Shown: positions 1-64,000 of the stretch, in pieces
How the letters are laid out: each line of letters starts with the position of its first letter
How positions within the stretch are numbered: position 1 is the first letter of the stretch
Source of the DNA: Nitratireductor indicus C115
GTDB lineage: Bacteria > Pseudomonadota > Alphaproteobacteria > Rhizobiales > Rhizobiaceae
Assembly: GCF_000300515.1 (NCBI RefSeq)
Contig: NZ_AMSI01000009.1
Coordinates: forward strand, 62,001 to 126,000
DNA: 64,000 bases
Direction: 5' to 3'
Made by a program: the position numbers and the translations under genes
The notes under the pieces: generated by a model
Databases searched by the model: none
The model's input: the letters and a program-made list of their open reading frames with translations, nothing else
Told to the model about the DNA's origin: nothing

Positions 1-1
1 T

Positions 2-418
2 CATATTCGAAACGGCGTGGTCGTTCATGCGGATGAGCTGCAAGAGCAGTTCATCCGCGCCTCGGGTCCCGGCGGCCAGAACGTCAATAAGGTGGCGACC
101 GCGGTGCAGTTGCGCTTCAACGCCGCGCTGGCGCGCGGTTTGCCCGAACGGGTGCGCGAACAAGCGCTGAAGCTGGCCGGAAGCCGCGCGACGAAGGACG
201 GAGAGATCGTCATCGAGGCAGGCCGTTTCCGCACACAGGAACAGAACCGCGCGGATGCCCGCGACCGTCTGGCGGAACTCCTGACGCGCGCCTCAGAACC
301 GCCACCCAAACCACGCAAGAAAACCAGGCCGACGCGTTCTTCGATCGAACGGCGCCTCAAGGCGAAGGCCGGGCGCTCGACCGTCAAGAAGATGCGCGGC
401 AAGGTCGATTCGGACTGA
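2..418 (+). CDS. arfB: ArfB/ICT1-like peptidyl-tRNA hydrolase (5' partial)
   Basis: Class-I release-factor-like protein that hydrolyses peptidyl-tRNA on stalled ribosomes. The visible 138 residues hold the catalytic GGQ loop in SGPGGQNVNK and a basic C-terminal tail (KKTRPTRSSIERRLKAK), the part that in ArfB enters the empty mRNA channel. There is no codon-recognition domain, as expected for ArfB rather than PrfA/PrfB. The reading frame is open to the window edge (HIRNGVVVHADEL), so the true start lies outside the window; the GTG at 17 is probably not the start. It is not closely linked to the genes that follow. Confidence 0.9.
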   Translation, partial: HIRNGVVVHADELQEQFIRASGPGGQNVNKVATAVQLRFNAALARGLPERVREQALKLAGSRATKDGEIVIEAGRFRTQEQNRADARDRLAELLTRASEPPPKPRKKTRPTRSSIERRLKAKAGRSTVKKMRGKVDSD

Positions 419-538
419 CTTGCGCCATAGCCGCTTGCTTCCCTGGATGGGAATGTATCCACGCGGAACTGTTTTACAGTTGAAATCATCGTGGGTTACA
501 CGTCAAATGACGCGGATTTTAAAACTGGAGATGTTTCG

Positions 539-994
539 ATGGGTATTTTCGATTTTGTCAAATCGGTCGGTAAGAAGCTTGGTGTCGTCGATGATGAGAC
601 ACCACCGGAGGCGGAGAACCTGAAGAAGGAGCTCGATTCCCACAAGCTCGGCACTGACAAGGTCGATGTGGTGGTGGACGGCGACAAGGTCATCCTGAAA
701 GGTGAAGTGGCCGATCAGTCCGCATTCGAAAAAGCAGTCATTGCAGTGGGCAATACACTCGGCGTTTCCAAAGTCGAGGCGGGCGAGCTGAAAGTCGCGG
801 AGACCGACGCCAAGGACCCCGTGTTCTACACGGTCAAGAAGGGCGACAATCTCTGGAAGATCGCCGAAGCTCATTACGGCAAAGGCAAGGGCGCCAAGCA
901 CACCGTGATCTTCGAGGCCAACAAGCCGATGCTGACGCATCCGGACAAGATTTATCCCGGCCAGGTGCTGCGCATTCCCGAGCTCGACGCGTAA
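539..994 (+). CDS. BON and LysM domain protein (Kbp/YgaU-like)
   Basis: A 151-residue soluble protein. After a short N-terminal segment (MGIFDFVKSVGKKLG), a BON domain covers roughly residues 25-90 and a LysM domain (YTVKKGDNLWKIAEAHYG, then HPDKIYPGQVLRIP) covers about 100-149. This is the architecture of E. coli Kbp (YgaU), a cytoplasmic potassium-binding protein. I chose ATG 539 because GGAG at 527-530 sits 8 bases upstream. The frame opens earlier, at 491, but that extension is not protein-like. There is no signal peptide, so a cell-wall role is unlikely despite the LysM. It is a single-gene unit followed by a hairpin terminator. Confidence 0.88.
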   Translation: MGIFDFVKSVGKKLGVVDDETPPEAENLKKELDSHKLGTDKVDVVVDGDKVILKGEVADQSAFEKAVIAVGNTLGVSKVEAGELKVAETDAKDPVFYTVKKGDNLWKIAEAHYGKGKGAKHTVIFEANKPMLTHPDKIYPGQVLRIPELDA

Positions 995-1018
995 CGAAGG
1001 CGCAGACCTTCGAAGTGA

Positions 1019-1050
1019 CAAACGGCGGCTTTCGGGTCGCCGTTTTCGTT
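1019..1050 (+). terminator. Rho-independent terminator after the BON-LysM gene
   Basis: AACGGCG (1021-1027) pairs with CGCCGTT (1038-1044) and is followed by a short T-rich stretch. It lies 26 bases after the stop codon at 994. Confidence 0.7.
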
Positions 1051-1096
1051 TCCGCCGCTATATGCTGCGGCAAAGAAGCTTCATGGAATCTGCCAA

Positions 1097-1714
1097 ATGC
1101 CGAGCTTGAGCGAGGGCGTTCGTTATCTGCCGGGCTTTCTGGACCGCACCGCACAGGAAGCGCTGGTCGAGGAAATTCGCGCCATCGTGCGCGAAGCGCC
1201 ACTCTTTGTGCCCGCCATGCCGCGCACCGGCAAGGAAATGAGCGTACGCATGACCAATTGCGGTACGCTTGGCTGGGTGACTGACAAGGAGAACGGCTAT
1301 CGCTATCAATCCCGACACCCTGCAACGGGAAATGCCTGGCCACCAATCCCCGACCGGCTGCTCGATCTCTGGGAACAGGTTGCAGGCAGCGCGCTTCAGC
1401 CGGAAGCGTGTCTCGTCAACTTCTACTCCGAAAATGCAAAGATGGGTCTGCATCAGGACCGCGACGAGCAGGAATTTTCCGCTCCCGTGGTTTCGATCTC
1501 ACTGGGCGACACCTGTCTTTTCCGGGTCGGCGGGACAACAAGGAGCGCGCGTACGGCATCCGTGAAACTGCAAAGCGGCGATGTGGTGGTGCTGGGCGGA
1601 GCTGGACGGCTCGCCTTTCACGGCGTGGACCGCATCTATCCCGGCACTTCGACACTTCTGAAGAATCCCGGACGCATCAACCTTACGCTGCGACGAGTAA
1701 CGAAGCCTGTCTGA
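1097..1714 (+). CDS. alkB: Alpha-ketoglutarate-dependent dioxygenase AlkB
   Basis: Fe(II)/2-oxoglutarate oxygenase that removes alkyl groups from 1-methyladenine and 3-methylcytosine in nucleic acids. The 205 residues carry the family signatures: iron ligands H119-x-D121 in LHQDRDE, the distal His in LAFHGVDRIYPG, and the 2-oxoglutarate-binding arginines in RINLTLRR near residues 192-199. NFYSENAKMGLHQD is typical of bacterial AlkB. It converges on coaA, whose stop lies only 5 bases beyond the alkB stop. No ada-like regulator is adjacent. Confidence 0.93.
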   Translation: MPSLSEGVRYLPGFLDRTAQEALVEEIRAIVREAPLFVPAMPRTGKEMSVRMTNCGTLGWVTDKENGYRYQSRHPATGNAWPPIPDRLLDLWEQVAGSALQPEACLVNFYSENAKMGLHQDRDEQEFSAPVVSISLGDTCLFRVGGTTRSARTASVKLQSGDVVVLGGAGRLAFHGVDRIYPGTSTLLKNPGRINLTLRRVTKPV

Positions 1715-1719
1715 GCGTT

Positions 1720-2679
1720 CTATAACTTGCGCAGCGCCACTTCCCGGGTGAGGTGATCGGCGCCCTTCCGCAAAATCAGATCGGCACGGGGCCGCGTCGG
1801 CAGGATGTTGTTGCGCAGGTTTATCAGGTTCGTGTTCGCCCACAATCCCTCGGCAATGGCCAGTGCTTCATCCGGCGCCAGTGCGGCATAGCGGTGGAAG
1901 AAGGATTCGGGATTCTGGAAGGCCGTTTCACGCAGCCGCATGAAGCGATCAACGTACCATTTATGGATCATCTCTTCGTCGGCATCGATATAGATCGAGA
2001 AATCGAAGAAGTCGGACACGACGGGAACCGCTGCGCCGTCCTGTGGCAGGTCCCCAGTCTGTAAAACGTTGATGCCTTCGAAAATGAGAATGTCGGGCCT
2101 GTCGATGGTCGCGAATTCACCGGGCAGAATATCGTAGGTCAGGTGCGAATAGAGCGGTGCGCGAACATTGGGCATGCCGGCCTTGATGCTCGACAGGAAA
2201 CGCAGGATGGCGCCGATATCGTAGCTTTCGGGAAAGCCCTTGCGCTCCATCATATTCTCGCGCAGCAGCACCTCGTTTGGAAACAGGAAACCATCGGTGG
2301 TGATGAGATCCACCTTCGGGCTGGAAGGCCAACGGGCCAGGAGCTCCTTCAGGACGCGCGCCGTGGTGGATTTGCCCACCGCCACGGAACCCGCAATGCC
2401 GATAATGAAGGGCGACTTCACCATATCGTCGGAATCGAAGAAAACCTGCCTCTGCCTAAACAGCAGCTGGCTTGCCTCCACATGCGCCGACAAAAGCCGC
2501 GACATGGACAGATAGATGCGGCGAACTTCCTCCAGATCGACCGGGTCGTTCAAGGAACGCAAACGGCGAACCTCGTCCTCGGTGAGGGTCATGGGCGTAT
2601 CGGCGCGAAACTGCGCCCATTTCTCCGCCGAAAAGATGCGATAGGGAGAATATTTCTCGCCCGAAACAAGCTGGTCCAT
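1720..2679 (-). CDS. coaA: Type I pantothenate kinase
   Basis: Phosphorylates pantothenate, the first and regulated step of coenzyme A synthesis. At 319 residues it has the prokaryotic type I (PanK-I) P-loop [17 protein letters not shown], followed by [13 protein letters not shown] and [13 protein letters not shown]. The C-terminus ([19 protein letters not shown]) is typical of the family. ATG 2679 gives a protein starting [16 protein letters not shown]; an upstream GTG at 2709 with an AAGGA box is an alternative. It is the last gene of the his cluster, 34 bases after hisE. Confidence 0.93.
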
Positions 2680-2713
2680 GCCTTTTGCGGCCCCCTTCCT
2701 TGCCGCCACGGTC

Positions 2714-3034
2714 CTATTCCTTCCGCGCAGCCTTCTCCGCGATACCGGAGCGGCCCGTGCGGCTTTCAAGTTCCGCCATGACCTCATCGAGTGAAACGCC
2801 CTCCAGCGCCAGCACGACAAGCCAGTGATAAAGAAGATCCGCACTTTCGGAGATGAGTTCCTGTCGGTCGTGCGAAACCGCGGCGATCACCGTTTCGACC
2901 GCCTCTTCCCCCAGCTTCTGGGCCGCCTTGCCGGTGCCCCTGGAAAAGAGTTTCGCCGTCCAGGAATTGGCGTCGCCCGAGCGGGCGCGCTCGGCGACGA
3001 TTTTTTCCAGCGTGGCGAGATCGAATTGACTCAT
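2714..3034 (-). CDS. hisE: Phosphoribosyl-ATP pyrophosphatase
   Basis: Second step of histidine synthesis: hydrolysis of phosphoribosyl-ATP to phosphoribosyl-AMP. The 106-residue stand-alone HisE has the MazG-like all-alpha fold signature [13 protein letters not shown] and [11 protein letters not shown], which carries the acidic metal ligands. The start is ATG 3034 ([16 protein letters not shown]). It is not fused to HisI, and hisI is not in this window, as is common in Alphaproteobacteria. It lies 88 bases downstream of hisF in the same direction. Confidence 0.94.
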
Positions 3035-3122
3035 GCCTGCTCCGTGAGATCGTTCACCCTTCTTATAGAAAAGGCGACACGCTCCATCTATTTGTTTTTG
3101 CCGTTCGCAAACCGCAAAACGC

Positions 3123-3911
3123 TCACAAATCCGCCGGGTCCAGACGCATCGGGATGCCGGCTGCCGCCATATAGCGCTTGGCCTCGGCAATCGTATAGGT
3201 GCCGAAATGGAAAATCGAGGCAGCAAGCACGGCCGTTGCATGCCCCTCACGAATGCCGGCAACCATATGATCGAGCGTGCCGACCCCGCCCGAGGCAATG
3301 ACCGGCGCCCGCACCGCATCGGCAACCGCGCGTGTGAGCGCGATGTCATAGCCAGCCTTGGTGCCGTCACGGTCCATCGAGGTGAGCAGGATTTCGCCGG
3401 CGCCCAGACCGACCACCTTGCGGGCAAAATCCACCGCATCGATGCCGGTCGGCTTGCGGCCGCCATGGGTAAAGATTTCCCAGCGATCCGCCTCGCCCTC
3501 GCCCGACACCTTCTTGGCGTCAATCGCAACGACAATGCACTGGTTGCCGAATTTGTCGGCGGCGCGCGCCACGAAATCAGGATCGTTCACGGCGGCGGTG
3601 TTGATCGACACCTTGTCGGCGCCCGACAGGAGAAGCTTGCGGATATCAGCAACCTCACGCACGCCACCGCCGACGGTCAGCGGCATGAAGCATTGCTCGG
3701 CGGTGCGGGCCACGACATCGAAGATCGTTTCGCGATTGTCGCTTGAGGCGGTGATATCGAGGAAACACAGTTCGTCCGCACCGGCCGCATCATAGGCCTT
3801 GGCGGCTTCCACAGGATCGCCGGCATCGATCAGGTCGACGAAATTGACGCCCTTGACGACACGGCCGTCCTTCACGTCCAGGCAGGGGATGACGCGGGCT
3901 TTCAGGGTCAT
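3123..3911 (-). CDS. hisF: Imidazole glycerol phosphate synthase cyclase subunit
   Basis: Uses ammonia delivered by HisH to convert PRFAR into imidazole glycerol phosphate and AICAR. It is a 262-residue (beta/alpha)8 barrel with catalytic Asp in [14 protein letters not shown] and the second Asp in VVAIDAKK, plus phosphate-binding LTVGGGVR and [12 protein letters not shown]. The length is normal for the family. It follows hisA by 19 bases and is surely co-transcribed with it. Confidence 0.97.
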
Positions 3912-3930
3912 GCTTTATGGCCTTCTCGGT

Positions 3931-4662
3931 TCAGGCAGCGTCGCGCAGAATCGCCAGCGCCTCGTCCGGGTCAACCCGGCCATCATAAAGGGCGCGGCCG
4001 GAGATAGCGCCTTCCAGCTTCCTCGCGTCCGGCATGGTCATGCGCACGATATCCGCGATGGAGGCCAGTCCGCCCGATGCAATGACAGGAATGGAAACGG
4101 CTTCGGCCATGTCGATGGTTGCATCCCAGTTGATGCCGGTCAGCACGCCGTCGCGGTCGATATCCGTATAGATGATCGCCGAAACGCCCGCTCCCTCGAA
4201 ACGGCGCGCCAGTTCGACCGCCGCGAGATCGGAGGTTTCAGCCCAGCCCTCAACGGCCACCTTGCCGCCGCGCGCATCGATGCCGACGGCGATCTTGCCG
4301 GGGAACGCCTTGCAGGCCTGCCTGACCAGGTCAGGATCGCGCACGGCGATGGTGCCGAGAATCACGCGGGCAAGACCCTTTTCCAGCCAGCTTTCGATAT
4401 GAGCCAGCGTGCGAATGCCGCCACCCAGCTGCACCGGATTCTTCGTTGCCTTGAGGATCGCCTCGACGGCAGCACCGTTGACGCTCTCACCCGCGAATGC
4501 GCCATTCAGGTCCACCACATGCAGCCAATCGAATCCCTGATTCTCGAACGCCTTTGCCTGGGCTGCGGGATCGGGATTATAGACCGTGGCCTCCCCCATA
4601 TCGCCCAGCTTAAGCCGCACGCACTGGCCGTCTTTCAAGTCGATGGCGGGAAAAAGGATCAT
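3931..4662 (-). CDS. hisA: ProFAR isomerase
   Basis: Isomerises ProFAR to PRFAR, the substrate of HisF. It is a 243-residue half-barrel-duplicated TIM barrel with catalytic Asp in [15 protein letters not shown] and the second Asp in [12 protein letters not shown], and phosphate sites QLGGGIRT and VIASGGLAS. It starts 3 bases after the DUF1330 stop, so translation is probably coupled. Confidence 0.97.
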
Positions 4663-4665
4663 GCG

Positions 4666-4959
4666 TCAGACGCCCTCGATAATTGTGAACTTGGCGGTTG
4701 AATTGGCGAGCCGGAACTTGAGCGCTTCCTGATATTCCGGTGAGTGGTAACAGGCGAGCGCCTGCTCATAGGAGCTGAATTCGACAATCACCTGCCGGTC
4801 GCCCGCAGGCCCTTCCGGATCGGTGTGCTGCCCGCCCCGTGCGAGGAACCTCGCCCCATATTTCTCGAATGCTTTCGCATTCGTCTCGATATATTGCCTG
4901 TATCCTTCGGGATCGGCGATATCGACCATCGCGATCCAATAGCCCTTCCTGTCCGCCAT
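4666..4959 (-). CDS. DUF1330 family protein
   Basis: A 97-residue DUF1330 protein, a small ferredoxin-like alpha/beta-barrel family of unknown function. It has the typical core YWIAMVDIADPEGYRQYIE and a later VIVEFSSYEQALACYHSPEYQ. ATG 4959 is chosen with AAAGGA just upstream and GGAGG further back; an ATG at 4977 would overlap hisH by 13 bases. It lies between hisH and hisA with almost no spacing, so it is expressed with the histidine enzymes, but the position alone does not prove a role in histidine synthesis. Confidence 0.88.
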   Translation of the reverse strand: MADRKGYWIAMVDIADPEGYRQYIETNAKAFEKYGARFLARGGQHTDPEGPAGDRQVIVEFSSYEQALACYHSPEYQEALKFRLANSTAKFTIIEGV

Positions 4960-4964
4960 GTCCT

Positions 4965-5615
4965 TTAGGGCCTCCATTTAAGAAAGTTTGCGATCAGAGC
5001 CAGGCCAAGGGTCTGGCTCTTTTCGGGATGGAACTGGGTGCCGGCGAGATTATCGCGCGCAACCGCAGCGGTGATCTCGCCGCCATAGTCGGCGGTCGCC
5101 AGGATTTCGTCCGGATTCTGCGCGGCGAGATGGTAGGAATGTACAAAATAGGCGTGCAGCCCGTCCGCACCGGTGGGGATTCCGGCGAAGAGCGGGTGCG
5201 AATGTTTCACGTGAATCGTGTTCCACCCGATCTGCGGAATCTTTAAATCCGGGTCGGTCGGGGTCATTTCCACCACATCGCCGGCGATCCAGCCGAGCCC
5301 CTTGGTGACGGTCTTTTCAAGACCGCGCCCGCTCATCAGCTGCATGCCGACACAGATGCCGAGAAAGGGCCTGCCTTTTTCAATCGCGACTTCTGTGATC
5401 GCCTCGGTCATGCCCGGAACGGCGTCGAGCCCCTGCCGGCAATCCGCATAGGCACCGACACCGGGCAGCACAATGCGGTCCGCAGCGCGCACGGCATCGG
5501 CATCCGCCGTCACCGAGATTTCAGCGCCCGTTCCCGATTCCCGCGCAGCGCGCTCGAAAGCCTTGGCTGCCGAGCGCAGATTGCCCGAGCCGTAATCGAT
5601 AATGGCCACTTTCAT
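4965..5615 (-). CDS. hisH: Imidazole glycerol phosphate synthase glutaminase subunit
   Basis: Class-I glutamine amidotransferase that supplies ammonia to HisF. The 216 residues contain the nucleophile C88 in [11 protein letters not shown] and the His-Glu pair H196/E198 in [11 protein letters not shown]. The start ATG 5615 ([12 protein letters not shown]) fits the family N-terminus; in-frame ATGs at 5627 and upstream are less likely. A parS-like palindrome lies within the coding sequence near 5203-5218, reported separately. Confidence 0.95.
5203..5218. other. parS-like ParB site inside hisH
   Basis: TGTTTCACGTGAATCG matches 14 of 16 positions of the widely conserved parS palindrome TGTTTCACGTGAAACA, including all of the first 13 bases. 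It lies within hisH, about 13 kb to the left of the putative origin, on the opposite side from the main parS cluster. Confidence 0.6.
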
Positions 5616-5628
5616 GTTCGCTGGCATG

Positions 5629-6114
5629 TCAGCGGGCTCCCGGATAGGTGAAAAGACCAAGGGCGGGACCGGTATCCCCCCGCACGGAGGATGCGCCTGA
5701 CATCGCCCTGCGATCGGGGGCTATCGGCATTTCATCAATAGGCGCAGCATTTCCTGCCGAGAAGTCCGACAGAAAACGCAGTTCAGCGTCGGCCATGTTG
5801 TCGGCCTCAACGACGCCCCTCTCCCGCCAGCCGCGCCGGCGCAACATGGCAACGCGCAGATTGCGCGCCTCCAGTCCGATCAAAACGGACAGGCAGAGCG
5901 ACATCACGCTGGAGGCCGTCTGCCAACCTTCGAGCGTACCGAGCGCGCCCAGAAGCAGCGCAGCTGCAAAAGCCAGTGCGGCCTCAATCCACATCCGGTG
6001 CCAGAGGAACCAGAGAAAAGGGATCACGAATGCCAGAAAAGCGAAACCGTCGCGCACCAGAGCCGCGTTTTCCGGTCCCTCGCGCGGTGGCTCCATCACC
6101 ACATAACTGGCCAT
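5629..6114 (-). CDS. DUF2628 family membrane protein
   Basis: A 161-residue protein with hydrophobic segments at about residues 20-36 ([20 protein letters not shown]), 42-60 and 65-85, then a soluble C-terminal tail of about 70 residues. The N-terminal pattern is that of DUF2628, an uncharacterised inner-membrane family frequent in Rhizobiales. It sits between hisB and hisH, with 3 bases to hisB and 13 to hisH, so it is part of the his transcription unit. No catalytic motif is seen; function unknown. Confidence 0.85.
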
Positions 6115-6117
6115 GGC

Positions 6118-6726
6118 CTATCCTTTCAGACTGCCCTTGGTGGACGGCACCGCATCGCGCTGGCGCGGATCCGGCTCGCAGGCCGCGCGCAGAACCCGGG
6201 CAACGGCCTTGAAGCAGGTTTCGGCGATATGGTGGCTGTTGGCGCCATAGTGATTGGTCACATGCAGGGTGACACCCGCATTCTGGGCAAATGCCTGGAA
6301 GAATTCGCGCACCAGTTCCGTATCGAACGTGCCGATCTTCTGGGTGGGAAACACCACGTCCCAGACGAGAAAAGGCCGGCCGGAAACATCGATCGCGGCG
6401 CGTGTCAGGCATTCGTCCATGGCAAGGTCGAGCGAGGCGTAGCGCATGATGCCGCGGCGTTCGCCCAGTGCCTCGGAAATGGCCTTGCCGATGGCGATGC
6501 CCGTATCTTCCACCGTGTGGTGATCGTCGATATGCAGATCGCCCTTGGCCTTTGCCGTGATGTCGACCAGGGAATGGCGCGAAAGCTGCTCCAGCATATG
6601 GTCGAAGAAGCCCACTCCGGTCGCTACGTCATAGCGGCCCGCCCCATCGAGATCGACGCTTACGGAAATCGCGGTCTCGTTGGTCTTGCGGCTGATCTCG
6701 GCCGTGCGCGTCTTGCTGGAAGCCAT
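6118..6726 (-). CDS. hisB: Imidazoleglycerol-phosphate dehydratase
   Basis: Dehydrates imidazole glycerol phosphate to imidazole acetol phosphate. This 202-residue monofunctional enzyme has the two manganese-binding His motifs [10 protein letters not shown] and [12 protein letters not shown], plus FFDHMLEQ. There is no phosphatase domain, unlike the bifunctional enterobacterial HisB. The start ATG 6726 ([10 protein letters not shown]) suits the family; ATG 6741 is an alternative. It is the first gene of the minus-strand his operon. The 170 bases to hslV should contain both divergent promoters. Confidence 0.96.
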
Positions 6727-6896
6727 GCCAGTTTCCCTCATATTCCAGAAGGCCAGCCTTCTAGCAGGATGTTATGGCGAATGCCAGAACCGAGAGAGGC
6801 TGCGCGGGGCGGCGGTTTGCATTCCTTCGATGCCAACTTACATAATCGCTCTGACGGCGTCGTGCCTCAATCGGGCGGCGCGAAAAGGAGTGTGCG

Positions 6897-7445
6897 ATGA
6901 GTGAAGACAAATCCATGCACGCCACCACAATCGTCACCGTGCGCAAGAACGGCAAGGTGGTGATTGCGGGAGACGGGCAGGTTAGCCTCGGAAATACCGT
7001 CATGAAGGGCAATGCGCGCAAGGTGCGGCGCATCGGCAAGGGCAATGTGATTGCCGGTTTCGCCGGAGCGACGGCTGATGCTTTCACCCTTCTGGAGCGG
7101 CTCGAGGCCAAGCTGGAGCAATATCCCGATCAGCTCATGCGGGCCTGCGTCGAACTGGCCAAGGACTGGCGCACCGACCGCTATCTGCGGCGGCTTGAAG
7201 CCATGATGCTGGTGGCCGACAAGAACATCACGCTGGCACTGACTGGTAATGGCGACGTGCTGGAACCCGAACAGGGCATCATGGCCATCGGCTCCGGCGG
7301 CAATTATGCGCTGGCCGCCGCCCGCGCCTTGTCCGACACCGACAAGGATGCCGAGGAAATCGCCCGCAAGGCGATGGAAATCGCCGCCTCCATCTGCATC
7401 TACACCAATGACAATGTCGTGGTGGAAACGCTCGATGCCGAATGA
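6897..7445 (+). CDS. hslV: ATP-dependent protease subunit HslV
   Basis: Proteasome-like peptidase ring of the HslUV (ClpQY) protease. In the 182 residues the N-terminal nucleophile is the Thr of ATTIVTVRK, exposed after removal of about 9 residues. Further signatures are [12 protein letters not shown] and [18 protein letters not shown]. The start ATG 6897 has AAGGAG upstream; ATG 6915 is an alternative. It is followed by an overlapping acetyltransferase gene and then by its partner hslU. Confidence 0.96.
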
Positions 7446-7974
7446 GGCGGGCCAGATAGGATTTACCCCGGTCACGGCCGGGCATTATCCGCTTCTCCTC
7501 GACTGGCTGCACCGCCCGCATGTGCGCGACTGGTGGGGCGAGCCGGAAACGGAGCTTGGCCATATCCGCGCCATGGTCGAGGGTCGCGACACAACGCGTC
7601 CCTTCATCATTGAACTGGACGGACGTCCCATCGGCTACATCCAGTACTGGTTCCTCGCCGACAACAAGGACCCGGAACTGGTCGAAGCCAGCCCGTGGCT
7701 TGCCGAGCTTCCCGACGATGCCGTGGGCGTGGACCTGACCATCGGCGAGGCAGGGCTGCTTTCCAGGGGTATCGGCAGCCGGGCGGTAAGCCAGATGGTG
7801 CGCCGCCTTCTCGAACAAGGCCACGCAACCATCCTGATAGACCCGGATATCGAAAACCACCGCGCCGTGCAGGCCTACCGGAAAGCCGGATTCCAGCCCG
7901 TTCCCCATCTGGAGGGGCGCACGAAAGGCGTTCTCATCATGCAATACGACAAGAAAAACGAGACGAACACATGA
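7435..7974 (+). CDS. GNAT family N-acetyltransferase (AAC(6')-like)
   Basis: A 179-residue acetyltransferase of the GNAT fold, in the group annotated as aminoglycoside 6'-N-acetyltransferase-like. It shows the N-terminal [13 protein letters not shown] pattern, IGYIQYW, acetyl-CoA loop residues near [14 protein letters not shown], and [16 protein letters not shown]. It overlaps the end of hslV by 11 bases and shares an ATGA with the hslU start, so the three genes are translationally coupled. The substrate is unknown; true antibiotic resistance cannot be inferred. Confidence 0.85.
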
Positions 7975-9284
7975 CCACTTTTTCCCCCCGCGAGATCGTC
8001 TCCGAACTCGACCGCTACATCATCGGCCAGAAGGACGCCAAGCGCGCCGTGGCCATCGCCCTGCGCAACCGCTGGCGGCGCCAGCAGCTTGAGCCCAAGC
8101 TGCGCGAGGAGGTGATGCCCAAGAACATTTTGATGATCGGCCCGACCGGCGTCGGCAAGACGGAGATTTCCCGCCGCCTCGCCCGGCTCGCCGGTGCCCC
8201 CTTCATCAAGGTGGAGGCCACCAAGTTCACCGAGGTTGGCTATGTCGGTCGCGATGTAGAGCAGATCGTGCGCGATCTGGTGGAAGTCGCGATCGCGCTG
8301 ACCCGCGAAAAGATGCGCGAAAACGTCAAGGCGCGCGCCCATCTCAACGCCGAAGAACGCGTGCTTGAAGCGCTTGTCGGCAAGACCGCGAGCCCGGCCA
8401 CTCGCGACAGCTTCCGCCAGAAGCTGCGCAATGGCGAGCTCGACGACAAGGAGATCGAGGTGGAGGTGAGCGATTCGGGCGGTGGCGGCATGCCCGGTTT
8501 CGAGCTTCCCGGGATGCCGGGCGCCAATATCGGCGTGCTCAACATTAACGATATGCTGCAAAAAGCCATGGGCGGACGGCAGACCAAGAAGCGCAAGACC
8601 ACGGTCAAGGAATCCTACGAGCTGCTCATCGCCGATGAATCCGACAAGCTGCTCGACCAGGACGAGGTTGTGCAACGGGCCCTGGATTCGGCGCAGAATG
8701 ACGGCATCGTCTTCCTCGATGAGATCGACAAGATCGCAGCGCGTGAAGGCGGCGTTGGCGCCGGCGTATCGCGCGAGGGCGTACAGCGCGACCTGCTGCC
8801 GCTCGTCGAAGGCACCACCGTGGCCACAAAATACGGGCCGGTGAAGACGGACCACATCCTCTTCATCGCTTCGGGCGCGTTCCACGTCTCCAAGCCCTCC
8901 GACCTTCTGCCGGAGCTTCAGGGCCGCCTGCCGATCCGCGTGGAGCTACGCGCTCTTGAAAAGGACGATTTCCGCCGCATCCTGACGGAAACCGAAGCAA
9001 GCCTGATCAAGCAGTATGTGGCGCTGATGGAAACCGAAGGCGTAGAACTGGAATTCACCGACGACGCCATCGACCGGCTTGCCGCCATCGCCGTTGATCT
9101 GAACTCCACCGTCGAGAACATCGGTGCGCGCCGCCTGCAGACGGTGATGGAGCGCGTGCTCGACGACATTTCCTTCGACGCGCCGGACCGCTCCGGTTCG
9201 ACGCTCAAGATCGACGCCGCCTATGTCGACAAGAATGTGGGTGACCTGGCCAAGAACGCCGATCTCTCGCGTTTCATCCTGTAG
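7971..9284 (+). CDS. hslU: ATPase subunit HslU of the HslUV protease
   Basis: AAA+ unfoldase that feeds substrates to HslV. The 437-residue protein has Walker A GPTGVGKT at 57-64, Walker [10 protein letters not shown], the intermediate I-domain (about residues 110-240, with a Gly/Pro-rich stretch [15 protein letters not shown]), a sensor region [15 protein letters not shown] and the C-terminal tail SRFIL that docks into HslV. The start ATG 7971 overlaps the preceding stop (ATGA). Confidence 0.97.
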
Positions 9285-9294
9285 GCCAAAGCCG

Positions 9295-9330
9295 CCGTTT
9301 CCGCCCAGACTGACCGGGGCGGAAGCGGTT
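9295..9330 (+). terminator. Hairpin after hslU
   Basis: CCGTTTCCGCCC (9295-9306) pairs with GGGCGGAAGCGG (9317-9328) with one wobble. It lies just after the hslU stop, but only a short T stretch follows, so termination strength is uncertain. Confidence 0.5.
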
Positions 9331-9468
9331 CGCCAGTGTGGCATCATTGCCGCGCTGCAAAACCACTGCGACGGCAGGTCATAAAATCTCTCGACTTGGT
9401 TGTGCGGTTTGCCTACCTTGCGCTCCATTCAGAACAGTCATATTCGGGGGCGCAAGCTGCGGCGCGAC

Positions 9469-10437
9469 ATGGCATCACGTGCATTTCTTGTCATTGGGGT
9501 TTGCCTGGGACTTCTCGGCACGGCGGGAGCGCCTGCTCTGGCGGCGAAGCTCGTTCCGGCTGGAAACCGCAATGCCGAGCAACCAGCCGTGCCAGGCGTT
9601 TCCGCCAAGCGAACCAAATCGGCCAAGACCACGTTCGATGCCAAATATGTGAAGGTCTACCAGCTCTTCAAAACCGACGATGTGCTGGTCTCCAAAATCC
9701 GAAGCATTGCCGCCCGCTACCAGATCGAGCCTATTCACATGGTGGGCGCCATTGTGGGCGAACACACCTATAATGTGGATGCCTATGACCGGCTGCAGAC
9801 CTATTACGTCAAGGCCGTGTCCTATCTGAAAAGCGAGTTCTCGTTCCGCCATAATGGCGAAGTCGTCTCGGAATTCATCAAGCGGCCGGAATTCGAGAAG
9901 TGCAACGCCGAGGATGGAAGCTACGACCAGTGGACCTGCCGGGAAACGGTCTGGGACAAGAGTTTCCGTGGCAAGACGGTTGGCGGCAAATCATGGCCGA
10001 ACGACCGTTTCGGCGCAGTCTTCTTCCAGCCCTTCTATGCAGGGCAGACATTCGGCATCGGCCAGCTCAACCCGCTGACGGCGCTCAAGCTCTCCGACAT
10101 GGTGCACAAGGTTTCCGGGTTCCGCGAACTGGAGGCAGACGACCCGCAGGAGGTCTATCGGACGATCATGGATCCGGACAAGTCGCTTGCCTATGTCGCG
10201 GCGACCATCAAGACCTCGATCTCGGCCTATCGCCGAATTGCCGATTTCGACATCTCCAAGAATCCGGGTATCACCGCCACGCTCTACAATCTGGGCAACC
10301 CGGAAGAGCGCGCGGCGCGATTGGCTGCTGAAAACCGCATTCGCCGCACCAAGGGCCAGGCGCCAAAATGGCCGGAAGAGAATTATTACGGCTGGCTGGT
10401 GAACGACAAGCTCGACGAGCTGGAAGCGCTTTTCTGA
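9469..10437 (+). CDS. DUF1402 family exported protein
   Basis: A 322-residue protein with a signal peptide (MASRAFLVIGVCLGLLGTAG, cleavage near APALAA-KL). The remainder matches DUF1402, a family largely confined to Rhizobiales. Visible features are a region reminiscent of lytic transglycosylase folds (IEPIHMVGAIVGEHTYNV with a Glu, and later FGIGQLNPLTALKLSDMV), so a peptidoglycan-related activity is possible but inferred. The start is ATG 9469. The in-frame opening at 9400 precedes the signal peptide and is unlikely. Confidence 0.82.
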   Translation: MASRAFLVIGVCLGLLGTAGAPALAAKLVPAGNRNAEQPAVPGVSAKRTKSAKTTFDAKYVKVYQLFKTDDVLVSKIRSIAARYQIEPIHMVGAIVGEHTYNVDAYDRLQTYYVKAVSYLKSEFSFRHNGEVVSEFIKRPEFEKCNAEDGSYDQWTCRETVWDKSFRGKTVGGKSWPNDRFGAVFFQPFYAGQTFGIGQLNPLTALKLSDMVHKVSGFRELEADDPQEVYRTIMDPDKSLAYVAATIKTSISAYRRIADFDISKNPGITATLYNLGNPEERAARLAAENRIRRTKGQAPKWPEENYYGWLVNDKLDELEALF

Positions 10438-10463
10438 AAACCGCAGACCGCATATTTCGCGGA

Positions 10464-10835
10464 TCAGGAGCCTTCATTGTCAGTCATGCTCCGCAACCGG
10501 CCGAGCAGATCGCCGATTTCGTCCTCTGTCAGGCTTGCAATGTGAACCGCAACGAGATTCGCAAACTCTGTCGCACGCGGTGAAAGCCGTGCGGTGTCGA
10601 CGGTGATGCGCGGATGGGAGAGCTCGGCGATGCGCTGGAACTCATCCGCCTCGTCCCAGATAACGTTAAAATAGCCGATGATCTTCTGAACCATTGCCCA
10701 ATTGGGCGGGCTGGCCGTGCCATGCTCAAGGGAGGACAGATACGCAGCGCTGACGCCGATGGCAGCGGCCATCTCCTTCTGGCTCACGCCACGGTCGCGC
10801 CTGAGCTGGCGGATCTTTTCCCCGAGCGGCGTCAC
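10464..10835 (-). CDS. XRE family transcriptional regulator
   Basis: A 123-residue DNA-binding protein with a helix-turn-helix domain at residues about 6-60 (LRRDRGVSQKEMAAAIGVSAAYLSSLEHG). The C-terminal half has no recognised domain. Its start overlaps the stop of smr (ATGA), so it is the last gene of the Tim44-like/mltA/smr group. Targets are unknown. Confidence 0.88.
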   Translation of the reverse strand: MTPLGEKIRQLRRDRGVSQKEMAAAIGVSAAYLSSLEHGTASPPNWAMVQKIIGYFNVIWDEADEFQRIAELSHPRITVDTARLSPRATEFANLVAVHIASLTEDEIGDLLGRLRSMTDNEGS

Positions 10836-11392
10836 GCAAGGCTCCTGTGGCGGCGAATGCGAATATAAAATGCGCCACCGCCGCCATGCTTGCGGCTCGC
10901 TTCATCTATGCCGCTGACAAAGCCCGACATGGGCGGTGTCGCCAGCCATTGCGGCAGCACCTTGCGCAAAACGCCCTCGCTGCCGAGCGAGGCGCCCTTG
11001 CCTGTGATGACGAGCACGTGGCGCAGGCCCTCCGCATGGGCCCGGCTCAGAAACGACATCAACAGTCCGTGCGCTTCGGATTGCGTAAGGCCGTGCAGAT
11101 CGACCCGGCCCTCGATGGCAAGTCGCCCGCGCGCAAGCTTGGAGTGGGTCGGCTTGTCGATCCGCCGCGTCGGGTGCGCCTTGGGAGCAACCGCAGGCTT
11201 TTGTCCGGGAAGCGTTGGAGCCGTTTCCGGGGAGCGCGGCGCGACAAGCCGTTTCAACTCGTCCATCGTGTCATCATCGGGAAGCGCAAGGTCATCGAGC
11301 GACTTACCCTTCAGGGGTTCGGCCGTGCGGGCCACCTTGTTCCAGAGGATGCGATCCTCAAGACTGAGCGGCTTGGACGCAGAGCGGCTCAT
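10832..11392 (-). CDS. Smr domain protein
   Basis: A 186-residue protein with a C-terminal Smr domain: VDLHGLTQSEAHGLLMSFL (the DLHG motif) and HVLVITGKGASLGSEGVLRKVLPQWL (the TGKG motif). Smr domains act as nucleases in mismatch repair, recombination or collided-ribosome rescue. Without a MutS fusion the exact role here is open. ATG 11392 overlaps the mltA stop (ATGA). Confidence 0.9.
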   Translation of the reverse strand: MSRSASKPLSLEDRILWNKVARTAEPLKGKSLDDLALPDDDTMDELKRLVAPRSPETAPTLPGQKPAVAPKAHPTRRIDKPTHSKLARGRLAIEGRVDLHGLTQSEAHGLLMSFLSRAHAEGLRHVLVITGKGASLGSEGVLRKVLPQWLATPPMSGFVSGIDEASRKHGGGGAFYIRIRRHRSLA

Positions 11393-12516
11393 GGCGCTTC
11401 CACCAAACCGCACGGCACGAGAGCGTAGAAATCGGCATGGTTTCGAATAACCCCGGCGATTTCGCCGGCCTCGAAACCCGTGCCGATGAAAAGATCGCCG
11501 CGTGCGGGACCGGTGATGGCGGATCCCGTGTCCTGAGCGATCATCAATCTTCGAAAAGGCGCATCTCCGACCGCCCGAAGCGTGGGCGCATCGATGAAAA
11601 ACGGCGTGCCGAAAGTGTGCAGGAGCCGGTCCACGGCAATCGAACGGCCCGGTTCGAGCTGGACCTTGGCGGCTGCAACCGGCCCCAGGGCCGGATTGCC
11701 GATCTCGGTTTCGCGGAAAAAGATATAGGAGCGATTGTGCCAGAGGATTTCCTCGACACGTTGCGGATTATCGCGAAACCAAGCGCGGATGGTCTGCATT
11801 GTCACTGTTTCAGGCGCAAGCTCGCCCATGTCGATCAACACACGCCCCGCTCCGGTGAAGCGGTGGCCGCTCTTGGCGGCATAGGTGATCCGCATATGTG
11901 TGCCATCGGTGAGCCGAAGGCGCGCCGCACCCTGCACATGGATGAAATAGGCATCCATCTTGTTCTCGAGCCACACAAGTTCGAGCCCCTGCCCTTCCAG
12001 CGCGCCTCGATCGATCGCTCCCCGGTCGGGATGTTCGACAAGACCGGTGGCCGTGTTGCGAGCGAAGGCGAAATAAGGATCGAAGCCTGCGGGGCGATTG
12101 GCGTCGTCCACATCGGCGAGATCGGCCGGTCGCCGATATAGCGGCACGCAAAACCGTTTCGTGCGCTCGCGCGACGCTTCCGCTTCCGGTTCGTAATAAC
12201 CAGTCACGAATCCGTGCCCGTCATCAGCCGGCCTTATGCGGCATGGCGTGAAATGTGTCTCGAAAAACGCACGGGCCGAGGCTTCGTCAGGTGCTGCCAT
12301 TGACCGGGCAGCCTCATGTGCATCGGCAAACGCCGACAGGGCTATGCCGAGACTTCCTGAACGGTAGGGCTTTTCCAGAACCTGAAAGGCCGACCTGCGA
12401 AAAGCGAGGAAAGCGCATAGAAGCGAATCCTCCCGCCAGCCTGGCATATGCCCGAAGGACACCGGCGTGAAAAAAGGCGCGAGCGCCGCAGCGATGTGCG
12501 GAGCCCCGCCCTGCAA
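11389..12516 (-). CDS. mltA: Membrane-bound lytic murein transglycosylase A
   Basis: Cleaves peptidoglycan glycan strands to give 1,6-anhydromuropeptides. The 375 residues have the MltA barrel (GYYEPEAEASRERTKRFCVPLY and VQGAARLRLTDGTHMRITYAAKSGH) followed by the 3D domain (MIAQDTGSAITGPARGDLFIGTG) whose Asp residues are catalytic. I see no lipobox or signal peptide. The start codon appears to be TTG 12516, 3 bases after the Tim44-like gene and with GAGGA in that gene's end; the first ATG, at 12447, would remove conserved sequence. Confidence 0.88.
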   Translation of the reverse strand: MQGGAPHIAAALAPFFTPVSFGHMPGWREDSLLCAFLAFRRSAFQVLEKPYRSGSLGIALSAFADAHEAARSMAAPDEASARAFFETHFTPCRIRPADDGHGFVTGYYEPEAEASRERTKRFCVPLYRRPADLADVDDANRPAGFDPYFAFARNTATGLVEHPDRGAIDRGALEGQGLELVWLENKMDAYFIHVQGAARLRLTDGTHMRITYAAKSGHRFTGAGRVLIDMGELAPETVTMQTIRAWFRDNPQRVEEILWHNRSYIFFRETEIGNPALGPVAAAKVQLEPGRSIAVDRLLHTFGTPFFIDAPTLRAVGDAPFRRLMIAQDTGSAITGPARGDLFIGTGFEAGEIAGVIRNHADFYALVPCGLVEAP

Positions 12517-12519
12517 GGA

Positions 12520-13227
12520 TCAATCCTCGGCTTCGGTGGCGACCAGCTTCCAGTTTGGGTCGCGCGCGCGCGTGTCGCGAGCGAAGGTCCAGACGTCCTT
12601 GACCTCGGCAACCGTCTCGGGATCGCCGTCGATCACCTGACCGGCGCTATCGCGCGTTGCCGAAATCAGTTCGGAGACAATGCGCAGCGTGACATGCGCT
12701 TCACTGCCCTTCATTTCCGCACCGATGATTTCCATACGGTCGATGCCGACAAAGGAGGATTCGATCTTTTCGTTGCGCTTCTCGCGCTCATCTATCGCGG
12801 CCACGAAACCTTCATAGACTTCGCGCGACAGAAGATTCTTCAAGGTGCGGCGATCGCCATCAGCAAAGGCCATCACGATCATCTCGTAGGCCATCTTCGC
12901 GCCTTCGGTGAAGCTTTTCGGCTCGAAGGATGCATCGGCATCGCGGATGGCGCGCATGCCCTTGTTCAGCTCGGAGCCAGGTTTGGCGGCCTTGTCGATC
13001 TCCGCATAGTTGTTTTCCGCCTCGCCTGCGGACTTGCGGCGCGGCAGCGACACGACATTCTCACGGTCGCCAGCATCTTCCTTGCGTGACGCCTTGCGGT
13101 TCGCCGTATAGGGATCGAAGGGTGGACGCTCATTGCCCGTGCGGCGACCCAGCACATTACGCAGCTGAAAAAAGATCACTGCAGCGGCGATCAGAAAGAA
13201 AATTGTGCCGAAATCGAAAAATTCCAT
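12520..13227 (-). CDS. Tim44/TimA-like domain protein
   Basis: A 235-residue protein with one N-terminal transmembrane segment (FFDFGTIFFLIAAAVIFFQL), a charged linker and a C-terminal Tim44-like domain from about residue 95, ending in VWTFARDTRARDPNWKLVATEAED. The family is related to the mitochondrial import motor component Tim44; in bacteria its function is not established. It is the first gene of the mltA-smr-Xre unit and diverges from fxsA. Confidence 0.9.
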   Translation of the reverse strand: MEFFDFGTIFFLIAAAVIFFQLRNVLGRRTGNERPPFDPYTANRKASRKEDAGDRENVVSLPRRKSAGEAENNYAEIDKAAKPGSELNKGMRAIRDADASFEPKSFTEGAKMAYEMIVMAFADGDRRTLKNLLSREVYEGFVAAIDEREKRNEKIESSFVGIDRMEIIGAEMKGSEAHVTLRIVSELISATRDSAGQVIDGDPETVAEVKDVWTFARDTRARDPNWKLVATEAED

Positions 13228-13437
13228 GACATCCAGCCAAACGAGCCACTTTGTTGAGGAACGCCTGCCGGCTCAAGACAGACGTCTGGGCGATGGCAAC
13301 CTGTTCCTACCGGAAATCATATAGAACGCAGGCACCCGTCATTCAAACTTCCAGCCAGAATACCTATGTTTTTGCTACAAACCAGCATGCCGCAGTCGGA
13401 ATTCCGCTCATAAGAGTACAAGAGGACTAACAATTTC

Positions 13438-13938
13438 GTGCGATTCTCAATAATCCCCTTCCTCCTTCTCGCCATTCCGCTCGCAGAAATCGCCACTTTC
13501 GTGGCGGTGGGAAGCCAGATTGGTGTTTTTCCGACACTTGCCCTCGTATTGATTACGGCGGTGACCGGCTCGATTCTGCTGCGTGTACAGGGGTTTGGCG
13601 TGGTTCGGCGCATTCAGGAAACGATGAATACGGGCGGTGTTCCAGGCCGCGATCTGGTTCACGGCGTGATGATCCTCGTTGCCGGCCTTCTGTTGCTGAC
13701 GCCGGGTTTCATAACGGATACTCTGGGTTTCCTGCTCTTCATTCCCGCACTTCGGGAGGCAGGATGGCAATTTCTGCGCAAGCGTGTGGTCGTCGTCGGT
13801 GGCATGCCCGGTGCGGCGAATCCTCATCATGAGGCCTATCGGCGCGACACCGGGCCGCAGACAATCGACCTCTCGGAAGATGACTATAAGGATACCGGAA
13901 ACGAAGATTCACCCTGGCGCGACCCGGATCGCCAGTGA
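13438..13938 (+). CDS. fxsA: FxsA family membrane protein
   Basis: A 166-residue inner-membrane protein with three to four hydrophobic helices (residues about 4-24, 27-48, 76-94, 95-110) and a polar C-terminal tail. Signatures are PLAEIATFVAVGSQIG, RVQGFGVVRRIQ and LLLTPGFITDTLGFLLFIP, all typical of FxsA, whose E. coli member suppresses F-exclusion of phage T7 when overproduced. The start is GTG 13438 with AGAGGA upstream. It diverges from the Tim44-like gene; the 210-base gap should hold both promoters. Confidence 0.9.
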   Translation: MRFSIIPFLLLAIPLAEIATFVAVGSQIGVFPTLALVLITAVTGSILLRVQGFGVVRRIQETMNTGGVPGRDLVHGVMILVAGLLLLTPGFITDTLGFLLFIPALREAGWQFLRKRVVVVGGMPGAANPHHEAYRRDTGPQTIDLSEDDYKDTGNEDSPWRDPDRQ

Positions 13939-14057
13939 CCGTAACGGCAACCCGCATACCCGCCTTTGCCTTGTCATGCGGCAATGCCCATGCTAGCGAG
14001 CAGGCAATTACAAGGGGAGCCGCGCGGCTGCCAAACCACGCTTGAGGACGAATACGA

Positions 14058-14567
14058 ATGGCCAAGAAACCGGAAGAAAAGACCGAAGCTGCGAATGAAG
14101 CGGCAAATGGCGGCAACGGCGCCCAGCCTTCCCTGAACGTGCTTACCCAGTACATCAAGGATCTTTCCTTCGAAAATCCGGGCGCGCCCCAATCCCTGCG
14201 CGGCCGTTCGCAGCCCCCGGCAATCAACATCAACGTCAACGTCAACGCCAATCCGCTCGGTGAGAGCGATTATGATGTCGTGCTGACGCTGAACGCTAAG
14301 GCGGAAGCCGACAATCAGGTGCTTTTCAATGTGGAACTGGTTTACGGTGGCGTGTTCCGCGTGGCCGGCTTCCCCCAGGAGCACATGCTGCCGATCCTCT
14401 TCATCGAGTGCCCGCGGCTTCTCTTCCCGTTTGCCCGCCAGGTCATCGCCGATGCGACGCGGGGCGGCGGCTTCCCGCCGCTGATGATCGACCCCATAGA
14501 TTTCACGCGCATGTTCCAGCAGCGCATTGCCGAGGAACAGGCAAAGGCGCAGGTTCAGGTTTCCTGA
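14058..14567 (+). CDS. secB: Protein-export chaperone SecB
   Basis: Tetrameric cytoplasmic chaperone that holds precursor proteins unfolded for SecA. The 169 residues contain the core [19 protein letters not shown], the alternating strand [12 protein letters not shown], and [33 protein letters not shown], with a tail of about 15 residues. The N-terminus is acidic and low in complexity. Confidence 0.97.
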
Positions 14568-14580
14568 AAGCATTGATTTC

Positions 14581-14622
14581 TTCGGGCGCGGAATGGGTCG
14601 GTTGACCCGCTTCGCGCCCGAA
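14581..14622. terminator. Hairpin between convergent secB and dnaQ
   Basis: A long imperfect stem: CGGGCGCG (14583-14590) pairs with CGCGCCCG (14613-14620), with inner GGGTC/GACCC. It lies between two convergent stop codons and could serve both, but no strong T run follows on either side. Confidence 0.5.
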
Positions 14623-14673
14623 TTGCATTTGGCGAACGTCAAACCGCCGGCGAAACAAAAGCCTGTGCGTCGG

Positions 14674-15375
14674 TCAGGCGCGCAGATTATGCCAAAGGGC
14701 TTTTTCGCCCAGCTTTTCAACCAGAGCATCATGGGCAGCACGCTCGGCCTCACTCAACCGCGAGGGAAGCGGAGAGGGGCGCTGTGCGATGGCGACCACG
14801 GTATCGGTGTTGGTGTCCGACACTTCATTTGCCGAACCTGAAATCTCCAGACCGAGCGCGGCCTGCTTGCCGCCGATCAGCTCGATATAAACTTCCGCCA
14901 GAAGCTCGGAATCGAGAAGGGCCCCGTGCTTCGTGCGGCGGCTGTTGTCGATGCCGTAACGACGGCAAAGCGCATCAAGCGAATTGGGACCCATCGGGTG
15001 CTTGCGGCGCGCGATTGCAAGCGTATCGATCACAAGGCCCGGGTCGACCGGGGGATGGTTCAGGCGCGCAAACTCGGCATTGATGAAGTTCATGTCGAAA
15101 TTTGCGTTGTGGGCGACAAGCTTCGCGCCGTCGATGAACTCCAGAAATTCCTGGAAGATGTCGCCGAAAACCGGCTTTCCCTCGAGATCGGCATCGCTGA
15201 TGCCATGAACGGCAAGCGCTTCGGGATGAACGGAGCGTCCCTGCGCATTGATGTATTTGTGGAAGGTGCGGCCGGTGGGAAAGCGATTGTCGAGCTCGAC
15301 GCCGCCGATTTCGATCACCCGGTCATCGGCAAAGTCGAGGCCTGTGGTTTCCGTGTCGAAGACGATCTCGCGCAT
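14674..15375 (-). CDS. dnaQ: DNA polymerase III epsilon subunit
   Basis: The 3'-5' proofreading exonuclease of the replicative polymerase. In 233 residues the DEDDh motifs are all present: ExoI IVFDTETTGLD, ExoII LVAHNANFDMNFIN, and ExoIII with HGALLDSELLAEVY. A C-terminal segment of about 50 residues (ending EKLGEKALWHNLRA) is where DnaQ proteins bind DnaE. ATG 15375 is taken rather than the TTG one codon upstream. It is the last gene of the ppsR-maf-aroE-coaE-dnaQ run. Confidence 0.95.
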   Translation of the reverse strand: MREIVFDTETTGLDFADDRVIEIGGVELDNRFPTGRTFHKYINAQGRSVHPEALAVHGISDADLEGKPVFGDIFQEFLEFIDGAKLVAHNANFDMNFINAEFARLNHPPVDPGLVIDTLAIARRKHPMGPNSLDALCRRYGIDNSRRTKHGALLDSELLAEVYIELIGGKQAALGLEISGSANEVSDTNTDTVVAIAQRPSPLPSRLSEAERAAHDALVEKLGEKALWHNLRA

Positions 15376-15452
15376 CAAATATCCTCAATTCCTGTAGGGC
15401 CACAGCCTGTACGGCACCATGCGCGCCATGGCCATGCGAGGCAAGGCGCGGC

Positions 15453-16052
15453 TTAGCCCAACTGTGCTTCGCCTGGGGAAAGCGCCTTGATGATGTTCCG
15501 CACGGCCTCGCGCGCCGGTTCCATGCCATTGCCGGTATCGATGATAAAATCGGCGCGGCGGCGTTTTTCCGCATCGGGAACCTGCCGGGCGAGGATCGCC
15601 TCGAACTTTTCCTCGGTCATGCCGGGCCGCGACAAGACACGGCGACGCTGCTCTTCAGCTGAAGCCGTGACAACGGCTATGCGGTCGACGCGATCCATGC
15701 CTCCGGTCTCGAAAAGGAGCGGAATATCGAGAACGACGAGGGGTCGGCCCTCGGCACGATTTCTTTCCACGAAATCATCCGCATCCTTGCGCACCAGCGG
15801 GTGCACGATGGCTTCGAGCGCCTTCATGGCCTGAGGATTGCTCAAAACGGCAGCCGCGAGGCGTGTTCGATCCACCACGCCATCGGAAACCGTTCCGGGA
15901 AATCGCGCCTCGATAAGCGGCGCAGCAGCCCCCGCATAGAGCCGATGAACCGCGGCATCGGAATCATGTACCGGCACGCCCTCATCGACAAACATGCCGG
16001 CGGTCGTGGATTTGCCCATGCCTATGGAGCCGGTGAGGCCGAGAACGATCAT
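15453..16052 (-). CDS. coaE: Dephospho-CoA kinase
   Basis: Phosphorylates the 3'-hydroxyl of dephospho-CoA, the last step of CoA synthesis. It is a 199-residue P-loop kinase with [17 protein letters not shown] at the N-terminus, [25 protein letters not shown] and a lid region with [10 protein letters not shown]. The start ATG overlaps the aroE stop (ATGA). Confidence 0.95.
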
Positions 16053-16885
16053 GATTTGTGCCCCAGATCCGCCAGAACAGCGGCGCGCAGGTCCGGGGTG
16101 ACCTCAGGGCGAACACCGAACCAGCGTTCGAAACCCGGTACTGCCTGATGCAGAAGCATGCCCAGCCCGTCGACACCGATCAGTCCGCGTGCTTCCGCGG
16201 ATGCCAGAAGATCGGTCTTTAGCGGTGCATAGACGATATCGCTGACGATGGCGTGATCGGGCAGCGGGTCGAGAGAGATTTCCAGCGGGGGCTTGCCCGT
16301 CATGCCAAGCGCGCTGCTGTTGACGAGGAAATCGGCATCCGAAAGCAGAACGGGAAGTTCGTCCCATCCATGGGCGCTGGCACCGCCTGCAAAGATATCC
16401 ACCAGCTCGTGCGCGCGCTCAACGGTGCGATTGACGATGCGGACATTCTTATAGCCGGCTTTTTGAAGCGCATGAATGATGGCCCGCGCCGCGCCTCCGG
16501 CTCCCAGAACCACCGCCGTCTCACCCTCGCGCCAACGCGGTGCAAGCGCATCATGATGGGCCGCATAGCCATAAGCATCCGTATTGCCGCCGCAGAGCTC
16601 GCCATCCTCGAACCACAGGGTGTTGACGGCGCCGATCATCTGCGCAGCCTCATCACGTCGCGAGACCAGGCGGAAAGCCGTCTCCTTGTGCGGCAGGGTG
16701 ACATTGCCGCCGGCAAATCCGCGCGCGGCCAGGTTTTCGAGGAAAGCCGGGAAATCCGCCGGCGCCACATCGATGCGCTCATAGAAGCCTTCGATGCCAT
16801 GTTTTGCCAACCAATAACCGTGGATGATCGGCGACCGGGAATGCGCGATGGGGTGTCCGCAGACAAAGGCGTGAATTTCAGCCAT
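16049..16885 (-). CDS. aroE: Shikimate dehydrogenase
   Basis: NADPH-dependent reduction of 3-dehydroshikimate to shikimate. The 278 residues carry the substrate loop [12 protein letters not shown], catalytic K67 in [13 protein letters not shown], the dinucleotide loop [12 protein letters not shown] and NRTVERA. The start ATG 16885 lies 8 bases inside the end of maf. Its coupling with coaE and dnaQ is a conserved arrangement next to alphaproteobacterial origins. Confidence 0.96.
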
Positions 16886-17483
16886 CGATCACTCCCAATA
16901 CGCGCAGTTCCTGAAGAAGCGGCAACAGAGGCAAGCCGACAATAGTGAAGGTGTCGCCCTCGATCTTCTCGAAAAGCTGGATCCCCTCGCCCTCGATCTG
17001 GTAGGCGCCGACGCTGGAGAGTGCCTTTTCTCCCACACTGGCGAGGTGACGGCCGATGAAAGCCGGATCCAGTGCACGCATGCTGAGACGCGCGACCCCG
17101 ACATGCCTCCAGATGACCTCGCCGGCGCGTGCAAGGACCACCGCGCTGTTCAATTGATGGGTTCTGCCGGACAGTTTCAGAAGATGATGCCGCGCGCCCT
17201 CCATATCGGCAGGTTTGTGGAAGACCTCGTCTCCCAGAGACAGCGTCTGATCCGCACCGATGACGAGCGCATCGGGAAAGCGCTCGGACACTTCCACCGC
17301 CTTTGCCTCCGCCAGAACCTCGGCAACGGTTTCAGGATCGGCATTGCTGCCTTCCAGCGTTTTTTCCACCGCGCGTTCGTCGATGGTGGAACGCTCGACG
17401 CGGAAACTCAGTCCGGCGTTTTCGAGCAATTGCCGCCGAAAGGGACTTCCCGAGGCGAGCAGGAGTTCGGGTTTTTGCGTCAT
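16878..17483 (-). CDS. maf: Maf-like nucleotide pyrophosphatase
   Basis: Maf-family house-cleaning enzyme that hydrolyses non-canonical or modified nucleoside triphosphates. The 201 residues have the [15 protein letters not shown] signature and later [20 protein letters not shown] and [31 protein letters not shown]. The start is ATG 17483, one base after the ppsR stop. Subfamily (dTTP/UTP or m7GTP preference) is not decided from the sequence. Confidence 0.94.
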
Positions 17484-17484
17484 G

Positions 17485-18339
17485 TCAGCCTTCCCTGCTT
17501 TCACGAGATTTCGCATAGAGAGCGAGCACGGCCGCAGCAGTCTCTTCAATCGAGCGTCGCGACACATCGATCACCGGCCAGCCATGACGTGCACAGATCT
17601 GACGGGCATAGGCAATTTCCCGGGCAATGGTGGCGCGGTCGGTATAGGGGTTGAAACTGTCCTCGCTCAATGCGCCGAGTATGCGGTTCTGACGAATCTG
17701 CGAGATGCGCTCCGCCGAAGCGACCAGACCGACGATCAGAGGGCGTTTGGCGCGCGACAGTTCCTCCGGCAATGGAATGTCGAGCACGATGGGGACATTG
17801 CAGGCCTTAACGCCGCGATTCGCCAGATAAATGCTCGTCGGTGTCTTGGACGTGCGCGAGATACCCACAAGGATGACGTCGGCCTCCTCGACGTCGAGCG
17901 GAAGCTGGCCGTCGTCGTGATCCATGGTGAAGTTGAGCGCTTCGATGCGACGGAAATAATGCGCGTCGAGAACATGCTGGGCGCCCATGCGCCGCCCGGC
18001 GGGGGTGCCAAGAAACGACTGGAAAACCATCAGGACAGGCTCCAGCACGGAAACACAAGGCAAGCCGAGAGCCGCGCAGCTTTCATCGATGCCACGCGCC
18101 AGTTTCTGGTCGACCACCGTATAGAGAACGATGCCCGGCTCGCTTTCGATCTCGTCGAGAACGCGGGCAAGCTGTTTCTCATTTCGAATCAGCGGATAGA
18201 TGTGCTCGATCGCCCGCGCATCCTTGTATTGCGCGGCTGCGGCGCGCCCCGCGGCCAGCAGCGTCTCGCCGGTCGCATCAGAAATCATGTGAAGATGGAA
18301 GAAGCGCTGCGGTTGTTGCACGATTTTTTGCCCCGCCAT
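17485..18339 (-). CDS. ppsR: Pyruvate, phosphate dikinase/PEP synthase regulatory protein (DUF299)
   Basis: Bifunctional ADP-dependent kinase and phosphorylase that switches PPDK or PEP synthase off and on. The 284 residues begin with [21 protein letters not shown] and contain the P-loop-like [15 protein letters not shown]. In several Alphaproteobacteria this gene (the RP001-type gene) borders the origin opposite hemE, as it does here. The start ATG 18339 faces the 381-base gap to hemE. Confidence 0.93.
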
Positions 18340-18720
18340 GTGGATGCATGTTGATAACGTCAGAGGTCAGGAATGGCGAGAGTCCCGCCTTTGAAAAACT
18401 CGCCGTTTCTTCCACAGGCAGAGGGATTGTGTACTCGATCCGGCAAATGTGGAGAACAAGCGACAATTCAATGTCTGTTCGCGATACTCCACACAAACGG
18501 TTCCAGTACGATTTATTCAGCCAATTGAATCTATTAAATGAATCCGGATGATCCCCAATCTTCCCCAGAGTGGACAAGGGACGGGGCGCGTCAATTCGAC
18601 CGGCTGGTTGAAGAGGGTTTCCGTGGACAGGATTGAATCCACATTACAAACAGAGTCATAGAATCAAAAGAATCCTCAAATCAGCCTTATCTTTTGAATC
18701 CAGACTGTGGAGCGAGGCGA
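18340..18720. other. Probable chromosomal replication origin (oriC)
   Basis: A 381-base gap between divergent ppsR and hemE, the location known for origins of Caulobacter, Rickettsia and some Rhizobiales. It holds DnaA-box-like nonamers (consensus TTATCCACA): 18349-18357 minus strand (TTATCAACA, 8/9), 18448-18456 minus (TTCTCCACA, 8/9), and weaker 7/9 matches at 18408-18416, 18485-18493, 18569-18577 (minus) and 18635-18643. An AT-rich block lies around 18509-18544 (ATTTATTCAG to CTATTAAATG), and the segment before hemE is also AT-rich. Genes on either side mostly point away. Assignment rests on position plus motifs. Confidence 0.75.
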
Positions 18721-19746
18721 ATGAGCCATCGAAAAACACTCGACGTGCTGAAAGGCGAAACGGTCTTTCCGCCTCCCATATGGATGATGCGCCAGGCAGG
18801 CCGTTATCTGCCGGAATACAAGGCAACGAGAAAAGAGGCCGGAAGTTTCCTCGACCTTTGCTACAATCCCGATCTGGCCGTGGAAGTGACGCTTCAGCCA
18901 ATTCGCCGTTTCGGGTTTGACGCCTCGATCCTGTTTTCCGATATTCTGGTCGTGCCCCATGCGCTTGGCCGCGACCTGCGCTTTGAAGAAGGACGCGGTC
19001 CGCTCCTGACACCAATCGATGCCAGCGGTATTGCCAAGCTGGACGATGGCGGATTTCACGATCATCTGGCGGCGGTCTATGAAACCGTGAAACGGCTGCG
19101 CAAGGAACTTCCCGACGAAACGACGTTGCTCGGTTTTTGCGGAGCGCCCTGGACCGTGGCGACATATATGATCGCGGGGCATGGAACCCCGGATCAGGCA
19201 CCAGCACGACTTTTCGCGCTCAGAGAGCCGGAGGCGTTTGCGGCGCTGATCGATATGCTTGCCGATGTTTCGGCAGATTATCTTGTCAGGCAGATCGACG
19301 CGGGTGCCGATGCGGTGCAGATTTTCGATTCATGGGCCGGCGTGCTGGACGAGCTCTCCTTCGACCGCTGGTGCGTCAAACCCGTGGCGCGGATGGTGGA
19401 GCGCGTGCGCGCGGTACACCCTGAAACACCCATTATCGGCTTTCCGAAGGGGGCCGGCGCGCATTATGCGGGCTACAGACGCCTCACGGGGGTCACCGCG
19501 CTTGGCCTCGACTGGACGGTACCATTGGGAACCGCCCGGCGATTGCAGGCAGAGGGTGCGGTGCAGGGAAATCTCGATCCGCTGCGGCTTATTGCCGGTG
19601 GGGATGCGCTCGATGAAGGCGTCGATGCCATCGTGGAGGCCTTGAGGCACGGCCCATTTGTCTTCAATCTCGGCCATGGCATCACGCCGGACACACCGAT
19701 AGAACATGTGGAAGCGATGCTGAAACGGGTCAGGGAGACGGTCTGA
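18721..19746 (+). CDS. hemE: Uroporphyrinogen decarboxylase
   Basis: Decarboxylates uroporphyrinogen III to coproporphyrinogen III in heme synthesis. The 341 residues have the signature [16 protein letters not shown], the second motif [13 protein letters not shown], and [11 protein letters not shown]. The start ATG 18721 ([13 protein letters not shown]) follows AGCGAGG. It is the first gene to the right of the presumed origin and shares TGATG with hemJ. Confidence 0.96.
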
Positions 19747-20279
19747 TGGGCACGGAGCAGGATATGGGCGGCAAAAAGGCTGCCGTGCGGGCAATGGTGG
19801 CGATCATCATCTTTATCGCTCTCACGGCCCTGCTTTTTCTGGCAAACCCTGAAGGTTTCTATCCCTGGGCCAAGGCCATCCACGTCATCGCGGTGATCTC
19901 CTGGATGGCAGGCATGCTCTATCTGCCGCGCCTTTTCGTCTATCACTCGCAGGCAAAGCCGGGATCGGCCGAATCCGAAACCTTCAAGGTAATGGAGCAG
20001 CGTCTTTTACGGCTCATCATCAATCCCGCGATGATCGTGACCTGGGTTTTCGGCCTCTGGCTCGCCTGGGACGGGTTCGGCTTCCATGGGGGGTGGCTGC
20101 ATGCAAAGATCGCGCTGGTGGTGCTCATGTCTGGCGCTCATGGTTATCTTTCAGCTGCGGTGCGCAGGTTCGCCGCCGATGCGAACACAAAGCCGGCGCG
20201 TCATTGGCGTATAATGAATGAAGTGCCAACCTTGCTGATGATAGCAATTGTCATCCTTGTTATCGTCAAACCCTTCTGA
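19746..20279 (+). CDS. hemJ: Protoporphyrinogen oxidase HemJ
   Basis: Oxygen-independent oxidation of protoporphyrinogen IX by a heme-bearing membrane protein. The 177 residues have about four hydrophobic helices. The conserved His is in WAKAIHVIAVISWMAGMLYLPRLFVYH, and a Lys lies in GWLHAKIALVV. It overlaps hemE by one base (TGATG), so two heme-pathway steps are coupled. Confidence 0.92.
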   Translation: MGTEQDMGGKKAAVRAMVAIIIFIALTALLFLANPEGFYPWAKAIHVIAVISWMAGMLYLPRLFVYHSQAKPGSAESETFKVMEQRLLRLIINPAMIVTWVFGLWLAWDGFGFHGGWLHAKIALVVLMSGAHGYLSAAVRRFAADANTKPARHWRIMNEVPTLLMIAIVILVIVKPF

Positions 20280-20466
20280 TACGGATTTAAATAGCCTTCG
20301 CATTCGGAGCCGCAGAAGCCATCTTGCCCTTTTGATAGGACAGCGATAAGAGTCGGCTCCTTCCCTTTTGTCCGGTTGCACGAATCTCTTCCCTTTCGAG
20401 TGGAACCGGCCGGCATCGAATTCCGCCATTTTTCCATCGTTCGTCTGCCTATCCAGAGTCCGCCAC

Positions 20467-21732
20467 ATGCAGGAAATGAAACTCCAAGAGCTGAAAAGCA
20501 AATCGCCGACCGATCTCATTGCGTTCGCTGAATCGCTCGAGGTCGAGAACGCCAGCATCATGCGTAAGCAAGAGCTGATGTTCGCGATCCTGAAGAAGCT
20601 CTCCACACAGGATATCGAGATCATCGGCGAGGGTGTCGTCGAAGTTCTCCAGGACGGTTTCGGCTTCCTGCGCTCGGCAACGGCGAACTATCTGCCAGGT
20701 CCGGACGATATCTACATCTCTCCTTCGCAGATTCGCCGTTTCTCTCTGAAAACCGGAGATACCGTCGAAGGGCCGATTCGCAGTCCGAAGGAAGGCGAGC
20801 GCTATTTTGCGCTGCTGAAGGTCAACACGATCAACTTCGAGGACCCGGAGAAGATCCGGCACAAGATCCATTTCGACAATCTGACGCCTCTCTATCCGGA
20901 TGAGCGTCTGAACATGGAGCTCGAAAATCCGACGACCAAGGATCTTTCGGCCCGTGTGATCGATCTGGTGGCGCCGTTGGGCAAGGGACAGCGCGGTCTG
21001 ATCGTCGCGCCGCCGCGGACGGGTAAGACGGTTCTTCTGCAGAATATCGCGCATTCCATCACCTCGAATCACCCGGAATGCTTTCTGATCGTTCTCCTGA
21101 TCGATGAACGTCCCGAAGAAGTGACCGATATGCAGCGTTCGGTGAAGGGTGAGGTTATTTCCTCGACCTTCGACGAGCCGGCTTCGCGCCACGTGCAGGT
21201 GGCCGAGATGGTGATCGAAAAGGCAAAACGCCTGGTGGAGCATGGCCGCGACGTGGTGATCCTGCTCGATTCGATCACGCGCCTCGGCCGCGCCTACAAC
21301 ACGGTCGTTCCCTCCTCCGGCAAGGTTCTCACCGGTGGTGTCGATGCAAATGCTCTACAGCGGCCCAAACGCTTTTTCGGCGCAGCCCGCAACATCGAGG
21401 AAGGCGGTTCGCTGACCATCATCGCGACGGCGCTGATCGACACCGGCAGCCGCATGGATGAAGTCATCTTCGAAGAGTTCAAGGGCACGGGCAATTCGGA
21501 AATCGTGCTGGACCGCAAGGTCGCAGACAAGCGCATTTTCCCGGCCATCGACATTCTCAAGTCGGGTACCCGCAAGGAAGACCTCCTCATTCCGCGGCAG
21601 GATCTGCAGAAGATTTTCGTTCTCCGCCGCATTCTGGCGCCGATGGGCACCACGGACGCCATCGAGTTCCTGAACGACAAGCTGAAGCAGACCAAGTCGA
21701 ATGGCGAGTTCTTCGATTCCATGAACACCTGA
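20467..21732 (+). CDS. rho: Transcription termination factor Rho
   Basis: Hexameric RNA helicase that terminates transcription. The 421-residue protein has the N-terminal Rho domain ([19 protein letters not shown]), the RNA-binding cold-shock-like domain ([22 protein letters not shown]), Walker A in [12 protein letters not shown] near 181-192, Walker [17 protein letters not shown] and the Q/R-loop region [20 protein letters not shown]. The start ATG 20467 follows a 187-base leader with no gene. The terminator after it lies within the convergent DUF255 gene. Confidence 0.97.
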
Positions 21733-21782
21733 GTTCGTCAGGTGCTCATCGTTTGTGGTGAGACATTCTTAACCATAAATCA

Positions 21783-23798
21783 TCAGACACCATGTTCCTT
21801 CAGAACCCGCTGCAACACAGCGGGTTCTTTTATGGCAGGCAGGCAAGTCCGACCCATGCACAGATAGGCGGCGGGTGCCTCTGTCGGGACACTGACCCCA
21901 CCGGGCAAATGAATGGGGGGTTCTCCAACATGGAAGGCCTCGTCCCAACGGCGGGGATCCAATATTCGATTCGCTACCGGAACGAATAGGTCTTCCTCCT
22001 CGGCTTCAACCATCGCGAGTTTCATCGGTGAAGCAGCCAGGACGGCGGAGAAAATGATGCCGGCTTGTCCATAAGCCTGGCTGCGGGTACGGCCGAGCGC
22101 GCGTTCCGTAATGATCGACAGATATTCTTCCACCTTGTCATCGCCGCTTAGCGCTGCAAGACCGCACATCGCTTCGATGATCAGTGCAGTCGCAGAAGGC
22201 ATGGCCTCATCCACGTCCCCGCGAATACGCAAAGGGACATCGGATGCGTCGGATGAGGTCAGATAAAAACCTGCATTCTCCTCGTCGGCGTTCCAGCTTT
22301 TCAGGGTTTCAAACCATTCACTGGCCTGATCGAGGAAACCCCTCTTCCTTGTGGCTTGATAGAGTGCAGTGGCTGCAGAGATCATCGCGGCATAATCGCT
22401 CGACAGGGCAGGAAACAACCGCTTTCCGAGCCGGATGCTGTGCGGAAGACGTCTACTCTCCATCGATTCGCATACGAAATGAAAAGCCGCTTTGGCTGCA
22501 TCGAGCCAATCCTGGCGCTGAAACTGCCGTGCGCAATTGGCAATCGCGGCAATGGCGAGGCCGTTCCAGTCCACCAGAACCTTGTCGTCGCGGCCAGGTT
22601 GAATGCGCCCCGCACGGGTTGAGAGAAGCGCGTTCAAGTCGTTTCGCAGCGCATTCTCAGTATCTGTGCCTTGGAATTCTGGATGTGCCAGACGGTGAAG
22701 AACCGGGTCGCCGTGCCAATCATCCGGCTTTGTCAGCTCGAACGTGGAAAGAAATGCTTCCGTTCGGCTACCAAGGACGGCCTCTATCTGAAGTCTGGAC
22801 CACAGATAGGCTTTCCCCTCCGCGCCCTCGCTGTCTGCATCAAGACTGGATGCAAATGCACCGCCGTTGACCCGCATGTCACGCAAGAGGAAATTGATCA
22901 CCTCTTCGATTCGGATACGGAATAATTCATCTTCCGTTTCCCCAAAAACCCAACTGAGCAACCGCAAGAGCTGGGCATTATCGTAGAGCATCTTTTCGAA
23001 ATGCGGCACCAACCAGTTGGCGTCGGTTGAATAGCGCGCCAGCCCACCACCCACATGGTCATAAATACCACCGGACAACATCCTCTTCAGGCTGGTGATT
23101 ACCGAATCGCGGTGCGATTGGTTGCCCGTCTGCAGCCAGCTCAGCCAGAGAATTTGTATGAAAGGCATATTGGGAAATTTGGGTGCGCCGCGTAGACCGC
23201 CCATATCCTGATCGATCATGCCATGGATACGTTCCGCCAGATCCGTCACTGCGGATTGGGGGTCGAAACCTTCGGCGGAAGGTGGTGAGAGACGTGCTTT
23301 AACGTGATCGTGAAGGCGTTCAGCGCTGCCGGAGAGGTCCCTATTCTTCTCAAGCCAGGCGGTATGAACTGCGTTGAGAACTTCGATAAAACCGGGGCGA
23401 CCGTAGCGCTGCTGCGGTGGAAAATAGGTTCCGCCCCAGAACGGTTTTCCGTCGGGGCTGAGAAACATGGTTAGTGGCCAACCACCCTGCTCGCCCGTTG
23501 CGGACAAAGCGGCCATGTAGATCTGATCGATCTCAGGTCTCTCTTCCCGATCAACCTTGATATTCACAAAAAGTCGGTTCATGACATCAGCGACCTGATC
23601 GTTCTCGAACGATTCATGTGCCATGACGTGGCACCAGTGACAGGCGGCATAGCCAACGGAAAGTAGTATCGGTCGATTCAGCTCTCGAGCCTCATCGAGC
23701 GCTGCCTTTGACCAGGGTCGCCAATGGACGGGATTGTCCTTGTGCTGGAGAAGATAGGGGCTTGTCTCTTCGCCAAGCAGGTTTTTCTCAGGTAGCAC
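21783..23798 (-). CDS. DUF255 thioredoxin-domain protein (YyaL/SSP411 type)
   Basis: A 671-residue protein with an N-terminal thioredoxin-like domain (SPYLLQHKDNPVHW, then redox motif CHWC at about 53-56 in YAACHWCHVMAHESFEN) and a long C-terminal alpha/alpha barrel resembling N-acylglucosamine epimerases (GGIYDHVGGGLARYSTDANW, HFEKMLYDNAQLL, ASSLDADSEGAEG). Function is not established. No ATG is available near the start: GTG 23798 has a GAGAG box, while TTG 23816 has none. It diverges from mnmE, leaving about 70 bases for both promoters. Confidence 0.88.
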   Translation of the reverse strand: MLPEKNLLGEETSPYLLQHKDNPVHWRPWSKAALDEARELNRPILLSVGYAACHWCHVMAHESFENDQVADVMNRLFVNIKVDREERPEIDQIYMAALSATGEQGGWPLTMFLSPDGKPFWGGTYFPPQQRYGRPGFIEVLNAVHTAWLEKNRDLSGSAERLHDHVKARLSPPSAEGFDPQSAVTDLAERIHGMIDQDMGGLRGAPKFPNMPFIQILWLSWLQTGNQSHRDSVITSLKRMLSGGIYDHVGGGLARYSTDANWLVPHFEKMLYDNAQLLRLLSWVFGETEDELFRIRIEEVINFLLRDMRVNGGAFASSLDADSEGAEGKAYLWSRLQIEAVLGSRTEAFLSTFELTKPDDWHGDPVLHRLAHPEFQGTDTENALRNDLNALLSTRAGRIQPGRDDKVLVDWNGLAIAAIANCARQFQRQDWLDAAKAAFHFVCESMESRRLPHSIRLGKRLFPALSSDYAAMISAATALYQATRKRGFLDQASEWFETLKSWNADEENAGFYLTSSDASDVPLRIRGDVDEAMPSATALIIEAMCGLAALSGDDKVEEYLSIITERALGRTRSQAYGQAGIIFSAVLAASPMKLAMVEAEEEDLFVPVANRILDPRRWDEAFHVGEPPIHLPGGVSVPTEAPAAYLCMGRTCLPAIKEPAVLQRVLKEHGV
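21803..21831 (+). terminator. rho gene terminator inside the convergent coding sequence
   Basis: GAACCCGCTG (21803-21812) and CAGCGGGTTC (21818-21827) form a perfect 10-bp stem with loop CAACA and a T run. It lies 70 bases after the rho stop, inside the last codons of the minus-strand DUF255 gene. Confidence 0.85.
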
Positions 23799-23869
23799 GG
23801 GCAAACTCTCTTTCAATGCGGTCGCAATCGGTCGTTACGGTAGGACGCATTTCAAGGCAGGGCAAACGA

Positions 23870-25183
23870 ATGCGAGAGACCATATTCGCTCTTTCCAGTG
23901 GTGGGCTTCCCTCCGGCGTCGCGGTGATCAGGCTCTCCGGGCCAGATGTGCGCACGGCATTGAATGATCTGGTTGGGTTTGTACCGGAGCCTCGCAAAGC
24001 CGTTCTTAGGACGATGAAGGCTGAAGACGGCACTGTGCTGGACCGCGGGCTGATCCTGTTTTTCGAAGGGCCTTACAGTTTCACTGGTGAAGATTGCGCC
24101 GAACTCCAGCTTCATGGGGGCGTTGCAGTGGTGAAATCCGTTCTGGAAGCTCTTGGAGGGCGTGAGAATTTCCGGGCTGCCGATGCGGGAGAGTTTACAA
24201 AGCGTGGCTTTCTTAACGGGAAGTTCGATCTTACAGGCGCTGAAGCTCTTGCCGACCTGATATCTGCAGAGACCGAGGCGCAAAGACGCTTTGCCCTGGC
24301 AAATGGGGACGAGAGGCACCGCCAGCTTTATGCCGGATGGAGGCGGTCGCTGATCCATGCCCAGGCAATGATCGCCGCAGAGCTCGACTTTTCGGACGAA
24401 GAGGATGTTCCGGGATCGGTTGCCGATGCAATCTGGCAGGAATTGAGTGCTCTTCAAAGCGAGATTGAGGAGCATGCCGGCGGGTATCGCGATGCAGAGA
24501 TTGTCCGGGATGGATTCCGGGTTGTCATCCTTGGGGCACCGAACGCCGGAAAGTCCAGTCTGATGAACGCCCTCGCGAAGCGTGATATCGCGATCGTCAC
24601 GGAAGAGGCGGGAACAACCCGCGATATCCTCGAAACGGCGCTTGATATCGGTGGAGTTAAAGTCATCCTGACGGACACGGCAGGCATTCGAGAGAACCCC
24701 GGGCGCATTGAGGCTATAGGCATTGATCGTGCCATCGCTCGCGCCGGCGATGCCGATCTTATTTTGCTCCTGGAGGACGTGACAGAACCCCGTTCTGTAC
24801 CGCACCCTCAAGGTGTTCGCTTGCTGAGGATTGCCAACAAGATCGATCTCCTTGATGAGCGCCTTGTTGCAGAAGCGTATGATCTGGCGATATCTACTGT
24901 ATCCGGCGAGGGAATAAATGAGCTGTTGGTGCGCATCGGTGATCTAACAGAGGGAAGCAAAAAGCGTGCGCTGGACATCCTTCCGTTCAGGGAGCGGCAT
25001 GTGGGCCTGCTGATGGAAGCATCCAGACATATCGATCGCGCTTTTGGACAAGGTGCCGTTGGGCTCGAACTTCAGGCGGAGGAGTTGCGGCTCGCAGCTA
25101 TTGCTCTGGGACGTATCGCCGGGGAAATTGATGTTGAGGACTTGCTCGACACGATTTTCTCGCAGTTCTGTATCGGCAAGTGA
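23870..25183 (+). CDS. mnmE: tRNA modification GTPase MnmE
   Basis: With MnmG it forms the cmnm5/nm5 modification at U34 of tRNAs. The 437 residues have the N-terminal tetrahydrofolate-binding domain (TIFALSSGGLPSGVAVIRLSG), then an inserted G domain: G1 GAPNAGKSSLMNAL near 222, G2 TTRDILE, G3 DTAGIRE, G4 NKIDLL. The C-terminus FCIGK includes the conserved Cys. The start ATG 23870 fits the family; the frame opens upstream at 23708. A parS-like site overlaps the stop codon. Confidence 0.96.
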   Translation: MRETIFALSSGGLPSGVAVIRLSGPDVRTALNDLVGFVPEPRKAVLRTMKAEDGTVLDRGLILFFEGPYSFTGEDCAELQLHGGVAVVKSVLEALGGRENFRAADAGEFTKRGFLNGKFDLTGAEALADLISAETEAQRRFALANGDERHRQLYAGWRRSLIHAQAMIAAELDFSDEEDVPGSVADAIWQELSALQSEIEEHAGGYRDAEIVRDGFRVVILGAPNAGKSSLMNALAKRDIAIVTEEAGTTRDILETALDIGGVKVILTDTAGIRENPGRIEAIGIDRAIARAGDADLILLLEDVTEPRSVPHPQGVRLLRIANKIDLLDERLVAEAYDLAISTVSGEGINELLVRIGDLTEGSKKRALDILPFRERHVGLLMEASRHIDRAFGQGAVGLELQAEELRLAAIALGRIAGEIDVEDLLDTIFSQFCIGK

Positions 25184-25196
25184 CTCACGTGAAACA
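25181..25196. other. parS site 1 (mnmE stop)
   Basis: TGACTCACGTGAAACA, 14/16 to TGTTTCACGTGAAACA. Its first three bases are the mnmE stop codon TGA. It is the first of four sites in the mnmE-mnmG gap. Confidence 0.75.
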
Positions 25197-25214
25197 TTGA
25201 GCAGCAATACCGCG

Positions 25215-25230
25215 CGACTCACGTGAAACA
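25215..25230. other. parS site 2
   Basis: CGACTCACGTGAAACA, 13/16 to the consensus; the right half-site is perfect. It is 34 bases from site 1. Confidence 0.68.
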
Positions 25231-25249
25231 TTTGACGACCCGGCAAGGA

Positions 25250-25265
25250 TGACTCACGTGAAACA
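25250..25265. other. parS site 3
   Basis: TGACTCACGTGAAACA, 14/16 and identical to site 1. It is 35 bases from site 2, so sites 1-3 have almost equal spacing. Confidence 0.75.
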
Positions 25266-25285
25266 CGACATCCCTGGCGCAATAT

Positions 25286-25301
25286 TGTTTCACGTGAAAC
25301 G
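25286..25301. other. parS site 4 (near perfect)
   Basis: TGTTTCACGTGAAACG, 15/16 to the consensus, the best of the intergenic group and 36 bases from site 3. The gap from here to mnmG holds only a degenerate half-site near 25394. Confidence 0.9.
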
Positions 25302-25452
25302 ACGCAGACTCGCCCCCGCTTCATGCTCATCATAGCAATTGACTTCGATGCCTTGACGTAGCCTTCAGAACAAGACATTTGATGCCACATCCCATATTCA
25401 CGTGAAGAAGGCACTTCCGCCCGTGGCGGTAGTAGCTTTCGGGCAGGATCGC

Positions 25453-27321
25453 ATGAGCGAAGATTTCGACGTTGTTGTTATTGGTGGCGGACACGCCGGC
25501 TGCGAAGCTGCATCCGCATCCGCGCGCTCCGGTGCAAAGACGGCGCTGGTGACGCTTAAGTTCGATACGATCGGGACCATGTCATGCAATCCGGCAATCG
25601 GCGGGCTTGGCAAGGGACATCTGGTTCGCGAAGTCGATGCCCTTGACGGTATCATGGCGCGCGCCGCGGATGCTGCGGGCATTCAGTTTCGCCTTCTGAA
25701 CCGAAGAAAAGGCCCTGCGGTTCGCGGTCCGCGGACGCAGGCCGACCGCAAGCTTTATCGCGTAGCCGTTCAGGCGATGATATCCGAGCAGCCGAATCTG
25801 AGTGTTATTGAAGGTGAAGCGCTCGCGCTGCAGATCGAAGATGGGCAAGTCACCGGTTTGACCATTTCCGGTGAACGTGTCTTGAATTGCAGAGCGATTG
25901 TGCTGACGACAGGTACATTCCTGCGCGGGCTTATTCATATCGGTGAAACGCGGTTTCCGGCGGGCCGGATGAATGAGCAGGCCGCCGAGCGCCTCTCTAC
26001 TTCCATGGAGGCTGCAGGATTTAAGCTCGGACGGTTGAAAACCGGGACACCGCCGAGGCTTGATGGGAAAACCATCGACTGGTCAGGTCTGGACATGCAG
26101 CCTGCCGATGACCAGCCAACACCCTTTTCGCTGCTCACCGAGAAAATCAGAAATCCACAAATCGAATGCGGCATTACCCGCACAACTCCTGAAACTCACA
26201 GGGTAATCCGCGAGAATTTGCACCGTTCGGCTATGTATTCCGGGGCTATTGACGGTATTGGACCCCGCTATTGCCCCTCGATCGAGGACAAGATCGTCAA
26301 ATTTGGGGATCGGGACGGACATCAGATATTTCTCGAGCCTGAGGGATTGGACGATGACACGGTTTATCCGAACGGTATCTCCACCTCGCTTCCCCGCGAT
26401 GCGCAGGAAGCGCTTTTGAAAACCATCCCCGGCCTTGAGCACGTTCGGGTTTTGCAACCTGGTTATGCAATTGAGTATGATCACGTGGATCCGCGCGAGC
26501 TGGAGCCAACCCTTGAATCGCGCCGCGTTTCCGGCCTTTTTCTTGCTGGCCAGATCAACGGAACGACGGGCTATGAGGAAGCTGCTGCGCAAGGCGTCAT
26601 GGCGGGTATCAACGCCGCGCGGCGCGCCTCCGGAGCCGATGGCTTCGTGTTGGGCCGGGCAGATGCCTATATCGGAGTTCTCATCGATGACCTGATCACG
26701 AGGGGCGTGAGTGAGCCCTATCGCATGTTCACTTCACGTGCGGAGTATCGTTTGTCTCTACGTGCAGACAATGCGGATGTTCGGTTGACACCGGCCGCTA
26801 TCCGACTGGGGATCGCTTCATTCGAGCGGCGGGAGCGATTCGAGACGATGGAGCAGACACTGGCATCTGCACGCGAATTGATACAAACGCGCTCCCTCAG
26901 CCCGAACGAGGCAGTGCGTTTCGGGATATCGTTGAATCGCGACGGGGTTCGGCGCAGCGGATATGACCTTCTCTCCTATCCAGACGTCGGGTTTGAACAT
27001 TTGCAGCAGATATGGCCTGAACTGACGGATATTCCGGCGGACCTTGCGGAGAAGCTCGAGACGGAGGCGCGCTACGCCGTTTACCTCGAGCGCCAATCGA
27101 GCGACGCCGAGGCATTGCGCCGGGAGGAAGCGCGAGCCATACCGGAAACCCTTGATTTTCAAAGCGTTCCTGGGCTCTCCAATGAGTTGAAGCAAAAGCT
27201 GGCGCTTCGCCGGCCTCGAAGCATCGCCGAGGCACAGAAGATCGATGGAATGACACCTGCTGCCCTTGCGCTCGTGATTGCCATGATCCGTCAGGGCGAT
27301 GCGCAATTGGGTGCAGCGTGA
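25453..27321 (+). CDS. mnmG: tRNA uridine 5-carboxymethylaminomethyl synthesis enzyme MnmG
   Basis: FAD-dependent partner of MnmE in wobble-uridine modification. The 622 residues have the FAD motif [10 protein letters not shown] at residues 11-20, [38 protein letters not shown] and the C-terminal helical domain. The start ATG 25453 ([13 protein letters not shown]) is normal for the family; a GTG at 25402 would add 17 residues. The stop overlaps the rsmG start (GTGA). Confidence 0.97.
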
Positions 27322-27968
27322 ACATGCCCCGCTATGCAGAGTTGCAATCCTTGGCGGGGCCAGTTTCACGTGAAACATTTGAGCGCCTGAAAGCTTTCGA
27401 GCGGGTTTTCCTACGCTGGTCGAAAAGTATCAACCTGGCGGCTCCATCGACCCTGAATACGCTTTGGGAGCGGCATATTCTGGATAGTGCGCAGCTCTTG
27501 CGGCTGGCACCCGATGCGCGACAGTGGCTCGATCTTGGATCCGGCGGCGGCTTTCCGGGGGCTGTTATCGCTATCCTGATGTCTGAGCACGCGGATGCCG
27601 AAGTCAATCTCGTCGAAAGCAATCGAAAAAAAGCGGCGTTCCTTGTCGCTGCATTGAATGAAGTCGGAGTTGCCCCACGTGTGCATGCCCGGCGAATCGA
27701 GGATTGCTACGGGCTGATTCCGGCTCCGGACGTGGTGACGGCCAGGGCGCTGGCGGGACTTTCGCTGTTGTTGGAGCTGTCCCATCCATGGTTGCAAGCA
27801 GGTGCGCGCGCATTCTTCCATAAAGGCCGGGATTACCGGAGGGAACTGGAAGAAAGCGGTAACGCGTGGCGCTTCGATCTGGTAGAACATAAAGATAAGG
27901 TTGATGCGGAGGCAGTTATCCTCGAAATCAGCAACCCTATGAGGATTTCTTCAGCCGGGGCCGCATAA
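27318..27968 (+). CDS. rsmG: 16S rRNA (guanine527-N7)-methyltransferase
   Basis: Methylates G527 of 16S rRNA; loss gives low-level streptomycin resistance in other species. The 216 residues carry the SAM motif [13 protein letters not shown] and HILDSAQLL. The N-terminus contains [11 protein letters not shown], encoded across a parS-like palindrome (27362-27377). The start is GTG 27318, overlapping the mnmG stop; ATG 27324 is an alternative. Confidence 0.95.
27362..27377. other. parS site 5 inside rsmG
   Basis: AGTTTCACGTGAAACA, 15/16 to the consensus, within the start of rsmG, encoding VSRET. It is 2.1 kb from the intergenic cluster and 650 bases before parA. Confidence 0.88.
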
Positions 27969-28008
27969 TATCTTCAACGACTTACGGGTTATCAGGGTAG
28001 CAGCAGCG

Positions 28009-28797
28009 ATGAAAAGCGGCACGCGTATCATCACAGTCGCAAACCAGAAGGGCGGTGTCGGGAAAACGACGACGGCCATCAATCTGGCCACGGCACTTGC
28101 CGCGATTGGCGAGAATGTCCTGGTTGTCGACCTGGATCCGCAGGGCAATGCCAGTACTGGCCTGGGCATCGACCGGCAGGCGCGGCATATCTCTTCCTAT
28201 GATGTTCTCACGGGCCGGGCCAGCCTCTGTGAGGCAGCGATGGAAACAGCTGTTCCTGGGCTTTCCGTCGTTGCTTCCACGCTTGATCTGCTCGGTATCG
28301 AGATGGAAATCTCTAATGCGCCGGATCGTGTGTTGAAATTGCGCAATTCTTTGCGTGATGAGTCGGTACCTTATTCCTACGTTTTGGTGGATTGCCCGCC
28401 CTCGCTCAATCTTCTCACGCTGAACGCGATGGCAGCTGCCGATTCGATCCTCGTTCCGTTGCAGTGCGAGTTCTTTGCGCTCGAGGGTCTGAGCCAGCTC
28501 TTGCAGACGGTCGAGCAAGTGCGCGGTTCCATCAATCCCGACCTGGGAATTCAGGGGATTGTTCTGACGATGTTCGATCGTCGAAACAACCTCGCAAACC
28601 AGGTGGTGGAAGATGTGCGTGCCCATATGGGCGAGACGGTCTATGAAACGATCATTCCGCGTAATGTGCGCGTGTCGGAGGCCCCCTCTTATGGGAAACC
28701 GGCAATCCTGTATGATCTGAAGTGTTCCGGCAGCCAGGCTTATCTTCAGCTGGCATCGGAGGTAATTCGCCGTGAAAGGCGTCTGCGCGCCGCCTGA
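28009..28797 (+). CDS. parA: Chromosome partitioning ATPase ParA
   Basis: Deviant Walker ATPase that drives ParB-parS complexes to the cell pole. The 262 residues have KGGVGKTTT at 14-22 (with the signature Lys), DLDPQGNAS, and DCPPSLNLLTLNAM. It has no N-terminal DNA-binding extension, so it is the chromosomal rather than plasmid type. It is followed 52 bases later by parB and preceded by several parS sites. Confidence 0.96.
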   Translation: MKSGTRIITVANQKGGVGKTTTAINLATALAAIGENVLVVDLDPQGNASTGLGIDRQARHISSYDVLTGRASLCEAAMETAVPGLSVVASTLDLLGIEMEISNAPDRVLKLRNSLRDESVPYSYVLVDCPPSLNLLTLNAMAAADSILVPLQCEFFALEGLSQLLQTVEQVRGSINPDLGIQGIVLTMFDRRNNLANQVVEDVRAHMGETVYETIIPRNVRVSEAPSYGKPAILYDLKCSGSQAYLQLASEVIRRERRLRAA

Positions 28798-28849
28798 TGT
28801 GGTTGCGCGCGGTGATGTTTGTCAGTTTCGTGCTTGATGGTGTTTTGAG

Positions 28850-29722
28850 ATGAACGAAGATCCTTCGCGCAAGCGTCTTGGCCGCGGTCTTGCCGCTTTG
28901 ATCGGTGAGATGGACAAGCCGGAAACGGCTCGGCACGAATCCGTTCGTGCGGATCGTTCGGTGCCCATCGAGTTCATTTCTCCCAATCCGCGCAACCCAC
29001 GCCGGCAGTTCGCCGAAGCCGAGCTGGGCGATCTTGCGCAGTCGATCCGCGAACATGGCATTGTGCAGCCCGTAGTCGTGCGTTCGGGCGAGGCGCCGGG
29101 CCGGTTCGAGATCATTGCCGGCGAACGTCGTTGGCGCGCGGCGCAGCGCGCGGGGCTGACCGATATTCCAGTTATTCTGCGCGAAGTGGATGACAAGGCG
29201 GCTCTGGAACTCGCGATTATCGAGAACGTGCAGCGGGCGGATCTCAATCCGCTTGAGGAGGCGCGCGGCTATCAGCAGCTTATCGATGAGCACAACTATA
29301 CGCAGGCCGATCTGGGGCAGGTGATCGGCAAGAGCCGCAGCCATGTCGCCAACACGCTTCGCCTCTTGAAGTTGCCGGATGCGATCTGCGATTTGATCAT
29401 CGACGGGTCGCTTTCTGCCGGACATGCGCGAACGCTCGTGACGGCTGCGGACCCTATCGGGCTTGCCCGGCGTATCATCGAGGACGGGCTCTCCGTTCGA
29501 CAGGCAGAAGCTCTCGCTGCGGCGCCGGCGAAGGAAGAGGGCGAGGCAAACGCTGCTCCGCGCAAGGAAAAAGATGCCGATACGCTGGCGTTGGAAAAGT
29601 TGTTGAGCGATCAGATCGGCTTGAAAGTGGCTATCAACCACAAGCAGCGCGGTGGAGAGTTGCGGATTGCCTACCGCTCCCTCGAGCAGTTGGACGAGCT
29701 TTGCCGCTTGCTCAAGCAGTAG
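28850..29722 (+). CDS. parB: Chromosome partitioning protein ParB
   Basis: CTP-dependent DNA clamp that loads at parS and spreads. The 290 residues have an N-terminal ParA-interaction segment (KRLGRGLAALIGE), the CTP-binding domain with NPRNPRRQF and GERRWRA (91-97), a helix-turn-helix (TQADLGQVIGKSRSHVANTLRLLKLP, about 140-165) and a C-terminal dimerisation domain after an Ala/Glu/Lys linker. It converges on holA. Confidence 0.97.
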   Translation: MNEDPSRKRLGRGLAALIGEMDKPETARHESVRADRSVPIEFISPNPRNPRRQFAEAELGDLAQSIREHGIVQPVVVRSGEAPGRFEIIAGERRWRAAQRAGLTDIPVILREVDDKAALELAIIENVQRADLNPLEEARGYQQLIDEHNYTQADLGQVIGKSRSHVANTLRLLKLPDAICDLIIDGSLSAGHARTLVTAADPIGLARRIIEDGLSVRQAEALAAAPAKEEGEANAAPRKEKDADTLALEKLLSDQIGLKVAINHKQRGGELRIAYRSLEQLDELCRLLKQ

Positions 29723-29937
29723 ATAACGGAACGAGCGTTATGGCCGGGATTTGAAGAAATCCAAATTCGCGTGCGTTTCCTCGCACGCTTATCTCTTTGC
29801 TTTTTAAAAGATATTCGCTGCAATGCCGCAACGGCTTCAGAAACAGATTTATCGTTAGCCAAAGGTAAATCTTTGCGAACCGGCTTTGTCCCGGAGCACA
29901 GCGACGGCTGAGAGACCGTTTCCAAAAATGAGGGCGT

Positions 29938-30978
29938 TCAGCGCCTTCCTCGCGAACCTTCCACCGCAAGGGCGATCAATGCCTGGCGCGCTATTGGCTC
30001 GGCCAATGCGGGCTTTTGGCGTGTGCGCAGGATTGCAGCCTGCAACCGGTCGGCCGCATTTTGCAGAGATGTGGCGTTCCACCGGGTCAATGCCGTTTCG
30101 ACGATTTTCCGGCGCGAAAAAAAGACGGGTGGCCTTGCTGAGGCAACCGCAGAACTGGCGGGCTGGCCATTGGCATCCATTGCCCGCCGCATGATCTGGA
30201 GCGCGTGGATCTGGCGCAGTGTTGCCGACAGGATCAGGAAAGGAGGGTTTCCGGCGGAAAGGAAACGCTTGAATGTGCTATCGAAATCGCGGAATTGCCC
30301 GGTAATGACTGCGTCCACGGCCTCGTCCGTGCTGAGACCGGCGACGTCGCCGATCAGGAGCCGGACATCCTCTGCTGAAATTTCGGACTGACCGGTGCAA
30401 TAGAGGGCGAGCTTTTCCAGTTCACCGCGTGTGGCGAGCCGGTCGCCGCCCAGATTAGCCTTGAGAGCCTGTCGCGCATCGAGGGCGATCCGCAACCCGG
30501 CCTTTTCCAGCGCTTCATCAATCATCGCGTCGATACCGCGTCCGTCATCCGCATAGCAGGGCAACGCCATGGCGTTCTTGCCGCCTTCCACGGTAGAGCG
30601 CAAACCCGCTCCTTTGCGCAGGTCGCCACCCTCGATCAGCACAATACAGTCCGTAGGTGGCTCCTTGATGAGTGCTGCGACGTCCGCAACCAATGCCTTT
30701 TGATTGGCCGCGCTCTTCACCCAGATAAGGCGGCGGTCGGAGAACATGGGAACGGTGCGAACTTCGTCGGAGAGCCTCCCGGGCTGCTGCTCAACCTCTC
30801 CTGCCTCCAGGCGTACGACGGTGAAGGGATCGTCCAGGGGCAGGCCGGTGCCCTGCGCGAAGCGCCGCGAACGCTCGCTCACAAGTCCCCTGTCGGGTCC
30901 GTAAATCAGAACGATGGGATATTCCGGTTCCGGTCGGGCAAGCCAACGGTCGACTTCATGTGCTTTCTTTTGCGCCAT
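29938..30978 (-). CDS. holA: DNA polymerase III delta subunit
   Basis: Clamp-loader subunit that opens the beta clamp. The 346 residues begin with DRWLARPEPEYPIVLIYGPDRGLVSERSRRFA, a degenerate P-loop typical of HolA, followed by the lid and collar helices (GDVAGLSTDEAVDAVITGQF). lptE, often its upstream neighbour in related genomes, is not present here. The start is ATG 30978. Confidence 0.9.
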   Translation of the reverse strand: MAQKKAHEVDRWLARPEPEYPIVLIYGPDRGLVSERSRRFAQGTGLPLDDPFTVVRLEAGEVEQQPGRLSDEVRTVPMFSDRRLIWVKSAANQKALVADVAALIKEPPTDCIVLIEGGDLRKGAGLRSTVEGGKNAMALPCYADDGRGIDAMIDEALEKAGLRIALDARQALKANLGGDRLATRGELEKLALYCTGQSEISAEDVRLLIGDVAGLSTDEAVDAVITGQFRDFDSTFKRFLSAGNPPFLILSATLRQIHALQIMRRAMDANGQPASSAVASARPPVFFSRRKIVETALTRWNATSLQNAADRLQAAILRTRQKPALAEPIARQALIALAVEGSRGRR

Positions 30979-31135
30979 GTTCGCTCAATAGCATATGGCA
31001 AGCGTGCTGGCATCCGTTTGTCCGTGAAGTTCCCCGCCTAAGGTGCGGTGAGAGCAGCTCGACCTAGTATATAATTATCCAATTGAAATAAAAGGCTTTT
31101 ATTCGGAAGGCCAGGGACTTTTGGAAGGTGCTGCC

Positions 31136-31210
31136 ATGGCGATGCTCGAGGGGCGATTAAAAGGAGGCACTCTGCCCATGCAACCGCAGCAAATCGCTCT
31201 TTCTAATTAG
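31136..31210 (+). CDS. Possible leader peptide upstream of argG
   Basis: A 24-codon ORF ([20 protein letters not shown] then ALSN). Inside it, AAGGAGG (31161-31167) stands 10 bases before an in-frame ATG at 31178, which would give a 10-residue peptide [10 protein letters not shown]. It contains one Arg codon and no Arg run, so a classic arginine attenuator is not supported. It could be a chance ORF. Confidence 0.3.
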
Positions 31211-31291
31211 AACTCATGGCCTTGCCCAAGCGGCCATACCTGATATTAGTCAGCCGAATTCAGGGACCCTGGGCAGTTCGGGGTTCTTCCG

Positions 31292-31312
31292 GGCGGGTTT
31301 TTGCAACCCGCC
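31292..31312 (+). terminator. Hairpin directly upstream of argG
   Basis: GGCGGGTT (31292-31299) and AACCCGCC (31305-31312) form an 8-bp stem with loop TTTGC, ending 25 bases before the argG start. No clean T run follows, so it may be an attenuator, an RNA structure or a processing site. Confidence 0.45.
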
Positions 31313-31337
31313 GGCTTTTCGAAGACCGGACGGGATC

Positions 31338-32561
31338 ATGACTAAACATAAAGACGTCAAGAAAGTGGTGCTCGCCTATTCGGGCGGCCTCGATACTTCG
31401 ATCATCCTCAAATGGCTGCAGACGGAACTGGGCGCCGAGGTGGTGACCTTCACCGCAGATCTCGGTCAAGGCGATGAACTTGAGCCCGCACGCCGCAAGG
31501 CCGAAATGCTTGGCATCAAGGAAATCTATATCGAAGACCTGCGCGAGGAGTTCGTGCGCGACTTCGTATTTCCCATGTTCCGCGCAAATGCGCTTTATGA
31601 AGGGACCTATCTTCTGGGCACCTCCATTGCGCGCCCGCTCATTTCCAAGCGCCTTGTGGAAATCGCCCGCGAGACGGGAGCCGATGCGGTGGCGCATGGC
31701 GCGACGGGCAAGGGCAACGATCAGGTGCGGTTCGAGCTTTCCGCTTATGCACTGAACCCGGATATCAAGGTCATCGCACCCTGGCGCGATTGGACGTTCA
31801 AATCGCGTACCGATCTCTTGAAATTCGCCGAGGAACACCAGATCCCGGTGCCGAAGGACAAGCAGGGCGAAGCGCCCTTCTCCGTCGACGCCAATCTTCT
31901 GCATTCGTCCTCCGAGGGGAAAGTGCTGGAAGATCCATGGATCGAGCCACCGGAATATGTGCATCAGCGTTCAGTTTCTCCGATGGACGCGCCGGACGAG
32001 CCCACTGAGATCACCATTTCCTTCAAGGCGGGCGATGCGGTCGCTCTGAATGGCAAGCCCATGTCGCCGGCGACGCTGTTGCAGGCGCTGAACGATCTCG
32101 GCCGCGACAATGGCATCGGTCGGATCGATCTGGTTGAAAACCGGTTCGTGGGCATGAAATCGCGTGGCGTATACGAAACCCCGGGCGGCACTATCCTGTT
32201 GGCCGCGCACCGCGCCATGGAATCGATCACGCTCGACCGGGGCGCCGGACACCTGAAAGACGAGCTGATGCCGCGCTATGCGGAGCTCATCTACAATGGC
32301 TTCTGGTTCTCGCCCGAGCGGGAGATGCTGCAGGCAGCCATCGACAAGAGCCAGGAAGATGTGGAAGGCGATGTGCGCCTGAAGCTCTACAAGGGCAATG
32401 TCATCGTCACTGGTCGCCGTTCCGACAAGTCGCTTTATTCCGATACGCTTGTCACTTTCGAGGACGATCAGGGCGCTTATGACCAGAAGGATGCCGCTGG
32501 CTTCATCAAGCTGAATGCGCTCCGGTTGCGCACGCTTGCGGCAAGGAAGCGCGGTCGTTAG
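31338..32561 (+). CDS. argG: Argininosuccinate synthase
   Basis: Condenses citrulline and aspartate, using ATP, to argininosuccinate. The 407 residues have the N-type ATP pyrophosphatase motif AYSGGLDTS (13-21), [15 protein letters not shown] and [25 protein letters not shown]. The start ATG 31338 has a gap upstream with a hairpin leader. The TAG stop is the first element of a repeat shared with polA. Confidence 0.97.
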
Positions 32562-32625
32562 CGCATTTTGCAGTCGGGTGAGATCCCTGACGTCTGCATA
32601 AATGCGGGAAAACACTGAACCGATC
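32559..32625 (+). repeat. 3'-UTR repeat, copy A (after argG)
   Basis: From the argG TAG stop onward the sequence matches the complement of 52100-52165. The two copies share a 22-base identical core (32586-32607) plus a similar lead (TTTT-CAGTC-GGTG). Copy A has a degenerate internal palindrome (GTCGGGTG...CCCTGAC). Both copies have the same orientation relative to their upstream gene. Confidence 0.8.
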
Positions 32626-32640
32626 TGGCCTCGCGAAAAT

Positions 32641-32669
32641 AAAAAAGCCGGCAATTTTGCCGGCTTTTT
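32641..32669. terminator. Bidirectional terminator between argG and the transglycosylase gene
   Basis: AAAAAA then GCCGGCA (32647-32653), loop ATTT, TGCCGGC (32658-32664) and TTTTT. A and T runs flank both sides, so it can stop argG and the minus-strand gene ending at 32690. Confidence 0.9.
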
Positions 32670-32689
32670 CTTGTCGAAGATAAGAAACT

Positions 32690-33505
32690 CTATTCGTCGA
32701 TCTGCTTGCCCATGATTGCAATGGCCTGCTGATAGACGCTTGCGGCGTTCCAGCCCTGGATGGCCCGGAAATTGGGCTGGCCGGGCTGATAGCCCGCACC
32801 GGCGCGCCAACCGTGCGCCCGCAGGAAATTCGCGGTGGAGGCAAGAGCGTCGGCCGATGAGCGGATCATGTCGACGCTGCCATTGCCGTCGCCGTCTACA
32901 GCATATTTCAGCGCATTGCCGGGCAGGAACTGGGTCTGGCCGATTTCACCATGGGCGGCACCCTTGGCCGAGGTGCTCAGCATGCCGCGATCGACCATCT
33001 GCAATGCGGCATAGAGGTGGCCAGTAAAGAACTCCGAACGCCGGCAGTCATAGGCGAGCGTGGTCACGGCTGACAGGATGTTCTGGTTTCCCGTGAAGCC
33101 GCCGAAGCCGGTTTCCATGCCCCAGATGGCGATCAGCGGGCCCGCCGGAACGCCATACCGACGCTCCAGATTGTCGAACAAGCGCGCGTATTTCTTCTTC
33201 ATGCCCTTGCCACGCGATACGATGGCATTGGCGCCGCGCTTCTGCATGAAGGCGTTGAGAGACAGTTTGAAGCTCTTCTGGCCACGGTCGGCGGCTATGG
33301 TCTTGGTGGCGTAGCTCGTTCCCGCCAATGCGCTCAGGCCGCGCTTGCCGATGCCTCGAGAGGCAGCCTGTCGGGAAAAATCGGCCTTCCAGGCTTCGAA
33401 CCCGGCCGCAGTCTTTCCGCATTGGGCGGCGGACGCGGTGCCAGCCGCAAGAAGTGATGCACAAACAGTTGCGGCCAAAAGAACCGCCCTGCCCCCGAAA
33501 GCCAT
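32690..33505 (-). CDS. Lytic murein transglycosylase (MltB/SltB-like)
   Basis: Exported peptidoglycan-cleaving enzyme of 271 residues. The signal peptide is MAFGGRAVLLAATVCASLLA with cleavage near ASA-AQ. The catalytic Glu131 is in IWGMETGFGG, followed by the family motifs GEIGQTQFLPGNALKYAVDGDGNG and SADALASTANFLRAHGW. ATG 33505 has AAGGAG upstream; the frame opens at 33580 without an RBS. There is no peptidoglycan-binding domain at the C-terminus. Confidence 0.93.
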   Translation of the reverse strand: MAFGGRAVLLAATVCASLLAAGTASAAQCGKTAAGFEAWKADFSRQAASRGIGKRGLSALAGTSYATKTIAADRGQKSFKLSLNAFMQKRGANAIVSRGKGMKKKYARLFDNLERRYGVPAGPLIAIWGMETGFGGFTGNQNILSAVTTLAYDCRRSEFFTGHLYAALQMVDRGMLSTSAKGAAHGEIGQTQFLPGNALKYAVDGDGNGSVDMIRSSADALASTANFLRAHGWRAGAGYQPGQPNFRAIQGWNAASVYQQAIAIMGKQIDE

Positions 33506-33731
33506 GTTGCTCTCCTTAAGATAAGAATGGCTAAGAAACGTGATACTGTCAGCGATTGCATGCCCTGTCATTGGCCGCAACCCCTTTCGGGCCTTAGCAT
33601 AGCGGTCATTACCGATCCCTTTCAGCGTTTATTTTCCGTTTCCCCACGCAACCGTGCCGGGAAACATCCCGGGAACCTTTTCGCGTGCTCCTCCGTTTGC
33701 TGCTCCAGTCTAAGAGAGACGGGAGAAGAAA

Positions 33732-34349
33732 ATGAAAAACATCATCCTCAAGACGACAGCAGCTGCGGCTGCCCTCATGGCACTCACCGGCATTGCAGCA
33801 GCGGATGTCACGGCGGTTGCCGTGACCGATCTGAACATCCGTTCCGGTCCCGGACCGCAATATCCCATCGTTGGCGCGATTGGCGCAAATCAGGAAGCTG
33901 TTATCGGCGGTTGTCAGGAAGGCAGCAAATGGTGCGTCGTTTCCTACAATGGCGTCGACGGCTGGGCGTATTCGGATTATCTGACGGCTCCTTTCGGCGG
34001 CGAGCGTGTGGTTCTCACCGAGCGCCCTTCCGAGGCTTTGCCGCCGGTTTCCTATGAAGCAACGTCAAGTGTGCGTACCGAGGTTGTTCATGGCGAACTC
34101 ATCGGTCGCAAGACCGCACTTGGAACGATCGAGCCGATCCCGGCTCCGCCCGCTGAAATCCGCACCTATGTGGAAGCCCATTCGGCTGAGCCTGTCTATC
34201 TTGACGGTGAAGTTGTGGTCGGCGCAGCTTTGCCGGACACGGTCGAAGTGCGTGAGATCCCCGATTACCAGTACCGTTATGTTTATGTGAACCAGCAGCC
34301 GGTATTGGTGGAACCGGAGACGCGTCGCATCGTGTACGTGTTGCGCTGA
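33732..34349 (+). CDS. Exported SH3-domain protein with DUF1236 tail
   Basis: A 205-residue secreted protein: signal peptide MKNIILKTTAAAAALMALTG (cleavage near GIAAA-DV), a bacterial SH3 domain at about 25-87 (VTDLNIRSGPGPQYPIVGAI to WCVVSYNGVDGWAYSDYL), a linker, and a C-terminal DUF1236-like segment (VREIPDYQYRYVYVNQQPVLVEPETRRIVYVLR). The role is probably periplasmic or envelope-linked; no enzyme motif is visible. It is a single-gene unit with a strong terminator. Confidence 0.88.
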   Translation: MKNIILKTTAAAAALMALTGIAAADVTAVAVTDLNIRSGPGPQYPIVGAIGANQEAVIGGCQEGSKWCVVSYNGVDGWAYSDYLTAPFGGERVVLTERPSEALPPVSYEATSSVRTEVVHGELIGRKTALGTIEPIPAPPAEIRTYVEAHSAEPVYLDGEVVVGAALPDTVEVREIPDYQYRYVYVNQQPVLVEPETRRIVYVLR

Positions 34350-34380
34350 CCAGGAATTGGGCCATCCCTGCCCCCGATTG

Positions 34381-34418
34381 GAACGCCGCCCGGCCTTGTG
34401 CCTGGGCGGCGTTCTCTT
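34381..34418 (+). terminator. Terminator after the SH3/DUF1236 gene
   Basis: GAACGCCGCCC (34381-34391) pairs perfectly over 11 bp with GGGCGGCGTTC (34404-34414), followed by TCTT. Confidence 0.75.
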
Positions 34419-34642
34419 GACTCTTGCGCTGTTTTCCTGTCTACAGGCCCCGAATTTCCGCGAAGAGTGTCAACTCCGAGCAGCCGACCAGGGCGATTTG
34501 CATCAAAAGCAGGGATCCTGGAGGTCAACATCCGGCAGCGCGAGGCGCCCCCGGGTGCATTTTGGCTTTGCGCGCTGTTTGAAGCCTGCTCGCGGATGCA
34601 TTACGTCTCGGATCATCATGATGCGAGAAATGAGGAACGCGG

Positions 34643-36208
34643 ATGTTTGAATCGCTTCAGGAACGCCTTGGTTCCATCCTGAACGGCCTGACCGGTCGCG
34701 GTTCGCTGTCGGAGGCGGATGTCGCGGCGGCACTGCGCGAGGTGCGCAGGGCGCTCATCGAGGCTGACGTCGCGCTGGATGTGGTGCGTTCCTTCACCGA
34801 CCGTGTGCGCGAGAAGGCGGTTGGCGCCGAAGTCCTGAAGTCGATCAAGCCCGGCCAGATGGTCGTCAAGATCGTTCATGACGAACTGGTCGAGATGCTC
34901 GGCGCGGAAGGCGCGACCATCGATCTCAACGCGCCGGCGCCGGTCGTGGTGATGATGGTCGGCCTGCAGGGTTCGGGCAAGACCACGACCACGGGCAAGA
35001 TCGCCAAGCGCATGACTGAGCGTCAGGGCAAGAAGGTCCTGATGGCTTCGCTCGACACGCGCCGTCCCGCCGCCCAGGAACAGCTCAAGCAGATCGGCGA
35101 GCAGACGGGGGTTGCAACGCTGCCTGTCGTTCCGGACCAGTCGCCGGTCGATATTGCCAAGCGCTCGGTGCAGGCCGCGAAGCTCGGCGGCTATGATGTG
35201 GTGATCCTCGATACCGCCGGTCGCACACATATCGACGAGCCGCTCATGGTCGAGATGGCCGACATCAAACGTGTCGCCAATCCGCATGAAATCCTGCTGG
35301 TCGCCGATTCTCTGACCGGTCAGGATGCCGTCAATCTCGCCAATAATTTCAACGATCGCGTCGGCATAACCGGCCTGGTGCTTACCCGCATGGATGGCGA
35401 CGGGCGCGGCGGTGCCGCCCTTTCCATGCGTGCGGTCACCGGCAAACCGATCAAGCTGATCGGCGTTGGCGAAAAGATGGATGCGCTGGAGGAATTCCAT
35501 CCCAAGCGCATCGCCGACCGTATTCTCGGCATGGGCGATATCGTTTCGCTGGTCGAGAAGGCTGCCGAAACCATCGACGCGGAAAAGGCCGCAGCGATGG
35601 CGAAGAAGATGCAGGAAGGCAAGTTCGACCTGAACGATCTCGCCGACCAGCTTCGCCAGATGCAGAAGATGGGTGGTATGGGCGGCATCATGGGCCTCAT
35701 GCCGGGCATGGGCAAGATGAAGGACCAGATGGCTGCCGCCGGCCTCGATGACAAGATGTTTGGCCGCCAGATCGCCATCATCCAGTCGATGACGGCCAAG
35801 GAACGTTCCAATCCCGATCTTTTGAAGCACAGCCGCAAGAAGCGCATCGCAGCCGGTTCGGGTACCGATGCCGCGCAGATCAACAAGCTTTTGAAGATGC
35901 ACCGCCAGATGGCCGACATGATGAAGGCCATGGGCGGCAAGGGAAAGAAGGGCGGCATGATGCGGGGCCTGATGGGCGGAATGGCCCAGAAGATGGGCCT
36001 TGGAGGCCTGGGGGGAGGCATGGGGGGAGGCATGCCGGACCTGTCGAATATGGATCCGAAGCAGCTCGAAGCGCTCCAGAAACAGGCGGAAGCCGCCGGT
36101 CTCGGTGGCGGGTTGCCCAAGGGGGGGCTTCCCGGCCTTGCCGGCGGTGGATTGCCAGGGCTTCCCGGTTTGCCGGGTGGTCTCCCGGGGCTTCCGAAGA
36201 AGAAATGA
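34643..36208 (+). CDS. ffh: Signal recognition particle protein Ffh
   Basis: Binds signal sequences and 4.5S RNA and, with FtsY, targets membrane proteins. The 521 residues have the N domain, the G domain with GLQGSGKTTTTGKI (107-120), DTAGRTHID, TRMDGDGRGGAAL, and the Met-rich M domain (MQKMGGMGGIMGLMPGMGKM). The C-terminal 70 residues are an unusual Gly/Leu/Pro tail (GGLPGLPGLPGGLPGLPKKK), longer than in E. coli (453 residues). The start ATG 34643 has GAGGA upstream. Confidence 0.97.
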   Translation: MFESLQERLGSILNGLTGRGSLSEADVAAALREVRRALIEADVALDVVRSFTDRVREKAVGAEVLKSIKPGQMVVKIVHDELVEMLGAEGATIDLNAPAPVVVMMVGLQGSGKTTTTGKIAKRMTERQGKKVLMASLDTRRPAAQEQLKQIGEQTGVATLPVVPDQSPVDIAKRSVQAAKLGGYDVVILDTAGRTHIDEPLMVEMADIKRVANPHEILLVADSLTGQDAVNLANNFNDRVGITGLVLTRMDGDGRGGAALSMRAVTGKPIKLIGVGEKMDALEEFHPKRIADRILGMGDIVSLVEKAAETIDAEKAAAMAKKMQEGKFDLNDLADQLRQMQKMGGMGGIMGLMPGMGKMKDQMAAAGLDDKMFGRQIAIIQSMTAKERSNPDLLKHSRKKRIAAGSGTDAAQINKLLKMHRQMADMMKAMGGKGKKGGMMRGLMGGMAQKMGLGGLGGGMGGGMPDLSNMDPKQLEALQKQAEAAGLGGGLPKGGLPGLAGGGLPGLPGLPGGLPGLPKKK

Positions 36209-36218
36209 GGAACACTGT

Positions 36219-36548
36219 ATGAGCGGTGACATCAACGCAGCGAAGGAAAAGCTGCTCGAGCTGCGCGCCTCGATCGACAATATCGATGCGGCGCTCGTGC
36301 ATATGCTGGCAGAGCGTTTTCGCTGCACGAAGGCAGTGGGACATCTGAAGGCGACCAACGATCTTCCCCCGGCCGATCTTGAGCGCGAGGCGCGGCAGAT
36401 CGCCCGCTTGCGGCGCCTGGCCGAAGAAGCGCATCTCGATCCCGATTTCGCGGAGAAGTTCCTGAATTTCATCATTCGCGAGGTCATTCGTCATCACGAG
36501 GCCATCGCGGTGGAACACGGCACGAGTGCGGAAGGACCGTCTGCCTGA
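36219..36548 (+). CDS. Chorismate mutase (AroQ class)
   Basis: Converts chorismate to prephenate for Phe/Tyr synthesis. The 109-residue, all-helical AroQ domain has LRASIDNIDAALVHMLAERFRCTKAVGHLKATNDLPP and EFLN-like DFAEKFLNFIIREVIRHHEAIA. It stands alone, without a prephenate dehydratase domain. It is 10 bases after ffh and overlaps the following acetyltransferase by one base (TGATG). Confidence 0.92.
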   Translation: MSGDINAAKEKLLELRASIDNIDAALVHMLAERFRCTKAVGHLKATNDLPPADLEREARQIARLRRLAEEAHLDPDFAEKFLNFIIREVIRHHEAIAVEHGTSAEGPSA

Positions 36549-37051
36549 TGGTTCCCGTTCTCGAAAGCGAGCGCCTGATCCTGCGCGGCTGGAAGCGGGA
36601 AGATTTTCCCGCTTATGCAGCCTTTTGCGCTGATCCGGAGCGCACCCGCCACATCGGCGGGCCGAAGAGCGCTTTCGAGGCATGGACGCAGTTTGCCGCC
36701 ATGCCGGGCGCCTGGGCGCTGAACGGCTACGGCATGTTCGCCGTGGTGCCGAAAGGGGGCGATGCGGTTGCGGGATATGCCGGTTTGTGGCACCCGCCAC
36801 TGATCGACGAGCCGGAACTGGCCTGGAGCCTCTATGCGGGCTTCGAGGGCAGGGGCTATGCGGTGGAGGCTGCGCGGCGTGTCCAGACCTGGGCCGCTGA
36901 GGAACTGCGGTTGCCACCGCTGATGAGTTTCGTCCATCCGGACAATCTGGCCTCACAGGCCGTTGCAAGAAGGCTGGGTGCCGAGCCCATGCCGCCTACT
37001 GAACTGCGCGGCGAGCCGCGCTTGAGATTCCGGCACAGCGTGCCGGCCTGA
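36548..37051 (+). CDS. GNAT family N-acetyltransferase (RimJ/RimL-like)
   Basis: A 167-residue GNAT protein with the start pattern [57 protein letters not shown] (acetyl-CoA loop region) and [18 protein letters not shown]. This is the protein N-terminal or ribosomal-protein acetyltransferase subgroup. Its place between ffh/chorismate mutase and rpsP is suggestive, but the substrate is unknown. Confidence 0.88.
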
Positions 37052-37076
37052 ATGCCATTATCGAAAGGAATACATC

Positions 37077-37493
37077 ATGGCACTGAAGATCCGTCTGGCC
37101 CGCGCGGGCTCCAAGAAGCGTCCTTACTATCATGTCGTCGTCGCCGACGTGCGTTCGCCGCGTGACGGCCGCTTCATCGAGAAGATCGGTTCCTGGAATC
37201 CGATGCTTCCGAAGGACGGCGACCGCATCGTTCTGAACGAAGAGCGCATCAAGCATTGGCTGGCCAATGGCGCCCTGCCGACCGACCGCGTTCTGCGTTT
37301 CCTCGACCAGGCTGGCCTCGCCAAGCGCCCGGCGCGCAACAACCCGGCCAAGGCTCTCCCAGGCAAGAAGGCCCAGGAGCGTCTCGATGCTGCCAAGCAG
37401 GCTGAGGAAGAAGCGAAGGCTGCCGCCGCAGAGGCCGCCGCTGCTGCTGCCGAGCCGGCTGAAGCTCCGGCCGAGGAAGCTGCAGGCGAATAA
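37077..37493 (+). CDS. rpsP: Ribosomal protein bS16
   Basis: Small-subunit assembly protein. The conserved core ([37 protein letters not shown] to [13 protein letters not shown]) is followed by an Ala/Glu/Lys-rich tail of about 55 residues, giving 138 against about 82 in E. coli, as is usual in Alphaproteobacteria. The usual rimM-trmD-rplS partners do not follow; a terminator and asd do. Confidence 0.97.
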
Positions 37494-37517
37494 GCTGCAG
37501 GCAGATGCGAATGAAAG

Positions 37518-37544
37518 AGGCGGGCTTCTGGCCCGCCTTTTTGT
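37518..37544 (+). terminator. Terminator after rpsP
   Basis: AGGCGGGC (37518-37525), loop TTCTG, GCCCGCCT (37531-37538) and a T run (TTTTTG). Confidence 0.88.
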
Positions 37545-37585
37545 TTGGTGCGAGGAGCAGGCGCCAACCCGATAAGAGCACTGCA

Positions 37586-37610
37586 ATAAAAAACGGGCCC
37601 GAAGGCCCGT
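37586..37610 (-). terminator. Terminator after asd
   Basis: ACGGGCC (37593-37599), loop CGAA, GGCCCGT (37604-37610), with an A run just to the left that reads as T on the minus strand. It is downstream of the asd stop at 37645. Confidence 0.85.
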
Positions 37611-37644
37611 CTTTCCTAGTTCAATCGTGGGCCCTGAAAAATCT

Positions 37645-38679
37645 TCAGGCAGCCTGCTTCTTCGGCTGTATGAGGCCGCGGGCGATAAGCAGTTCGGCGA
37701 TCTGGATCGTGTTCAAAGCTGCGCCCTTGCGCAGATTGTCGGAGACGACCCACATGGCCAGGCCATTGTCGATGGTCGGGTCCTCACGCAGACGGCTGAT
37801 ATAGGTGGCGTCTTCGCCGGCGCTTTCGTAAGGCGTGACGTAGCCGCCGTCCTCGCGCTTGTCGATCACCTGGCAACCGGGCGCTTCGCGCAGAATCTCA
37901 CGCGCTTCGTCAGCCGTGATCGGCTTTTCGAATTCCATGTTCACGGCCTCGGAATGGCCGATGAAGACGGGGACGCGAACGCAAGTGGCCGTCAGCTTGA
38001 TCTTGGGATCGAGCATCTTCTTCGTTTCCGCGACCATCTTCCACTCTTCCTTCGTGAAGCCGTCTTCCATGAAGACGTCGATGTGCGGAATGACGTTGAA
38101 GGCGATGCGCTTGGTGAACTTCTTGGTCGAAATCGGATCGGCGACGAAGACGGCGCGGGTCTGTTCGAAGAGTTCGTCCATCCCTTCCTTGCCGGCGCCG
38201 GAAACCGACTGGTAGGTGGAGACCACCACGCGCTTGAGGGTTGCCGCATCGTGCAGCGGCTTCAGCGCGACAACCAGCTGCGCCGTGGAGCAATTCGGAT
38301 TGGCGATGATGTTCTTCTTTGTGAAGCCGTCGACATCGTCGGGGTTCACTTCGGGAACGATCAGCGGAACGTCCGGATCGTAACGCCAGGCCGAAGAGTT
38401 GTCGATGACAACACAGCCCTGCTTTCCGATCTTGGGGGAATATTCCTTGGAGACCGAACCGCCGGCAGACATCAGGCAGATGTCGGTGTCGGAGAAATCG
38501 TAGGATTCGAGCGCCTTCACCTTCAGCGTCTTGTCGCCGTAGGAAACTTCCGTACCGACGGAGCGGCGCGAGGCAAGCGGCACGATCTCATCTGCCGGGA
38601 AGCCGCGCTCCTCGAGGATGTTCAGCATTTCGCGGCCCACATTACCGGTGGCGCCCGCAACAGCTACCTTGAAACCCAT
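37645..38679 (-). CDS. asd: Aspartate-semialdehyde dehydrogenase
   Basis: NADPH-dependent reduction of aspartyl phosphate to the semialdehyde, the branch point to Lys/diaminopimelate, Thr and Met. The 344 residues have AVAGATGNVGREML at the N-terminus, catalytic C130 in IIANPNCSTAQ, and YQSVSGAGKEGMDEL. The start ATG 38679 (MGFKVAVAGATG) fits the family; the upstream open frame is not used. It lies 368 bases downstream of leuB. Confidence 0.96.
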   Translation of the reverse strand: MGFKVAVAGATGNVGREMLNILEERGFPADEIVPLASRRSVGTEVSYGDKTLKVKALESYDFSDTDICLMSAGGSVSKEYSPKIGKQGCVVIDNSSAWRYDPDVPLIVPEVNPDDVDGFTKKNIIANPNCSTAQLVVALKPLHDAATLKRVVVSTYQSVSGAGKEGMDELFEQTRAVFVADPISTKKFTKRIAFNVIPHIDVFMEDGFTKEEWKMVAETKKMLDPKIKLTATCVRVPVFIGHSEAVNMEFEKPITADEAREILREAPGCQVIDKREDGGYVTPYESAGEDATYISRLREDPTIDNGLAMWVVSDNLRKGAALNTIQIAELLIARGLIQPKKQAA

Positions 38680-39047
38680 ATGGCTAAAACTCCTGTTCCT
38701 CTCCGCTTGGCTTTTTTGAAGTCCCGCCGGCCATGAGCGGGCTCTTCCTCCCCGACATGCCCGGGGAGAGAACGAGCAGCCAGGAGGGTCAGACCGTTTT
38801 CGTGGTCGTTTTGGCCGTCGTTTTGGTAAAGCGGACACCGTCGCTTTCGTTCCCGAAAGCGCTCAAAAGGCTTTGAGCATGATGCGCAGGCATAAAGGCG
38901 CGCATGGCGAGGTGGTCTCCGTTTCCGCGCGCTGTTTTACGCTTTATCGGCGTGAAGTCAACGTGGCTGTGGCCACGCAAGTCAACATGGCTGCGCGCTT
39001 TTCTTTCAGGGGATGGGCTGCGGCCGGCAGGGCCGGCCGCAAATCGG
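38680..39047. other. 368-base gap between leuB and asd
   Basis: No gene found. It contains a GC-rich palindrome at 39020-39040 (GCGGCCGGC, loop AGG, GCCGGCCGC) just after the leuB stop, without a T run on the minus strand, which could be a weak leuB terminator. Short inverted repeats such as CTTTCG...CGAAAG near 38850 look like remnants of an intergenic repeat. Confidence 0.45.
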
Positions 39048-40157
39048 TTATGCGAGCACCTTGTATTTGGCGACGACGGCGTCGCCCATCTGGCTGGTGC
39101 TGACCTCGGTGCCGCCGTCGGACAGGATGTCCTTCGTGCGCAAGCCGTCGTCGAGCACGCCGGCAATTGCCTTCTCGAGCCGGTCGGCTTCCTCGACCAT
39201 GTTGAAGGAATAGCGCAGACACATGGCGAAGGAGGCAATCATGGCGATCGGGTTCGCAATGCCCTTGCCGGCGATGTCCGGGGCGGAGCCGTGAACCGGT
39301 TCGTAGAGCGCCTTGCGGCTGCCGGTCTTCGGGTCGGGCGCGCCGAGCGAGGCCGAAGGCAGCATCCCGAGTGAGCCGGTCAACATGGCGGCGACGTCCG
39401 AAAGCATGTCGCCGAACAGATTGTCGGTGACGATCACGTCGAATTGCTTGGGCCAGCGCACCAGTTGCATGCCGCCGGCATCGGCCAGCATGTGGGTGAG
39501 TTCGACGTCGGAATATTTCGCCTTGTGGGTCTGGGCGACCACTTCCTTCCACAGAACGCCGGACTTCATGACGTTGTGCTTTTCCATGGAGCAGACCTTG
39601 TTGCTCCGTGTGCGCGCCAGCTCGAAGGCGACGCCCGAAATGCGCTCGATCTCGAAAGTGTCGTAGACCTGCGTGTCGATGCCGCGCTTCTGGCCGTTGC
39701 CGAGATCGATGATCTCCTTGGGTTCGCCGAAATAGACGCCGCCGGTCAGTTCGCGAACGATCAGGATATCGAGGCCTTCGACCACGTCAGGCTTCAGCGA
39801 GGAAGACGCGGCGAGCGCCGGGTAGCAGATTGCCGGGCGCAGATTGGCGAAGAGTTCCATGTCCTTGCGCAGACGCAGGAGGCCGGCTTCCGGACGAACC
39901 TCATAGGGCACGCCGTCCCATTTGGGGCCGCCGACGGCACCGAAAAGAACGGCGTCGGCTGCCATGGCCTTTTCCATATCCGCATCGGAAATGGCCTGGC
40001 CATGCGCATCATAGGCACTGCCGCCCACGAGACCTTCCTCTGTCTGGAAGCCGGTATTGAAGTCGGCATTCATCATCTCGATGAGTTTCTTGACCTCAGC
40101 CATGGCTTCGGGGCCGATACCGTCACCGGGGAGCAGAAGAAGTTTGCGCGTTGCCAT
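39048..40157 (-). CDS. leuB: 3-isopropylmalate dehydrogenase
   Basis: Oxidative decarboxylation of 3-isopropylmalate in leucine synthesis. The 369 residues have [17 protein letters not shown], the substrate arginines in [14 protein letters not shown] and [10 protein letters not shown], and the metal-binding [30 protein letters not shown]. The start is ATG 40157 with AGAGG upstream. Confidence 0.97.
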
Positions 40158-40202
40158 TTGTGCCTCTTGGGGGTGCTTCTCGAATGGAATTCGAGGCACT
40201 TG

Positions 40203-40661
40203 CTAATCCGCTATGCGGTTTTGCGCAAGGCTGCCGGTATATGAACCGGTACGGTTACGCCGGAGCGCGGTCACCTCGATCTCGATTTTCATCTCCGGCT
40301 CGTTCAGCTGGCAGACAATCATCGTAGCGGCGGGGCGGATGTCGCCGAAAGCTTCGCCGAGGATGGGAAAAACACGCGAAACGTAAGACTGGCTGGTCAC
40401 GTAGTAATGCGCGCGGACCACATCGGCGAGTTCGAAGCTGCCTTCCAGCAGAGCGGCTCGAATGGTGGAGAGGCAGTTTCGCGTCTGCTCTTCCACGCTT
40501 TCGGGCATGGTCATGGTTGCATAGTCATAGCCTGTGGTGCCCGAAACGAAGCACCAGTCACCATCGATCACGGCACGGCTATAACCGGCGGTCTTCTCGA
40601 AGGGAGAGCCGGTGGAAATGAGGCGGCGCTTGCCGCCTCCGTTGCCGGAGCCTAGGCCCAC
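40203..40661 (-). CDS. RidA/YjgF family protein
   Basis: A 152-residue member of the Rid family. Archetypal RidA hydrolyses reactive enamines/imines made by PLP enzymes such as threonine dehydratase. Motifs are [14 protein letters not shown] and [38 protein letters not shown], with the Arg of DIRPAAT. The start appears to be GTG 40661, overlapping the leuD stop by 10 bases, so it is coupled to leuD and precedes leuB. Which Rid subgroup it belongs to is not settled. Confidence 0.85.
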
Positions 40662-41257
40662 GGATGGCTTTCGGTGTATTTATGCTCGAACGTGTCGATT
40701 GCCGGCGCCTTCTCCATGGTCAGGCCGATATCGTCGAGGCCGTTCAGAAGGCAATGGCGCTTGAAGGCGTCGATCTCGAACTTGACGACACCGCCATCGG
40801 GGCCACGGATTTCCTGCTCTTCAAGATCGACCGAGAGCGTGGCGTTGGAGCCGCGCTGCGCATCGTCCATCAGCATGTCCAGTTCTTCCTGGCTCACCTT
40901 GATGGGCAGGATGCCGTTCTTGAAGCAGTTGTTGTAGAAGATGTCGGCAAAGCTGGTGGAGATCACGCAGCGGATGCCGAAATCGAGAAGCGCCCAAGGC
41001 GCGTGCTCGCGGCTCGAACCGCAGCCGAAATTGTCGCCGGCCACGAGAATGTTGGCCTTGCGATAGGCGGGTTTGTTGAGAACGAAATCCGGGTTCTCCG
41101 TGCCATCCTCGTTATAACGCATCTCTGCGAAAAGGCCGGTGCCGAGGCCGGTGCGCTTGATCGTCTTCAGATAGTCCTTCGGGATGATCATGTCGGTATC
41201 GACATTGACGATCGGCAAAGGGGCGGCGACGCCCGTCAGCTTGGTGAACTTATCCAT
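40652..41257 (-). CDS. leuD: 3-isopropylmalate dehydratase small subunit
   Basis: With LeuC it isomerises 2- to 3-isopropylmalate. The 201 residues have [19 protein letters not shown] and the small-subunit signature [25 protein letters not shown]. The start is ATG 41257. leuC is not in this window. It begins the leuD-ridA-leuB unit and diverges from the lyase gene. Confidence 0.96.
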
Positions 41258-41397
41258 GAAACCGGTCCGTTTTCTGTGCGGCCGTCGTCTGCCCGGCCAT
41301 TCAATCTGTCGCTTCTCCTTACACAAGGAGGGCGGCAAAGCAAAGTCTCTTGAAACCGTCTCTTGCGCCCGGGGCGCGGCTGCGCCATGAAACACGC

Positions 41398-42285
41398 ATG
41401 CAGGAAAAGCCCCACCTTCGCCGCTCTGTCCTCTATGTGCCCGCCAGCAATGAGAAGGCGATGCGCAAATGTGCCTCGCTTGCCTGTGATGCGGTGATCT
41501 TCGATCTGGAGGATGCGGTCGCGCCCGAGGAGAAGCCCGCTGCACGCGAGCGGCTGCGCGCTTTTCTTGCGAGCGAGGAGCGTCCGCGCATGGAGGTGGC
41601 GGTGCGCATCAACGCGCTTTCCAGCGAATGGGGAACGGAAGATCTGCTGGCGGCGCGCGCCATGCGACCCGATGCGATCCTGTTGCCGAAAGTGGATGGA
41701 CCCAAGGACGTGTTGGAAGCAGATGCCGCTCTCGACGAGACGGATGCGCCGCGTTCGCTGGCACTTTGGGCGATGATCGAAACGCCGCGCTCCATTCTCA
41801 ATCTCGGAGCCATCGCCGAACTCGGGCGCGATCCGGCAGCGCGCTTGTCCTGTCTCGTGGCGGGCACCAACGACCTTGCAAAGGATACGGGCATCGCTTT
41901 GACGCCTGACCGGCGCTATCTGGCCCCCTTTCTCCTGCAGATGGTGATGGCGGCGCGAGCGGGAGACCTTTGCGCCATCGACGGCGTTTCGAACGATTTT
42001 CGCGACCTGGAGGCCTTCGAGCGTTCATGTGCGGAAGCGCGTGCCATGGGGTTCGACGGCAAGACGCTCATTCATCCTGCGCAGATCGGTCCCGCCAATG
42101 CGGTCTTTGCTCCTTCCGCGGAAGCGCTGGCTCAGGCCGAGGCGGTTGTCGAGGCCTTCGACCGACCCGAAAACCGGGGGCGCGGAGTGATTTCGCTCGA
42201 TGGGCGCATGGTCGAACGCCTGCATCTGGAAATGGCTAGGCGCATCATCGCGCGCGCTCACACTATCAGGGAGAAAGACCAGTGA
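41398..42285 (+). CDS. CitE-like CoA ester lyase (HpcH/HpaI family)
   Basis: A 295-residue TIM-barrel protein of the HpcH/HpaI aldolase/citrate lyase beta family, close to malyl-CoA or citramalyl-CoA lyases. Motifs are [38 protein letters not shown] (acidic metal ligands) and [17 protein letters not shown]. The start ATG 41398 has no strong RBS. The natural substrate cannot be read from sequence. It overlaps the next small gene by 4 bases (GTGA). Confidence 0.88.
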
Positions 42286-42488
42286 AGCTTTACAGATTTC
42301 TGACGGGCCCGGACGATTCCAGCTTCTGCCACAAGGTCACGACCGCCCTCAACAAGGGATGGCACCTGCATGGTTCCCCGACTTATGCCTATGACGCGGA
42401 GGCCAAGACCATGCGCTGCGGACAGGCGGTCTGCAAGGAAGTCGACGGGCTGGACTACACGCCTGACATGAAATTGGGCGAATATTAG
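42282..42488 (+). CDS. DUF1737 small protein
   Basis: A 68-residue protein of the DUF1737 family ([39 protein letters not shown]). These small proteins often fold like the edge of a beta-sheet domain and have no known function. The GTG start overlaps the lyase stop, so the two genes are translationally coupled. Confidence 0.85.
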   Translation: MKLYRFLTGPDDSSFCHKVTTALNKGWHLHGSPTYAYDAEAKTMRCGQAVCKEVDGLDYTPDMKLGEY

Positions 42489-42564
42489 AAAGATTGCAAT
42501 TATAGGTTGATGTCGGTGTGAAACTTCTGCTTGAATGCCTTAGGCATCAGGGGGAGTGCGTTCG

Positions 42565-42945
42565 ATGAACACCGTTCATGTCATCAACAATGTCGGCTCG
42601 GCTACCGCATCCGACAATGCAGTCAGGCTTCGTTGCGAATATTCGATCATGGAAGCCATCGGTTACCTCGTCATATGGGCGATCATATCGGTCCTGACGC
42701 TCGGTATCGGTGCATTCTTTGCGATCTACTATTTTTACAAGGCGATCATCAACAAGACTTACCTGATCAACCGGGAAGGTCATCAGATCGCGAAACTGGA
42801 ATGCGATCTCAACCTCGCGGAAGTGATCGGGCATGTGATCTTGTGGATCATCATCACGATCGTCACCTTTGGCATCGGCCTGCTGTTTTATCTGTTCCGC
42901 ACGCTAAGGCTTTGCATGAACAAGACGCGGATGGTTCGTCTCTAA
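42565..42945 (+). CDS. Small membrane protein with a duplicated hairpin
   Basis: A 126-residue protein not assigned to a named family. It has two membrane hairpins of similar sequence, EAIGYLVIWAIISVLTLGIG (from about residue 29) and EVIGHVILWIIITIVTFGIG (from about residue 78), each followed by an aromatic helix and a similar NKTYLI/NKTRMV end, so it looks like an internal duplication. ATG 42565 has GGGGAG 9 bases upstream. Function unknown. Confidence 0.75.
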   Translation: MNTVHVINNVGSATASDNAVRLRCEYSIMEAIGYLVIWAIISVLTLGIGAFFAIYYFYKAIINKTYLINREGHQIAKLECDLNLAEVIGHVILWIIITIVTFGIGLLFYLFRTLRLCMNKTRMVRL

Positions 42946-43055
42946 AGCGTGTCGCGATCTTTCAGGTTCGCTCCTTACGCCTTAAGACCCTGATCTTACG
43001 CATGTCTTTATCCAGGAACTGGCTCCCACTTCCGGGAGACATGCGTAAGAGCGCC
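42946..43055. repeat. Intergenic palindromic element
   Basis: Between the duplicated-hairpin gene and the metallopeptidase gene. It has a perfect 13-bp inverted repeat: CTTACGCATGTCT (42995-43007) and AGACATGCGTAAG (43037-43049) around a 29-base loop. The loop contains AGGAACTGGCTCCCACTTCC, a text resembling the RIME/Bru-RS-type repeats common in Rhizobiales intergenic DNA. Only one full copy lies in the window. Confidence 0.65.
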
Positions 43056-43070
43056 TTGCCGCGGCAGGTT

Positions 43071-43493
43071 TCAGACGACGGTGTCCTCGATGCGGGCCAT
43101 ATCGTCGTCGGACAGGCCGAAATGATGGCCTACCTCGTGGATGAGCACGTGGGTGATGATATCGCCCAGTGTTTCCTCGTTTTCGGCCCAGTAGTCGAGG
43201 ATCGCGCGGCGATAGAGCGTGATCCGATTGGGGCCTTCGCCGGTCGCGGGATTCCAGCGTTCGGCGATCCCCCTGCCCTCGAAAAGACCGAGCAGATCGA
43301 ACGGGGTCTCCAAAGCCAGGTCATCCATGATCTCCTCGGTGGGAAATTCCGAAATCTGGATGATGATCTCGCCCGTGAGCTCGCGAAAATCCTGGGGCAG
43401 CCGTGCATAGGCTTCGAGCGCCAGCAACTCCATTTCCGTGAGTGCGGGCGATAACTGGTCTTCCCAGGAACGTGTCTGATAAATCCGTGCCAT
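43071..43493 (-). CDS. Small metallopeptidase family protein (minimal zincin)
   Basis: A 140-residue protein with the zincin motif HEVGHHFGLSDDDM (H119, E120, H123 and a downstream Asp), as in the DUF1025-type minimal metallopeptidases. Upstream GEIIIQISEFPTEEIM and GPNRITLYRRAILDYW fit the family. Physiological substrates are unknown. It converges on the duplicated-hairpin gene across the palindromic element. Confidence 0.88.
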   Translation of the reverse strand: MARIYQTRSWEDQLSPALTEMELLALEAYARLPQDFRELTGEIIIQISEFPTEEIMDDLALETPFDLLGLFEGRGIAERWNPATGEGPNRITLYRRAILDYWAENEETLGDIITHVLIHEVGHHFGLSDDDMARIEDTVV

Positions 43494-43670
43494 TCGAAAT
43501 CCTTTGAGGCGCCATATAGCGGGTTAAGCGCCTGCTTTCGAGGGGCAAAGGCATTGTAGCCCGAAGCTTGCGGGCAAAAAAATCAAAATTTGGCCGAAGT
43601 CTCCGGCCCTGATAAAGAGCAAATCGGGGTAAAAGCACCCTGTCATGATATTTGCGAAAGCGAGATTGCA

Positions 43671-44675
43671 ATGTTTTTGCGAACGGTTCTGGGCAGCGTT
43701 CTGGCGTTGCCTCTTCTTATGGCCGGTCCGGCAATGGCCTTCGATTTCGGAGGGTCGCTCGGATCGGTGGCGGTAAAGGCGCAACCCGCCTTGCTGCAAC
43801 AAAAGGGCGGAGAACGGATCATTCTCGCCCAGTCGGGCGATCCGCGCGTTTCTGGCCTCGAAGAACAGCTTCGCCAGCTCAATGGGCGTGTCGAGGAACT
43901 GAATTTCCAGATCCTGCAAATGCAGGACCAGCTGCGCCGCATGCAGGAAGACAATGAGTTCCGCTTCCAGGAGCTTGAAAAGAAGGGCGGAGCGGCAGGT
44001 GGAGCCTCTGCGCCGAAACAGCGCTCGGAGGCAATGCCGCCTCCGGCCGGAAACGATATCGCAGGTGCCGGAACCATCGGCACCGGCACCACTCCAGGCG
44101 GAACGGGCGCAGCGCCAACGCTTGGAGAGCCGCCCCGCACGCTCGGCAGCATCCGCTTCGATGCCAATGGCAATGTGATTGGCGGCGAGGCTGGCGCGCC
44201 GGTGGATCTCGTTCAGCCCGGTCAGGGTGATGCGGGCCAGGGCGATGTGGGACAGGGCGGCGGCAGCGACGTTGCGGCGCTCCCCACGGCCGACAATCCG
44301 GAAGAACTTTACCGCAATTCCTATGAGTTCATTCTTTCCGGCGACTACAAGACCGCTGAAGCCGGTTTTCGCCAGCATATCGAGCGTTTTCCAAGCGATG
44401 CGCGGGCACCGGATGCGCATTTCTGGCTTGGCGAGGCCCTTTTGGGGCAGGACCGCTATCGTGACGCTGCCGAGGTTTTCCTGCGCGCCAGCCGCGATTA
44501 CCCGGATGCCAAGAAGGCTCCCGACATGCTCCTCAAGCTCGGCATTTCCCTTGCCGCGATGAACCAGCGCGACGTGGCCTGCGCGACGTACAAGGAAATC
44601 GGCCAGAAATATCCCGGCACCTCGGGCGCGCTGACCGAGCGCATCAAGCAGGAACAGGCGCTCGCGGGTTGCTGA
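43671..44675 (+). CDS. cpoB: Cell division coordinator CpoB/YbgF
   Basis: Periplasmic protein that links the Tol-Pal system to peptidoglycan synthesis. The 334 residues have a signal peptide (MFLRTVLGSVLALPLLMAGP, cleavage near AMA-FD), a coiled coil at about 60-105 (LEEQLRQLNGRVEELNFQILQMQDQL), a Gly/Pro linker and C-terminal TPR repeats (PEELYRNSYEFILSGDYKTAEAGFRQHIERFP). The usual tolQRAB-pal partners are not upstream in this window. Confidence 0.93.
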   Translation: MFLRTVLGSVLALPLLMAGPAMAFDFGGSLGSVAVKAQPALLQQKGGERIILAQSGDPRVSGLEEQLRQLNGRVEELNFQILQMQDQLRRMQEDNEFRFQELEKKGGAAGGASAPKQRSEAMPPPAGNDIAGAGTIGTGTTPGGTGAAPTLGEPPRTLGSIRFDANGNVIGGEAGAPVDLVQPGQGDAGQGDVGQGGGSDVAALPTADNPEELYRNSYEFILSGDYKTAEAGFRQHIERFPSDARAPDAHFWLGEALLGQDRYRDAAEVFLRASRDYPDAKKAPDMLLKLGISLAAMNQRDVACATYKEIGQKYPGTSGALTERIKQEQALAGC

Positions 44676-44682
44676 CCCGGCG

Positions 44683-46023
44683 ATGCCATCCCCTCTTTCG
44701 CAAAATTTTGCGCAGTTTTTTCCCGCTTTTCGCCCCGGAGCTGGCTTAGGTGACCGTCGTCATGTGATCGCTGCCGTTTCGGGCGGGGGCGATTCCCTTG
44801 CGCTTCTCCTTCTTCTTCACGAATTCCTTGCCGCCAGCGCCGATGCTCCGGCATTAACCGCTGTGACAGTCGACCATGGCCTGCGCCCTGAGGCAGCGGC
44901 CGAGGCCCAGGTGGTGGCCGAGCTCTGCCTGAAAAACGGCATTTCCCATCGAACGCTCGTCTGGTCCACGCCGCGCACGGGCTCCGGTGTGCAGGCAGCG
45001 GCACGCGATGCCCGTCTCGCCATGATCGCCGAGATGGCGCGCGAGTTGGGCGCAGATATGGTTTTCACCGGTCATACGCAGGATGATCTGGCTGAGACGG
45101 TTTGCATGCGCAATGCGCGCGGCGAAGGTCGCGGCAGCGCCGGAATTGCGCCAGCGGCGCTTTACGAGGGCGATATCTGGTTTGTCCGTCCTCTGCTTGG
45201 TGTGCGGCGCGCGGCTTTGCGAGCGTTCCTTCGGGAAAAGCGCGTCGGATGGGTCGACGATCCCAGCAACGAGAACATGGCATTCGAGCGCGTAAGGACG
45301 CGGTATGATCTCACGGATGAGGCAGTTACGCATCTGGCTGGCGAGGCGGAGAAGGCAGCGAAAGCCCGTGTCGATCTCGGGCGAAGGGCCGCCATCCTGA
45401 TCGCCGAGAACCTCTCCATCGTGGCGCCCGGCCTTTATCGCCTGAAAGCCGGGCTCATGGGAAGTGAGGACGAAAAAGCCGCGCTCTACGCCTTTCGCAT
45501 CATCGCAGCGATGGTGGGCGGAGGAGCGCATCTCGCCGGCGCTGCCGTGAGCGAAAAAGCCTTCAATGCCGTAGGTTCAGGGCTTTGCGCCACATTGTCG
45601 CGGGCCGTAGTGGATGTGCGCCGTGCGGGAATTCATCTGTATCGCGAGCGACGAAATCTTCCGGTCGTACAGGCAACGGGCCTGGTCCTTTGGGACGGGC
45701 GCTACTGGCTGGGCGCCAACTTGCAGCAGGAAATAGCGCCCTTTGGCGACGGAGCTCGCGCTGCCATGCGCGAAGGTGCGGCCGGTTGCCCGCAGGACCT
45801 TCTTTTTGCTGCACAATCCGGCGAACCGGCGCTTCGGCAGGAGAACATGCTGCCAAGCCCTGCCCGAGCGACCGCCGCGAACGCTGGCATCCGTGTCCCG
45901 GCGCCCTGGGCTCGGCTCCTGCCCTCCTTCGACCTGGCACCCGCCAATGCGCTTGCCGAAGTGTTCGGGGCAAAAACGATTATCTCTTGCCATGACGACA
46001 CCACATTCGACGCAGAGGCTTAA
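44683..46023 (+). CDS. tilS: tRNA(Ile)-lysidine synthetase
   Basis: Converts C34 to lysidine in tRNA-Ile (CAU) so that AUA is read. The 446 residues have the ATP pyrophosphatase motif SGGGDSLA (33-40), TVDHGLRPEA, and TGHTQDDLAETV. The C-terminal third is divergent, as is usual. It is 7 bases after cpoB and followed by ftsH. Confidence 0.94.
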   Translation: MPSPLSQNFAQFFPAFRPGAGLGDRRHVIAAVSGGGDSLALLLLLHEFLAASADAPALTAVTVDHGLRPEAAAEAQVVAELCLKNGISHRTLVWSTPRTGSGVQAAARDARLAMIAEMARELGADMVFTGHTQDDLAETVCMRNARGEGRGSAGIAPAALYEGDIWFVRPLLGVRRAALRAFLREKRVGWVDDPSNENMAFERVRTRYDLTDEAVTHLAGEAEKAAKARVDLGRRAAILIAENLSIVAPGLYRLKAGLMGSEDEKAALYAFRIIAAMVGGGAHLAGAAVSEKAFNAVGSGLCATLSRAVVDVRRAGIHLYRERRNLPVVQATGLVLWDGRYWLGANLQQEIAPFGDGARAAMREGAAGCPQDLLFAAQSGEPALRQENMLPSPARATAANAGIRVPAPWARLLPSFDLAPANALAEVFGAKTIISCHDDTTFDAEA

Positions 46024-46138
46024 CCTAACGTCGAGTTCGGGCGCCCCGTCGGCTTGGCAAGAATGCGGCGGCTCCCTATGTTAATCTCGACTTCGAAAAA
46101 CGGACGATCGCCGGGTTCGGCGAGTATGCGGGACTTAC

Positions 46139-48079
<1,941 letters not shown>

Positions 48080-48108
48080 TGCGTCTTCCATCTCCATCTC
48101 AGAAAAAC

Positions 48109-48146
48109 AAATCGCCGTGACATCAGTTCACGGCGATTTTCTTTTG
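48109..48146 (+). terminator. Terminator after ftsH
   Basis: AAATCGCCGTGA (48109-48120) and TCACGGCGATTT (48128-48139) form a 12-bp stem with loop CATCAGT, followed by TTTTCTTTT. Confidence 0.92.
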
Positions 48147-48375
48147 ATCACTATCGTTTTTGTTGGAAACCAGTTCCATTCGTGTGTCATCAGCTGTCTG
48201 TTAGTTGATTATTAACTATAATTGGCAATTACCGATTCATATCGAGAGCGTTACACTGTCTCACAGAATTTGATGCGCTTCGTCACTGCTCCTGTGGCAG
48301 ATAGTGGGTTGAGGGAAAGCCGCTTTGACACGTAAGGCAGACAAAGTGCGCCCCAGGGGCAGGACTAAGGATAAA

Positions 48376-49728
48376 ATGGCAAAGAAGTATTTTGGTACGG
48401 ACGGTATCCGCGGCCGCGCGAACCGTTTTCCCATGACGGCCGAGATCGCCATGAAAGTCGGAATGGCGGCTGGCCTGTCGTTCCAGAATGGCAGCCACCG
48501 TCACCGTGTCGTTCTCGGCAAGGACACGCGCCTGTCCGGATACATGATCGAAAACGCGCTGGTTTCCGGTTTTTGCGCCGCCGGCATGGACGTTTTCTTA
48601 CTGGGGCCCATTCCGACGCCGGCGGTCGCCATGCTGGTGCGCTCGCTGCGCGCCGATATCGGCGTGATGATTTCCGCGTCGCACAACCCCTATTACGATA
48701 ATGGCATCAAGCTGTTCGGACCCGACGGCTACAAGCTTTCCGACAAGATCGAAGGTCGCATCGAAGCGATGCTCGACAAGGAAGTCGAGCTGGCGCTCGC
48801 CGACAATGGTGCGCTCGGCCGGGCCAAGCGCGTCGACGGTGTGCATGATCGCTATATCGAATTTGCGAAGCGCACCCTGCCCCGCTCCATGTCGCTTTCA
48901 GGGCTTCGTATCGTAGTCGATTGCGCCAATGGCGCTGCCTATAAGGTCGCGCCCGCGGTTCTCTGGGAACTCGGCGCCGAAGTGGTTGCCATCCATGACG
49001 AGCCGAACGGCGTCAACATCAATGAGGATTGCGGGTCCACGCATCCGTTGAGCCTTGCCCGCAAGGTGCATGAGGTTCGCGCTGATGTGGGCATTGCACT
49101 CGACGGAGATGCCGATCGTGTCGTGATGGTGGACGAAAAGGGCACGGTGATCGATGGCGACCAGATCATGGCGCTGATTGCCGAGTCCTGGCATCAGACC
49201 GGTCGCCTGTCGGGCGGCGGTGTCGTGGCCACGATCATGTCCAATCTCGGCCTCGAGCGCTTTCTCAACGATCTCAAGCTCGATCTGCACCGGGTGAAGG
49301 TAGGTGACCGCTACGTGGTGGAACGCATGCGTGCCAATGGCCTGAATGTCGGCGGCGAGCAGTCCGGTCACGTGGTGCTTTCCGATTTCTCCACCACCGG
49401 AGACGGGTTGGTTGCTGCGCTTCAGGTTCTTGCCTGCATCAAGCGGCAGAACAAGCCGGCGAGCGAGGTCTGCAAGAAATTCGAGCCGGTTCCCCAGCTT
49501 CTCAAGAATGTTCGGGTGAGCGGAGGCGCGCCCCTGGAAACGGCGCCCGTCAAGGCGGCAATCGCCGAAGGTGAGGCGCGTCTGGGTACCGGTGGGCGCC
49601 TTGTCATCAGGCCTTCAGGCACCGAGCCGCTGATCCGCGTCATGGCGGAAGCGGATGATTCCGCGCTGGTCGAAAGCGTGGTGGATGATATCGTGATGGC
49701 CATTTCGAATTCGAAAAACGCCGCTTGA
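48376..49728 (+). CDS. glmM: Phosphoglucosamine mutase
   Basis: Interconverts glucosamine-6- and -1-phosphate on the way to UDP-GlcNAc. The 450 residues have the phosphoserine loop [21 protein letters not shown] with catalytic S102, the metal-binding DGDADR, and [12 protein letters not shown] for phosphate binding. The start ATG 48376 has TAAGGA upstream; the frame opens at 48325. An AT-rich gap of nearly 300 bases before it should carry its promoter. Confidence 0.96.
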
Positions 49729-49804
49729 TCATGACATCCCTTGTGCATCCGAAGTGGTGCACGAGGAATTTTCTATTCTCTTGTATTCGCATAATGCGCT
49801 GAAG

Positions 49805-49838
49805 CGGTTCGGTGAGTGGGAATTCACCGGGCCGTTTT
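49805..49838 (+). terminator. Terminator after glmM
   Basis: CGGTTCGGTGA (49805-49815) pairs with TCACCGGGCCG (49824-49834) over 11 bp with two wobbles, followed by TTTT. Confidence 0.75.
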
Positions 49839-49995
49839 GCATTGCAGCTCCACTCATTTCGCGCAGAGCGTGCATTGTGAACGTGGTTAAGTCTTAAGGT
49901 TAAGCCGTACTTAACTTTTTTATTCAAATATCCCGTCAACCAGCAATCAGCCATGTGCCCAAGGGGGGCCGCGGCGACGCCAAGGATGGGAAGTC

Positions 49996-50847
49996 ATGTT
50001 GAAACACCTGAAGGTTTTCGGGGCGGCCTTTATGCTTTTCGCCCCGACTCTCGGCAATGCGGCCGATCTTTACGAGCCGCCGATCGTCGAGGCCCCGCCG
50101 CCGCCTCCATTCATCGAGCCTGCGCCTGCCTCCTTTGGCGGCTGGTATCTGCGCGGCGACCTGGATTACCACTGGTCGAGCCTGCGCGGGACCGAATACA
50201 TCACCTATGGCGGCAGCGGCGGTACGGATCGTTTCGACACCACCAAGCTCAAGGGCGCCTTCTCGCTCGGTGCTGGCGTGGGTTATCAGATCAACCGTCA
50301 TCTGCGTGCGGATCTGACTGGCGATTACTGGTTCAAGTCTGATTTCGAGGGCAGCACTTCGGGCACCTGCGGTGGCGGTTCTCCGTGCGTGTCCACGGAC
50401 AAGTCGGCTTACAGCGCTCTGCTTCTGCTCGCCAATGCGTATGTGGACCTGGGTACCTATCATGGCATCACGCCTTATGTCGGTGCGGGTATCGGTGGCG
50501 CCTACGTGATGTGGGACGATCTGGAAAATGCCATCTCCGGCGGCTCCACGGTCGTGCACAAGGGGTCGAAGAACTGGCGTTTTGCCTATGCGCTGATGGC
50601 CGGTGCTTCCTACTGCCTCACGCAGAACCTCAATCTCGATGTCGGTTACCGCTTCACGCACATCAATGGCGGCCGCATGTTCGAATACGCCTCGGGCGTT
50701 GCACCGGGCTTCGACAAGGGCATCAACGTTCACGAGGCGCGTGCCGGTCTGCGTTATCAGTTCGGCCCGGGCAATCCCAATTGCGCCCCCGCGCCGCAGG
50801 TGGTCAGCTATGAGCCGCCGGCTTTCGAGCCTCCGGTCTACAAATAA
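49996..50847 (+). CDS. Omp25/Omp31-like outer-membrane beta-barrel protein
   Basis: A 283-residue protein with signal peptide MLKHLKVFGAAFMLFAPTLG (cleavage near GNAA-DL), a Pro-rich start (PPIVEAPPPPPFIEPAP) and a beta-barrel with FGGWYLRGDLDYHWSSL, GITPYVGAGIGGAYVMWDD, LNLDVGYRFTHINGG and an aromatic strand end. The family includes Brucella Omp25/Omp31 porins and immunogens. It has four extra Cys residues (SYCL, CGGGSPC, PNC). A paralogue follows 203 bases later. Confidence 0.85.
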   Translation: MLKHLKVFGAAFMLFAPTLGNAADLYEPPIVEAPPPPPFIEPAPASFGGWYLRGDLDYHWSSLRGTEYITYGGSGGTDRFDTTKLKGAFSLGAGVGYQINRHLRADLTGDYWFKSDFEGSTSGTCGGGSPCVSTDKSAYSALLLLANAYVDLGTYHGITPYVGAGIGGAYVMWDDLENAISGGSTVVHKGSKNWRFAYALMAGASYCLTQNLNLDVGYRFTHINGGRMFEYASGVAPGFDKGINVHEARAGLRYQFGPGNPNCAPAPQVVSYEPPAFEPPVYK

Positions 50848-50870
50848 ATACGGCACTCCAGCTTAGTTCG

Positions 50871-50904
50871 AACCGCCCGGTCCCTGCCCGGGCGGTTTTG
50901 TTTT
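50871..50904 (+). terminator. Terminator between the two outer-membrane protein genes
   Basis: AACCGCCCGG (50871-50880), loop, CCGGGCGGTT (50888-50897), then TTGTTTT. The first gene therefore terminates before the second. Confidence 0.88.
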
Positions 50905-51050
50905 GCGCGCAGTTTCCCAAGGCGCGGGCTTCACGAATAAAAGCGCTAACCCTCCGTTAGCCTTAACCGCCGCTTAACCGCCATGGTTAACAATGGCGAG
51001 AACAGCGGCGGGGGCAACGTTAATCCGTCGCATCTTGCGGAGTTCGGATT

Positions 51051-51890
51051 ATGTTCAAAGTTACCCGTCTGCTTGTCTCGTCGGCCATCCTGGCCGCAGC
51101 ACCTGTCGGCTTTGCCAAGGCTGCCGATTACGACCCCCCAATCGTCATCGAAGAAGCGCCGGACCTTGTGCCGGTCGAAATCGGTTCGGGTTGGTATCTG
51201 CGCGGCGATATCGGTTATTCGCTCAAGACGGAAGGCAAGGATCCCTTCGTCTACCGCACCTTCGACGGTGCGTCCTATGGTTCCAGCCAGTTCAATTCGG
51301 CGTCGCTCTCCAAGGATTTCAGCTTCGGCGTAGGCTTCGGCTATTCCTTCACGGACTGGTTGCGCGCCGACGTCACGGTGGATCGCTTTAGCGGCAGCTT
51401 CAGCGGAACTACATCGAGCGCAAGTCCCTGCCCCACTGCCCCTGCGGGCACAACCTGCCGCTCGGAGGATTCGTCTGAGTTCACCGCCTACTCGGCAATG
51501 ATCAACGGCTATGTCGATCTCGGTACATTTGTCGGTTTCACGCCCTATGTGGGCGCCGGCGTGGGCTACACCTATGTGAAGTGGGACGACCTCAACAACA
51601 GCTCCTACTGTGTGGGTGCGACCTGCCCGAGCCCGGCACTCGTGGGAACCACGGCCCATGGCGGCGCATCCGACTGGCGCTTCACCTATGCCCTCATGGC
51701 GGGCGTTGCCTATGATGTGACCGACAACATGAAGATCGATGTCGGATATCGGTATCGCAGCATCGCAGGCGGTGACATGTTCAACTGGGATGCGGCCACC
51801 GCGACCGCCGGTGCCACCGGAATCCAGGCGAATGACCCCGGCTTCAACAGCCATGAGGTCCGTGTCGGTCTGCGCTACGAACTCTGGTGA
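51051..51890 (+). CDS. Outer-membrane beta-barrel protein, paralogue
   Basis: A 279-residue Omp25/31-like protein with signal peptide MFKVTRLLVSSAILAAAPVG (cleavage near AKA-AD), then GSGWYLRGDIGYSLKTEG, FTDWLRADVTVDRFSGSFSG, VGFTPYVGAGVGYTYVKWDD, MKIDVGYRYRSIAGG, and a short final strand ending in LRYELW with the aromatic terminal residue. It has four Cys in two pairs (SPCPT and CRSE, CVGATC). Its own promoter and terminator surround it. Confidence 0.86.
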   Translation: MFKVTRLLVSSAILAAAPVGFAKAADYDPPIVIEEAPDLVPVEIGSGWYLRGDIGYSLKTEGKDPFVYRTFDGASYGSSQFNSASLSKDFSFGVGFGYSFTDWLRADVTVDRFSGSFSGTTSSASPCPTAPAGTTCRSEDSSEFTAYSAMINGYVDLGTFVGFTPYVGAGVGYTYVKWDDLNNSSYCVGATCPSPALVGTTAHGGASDWRFTYALMAGVAYDVTDNMKIDVGYRYRSIAGGDMFNWDAATATAGATGIQANDPGFNSHEVRVGLRYELW

Positions 51891-51914
51891 GTTTCGTTCT
51901 CAATCATGAGAAAG

Positions 51915-51939
51915 CCCCGCCTCGATGGCGGGGTTTTTT
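51915..51939 (+). terminator. Terminator after the second outer-membrane protein gene
   Basis: CCCCGCC (51915-51921), loop TCGAT, GGCGGGG (51927-51933), TTTTTT. Confidence 0.9.
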
Positions 51940-52099
51940 GTTGAGTTGAGTTCAGGGATACGGCGTTAGAATGTTTTGGTGGACTTCAGATTCTGTCGTT
52001 CGATACGCCTTCAGCCCCTGCTTTCCGCCGTCACGCGAAGTTCGGGCGCCGCAAAATGCCCTAGATCGGTTGGCTGTTTCAGGGAAACCCTGGACCGAC

Positions 52100-52165
52100 C
52101 TATCTCTTTGTTTTTCCGCATTTATGCAGACGTCAGGTGGTTCCACCTGACTGTAAAACGCCCTA
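52100..52165 (-). repeat. 3'-UTR repeat, copy B (after polA)
   Basis: The reverse complement reads TAG (polA stop) then GGGCGTTTTACAGTC and a perfect palindrome GTCAGGTGG/CCACCTGAC (52132-52140 and 52143-52151), then the 22-base core identical to copy A (52116-52137). This follows polA in the same sense as copy A follows argG. Confidence 0.8.
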
Positions 52166-55114
52166 ATGCGCCTCGTCCCAATTGTCAGCGGCGCGGGCTT
52201 CCACCTGTAGGGGAACGGAGAGCGCGCGAGCCGGCAATGCCGCGTTTTCCATGATGTCGCAAATCACGGGAATGACCTTTTCGACGGCTTCTTCGGGTGC
52301 TTCGAAAACCAGTTCGTCATGCACCTGAAGGAGCATCTGCACTTCGCCCAGCCCGGCATTCTCAAGCGCGGCGTCCATGCGGGCCATGGCGCGGCGAATG
52401 ATATCGGCTGCCGAACCCTGGATCGGAGCGTTGATGGCGGCACGCTCGTTGAAAGCGCGCAGCTGAGGGTTGGACGAGCGGATTTCAGGGTAATGGGCCC
52501 TACGTCCGAAGATCGTCTCGACATATCCCGTGGCGCGGGCCTGCGCCTTGGTGTTGTCCATATAGTCCTTGATGCCGGGGAAACGCTCGAAATAGCGCTT
52601 GATGTATGCGCCTGCTTCCTCGCGCGGAATGCCGAGCTGATTGGCCAGACCAAAAGCCGAAATGCCGTAGATGATGCCGAAATTGATCGCCTTGGCGCGG
52701 CGGCGCACCTCGGGGGGCATGCCTTCGACCGGTACGTCGAACATCTCCGATGCCGTCATAGCATGAATGTCCAGCCCGTCGGCGAAGGCCTTCTTGAGCT
52801 CGGGAATGTCGGCGACATGGGCCAGAACCCGCAATTCGATCTGGCTGTAATCGGCGGAGATGAGCTTGCGGCCCCTGGGCGCGATGAACGCCGCGCGAAT
52901 CTTGCGGCCCTCCGCCGTGCGGACGGGGATGTTCTGCAAATTCGGTTCGGAGGAGGAAAGCCGCCCCGTCGTGGTGGATGCAAGCGCGTAGGAGGTGTGG
53001 ACGCGGCCAGTCTCTGCGTTAATATAGCCGGGCAGGGCATCCGTATAAGTGGATTTGAGCTTGGTCACCTGGCGCCAGTCGACGATCTTGCGCGGCAGCG
53101 GGTGGCCCGCCGTCGCCAGGTCCTCGAGAACCTGCGCGGATGTCGACCACTGGCCGGTTTTCGTCTTGCTGCCGCCGGGAAGCCCCATCTTTCCGAAGAG
53201 AATGTCGCCGAGCTGCTTGGGGGAGCCGATGGTGAAGCGCTCGCCTGCCAGTTCGTAGATTTCGTCTTCCATGGCCGCCGCAGTCTGGGCGAAGTCGCCG
53301 GACAGGCGCGACAGTATTTGTCGATCCACTTCGATGCCGCGGTGTTCCATGCGGCCTATCACCGGAATCATGGGGCGCTCGAGCCGTTCATAGACGGAAA
53401 CGAGACCACGAGCGGCGAGACGCGGTTTCAGCACCTGCCAGAGGCGCAGCGTGATGTCGGCATCCTCCGCCGCGTAGGCGGTGGCGCGCTCGATATCGAC
53501 CATGTCGAAGGTGATCTGGTTGCGGCCGCTGCCCGTCAGCTCCTTGTATGGAATGGGCACATGCCCGAGCCAGCGCTCGGAAAGAGCGTCCATGCCGTGA
53601 CCCACGGTGCCGTGGCTGCCGGTGCCGGCATCGAGCACATAGGAAATCAGCATCGTATCATCGCAATTCACGATCTCGACGCCGAGCCGATACATCAAAA
53701 GCCAGTCATATTTCAGGTTCTGGCCGATCTTGAGCACCGCCGGATCGGCCATCAGGCCGCGAATGGCATCAAGCGCTTCCTTTTCGGGTATCTGCCCCTC
53801 GATCAGACCGCCGCCCAGAAGATCGCCTGTGCCGTTCTTGTGGGACAGAGGCACGTAGGCAGCCTTGCCGGGTCGGCTCGCCAGCGAAAAGCCGCACAGC
53901 TCTGCCTGCATGGGGTCGAGGGAGGTGGTTTCGGTGTCGAAGGCCACCAGACCTGCCTCGTAGGCATCGGCGATCCATTCCCGCAGCGTGTCGAGATCGC
54001 GGATACAGACATAGGCAGTCCGGTCTATCGTCTGCGCGGGCGCTGCTTCAGCCAGGGCGTCGGCCAGTTTCTGCGGGGTATCGACACCGTCTGCGACGCT
54101 GGATGCAGCACTTGCTGTTCCCGTGGCGTCCTTTCCGGAAGCCGCATCGGAGCCCATATCGGGGCCATGTGCCTCATCGCCGGCTTCCACTTCCACATGC
54201 GTGGCATCGATCTCGCCCGCATCGGCGCCCGTTGCCTCGGCTACACGGCGGGTAAGCGTGGAGAATTCCATCGCCTTCAGGAAGCCGATCAGCTTTGGCC
54301 CGTCAGGGGGGCTAAGCTCGAATGTGTCCACGCCCTCTTCCACGGGGGCATCGATGCGCAGGCGCACCAGTTCACGTGAAACACGGGCCTTCTCGGCATG
54401 CTCGATCAGATTTTCACGGCGCTTGTTCTGCTTGATTTCGCCGGCCCGCTCCAGAAGCGTGTCGAGGTCGCCATATTCCTCCAGAAGCTGGGCGGCGGTC
54501 TTAGGCCCGATGCCGGGCACGCCTGGCACATTGTCGACCGAATCGCCGGTCAGCGCCTGCAGATCGATCATCTTTTCAGGCGGCACGCCCCATTTCTCGA
54601 TCACTTCCGGAATGCGGATTTCGCGATCCTTCATGGGGTCGTACATGGACACCTGGTCAGTGACGAGCTGCATCAAATCCTTGTCGGAGGAAATAATGGT
54701 CGTCTCAGCCCCGGCTTCCGAAGCCAGGCGGGCATAGGTGGCTATAAGATCGTCGGCCTCGAAACCCTGCAATTCGACGCAGGGAAGGTCGAAAGCGCGG
54801 GTCGCCTCGCGGATCAAGCCGAATTGCGGCACCAGATCCTCCGGCGGCTCGGAGCGATTGGCCTTGTATTCGGGATAGAGGTCATTTCGGAAAGTTTTCG
54901 AAGAGTGGTCGAAAATAACCGCGAAATGCGTGGGGGTGACACCCACTTCCGTATCGCGCGCATTCTGCAACAGCTTCCAGAGCATGTTGCAGAAGCCGGC
55001 GACGGCGCCCACCGGCAGGCCGTCGGATTTGCGGGTCAGCGGGGGCAGCGCGTGGTAGGCGCGAAAAATATAGCCCGAGCCGTCAACGAGGAAGAGGTGA
55101 TCGCCTTTTTTCAT
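52163..55114 (-). CDS. polA: DNA polymerase I
   Basis: Repair and Okazaki-fragment polymerase of 983 residues. The 5'-nuclease domain starts at LFLVDGSGYIFRAYHALP with ISSDKDLMQLVTDQV and LTGDSVDNVPGVPGIGPKTA. After a Glu/Ala/Asp-rich linker the 3'-5' exonuclease keeps its acidic residues (AFDTETTSLDP, GQNLKYDW, YAAEDADITLRL). The polymerase has motif A DYSQIELRVLAH, motif B RRAKAINFGIIYGISAFGLANQLG and motif C LLQVHDELVFE. ATG 55114 is the family start; the frame opens upstream at 55291. A parS-like sequence lies within it. Confidence 0.97.
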   Translation of the reverse strand: MKKGDHLFLVDGSGYIFRAYHALPPLTRKSDGLPVGAVAGFCNMLWKLLQNARDTEVGVTPTHFAVIFDHSSKTFRNDLYPEYKANRSEPPEDLVPQFGLIREATRAFDLPCVELQGFEADDLIATYARLASEAGAETTIISSDKDLMQLVTDQVSMYDPMKDREIRIPEVIEKWGVPPEKMIDLQALTGDSVDNVPGVPGIGPKTAAQLLEEYGDLDTLLERAGEIKQNKRRENLIEHAEKARVSRELVRLRIDAPVEEGVDTFELSPPDGPKLIGFLKAMEFSTLTRRVAEATGADAGEIDATHVEVEAGDEAHGPDMGSDAASGKDATGTASAASSVADGVDTPQKLADALAEAAPAQTIDRTAYVCIRDLDTLREWIADAYEAGLVAFDTETTSLDPMQAELCGFSLASRPGKAAYVPLSHKNGTGDLLGGGLIEGQIPEKEALDAIRGLMADPAVLKIGQNLKYDWLLMYRLGVEIVNCDDTMLISYVLDAGTGSHGTVGHGMDALSERWLGHVPIPYKELTGSGRNQITFDMVDIERATAYAAEDADITLRLWQVLKPRLAARGLVSVYERLERPMIPVIGRMEHRGIEVDRQILSRLSGDFAQTAAAMEDEIYELAGERFTIGSPKQLGDILFGKMGLPGGSKTKTGQWSTSAQVLEDLATAGHPLPRKIVDWRQVTKLKSTYTDALPGYINAETGRVHTSYALASTTTGRLSSSEPNLQNIPVRTAEGRKIRAAFIAPRGRKLISADYSQIELRVLAHVADIPELKKAFADGLDIHAMTASEMFDVPVEGMPPEVRRRAKAINFGIIYGISAFGLANQLGIPREEAGAYIKRYFERFPGIKDYMDNTKAQARATGYVETIFGRRAHYPEIRSSNPQLRAFNERAAINAPIQGSAADIIRRAMARMDAALENAGLGEVQMLLQVHDELVFEAPEEAVEKVIPVICDIMENAALPARALSVPLQVEARAADNWDEAH
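54368..54383. other. parS-like sequence inside polA
   Basis: CAGTTCACGTGAAACA, 13/16 to the consensus, with a perfect right half-site and the CACGTG core. It encodes VSREL in the 5'-nuclease region. It is about 36 kb from the origin and may be functional or chance. Confidence 0.4.
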
Positions 55115-55510
55115 GGCTGTAACGGGTAGCGCGGCGGTCGGCACGTGTCCATGGCAAAGGGGGCATCGGGGCCGCGTAATGCCCATCGTACTGACATGCG
55201 CGAACACGTGTTTTGGCCGGGGCGGAGCTCGTATCACGTGTTTGTTACGAATATGTAATGCTCGTGCCCTTGAATAGCCACGTTCAAACACAAAATAAAC
55301 GACAGCGGCATTTTTCGCCGTGGTCCGGTCAAGGCCCGTCCCCCGCCTTTCCCGGGCAATATAGCGGCAGCCTCATCCCCCCTCTCCGGGCTGCCGCGGT
55401 GTTTCAAGCATGGCCGCCGTGGTTACCCCCTCCACCACGGCGGCACTTGCTTTTTAAGGGGCTTTTTAAGGGCGGAAAATCATCCGGCAAAACAGCATTG
55501 CGAGACCGGT
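55115..55510. other. 396-base gap between polA and mur
   Basis: No gene recognised. It contains a perfect 11-bp inverted repeat, GCCGCCGTGGT (55413-55423) and ACCACGGCGGC (55434-55444), followed by a T run (GCTTTTT), so it would terminate rightward transcription; no rightward gene ends here. A direct repeat of GCTTTTTAAGGG occurs twice just after it. A CACGTG near 55203-55240 has only half-site similarity to parS. Confidence 0.5.
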
Positions 55511-55942
55511 TCAGCCTTTCCGGCGCTTGCGGCAATACAATTCGAGCCGATGGTGCATGATGTCGTATCCCAGCTCGCGCGCAATTTCTTCCTGCAAGGC
55601 TTCGATCTTGGTCGAGTGGAATTCGATCACGTCGCCCGTGTCGATGTCGATCAGGTGATCGTGGTGCTCGCCGCTTGCCTGCTCGAAGCGTGCGCGCCCA
55701 CCATCAAAGGCATGCCGGTGGATTGCACCCATGCCTTCCAGAAGTTTCATCGTGCGGTAGACGGTAGAGAGCGAAATGCTTGAATCGATTGCCGAGGCGC
55801 GTTGGAAAATCTCCATTGCGTCGGGGTGATCGTCCGTGTCGCCCAGAATCTGCAGGATGATCTTGCGCGGCCGGGTAATTCTCACCCCTGCCCGGCGCAT
55901 TTCCCTTTCATAATCCGGCTTTTGGTTCGCATGCTGATTCAT
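55511..55942 (-). CDS. mur: Fur family regulator, probably Mur (manganese-responsive)
   Basis: A 143-residue metalloregulator with the winged-helix domain ([56 protein letters not shown]) and the metal site [16 protein letters not shown]. It lacks the CxxC zinc knuckle of enterobacterial Fur, as is usual for the alphaproteobacterial Mur branch. It diverges from sitABCD, and palindromic operators lie at both promoter sides. Whether it senses Mn or Fe is inferred from this neighbourhood. Confidence 0.88.
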
Positions 55943-55972
55943 GGGGCAATTATGCGCCAGATGACAATCAGT

Positions 55973-55986
55973 TGCAAAGATTTGCG
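55973..55986. promoter_or_regulatory. Mur-box-like palindrome near the mur start
   Basis: TGCAAAGATTTGCG: TGCAAA and TTTGCG around GA. It lies about 30 bases upstream of mur, which suggests autoregulation. Confidence 0.55.
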
Positions 55987-56090
55987 GCGGGTCGCTCGTG
56001 CAAAACCACCTTCGGCTCCTCTTCCACTGACGGGATCATGTCCATTTCAACCTGGTGTGAGATGACCTGGTGAGAAAAATATTTTCTTAA

Positions 56091-56111
56091 TGCAAACGAT
56101 TTGCAATTGCA
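56091..56111. promoter_or_regulatory. Overlapping palindromes upstream of sitA (Mur box)
   Basis: TGCAAA-CGA-TTTGCA (56091-56105) is a perfect 6-3-6 inverted repeat, overlapped by the palindrome TGCAATTGCA (56102-56111). It is 70-90 bases before the sitA start, where a promoter operator would be. The half-site matches the TGCAA elements reported for Mur-responsive sequences. Confidence 0.65.
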
Positions 56112-56179
56112 TTGACGAGGAAAGCTATTGCGGCTAGTTTCCAAAAAATCGAAGGTCTTTCAGGTTTCAGGAGATAATC

Positions 56180-57088
56180 ATGGGTTTTTCCGGAACGGGC
56201 ATGTCCGGACGGGTCGCCATCGTTCTTGCAGCGGTTCTTTTCTCTTCCTCTGCCATTGCCGCAGAGACGCGCTTCAAGGCGATCACCACCTTTACCGTTA
56301 TCGCCGATATGGCGCGAAACGTGGCGGGCGATACGGCAATCGTGGAATCCATCACCAAGCCCAATGCGGAGATCCATAATTACCAGCCGACACCGGGAGA
56401 TATATTACGGGCGCAGGATGCCGATCTGATCCTCTGGAACGGGCTCAACCTCGAACTCTGGTTCGAGCGCTTCTTCCGCAATCTCAAGGATGTTCCCAGC
56501 GTGATCGTTTCGAAGGGCGTTGAGCCTCTGGGGATTGCCGAGGGGCCTTACACGGGCAAACCCAACCCGCATGCCTGGATGTCACCAACCGACGCTCTCA
56601 CCTATATCGACAATATCCGCGATGCCTTTTCCCAATACGATCCGGAAAACGCCGCAGCCTATGCCGCCAATGCGCAAGCCTATAAGGCAAAGATCGAGGC
56701 AACGGTGGAGCCGTTGCGGGAGCGGCTTGCCAAAATTCCCGAAGCGCATCGCGTTCTGGTGACGAGCGAAGGCGCCTTCAGCTATCTCGCCCGCGATTTT
56801 GGGCTCAAGGAACTTTATATCTGGCCGATCAATGCCGATCAGCAGGGAACGCCGCAGCAGGTGCGCCATGTAATCGACCGAATTCGGGAGATGAACGCCC
56901 GCGCCGTCTTTTCCGAAAGCACGGTTTCACCCCGGCCTGCGCAGCAGGTGGCCCGGGAGACGGGTACCGCCTATGGTGGCGTGCTTTATGTCGATTCACT
57001 AAGCGATGCGGATGGCGCCGTGCCGACCTATCTCGATCTTCTGCGTGTGACCACCGAGACCATCGCCAAGGGGCTCGATACTCAATGA
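56180..57088 (+). CDS. sitA: Manganese/zinc ABC transporter substrate-binding protein (SitA-like)
   Basis: Periplasmic metal-binding lipoprotein/protein of the cluster A-I (ZnuA/MntC) family, 302 residues. A signal peptide at the N-terminus ([19 protein letters not shown]) precedes [15 protein letters not shown], with His ligands in [10 protein letters not shown] and [18 protein letters not shown], a Glu in VTSEGAF, and an Asp in YVDSLSD. There is no His-rich loop, which favours manganese over zinc. It overlaps sitB (ATGA). Confidence 0.9.
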
Positions 57089-57969
57089 ACGCACCCGTTC
57101 TGCCTGTCGCCACAGGAATTGACGTCCGCGACGTCACGGTGACCTATCGCAACGGCCATACCGCATTGCGCGATGCCAGCTTCTCCATCCCGACCGGTTC
57201 CATAACCGCCCTGGTCGGGGTGAATGGCAGCGGCAAGTCCACGCTTTTCAAGGCGATCATGGGTTTCGTTCCCCTGGCCAAGGGCAGTGTTTCCATTCTC
57301 GGTGAACCGGCGGGCCGCGCGCTCAAGCGCAATGTCGTTTCCTATGTTCCGCAGGCCGAGGAAGTGGACTGGAACTTTCCGGTGCTGGTGGAGGATGTGG
57401 TGATGATGGGCCGTTACGGCCACATGAACTTCCTGCGCTGGCCCCGCCGGGTGGACCACGACAAGGTGGCGGCGGCGCTTGCGCGCGTCGGCATGGCCGA
57501 CTACCGCAAGCGCCAGATCGGCGAACTTTCCGGCGGGCAGAAAAAGCGGGTTTTTCTCGCGCGCGCTTTGGCGCAGGAAGGCCGTGTCATCCTGCTGGAT
57601 GAGCCGTTTACGGGCGTGGATGTGCGCACGGAGGAATCCATCATCGCGTTGCTTGGGGCTTTGCGGGAAGAGGGGCATGTGATGCTCGTTTCCACGCACA
57701 ATCTGGGCAGCGTTCCTCGTTTTTGCGACCGAACGGTTCTCATCAATCGCACGGTGCTCGCCTCCGGGCCGACGGAGGAGGTCTTTACCCGCTCCAATCT
57801 GGAACAGGCTTTTGGCGGCGTGCTGCGGCAATTCACGCTCGGTGGCGAGGAGCTGCATGAGGATGCGGAGAAGGATACGCGGCAGGTGACCGTGCTTACC
57901 GACGACGAGCGGCCTTTCGTGATCTATGGCGACGAGGCGACCCCGGACGACGGGGAGACGCGGAAATGA
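57085..57969 (+). CDS. sitB: Manganese ABC transporter ATP-binding protein
   Basis: Cytoplasmic ATPase of the SitABCD importer, 294 residues. Walker A is [12 protein letters not shown], the signature [21 protein letters not shown], Walker [12 protein letters not shown], and the switch His STHNLG. The C-terminal 40 residues are acidic and unlike the core. ATGA overlaps on both sides join it to sitA and sitC. Confidence 0.94.
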
Positions 57970-58826
57970 GCGCGTTGCTTCTGGAGCCTTTCTCCTATGG
58001 CTATATGGTCAACGCCATGTGGGTCAGTGCGCTGGTGGGTGGGGTCTGCGCCTTCCTGTCGGCCTATCTCATGCTCAAGGGCTGGTCTCTGATCGGCGAC
58101 GCGCTCTCGCATTCCATCGTGCCCGGCGTGGCCGGTGCCTATATGCTCGGACTTCCCTTCTCGATCGGGGCGTTCTTCGCGGGCGGGCTGGCGGCGGGGG
58201 CGATGTTCTTCCTCAATCAGCGCACGAGATTGCGCGAAGACGCCATTATCGGCCTGATCTTCACCTCCTTCTTCGCGCTTGGCCTGTTCATGATCTCGCT
58301 GTCACCAGCCTCGGTAAACATCCAGACCATCGTGCTCGGCAACATTCTCGCCATAACGCCGGAAGATACGCTGCAACTGGTGATCATCGCCGCGGTGACG
58401 CTCGCCGTTCTCGCAGTGAAGTGGAAAGACCTGATGGTCGCCTTCTTCGATGAAAACCATGCGCGCTCCATCGGTCTCAATCCCGGATTTCTGCGCCTAG
58501 TCTTCTTCACGCTTCTGAGCGCCTGCACGGTAGCCGCCATGCAAACGGTCGGCGCCTTCCTCGTCATCGCCATGGTGGTGACGCCGGGTGCTACAGCTTA
58601 TCTTCTGACCGACCGCTTTCCGCGCCTTGTCCTCCTGGCCGTTCTGATCGGCAGCGTGTCGAGTTTCGCCGGCGCCTATTTCAGCTATTTTCTCGACGGC
58701 GCGACGGGCGGCATCATCGTGGTGCTGCAGACGCTCGCATTTCTCACCGCCTTCGTCTTTGCCCCGAAGCATGGCCTTTTGGCAGCGCGACGCAGGGCCA
58801 GGCTCGCCTTGCAGGAAGGGGCATGA
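57966..58826 (+). CDS. sitC: Manganese ABC transporter permease SitC
   Basis: An integral membrane protein of 286 residues with about eight hydrophobic helices, beginning [20 protein letters not shown]. The family motifs [20 protein letters not shown] and [27 protein letters not shown] are clear. It is one of two paralogous permease subunits (SitC and SitD). Confidence 0.93.
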
Positions 58827-59668
58827 CAATGGCCGATACGCTTTTGTTGCCCTTCGCCTTCCCCTTCATGCAGCAGGCTTTTGTGATCTCACTGCTGATC
58901 GCGGCGCCGATGGCTTTGCTTTCCTGTTTCCTCATCCTGAAAGGCTGGTCGCTGATGGGCGATGCGGTCAGCCATGCGGTTCTGCCCGGTGTGGTGATCG
59001 CCTATATGGCGGGCCTGCCCTTTGCCATCGGAGCCTTTGTGGCGGGCATGGTGTGCGTGACGGGGATCGGGTTCCTGAAGGAGAACAGCCGGGTCAAGGA
59101 AGACACCGTGATGGGCGTGGTGTTTTCCGGAATGTTCGGCCTTGGCCTGCTGCTCTACACCCGCATCCAGACGGATGTGCATCTCGATCACATCCTGTTC
59201 GGCGACATGCTCGGCGTTACCTGGAACGACATTGCGCAGACTGGTGGCATTGGGCTCGCAATCTGCGTCTGCATCCTGCTCTTTCGCCGCGATCTCCTGC
59301 TCGCCGCATTCGATGCGCAGCATGCGCGGGCCATCGGCTTGCCCGTGCGCGTTTTGCACTATGGGCTTCTGTCGCTGTTGTCGCTCGCAATCGTGGCCGC
59401 GCTATCATCCGTGGGCATCATCCTGTCCATCGCCATGCTTATCGGGCCCGGTGCGGTAGCGTTCCTGATCGTGCGGCGTTTCGAACACATGTTGCTGGTC
59501 AGCCTTGCAGTGGCACTGTTCTCGTCCTTTTTCGGGGTTTATCTCAGCTTCTTCATCGATAGCGCGCCGGCGCCGACCATCGTGCTTTTGATGACCGGGG
59601 TTTTCATCATCGCCTTCGTTGCAACCTTGTTTCGCGATGCCGGCAAGCCGTCGGCACCGCCGGCGTAA
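58823..59668 (+). CDS. sitD: Manganese ABC transporter permease SitD
   Basis: The second permease, 281 residues, with LKGWSLMGDAVSHAVLPGVV and LSSVGIILSIAMLIGPGAVAFLIVRRF, recognisably similar to SitC in the same places. The start ATG 58823 overlaps the sitC stop; ATG 58829 is an alternative. It converges on livF with only 5 bases between the stops. Confidence 0.93.
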   Translation: MTMADTLLLPFAFPFMQQAFVISLLIAAPMALLSCFLILKGWSLMGDAVSHAVLPGVVIAYMAGLPFAIGAFVAGMVCVTGIGFLKENSRVKEDTVMGVVFSGMFGLGLLLYTRIQTDVHLDHILFGDMLGVTWNDIAQTGGIGLAICVCILLFRRDLLLAAFDAQHARAIGLPVRVLHYGLLSLLSLAIVAALSSVGIILSIAMLIGPGAVAFLIVRRFEHMLLVSLAVALFSSFFGVYLSFFIDSAPAPTIVLLMTGVFIIAFVATLFRDAGKPSAPPA

Positions 59669-59673
59669 TCGCT

Positions 59674-60356
<683 letters not shown>

Positions 60357-60360
<4 letters not shown>

Positions 60361-61106
60361 GCGCCTTCTCCCAGATAGGCTTCGCGCACGGCGGGATCGT
60401 TTCGGATTTCCTCCACCGTTCCGGTTGCCACAATGCGCCCATAGACGAGGACGGATATGCGGTCAGCGAGGGCGAAGACAGCATCCATATCGTGCTCGAT
60501 GAGGAGAACCGGGGCTTGCGCGCGCAGCGTGTCGAGAAAGCGCGTCAGGGCCTGTGAGCCCTCGGGGCCCATGCCGGCCATGGGTTCGTCGAGCAGGAAG
60601 GCGCGGGCTCCCTGGGCGAGTGCTATGGCGATTTCAAGCTGGCGGCGCTCGCCATGGGACAGTTCGGCGGCGGGAACGCTTGCTCGATCCGACAGGCCCA
60701 CTCGGGAAAGAGCCTCGCGCGCCGGTTCGATCAGGCTCGCGTCGCGCATCACCGGGCGGAAGAAGCGGAAACTCGAGCCTGCGCTAGCCTGAACGGCCAG
60801 CATAACGTTGCGCAGCGCCGAGAATTCGCCTGCCAGGGATGAGATCTGGAAGGTTCTGCCCATGCCCAGACGGGCGCGTGCCGCCATGTCGAGCCCGCTC
60901 ACGTCGCGACCTTGGAACAGGATCGTTCCGCTGTCGGGCTTCAGCGAGCCGGCGATCTGTTGCACAAGGGTTGATTTGCCGGCTCCATTGGGGCCGATCA
61001 GGGCATGTATCTCACCGGATCGCAGATCGAGGCTCACATCGTCGGTTGCTTTGAGAGCGCCGAAGCTCTTCTCCAGATTTCGGATTTCGAGGACCGGTTC
61101 AGCCAT
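60357..61106 (-). CDS. livG: Branched-chain amino acid type ABC transporter ATP-binding protein LivG
   Basis: ATPase partner of LivF, 249 residues: Walker A GPNGAGKSTLVQQ, signature LSHGERRQLEIAIAL (an LSHGE variant common in LivG), Walker B AFLLDEPMAGMGPE. The start ATG 61106 lies 8 bases inside livM; the frame opens at 61175 without a conserved start. Confidence 0.92.
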
Positions 61107-62070
61107 GGCGGGCCCTTCCGGCAAGAAGCCCGACAACACCGCCCCGCGCAAAAAGCACGACGCAAAGCAGAACAAGGCCGAGGAAGAGCTGCCAATGCTC
61201 GGTCACGCCACCCAGCGCGAATTCGAAGAGAACGTAGACAATGGCACCGGCAAGTGGCCCCGCCAGTCGCCCCACGCCGCCGAGAATGATGAGCACGATC
61301 AGTTCGCCGGACATGTGCCAGGAAAGCATGGACGGGCTCACGAAGCGGTTGAGATCGGCAAAGAGCGCACCCGCGACGCCCGTCATCATCGCGGAAAGGA
61401 CGAAGGCGACAAGGCGAATGCGGAAGGGGGCGATGCCGACGGCCGCCAGGCGGATCTCGTTCTGCCGGCCTGCTTGAAGGGCCGCTCCGAAACGCGAATT
61501 GCGCAACAGGGCGAAAAAGGCGAGGCCCGCCAGAAGAAGTCCGGCAGCGATGAGGAAGAAGCTCATTGGCCGCATCGTGTTGGTGCCGGGGAAAGCATTG
61601 CGCACATAGATTGAAAGCCCGTCCTCGCCGCCATAGGCGGGCCAGGAGATGGCGAAGTAATAGATCATCTGCGCGAAGGCGAGGGTGATCATGATGAAAT
61701 AGACGCCGGAGGTGCGCAGCGATATCAGGCCGATCAGGAGCGCTGCCATGCCGGCGGCAGCAACTGCTGCGAGCCAGATCGACACCATCTGGTTGGTGCC
61801 CGGCAGACCGAAAAGCAGGGGCTCCGCATTGAAGGCATGCGTTGCGAGAATGCCCGCCGCATACCCGCCGATACCGAAGAAGGCGGCGTGGCCGAAGGAG
61901 ACGAGCCCGCCAAGCCCGAGCGCGATGTTGAGCCCGGTCGCAGCCAGGGCAAGGATGGCGATGCGGGTCGCCAGGGTCACATAGAACGGCTCGCCCATCG
62001 CATCGGCGGCGAAGGGAGCGGCCAGAAGCCCGAGGATCAGAAGGGCGTTGACGAGGGTCTCACGGTTCAT
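61099..62070 (-). CDS. livM: Branched-chain amino acid type ABC transporter permease LivM
   Basis: A 323-residue inner-membrane protein with about eight to ten hydrophobic helices (for example ALAATGLNIALGLGGLVSFGHAAFFGIGGYAAGIL), the LivM family pattern, and RNSRFGAALQAGRQNEIRLAAVGI in the coupling region. It is 9 bases after livH. Confidence 0.92.
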   Translation of the reverse strand: MNRETLVNALLILGLLAAPFAADAMGEPFYVTLATRIAILALAATGLNIALGLGGLVSFGHAAFFGIGGYAAGILATHAFNAEPLLFGLPGTNQMVSIWLAAVAAAGMAALLIGLISLRTSGVYFIMITLAFAQMIYYFAISWPAYGGEDGLSIYVRNAFPGTNTMRPMSFFLIAAGLLLAGLAFFALLRNSRFGAALQAGRQNEIRLAAVGIAPFRIRLVAFVLSAMMTGVAGALFADLNRFVSPSMLSWHMSGELIVLIILGGVGRLAGPLAGAIVYVLFEFALGGVTEHWQLFLGLVLLCVVLFARGGVVGLLAGRARHG

Positions 62071-62079
62071 CGCGTCGCC

Positions 62080-63000
62080 TCACGTGCTCGCGGCAAAGAG
62101 GCCGCGCGGCCTGAAGGCGAGGATCAGGGCCATGAGAATATAGATCAGCATCGAGGCAAGCGCCGCCCCCATGCCCGCGGCTTCGGAGGCGGGAAGGATC
62201 AGGGCGAAGAGATGCGGCAGGAGAAAGCGGCCGAGCGTCTCCGTCAGACCCACGAGGATAGAACCCAGAAGCGCACCCTTGATGGAGCCGATGCCGCCGA
62301 TCACGATGACCACGAAGGCAAGGATGAGCACGGGTTCACCCATGCCCACCTGCACGGATTGCAATGCACCTACCATGGCACCGGCAAGCCCTGCCAATGC
62401 TGCACCAAGTGCAAAGACGAGCGTGTAGAGCGTGCCGATATCGACGCCGAGCGCGCCGATCATCTCGCGATCGGATTCACCGGCGCGGATGCGCATGCCG
62501 AGCCTCGTTCGGCCTATCAGCACATAAAGGCCGAGCGCCACGGCGATGCCGACCGCGATGACGGCGAGGCGATAGACCGGATATTGCCCGCCGCCCGGCA
62601 ATGACGCGGCCCCCGTCAGAAGAGGCGGAATATCGAGATAGAGCGGAAAGGAACCGAACACCCAGCGCGTTCCCTCGGAAAAGATCAGGATCAGCGCGAA
62701 GGTCGCCAGCACCTGGTCGAGATGATCGCGCTCATAAAGCCTTCGAATGACGAGGATTTCGATTACTGCGCCGGCCATCGCCGCCGCCGCGAGGCTTGCC
62801 GCAAGACCAAGCCAGAAGGAACCGGTTGCCGCTGCCACCGCCGCACAGGCAAACGCGCCCACCATGAACAACGAGCCATGCGCCAGATTGATCAGTCCCA
62901 TCACGCCGAAGATCAGGGTTAACCCCGCAGCCATCAGGAACAGCATCACGCCGAACTGCAGACCGTTCAGGATTTGCTCGATGAAGAGGGGAAGGGACAC
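62080..63000 (-). CDS. livH: Branched-chain amino acid type ABC transporter permease LivH
   Basis: A 306-residue permease. Motifs are FGVMGLINLAHGSLFMVGAF at the N-terminus and a coupling segment RTRLGMRIRAGESDREMIGALGVDIGTLYTLVFALG, both typical of LivH. It lies 217 bases after the substrate-binding gene, with a hairpin in between. Confidence 0.92.
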   Translation of the reverse strand: MSLPLFIEQILNGLQFGVMLFLMAAGLTLIFGVMGLINLAHGSLFMVGAFACAAVAAATGSFWLGLAASLAAAAMAGAVIEILVIRRLYERDHLDQVLATFALILIFSEGTRWVFGSFPLYLDIPPLLTGAASLPGGGQYPVYRLAVIAVGIAVALGLYVLIGRTRLGMRIRAGESDREMIGALGVDIGTLYTLVFALGAALAGLAGAMVGALQSVQVGMGEPVLILAFVVIVIGGIGSIKGALLGSILVGLTETLGRFLLPHLFALILPASEAAGMGAALASMLIYILMALILAFRPRGLFAAST

Positions 63001-63164
63001 GGGCCGGCTGTTGGTTTGGTTGAACTGGAAATCTTCACGAGCGCCTCACCTTCGCGGTTCGACATGCTCGGCATTAAGGGAGAGGCAAGCCCAGAATAAG
63101 GGCTGGTTCGGCGACCTCCGTCGCATCTGGCTTGCCGCAATCTCGTTCTGATCGCACGGAGTCC

Positions 63165-63199
63165 CGCCCTCATGGTGAGCATGTCGAGCCATGAGGGCG
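63165..63199 (-). terminator. Hairpin between livJ and livH
   Basis: CGCCCTCATGG (63165-63175) and CCATGAGGGCG (63189-63199) form a perfect 11-bp stem. It lies 19 bases after the substrate-binding gene stop and 165 before livH, with no T run, so it may protect or partially terminate the upstream message. Confidence 0.5.
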
Positions 63200-63217
63200 A
63201 GGTCGTGTCGTCGCCGG

Positions 63218-64000
63218 CTACATCTTGCAGTCGGCCGCGTAGGCATCCTTGTGGTCGGTGAAGGCGGTGCCGACGATCTTGTTGGTCAGCGTGTCGCCGT
63301 CCTTCACCACCTCGCGGACATAGAAGTCCTGGATGGGATGGTTGTTGGTATTGAAGGAGAACTTGCCGCGCACCGACTTGAAGTCGGCAGCCTTGAGGGC
63401 GGCGCGGAAGGCGTCCTTGTCCTTCACGCTTGCCTTGGCGGATGCCGCCAGGATCAGGTTGGCGGTGTCGAAAGCCTGTGCCGCGTAGACGGAGGGCAGG
63501 CGACCATATTCGGCCTTGAAGCTCTCCACGAAGGCCTTGCTGGTCTCATTGTCGAGGTCCGGCGACCAGGATGCCGTGTTCTTGACGCCGAGCGCGGCAT
63601 CACCGATTGCCGGCAGCACGTCCTGGCTAAAGGAGAAGGCAGGGCCGAGCAGGGGCAGGTCCACGCCCGACTGGGCATATTGCTTGGTGAAGGCGATGCC
63701 CATGCCGCCTGGCAGGAAGAAGAACACGGAATCGGCACCGGAAGCGCGAATCTGCGCAATCTCGGCTGCGTAATCGGTCTGGCCGAGCTTGGTATAGACC
63801 TCGCCGGCCAGCTCGCCCTTGTAGTAGCGCTTGAAGCCGGTCAGCGAATCCTTGCCCGCCGGATAGTTGGGCGCCATGACGAAGGTCTTCTTGTAGTCCT
63901 TGTTGGCGGCCTCGCCCATGGCTTCGTGGAAATTGTCGTTCTGGTAGGCAACGTTGAAGTAGTTCGGGCTGCAGCCAGCCCCCGCAAGCGCGGAGGGACC
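63218..64000 (-). CDS. ABC transporter substrate-binding protein, LivJ/Urt type (5' partial)
   Basis: The C-terminal 260 residues of a periplasmic binding protein of the Liv family. The frame is open to the window edge (CSPNYFNVAYQNDNFHEAMGEA), so the N-terminus with signal peptide lies beyond 64000. Visible motifs are KTFVMAPNYPAGKDSLTGFKRYY and VFFFLPGGMGIAFTKQYAQSG. It is the first gene of this unit and its ligand is not identifiable. Confidence 0.88.
   Translation of the reverse strand, partial: GPSALAGAGCSPNYFNVAYQNDNFHEAMGEAANKDYKKTFVMAPNYPAGKDSLTGFKRYYKGELAGEVYTKLGQTDYAAEIAQIRASGADSVFFFLPGGMGIAFTKQYAQSGVDLPLLGPAFSFSQDVLPAIGDAALGVKNTASWSPDLDNETSKAFVESFKAEYGRLPSVYAAQAFDTANLILAASAKASVKDKDAFRAALKAADFKSVRGKFSFNTNNHPIQDFYVREVVKDGDTLTNKIVGTAFTDHKDAYAADCKM

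Follow-up and report, generated by a model that had tools for sequence, protein, structure and literature searches.

An origin-proximal parS cluster in Nitratireductor indicus C115 combines intact palindromes with one-armed, GANTC-bearing sites

The window, which is the whole 64,000-nucleotide stretch of DNA that was analysed, carries mnmE, mnmG and rsmG followed by the partition genes parA and parB, with a likely replication origin nearby:

18340 to 18717, no strand assigned: likely oriC, ppsR-hemE intergenic region, with 8 GANTC and 2 DnaA-box-like sites
23870 to 25183, plus strand: mnmE, encoding the MnmE GTPase (start taken as the first Met of the matched model)
25453 to 27321, plus strand: mnmG
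27324 to 27968, plus strand: rsmG
28009 to 28797, plus strand: parA, a ParA/MinD-type ATPase (below the cut-off of all 25 NCBIfam models listed)
28850 to 29722, plus strand: parB, with R, T, K and G at Caulobacter positions 173, 179, 184 and 201

The ParB protein scores above the TIGR00180 cut-off, is nearest to Nitratireductor, has the R173 and G201 residues of the parS type, and shares the recognition helix GKSRSHVANT with Caulobacter ParB. The likely oriC holds 2 of the 3 DnaA-box-like sites in the window, together with a weak change in GC skew. The genome also has a ccrM gene: an ORF was found with a RAMA domain above cut-off, and among NCBIfam models it matches the CcrM model NF050803 best, under the cut-off of that model (644.8 of 830 bits).

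Around these genes, we identified the following parS-like sites:

5203 to 5218, minus strand: sixth site, asymmetric and parS-like, within hisH; altered arm GATTC (GANTC) on the minus strand
25181 to 25196, plus strand: asymmetric parS-like site, TGACTCACGTGAAACA; GACTC (GANTC) in the altered arm
25215 to 25230, plus strand: asymmetric parS-like site, CGACTCACGTGAAACA; altered arm with GACTC
25250 to 25265, plus strand: asymmetric parS-like site, TGACTCACGTGAAACA; altered arm with GACTC
25286 to 25301, no strand assigned: parS with intact 14-bp palindrome, TGTTTCACGTGAAACG
25394 to 25409, no strand assigned: decayed parS-like site (11/16) surrounding the CACGTG at 25399
27362 to 27377, no strand assigned: parS with intact 14-bp palindrome, AGTTTCACGTGAAACA, within rsmG

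A first-pass annotation of this DNA described five parS palindromes, four of them in the gap between mnmE and mnmG and a fifth in rsmG. All five sites are present where it placed them, with start-to-start spacings in the gap of 34, 35 and 36 bases as reported, and the rsmG site does match the 16-bp chromosomal consensus TGTTTCACGTGAAACA at 15/16. However, the 14-bp palindrome is intact at just two of them, 25286 and 27362; those at 25181, 25215 and 25250 are asymmetric, with 5-6 of 8 base pairs symmetric, and they share an identical altered arm (GACTC) in identical orientation. Matches to TGTTTCACGTGAAACA are 15/16 at 25286, 14/16 at 25181 and 25250, and 13/16 at 25215. The cluster does lie at the mnmE-mnmG gap, but its first site begins inside the mnmE stop codon (its first 3 bases are the TGA at 25181-25183). 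The adjacency of the par genes to the fifth site also holds, the start of parA lying 632 bases past it. The asymmetry, and the GANTC in three of the four gap sites, had been missed.

At ≤3 mismatches to TGTTNCACGTGNAACA, the window contains 7 sites, whereas shuffled sequences (n = 100) had a mean of 1.34 and a maximum of 5; in addition, 5 of the 20 CACGTG hexamers in the window fall inside the gap (25181-25452). Within the 4.99-Mb draft genome, 25286 and 27362 are the only sites with ≤1 mismatch. At two mismatches there are 12 sites genome-wide versus 14 for a reversed control pattern, which is no excess, so the imperfect sites are distinctive by their clustering and conservation and not by genome-wide score. 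A 13/16 site at 54368, in a frame that we take to be polA-like, looks like a chance match.

The locus is a parS cluster near the origin that belongs to a chromosomal ParABS system, and the cluster itself is ordinary. It resembles the chromosomal parS of Caulobacter and Bacillus (Spo0J/Soj family ParABS) in its 16-bp consensus and in its clustering near parAB and the origin, the likely oriC being ~6.5 kb away. That this is the main centromere of the chromosome, as had been proposed, is supported by its position: parAB are adjacent, the likely oriC is close, and sites occur at the same mnmE-mnmG and rsmG places in relatives. Unlike the Caulobacter and Bacillus sites, three of the four clustered sites here are one-armed, with T3A, and bear GANTC.

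We examined this one-armed class in relatives at the ranks of family, order (taken as Hyphomicrobiales) and class around the genome of the window. For the order, 100 parAB loci were picked from 144 genomes with a ParB match, leaving out 44 matched genomes; for the rest of the class, 60 outgroup loci were picked among the matches listed (173 genomes matched). Loci were taken in the order listed where the contig left enough room, and some are cut by contig ends. The site search required one intact arm plus CACGTG, so that changes in both arms are uncounted except in a check for GANTC in both arms of one site, which found none among the 100 order loci. Strand, family and CcrM lists were transcribed by hand for tallies, and the CcrM and family tallies were scripted.

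Among the order loci, 146 sites are imperfect, and 114 of them, spread over 19 of 37 families, carry GATTC or GACTC (hereafter GAYT sites), versus 1 of 10 imperfect sites in the rest of the class. The arms in the order loci were GTTT (162), GATT (105), GTTC (14), GACT (9), GCTT (6), ATTT (5), GTCT (2), TTTT (2) and three others once each. The 10-mer CACGTGAAAC had 470 strand-wise matches in these 100 loci versus 0-9 for five control 10-mers, and GNNTCACGTGAAAC matched in 381 of 397 order genomes. In whole-genome searches of the family, GAYTCACGTGAAAC occurred in 83 of 101 genomes (0 for the reversed-pattern control), and the intact 14-mer occurred in 98 of 101, mostly two each, with its control matching in one genome. 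The GAYT class is not essential, because it is absent from 50 of 100 order loci and from 18 of 101 family genomes. Three 14-mers (GATTCACGTGAAAC, GACTCACGTGAAAC and GTTTCACGTGAATC) had 0 occurrences in the literature searched, though parS lists for Agrobacterium, Sinorhizobium and Brucella may show such sites.

The placement of GAYT sites bears on two explanations that do not start from partition. The first site of the window overlaps the mnmE stop, and it could have borrowed that TGA, with the other sites arising as tandem copies. We consider this highly improbable: among the 114 GAYT sites found in the order loci, 21 overlap a TGA that ends a frame of 120 or more open codons, another 45 contain TGA without such a frame, and 48 have none; the sites occur in both orientations; and 74 lie elsewhere than in the stretch designated as upstream of mnmG, 12 of them within mnmE or at its end. 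As a general cause, a stop-codon origin is thus largely refuted, accounting for at most 21 of 114 sites. A GANTC upstream of a gene could also be a GcrA/CcrM promoter element for mnmG and not a partition site, as GcrA works with CcrM (according to the excerpt used of PMC11514494). However, a simple scan of 25100-25600 found no sigma-70-like promoter, and on that result we rejected this reading; of the 114 GAYT sites, moreover, 15 are in rsmG, 12 within mnmE or at its end and 4 downstream of parB, and the parS core is retained. It seems improbable, if slightly less so than the stop-codon origin.

The spacing of the sites had been suggested to set the helical face of loaded ParB, with comparison in relatives proposed as a check. 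Across eight Nitratireductor loci, neighboring sites are 31-49 bp apart. A pool of 110 spacings gave R 0.38 with a nominal p near 2e-7, and its values bunch at 36-38 and 47 bp. These values share ancestry, however; when each family counts a spacing once (39 family-distinct spacings ≤60 bp, order and class loci), the signal fades (R 0.22, p 0.15). We therefore rejected helical phasing of the array.

We are confident that the feature is a ParB-loading centre of the chromosomal ParABS system beside the likely oriC, in which two kinds of site are mixed: intact palindromic parS (one before mnmG and one in rsmG) and the conserved one-armed GAYTCACGTGAAAC, with T3A in one arm and, here, T4C as well. 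The intact sites probably load ParB strongly, the one-armed sites more weakly; after loading, ParB would spread, and ParA would move the complex. Based on the portion of PMC5450999 drawn on here, Burkholderia cenocepacia ParBc1 still bound a parS with one-arm T3A highly in vitro and a half-randomised parS to an intermediate degree, whereas symmetric changes abolished binding except at positions 1-16 and 5-12; one-armed sites can therefore be bound. In the same portion, the one-arm T3A variant showed no in vivo incompatibility, and one-armed sites in natural genomes might accordingly have little or no activity. That variant (parSc1) carries the same change but is a laboratory probe, whereas the class described here is natural and repeated. 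A mixture of perfect and imperfect parS is also found in Pseudomonas aeruginosa, where ParB affinity is ranked with imperfect sites below perfect ones (PMC4368675, in part); however, the imperfect sites there have various mismatches, whereas one recurring change dominates here.

Whether ParB tolerance alone explains this recurrence is evenly balanced in our judgment. The ParB of the order, often with K or R at 184, would accept one-arm T3A, and GANTC would be a by-product. This fits the in vitro tolerance in Burkholderia and the finding of GATT where CcrM was undetected. From the part of PMC7383237 used here, R-T-K-G makes Caulobacter ParB promiscuous, though that assay varied two other parS positions, and the Noc lysine at the 184 equivalent contacts the phosphate of the same altered base (thymine 2 in the numbering of that paper). 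However, R-T-K-G is found just as often without GAYT (32 of 50 order genomes) as with it (29 of 50), and position 184 fails to separate the two groups, which led us to reject a single ParB residue as the cause. T3C is tolerated in vitro like T3A (PMC5450999, same portion), yet A exceeds C in the order by 114 versus 6 sites and 19 versus 5 families. GACT is also commoner than GATC, whereas GT arms of the order set drift the other way. A scan of all ParB columns, with kinship ignored, found Q at position 153 in 23 of 50 genomes with GAYT versus 0 of 50 without.

A more tentative explanation, to which we give less than even weight, is that the altered arm is kept as GANTC for one of two reasons: its state of CcrM methylation, which is hemimethylated directly after replication and complete late in the cycle, tunes how ParB loads, or bound ParB protects the site from CcrM. 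Beyond the 114 of 146 imperfect sites that form GANTC and the ccrM gene in the genome of the window, the pattern of arm changes is consistent with this. In GA arms, the N position is non-T in 9 of 114 order sites and in 35 of 75 sites from 38 named or window sequences, whereas the T after N is changed in 0 of 114 and in 2 of 75 (both GACC). GT arms reverse the pattern in the order set (2 changes at the N position and 14 at the next T, of 178) and show no change in the named set (0 and 0 of 66). Counted by family (4 and 0 versus 1 and 9), a Fisher test gave a one-sided p of 0.005. Nevertheless, N is T or C and never A or G in both sets. GANTC is scarce elsewhere, with 114 observed versus 259 expected in the window and 3360 versus 6139 in the order loci, but it is equally scarce in the outgroup (1695 versus 3347 expected), and CTNAG is about as scarce as GANTC in the window.

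Across genomes, the site class did not track CcrM presence. A CcrM match was found in 54 of 60 outgroup genomes, yet a GAYT arm in 1 of 60, and the class also occurs without detectable CcrM; we therefore rejected CcrM presence as the sole cause. Outside the class, 7 of the 149 genomes sampled contained GATT sites, and in 5 of the 7 the stretch around the site also carried mnmE or mnmG; six of the 7 lacked any CcrM match at 1e-20, the other having a 33% match, and in their families 12 of 14 genomes had no CcrM match. The altered position outside the class is A in 3 families and C in 2, so the preference for A has no clear tie to CcrM. Because CcrM is present in all 101 family genomes, an absence test is impossible there.

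Published observations place GANTC near partition sites or under DNA-binding proteins, each as reported in the excerpts used. GANTCs near the Caulobacter origin stay hemimethylated longer, and nearby GANTC is suggested to matter for partitioning at the Agrobacterium chromosome 2 repABC parS (both PMC11514494); CcrM motifs are noted close to the Paracoccus pAMI4 repABC parS (PMC9040568). Neither excerpt states that the motif is inside parS. MucR occludes CcrM-sensitive GANTC in Alphaproteobacteria, but at promoters, and GANTCs of the Caulobacter parS locus, not said to be inside parS, served as a control whose methylation was not significantly changed (both PMC5172544).

As judged from sequence, the one-armed GANTC class is a natural variant of chromosomal parS with a pattern found in many related bacteria, and it may or may not have a function of its own. 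The altered arm is a CcrM target sequence, and methylation may affect ParB loading there. Even without methylation, the order-wide one-armed class points to natural centromeres being built to a regular design from graded sites, and it cautions against counts of parS that rely on the perfect palindrome alone. We put forward, as a possibility a shade more doubtful than the maintenance of GANTC itself, that Hyphomicrobiales have a second, methylatable parS class at which fork passage and late remethylation would alter ParB loading and couple segregation to the replication cycle; constant loading would then come from the intact sites, and the cell-cycle-tuned part from the GANTC sites. If it is true that a centromere site doubles as a cell-cycle methylation site, this could be a direct and testable link between centromere activity and replication in bacteria.

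The mnmE–parB region of the window is a genuine and ordinary predicted ParABS centromere region. The gene order is ppsR, hemE, rho (presumably, judging by its sequence), mnmE, mnmG, rsmG, parA, and parB, with others interspersed, and the ParB shares as much as 89% identity with homologues from Nitratireductor, a genus of Hyphomicrobiales. The first-pass annotation had placed five parS palindromes here, at 25181, 25215, 25250, and 25286 in the mnmE-mnmG gap and at 27362 in rsmG. All five positions were confirmed, and their number is above chance within the window; however, only 25286 and 27362 retain the 14-bp palindrome GTTTCACGTGAAAC intact, whereas one arm is altered in the other three. Within the 4.99-Mb draft genome, only these two sites have ≤1 mismatch to TGTTNCACGTGNAACA, and the count of two-mismatch sites was not above the reversed control. 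The sites at 25181 (which starts at the mnmE stop codon), 25215, and 25250 have a common intact arm and a common altered arm, GACTC, in the same orientation. Two further features belong to this setting:

18340-18717, ppsR-hemE gap: likely oriC
5203-5218, reversed: sixth one-armed site, parS-like and GATT-type, inside hisH, ~20 kb from the cluster

Because the first has eight GANTC motifs in <400 bases and two of the window's three DnaA-box-like sites, and GC skew in the window is positive from ~24 kb onward, oriC is probably located there, some 6.5 kb from the parS cluster. The suggestion that site spacing sets helical phase was not borne out: 28 of 39 family-distinct spacings (each ≤60 bp) fall within 35–51 bp, but they show no significant phase; pooled spacings, which are not family-distinct, are bunched.

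Relative to parS, the change T3A converts GTTTC to GATTC, which becomes GACTC when T4C is added; each of the two altered arms fits GANTC, the motif of the methyltransferase CcrM. Sites with one such arm (GATT or GACT, hereafter GAYT) occur in 35 of 38 sequences (37 named ParB loci plus the window). Many of the named ParB loci are laid out like the window, most often with between one and three GAYTC sites and with intact sites both ahead of mnmG and in rsmG. No GAYT site was found in named loci of more remote relationship, for example L041, L042, L044, L046, L048, and L050.

We also sampled genomes blind to parS, locating ParB in 150 order (Hyphomicrobiales) and 190 class genomes and fetching 100 and 60 loci, respectively, the latter serving as outgroup; sites were defined by scanning for the parS half CACGTGAAAC and reading the opposite arm. 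This half had 470 strand-wise matches in the order loci vs 0–9 for five control 10-mers. The 308 order sites comprised 162 intact, 105 GATT, 9 GACT, 14 GTTC, 6 GCTT (6 genomes, 5 families), 5 ATTT, 2 GTCT, 2 TTTT, and 3 other arms, and the 131 class sites comprised 121 intact, 8 GTTC, 1 GATT, and 1 other. GAYT carriers made up 50/100 order genomes and 19/37 families; their 114 sites lie upstream of mnmG (40), in rsmG (15), inside mnmE or at its end (12), at other labelled places (10), or at unlabelled places (37). Among 101 family genomes, GAYTCACGTGAAAC is present somewhere in 83 (the control matches none) and the intact 14-mer in 98. One family genome, G665, has 19 intact 14-mers, the usual number being two, and no GAYT site.

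Tolerance by ParB alone is somewhat the likelier account of the one-armed sites. A one-arm T3A change was tolerated by Burkholderia ParBc1 in vitro, but not when incompatibility was tested in vivo (PMC5450999). The window ParB has the recognition helix of Caulobacter ParB, with lysine at residue 184. The R-T-K-G combination in Caulobacter ParB is described as promiscuous at two other parS positions (PMC7383237). Since R-T-K-G is equally frequent in order genomes with and without GAYT sites, it may permit such sites without dictating them. At ParB alignment position 153 (window numbering), adjoining the glutamine aligned with Caulobacter Q162, glutamine occurs in 23/50 GAYT order genomes vs 0/50 others, uncorrected for kinship.

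Methylation-driven selection that keeps the altered arm as GANTC is somewhat less likely than tolerance alone. ccrM was found in the window's genome, and CcrM matches in 146/150 order, 101/101 family, and 137/190 class genomes; however, 54/60 outgroup genomes have a match and only 1/60 has the one-armed class. Outside Alphaproteobacteria, GATT sites occur in 7/149 sampled genomes (GCTT in 3), whereas genomes from other orders of the class have them in 0/24 (GCTT in 2/24). Six of the seven non-alphaproteobacterial genomes lack a CcrM match and one has a 33% match with stops; the arm can therefore exist without CcrM. In stretches around these seven sites (L225-L231), mnmE or mnmG matched in five and nothing in two; among the five, one site lies between mnmE and mnmG, one between parA and parB, and the others kilobases off. 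In favor of selection, the N position of altered arms drifts while the next T holds, GT arms in the order set show the reverse pattern, and GANTC, both in the window and in the fetched loci, reaches only about half the frequency that a Markov model predicts. The outgroup, however, is just as poor in GANTC, and within the window CTNAG is depleted to a similar degree.

We found no prior description of a one-armed parS class coinciding with the CcrM motif in the literature searched; by its sequence, the window region holds such a predicted class. Tolerance and methylation-driven selection are mutually compatible, and arm drift, GANTC scarcity, and ccrM presence, taken jointly, lean towards selection on GANTC.
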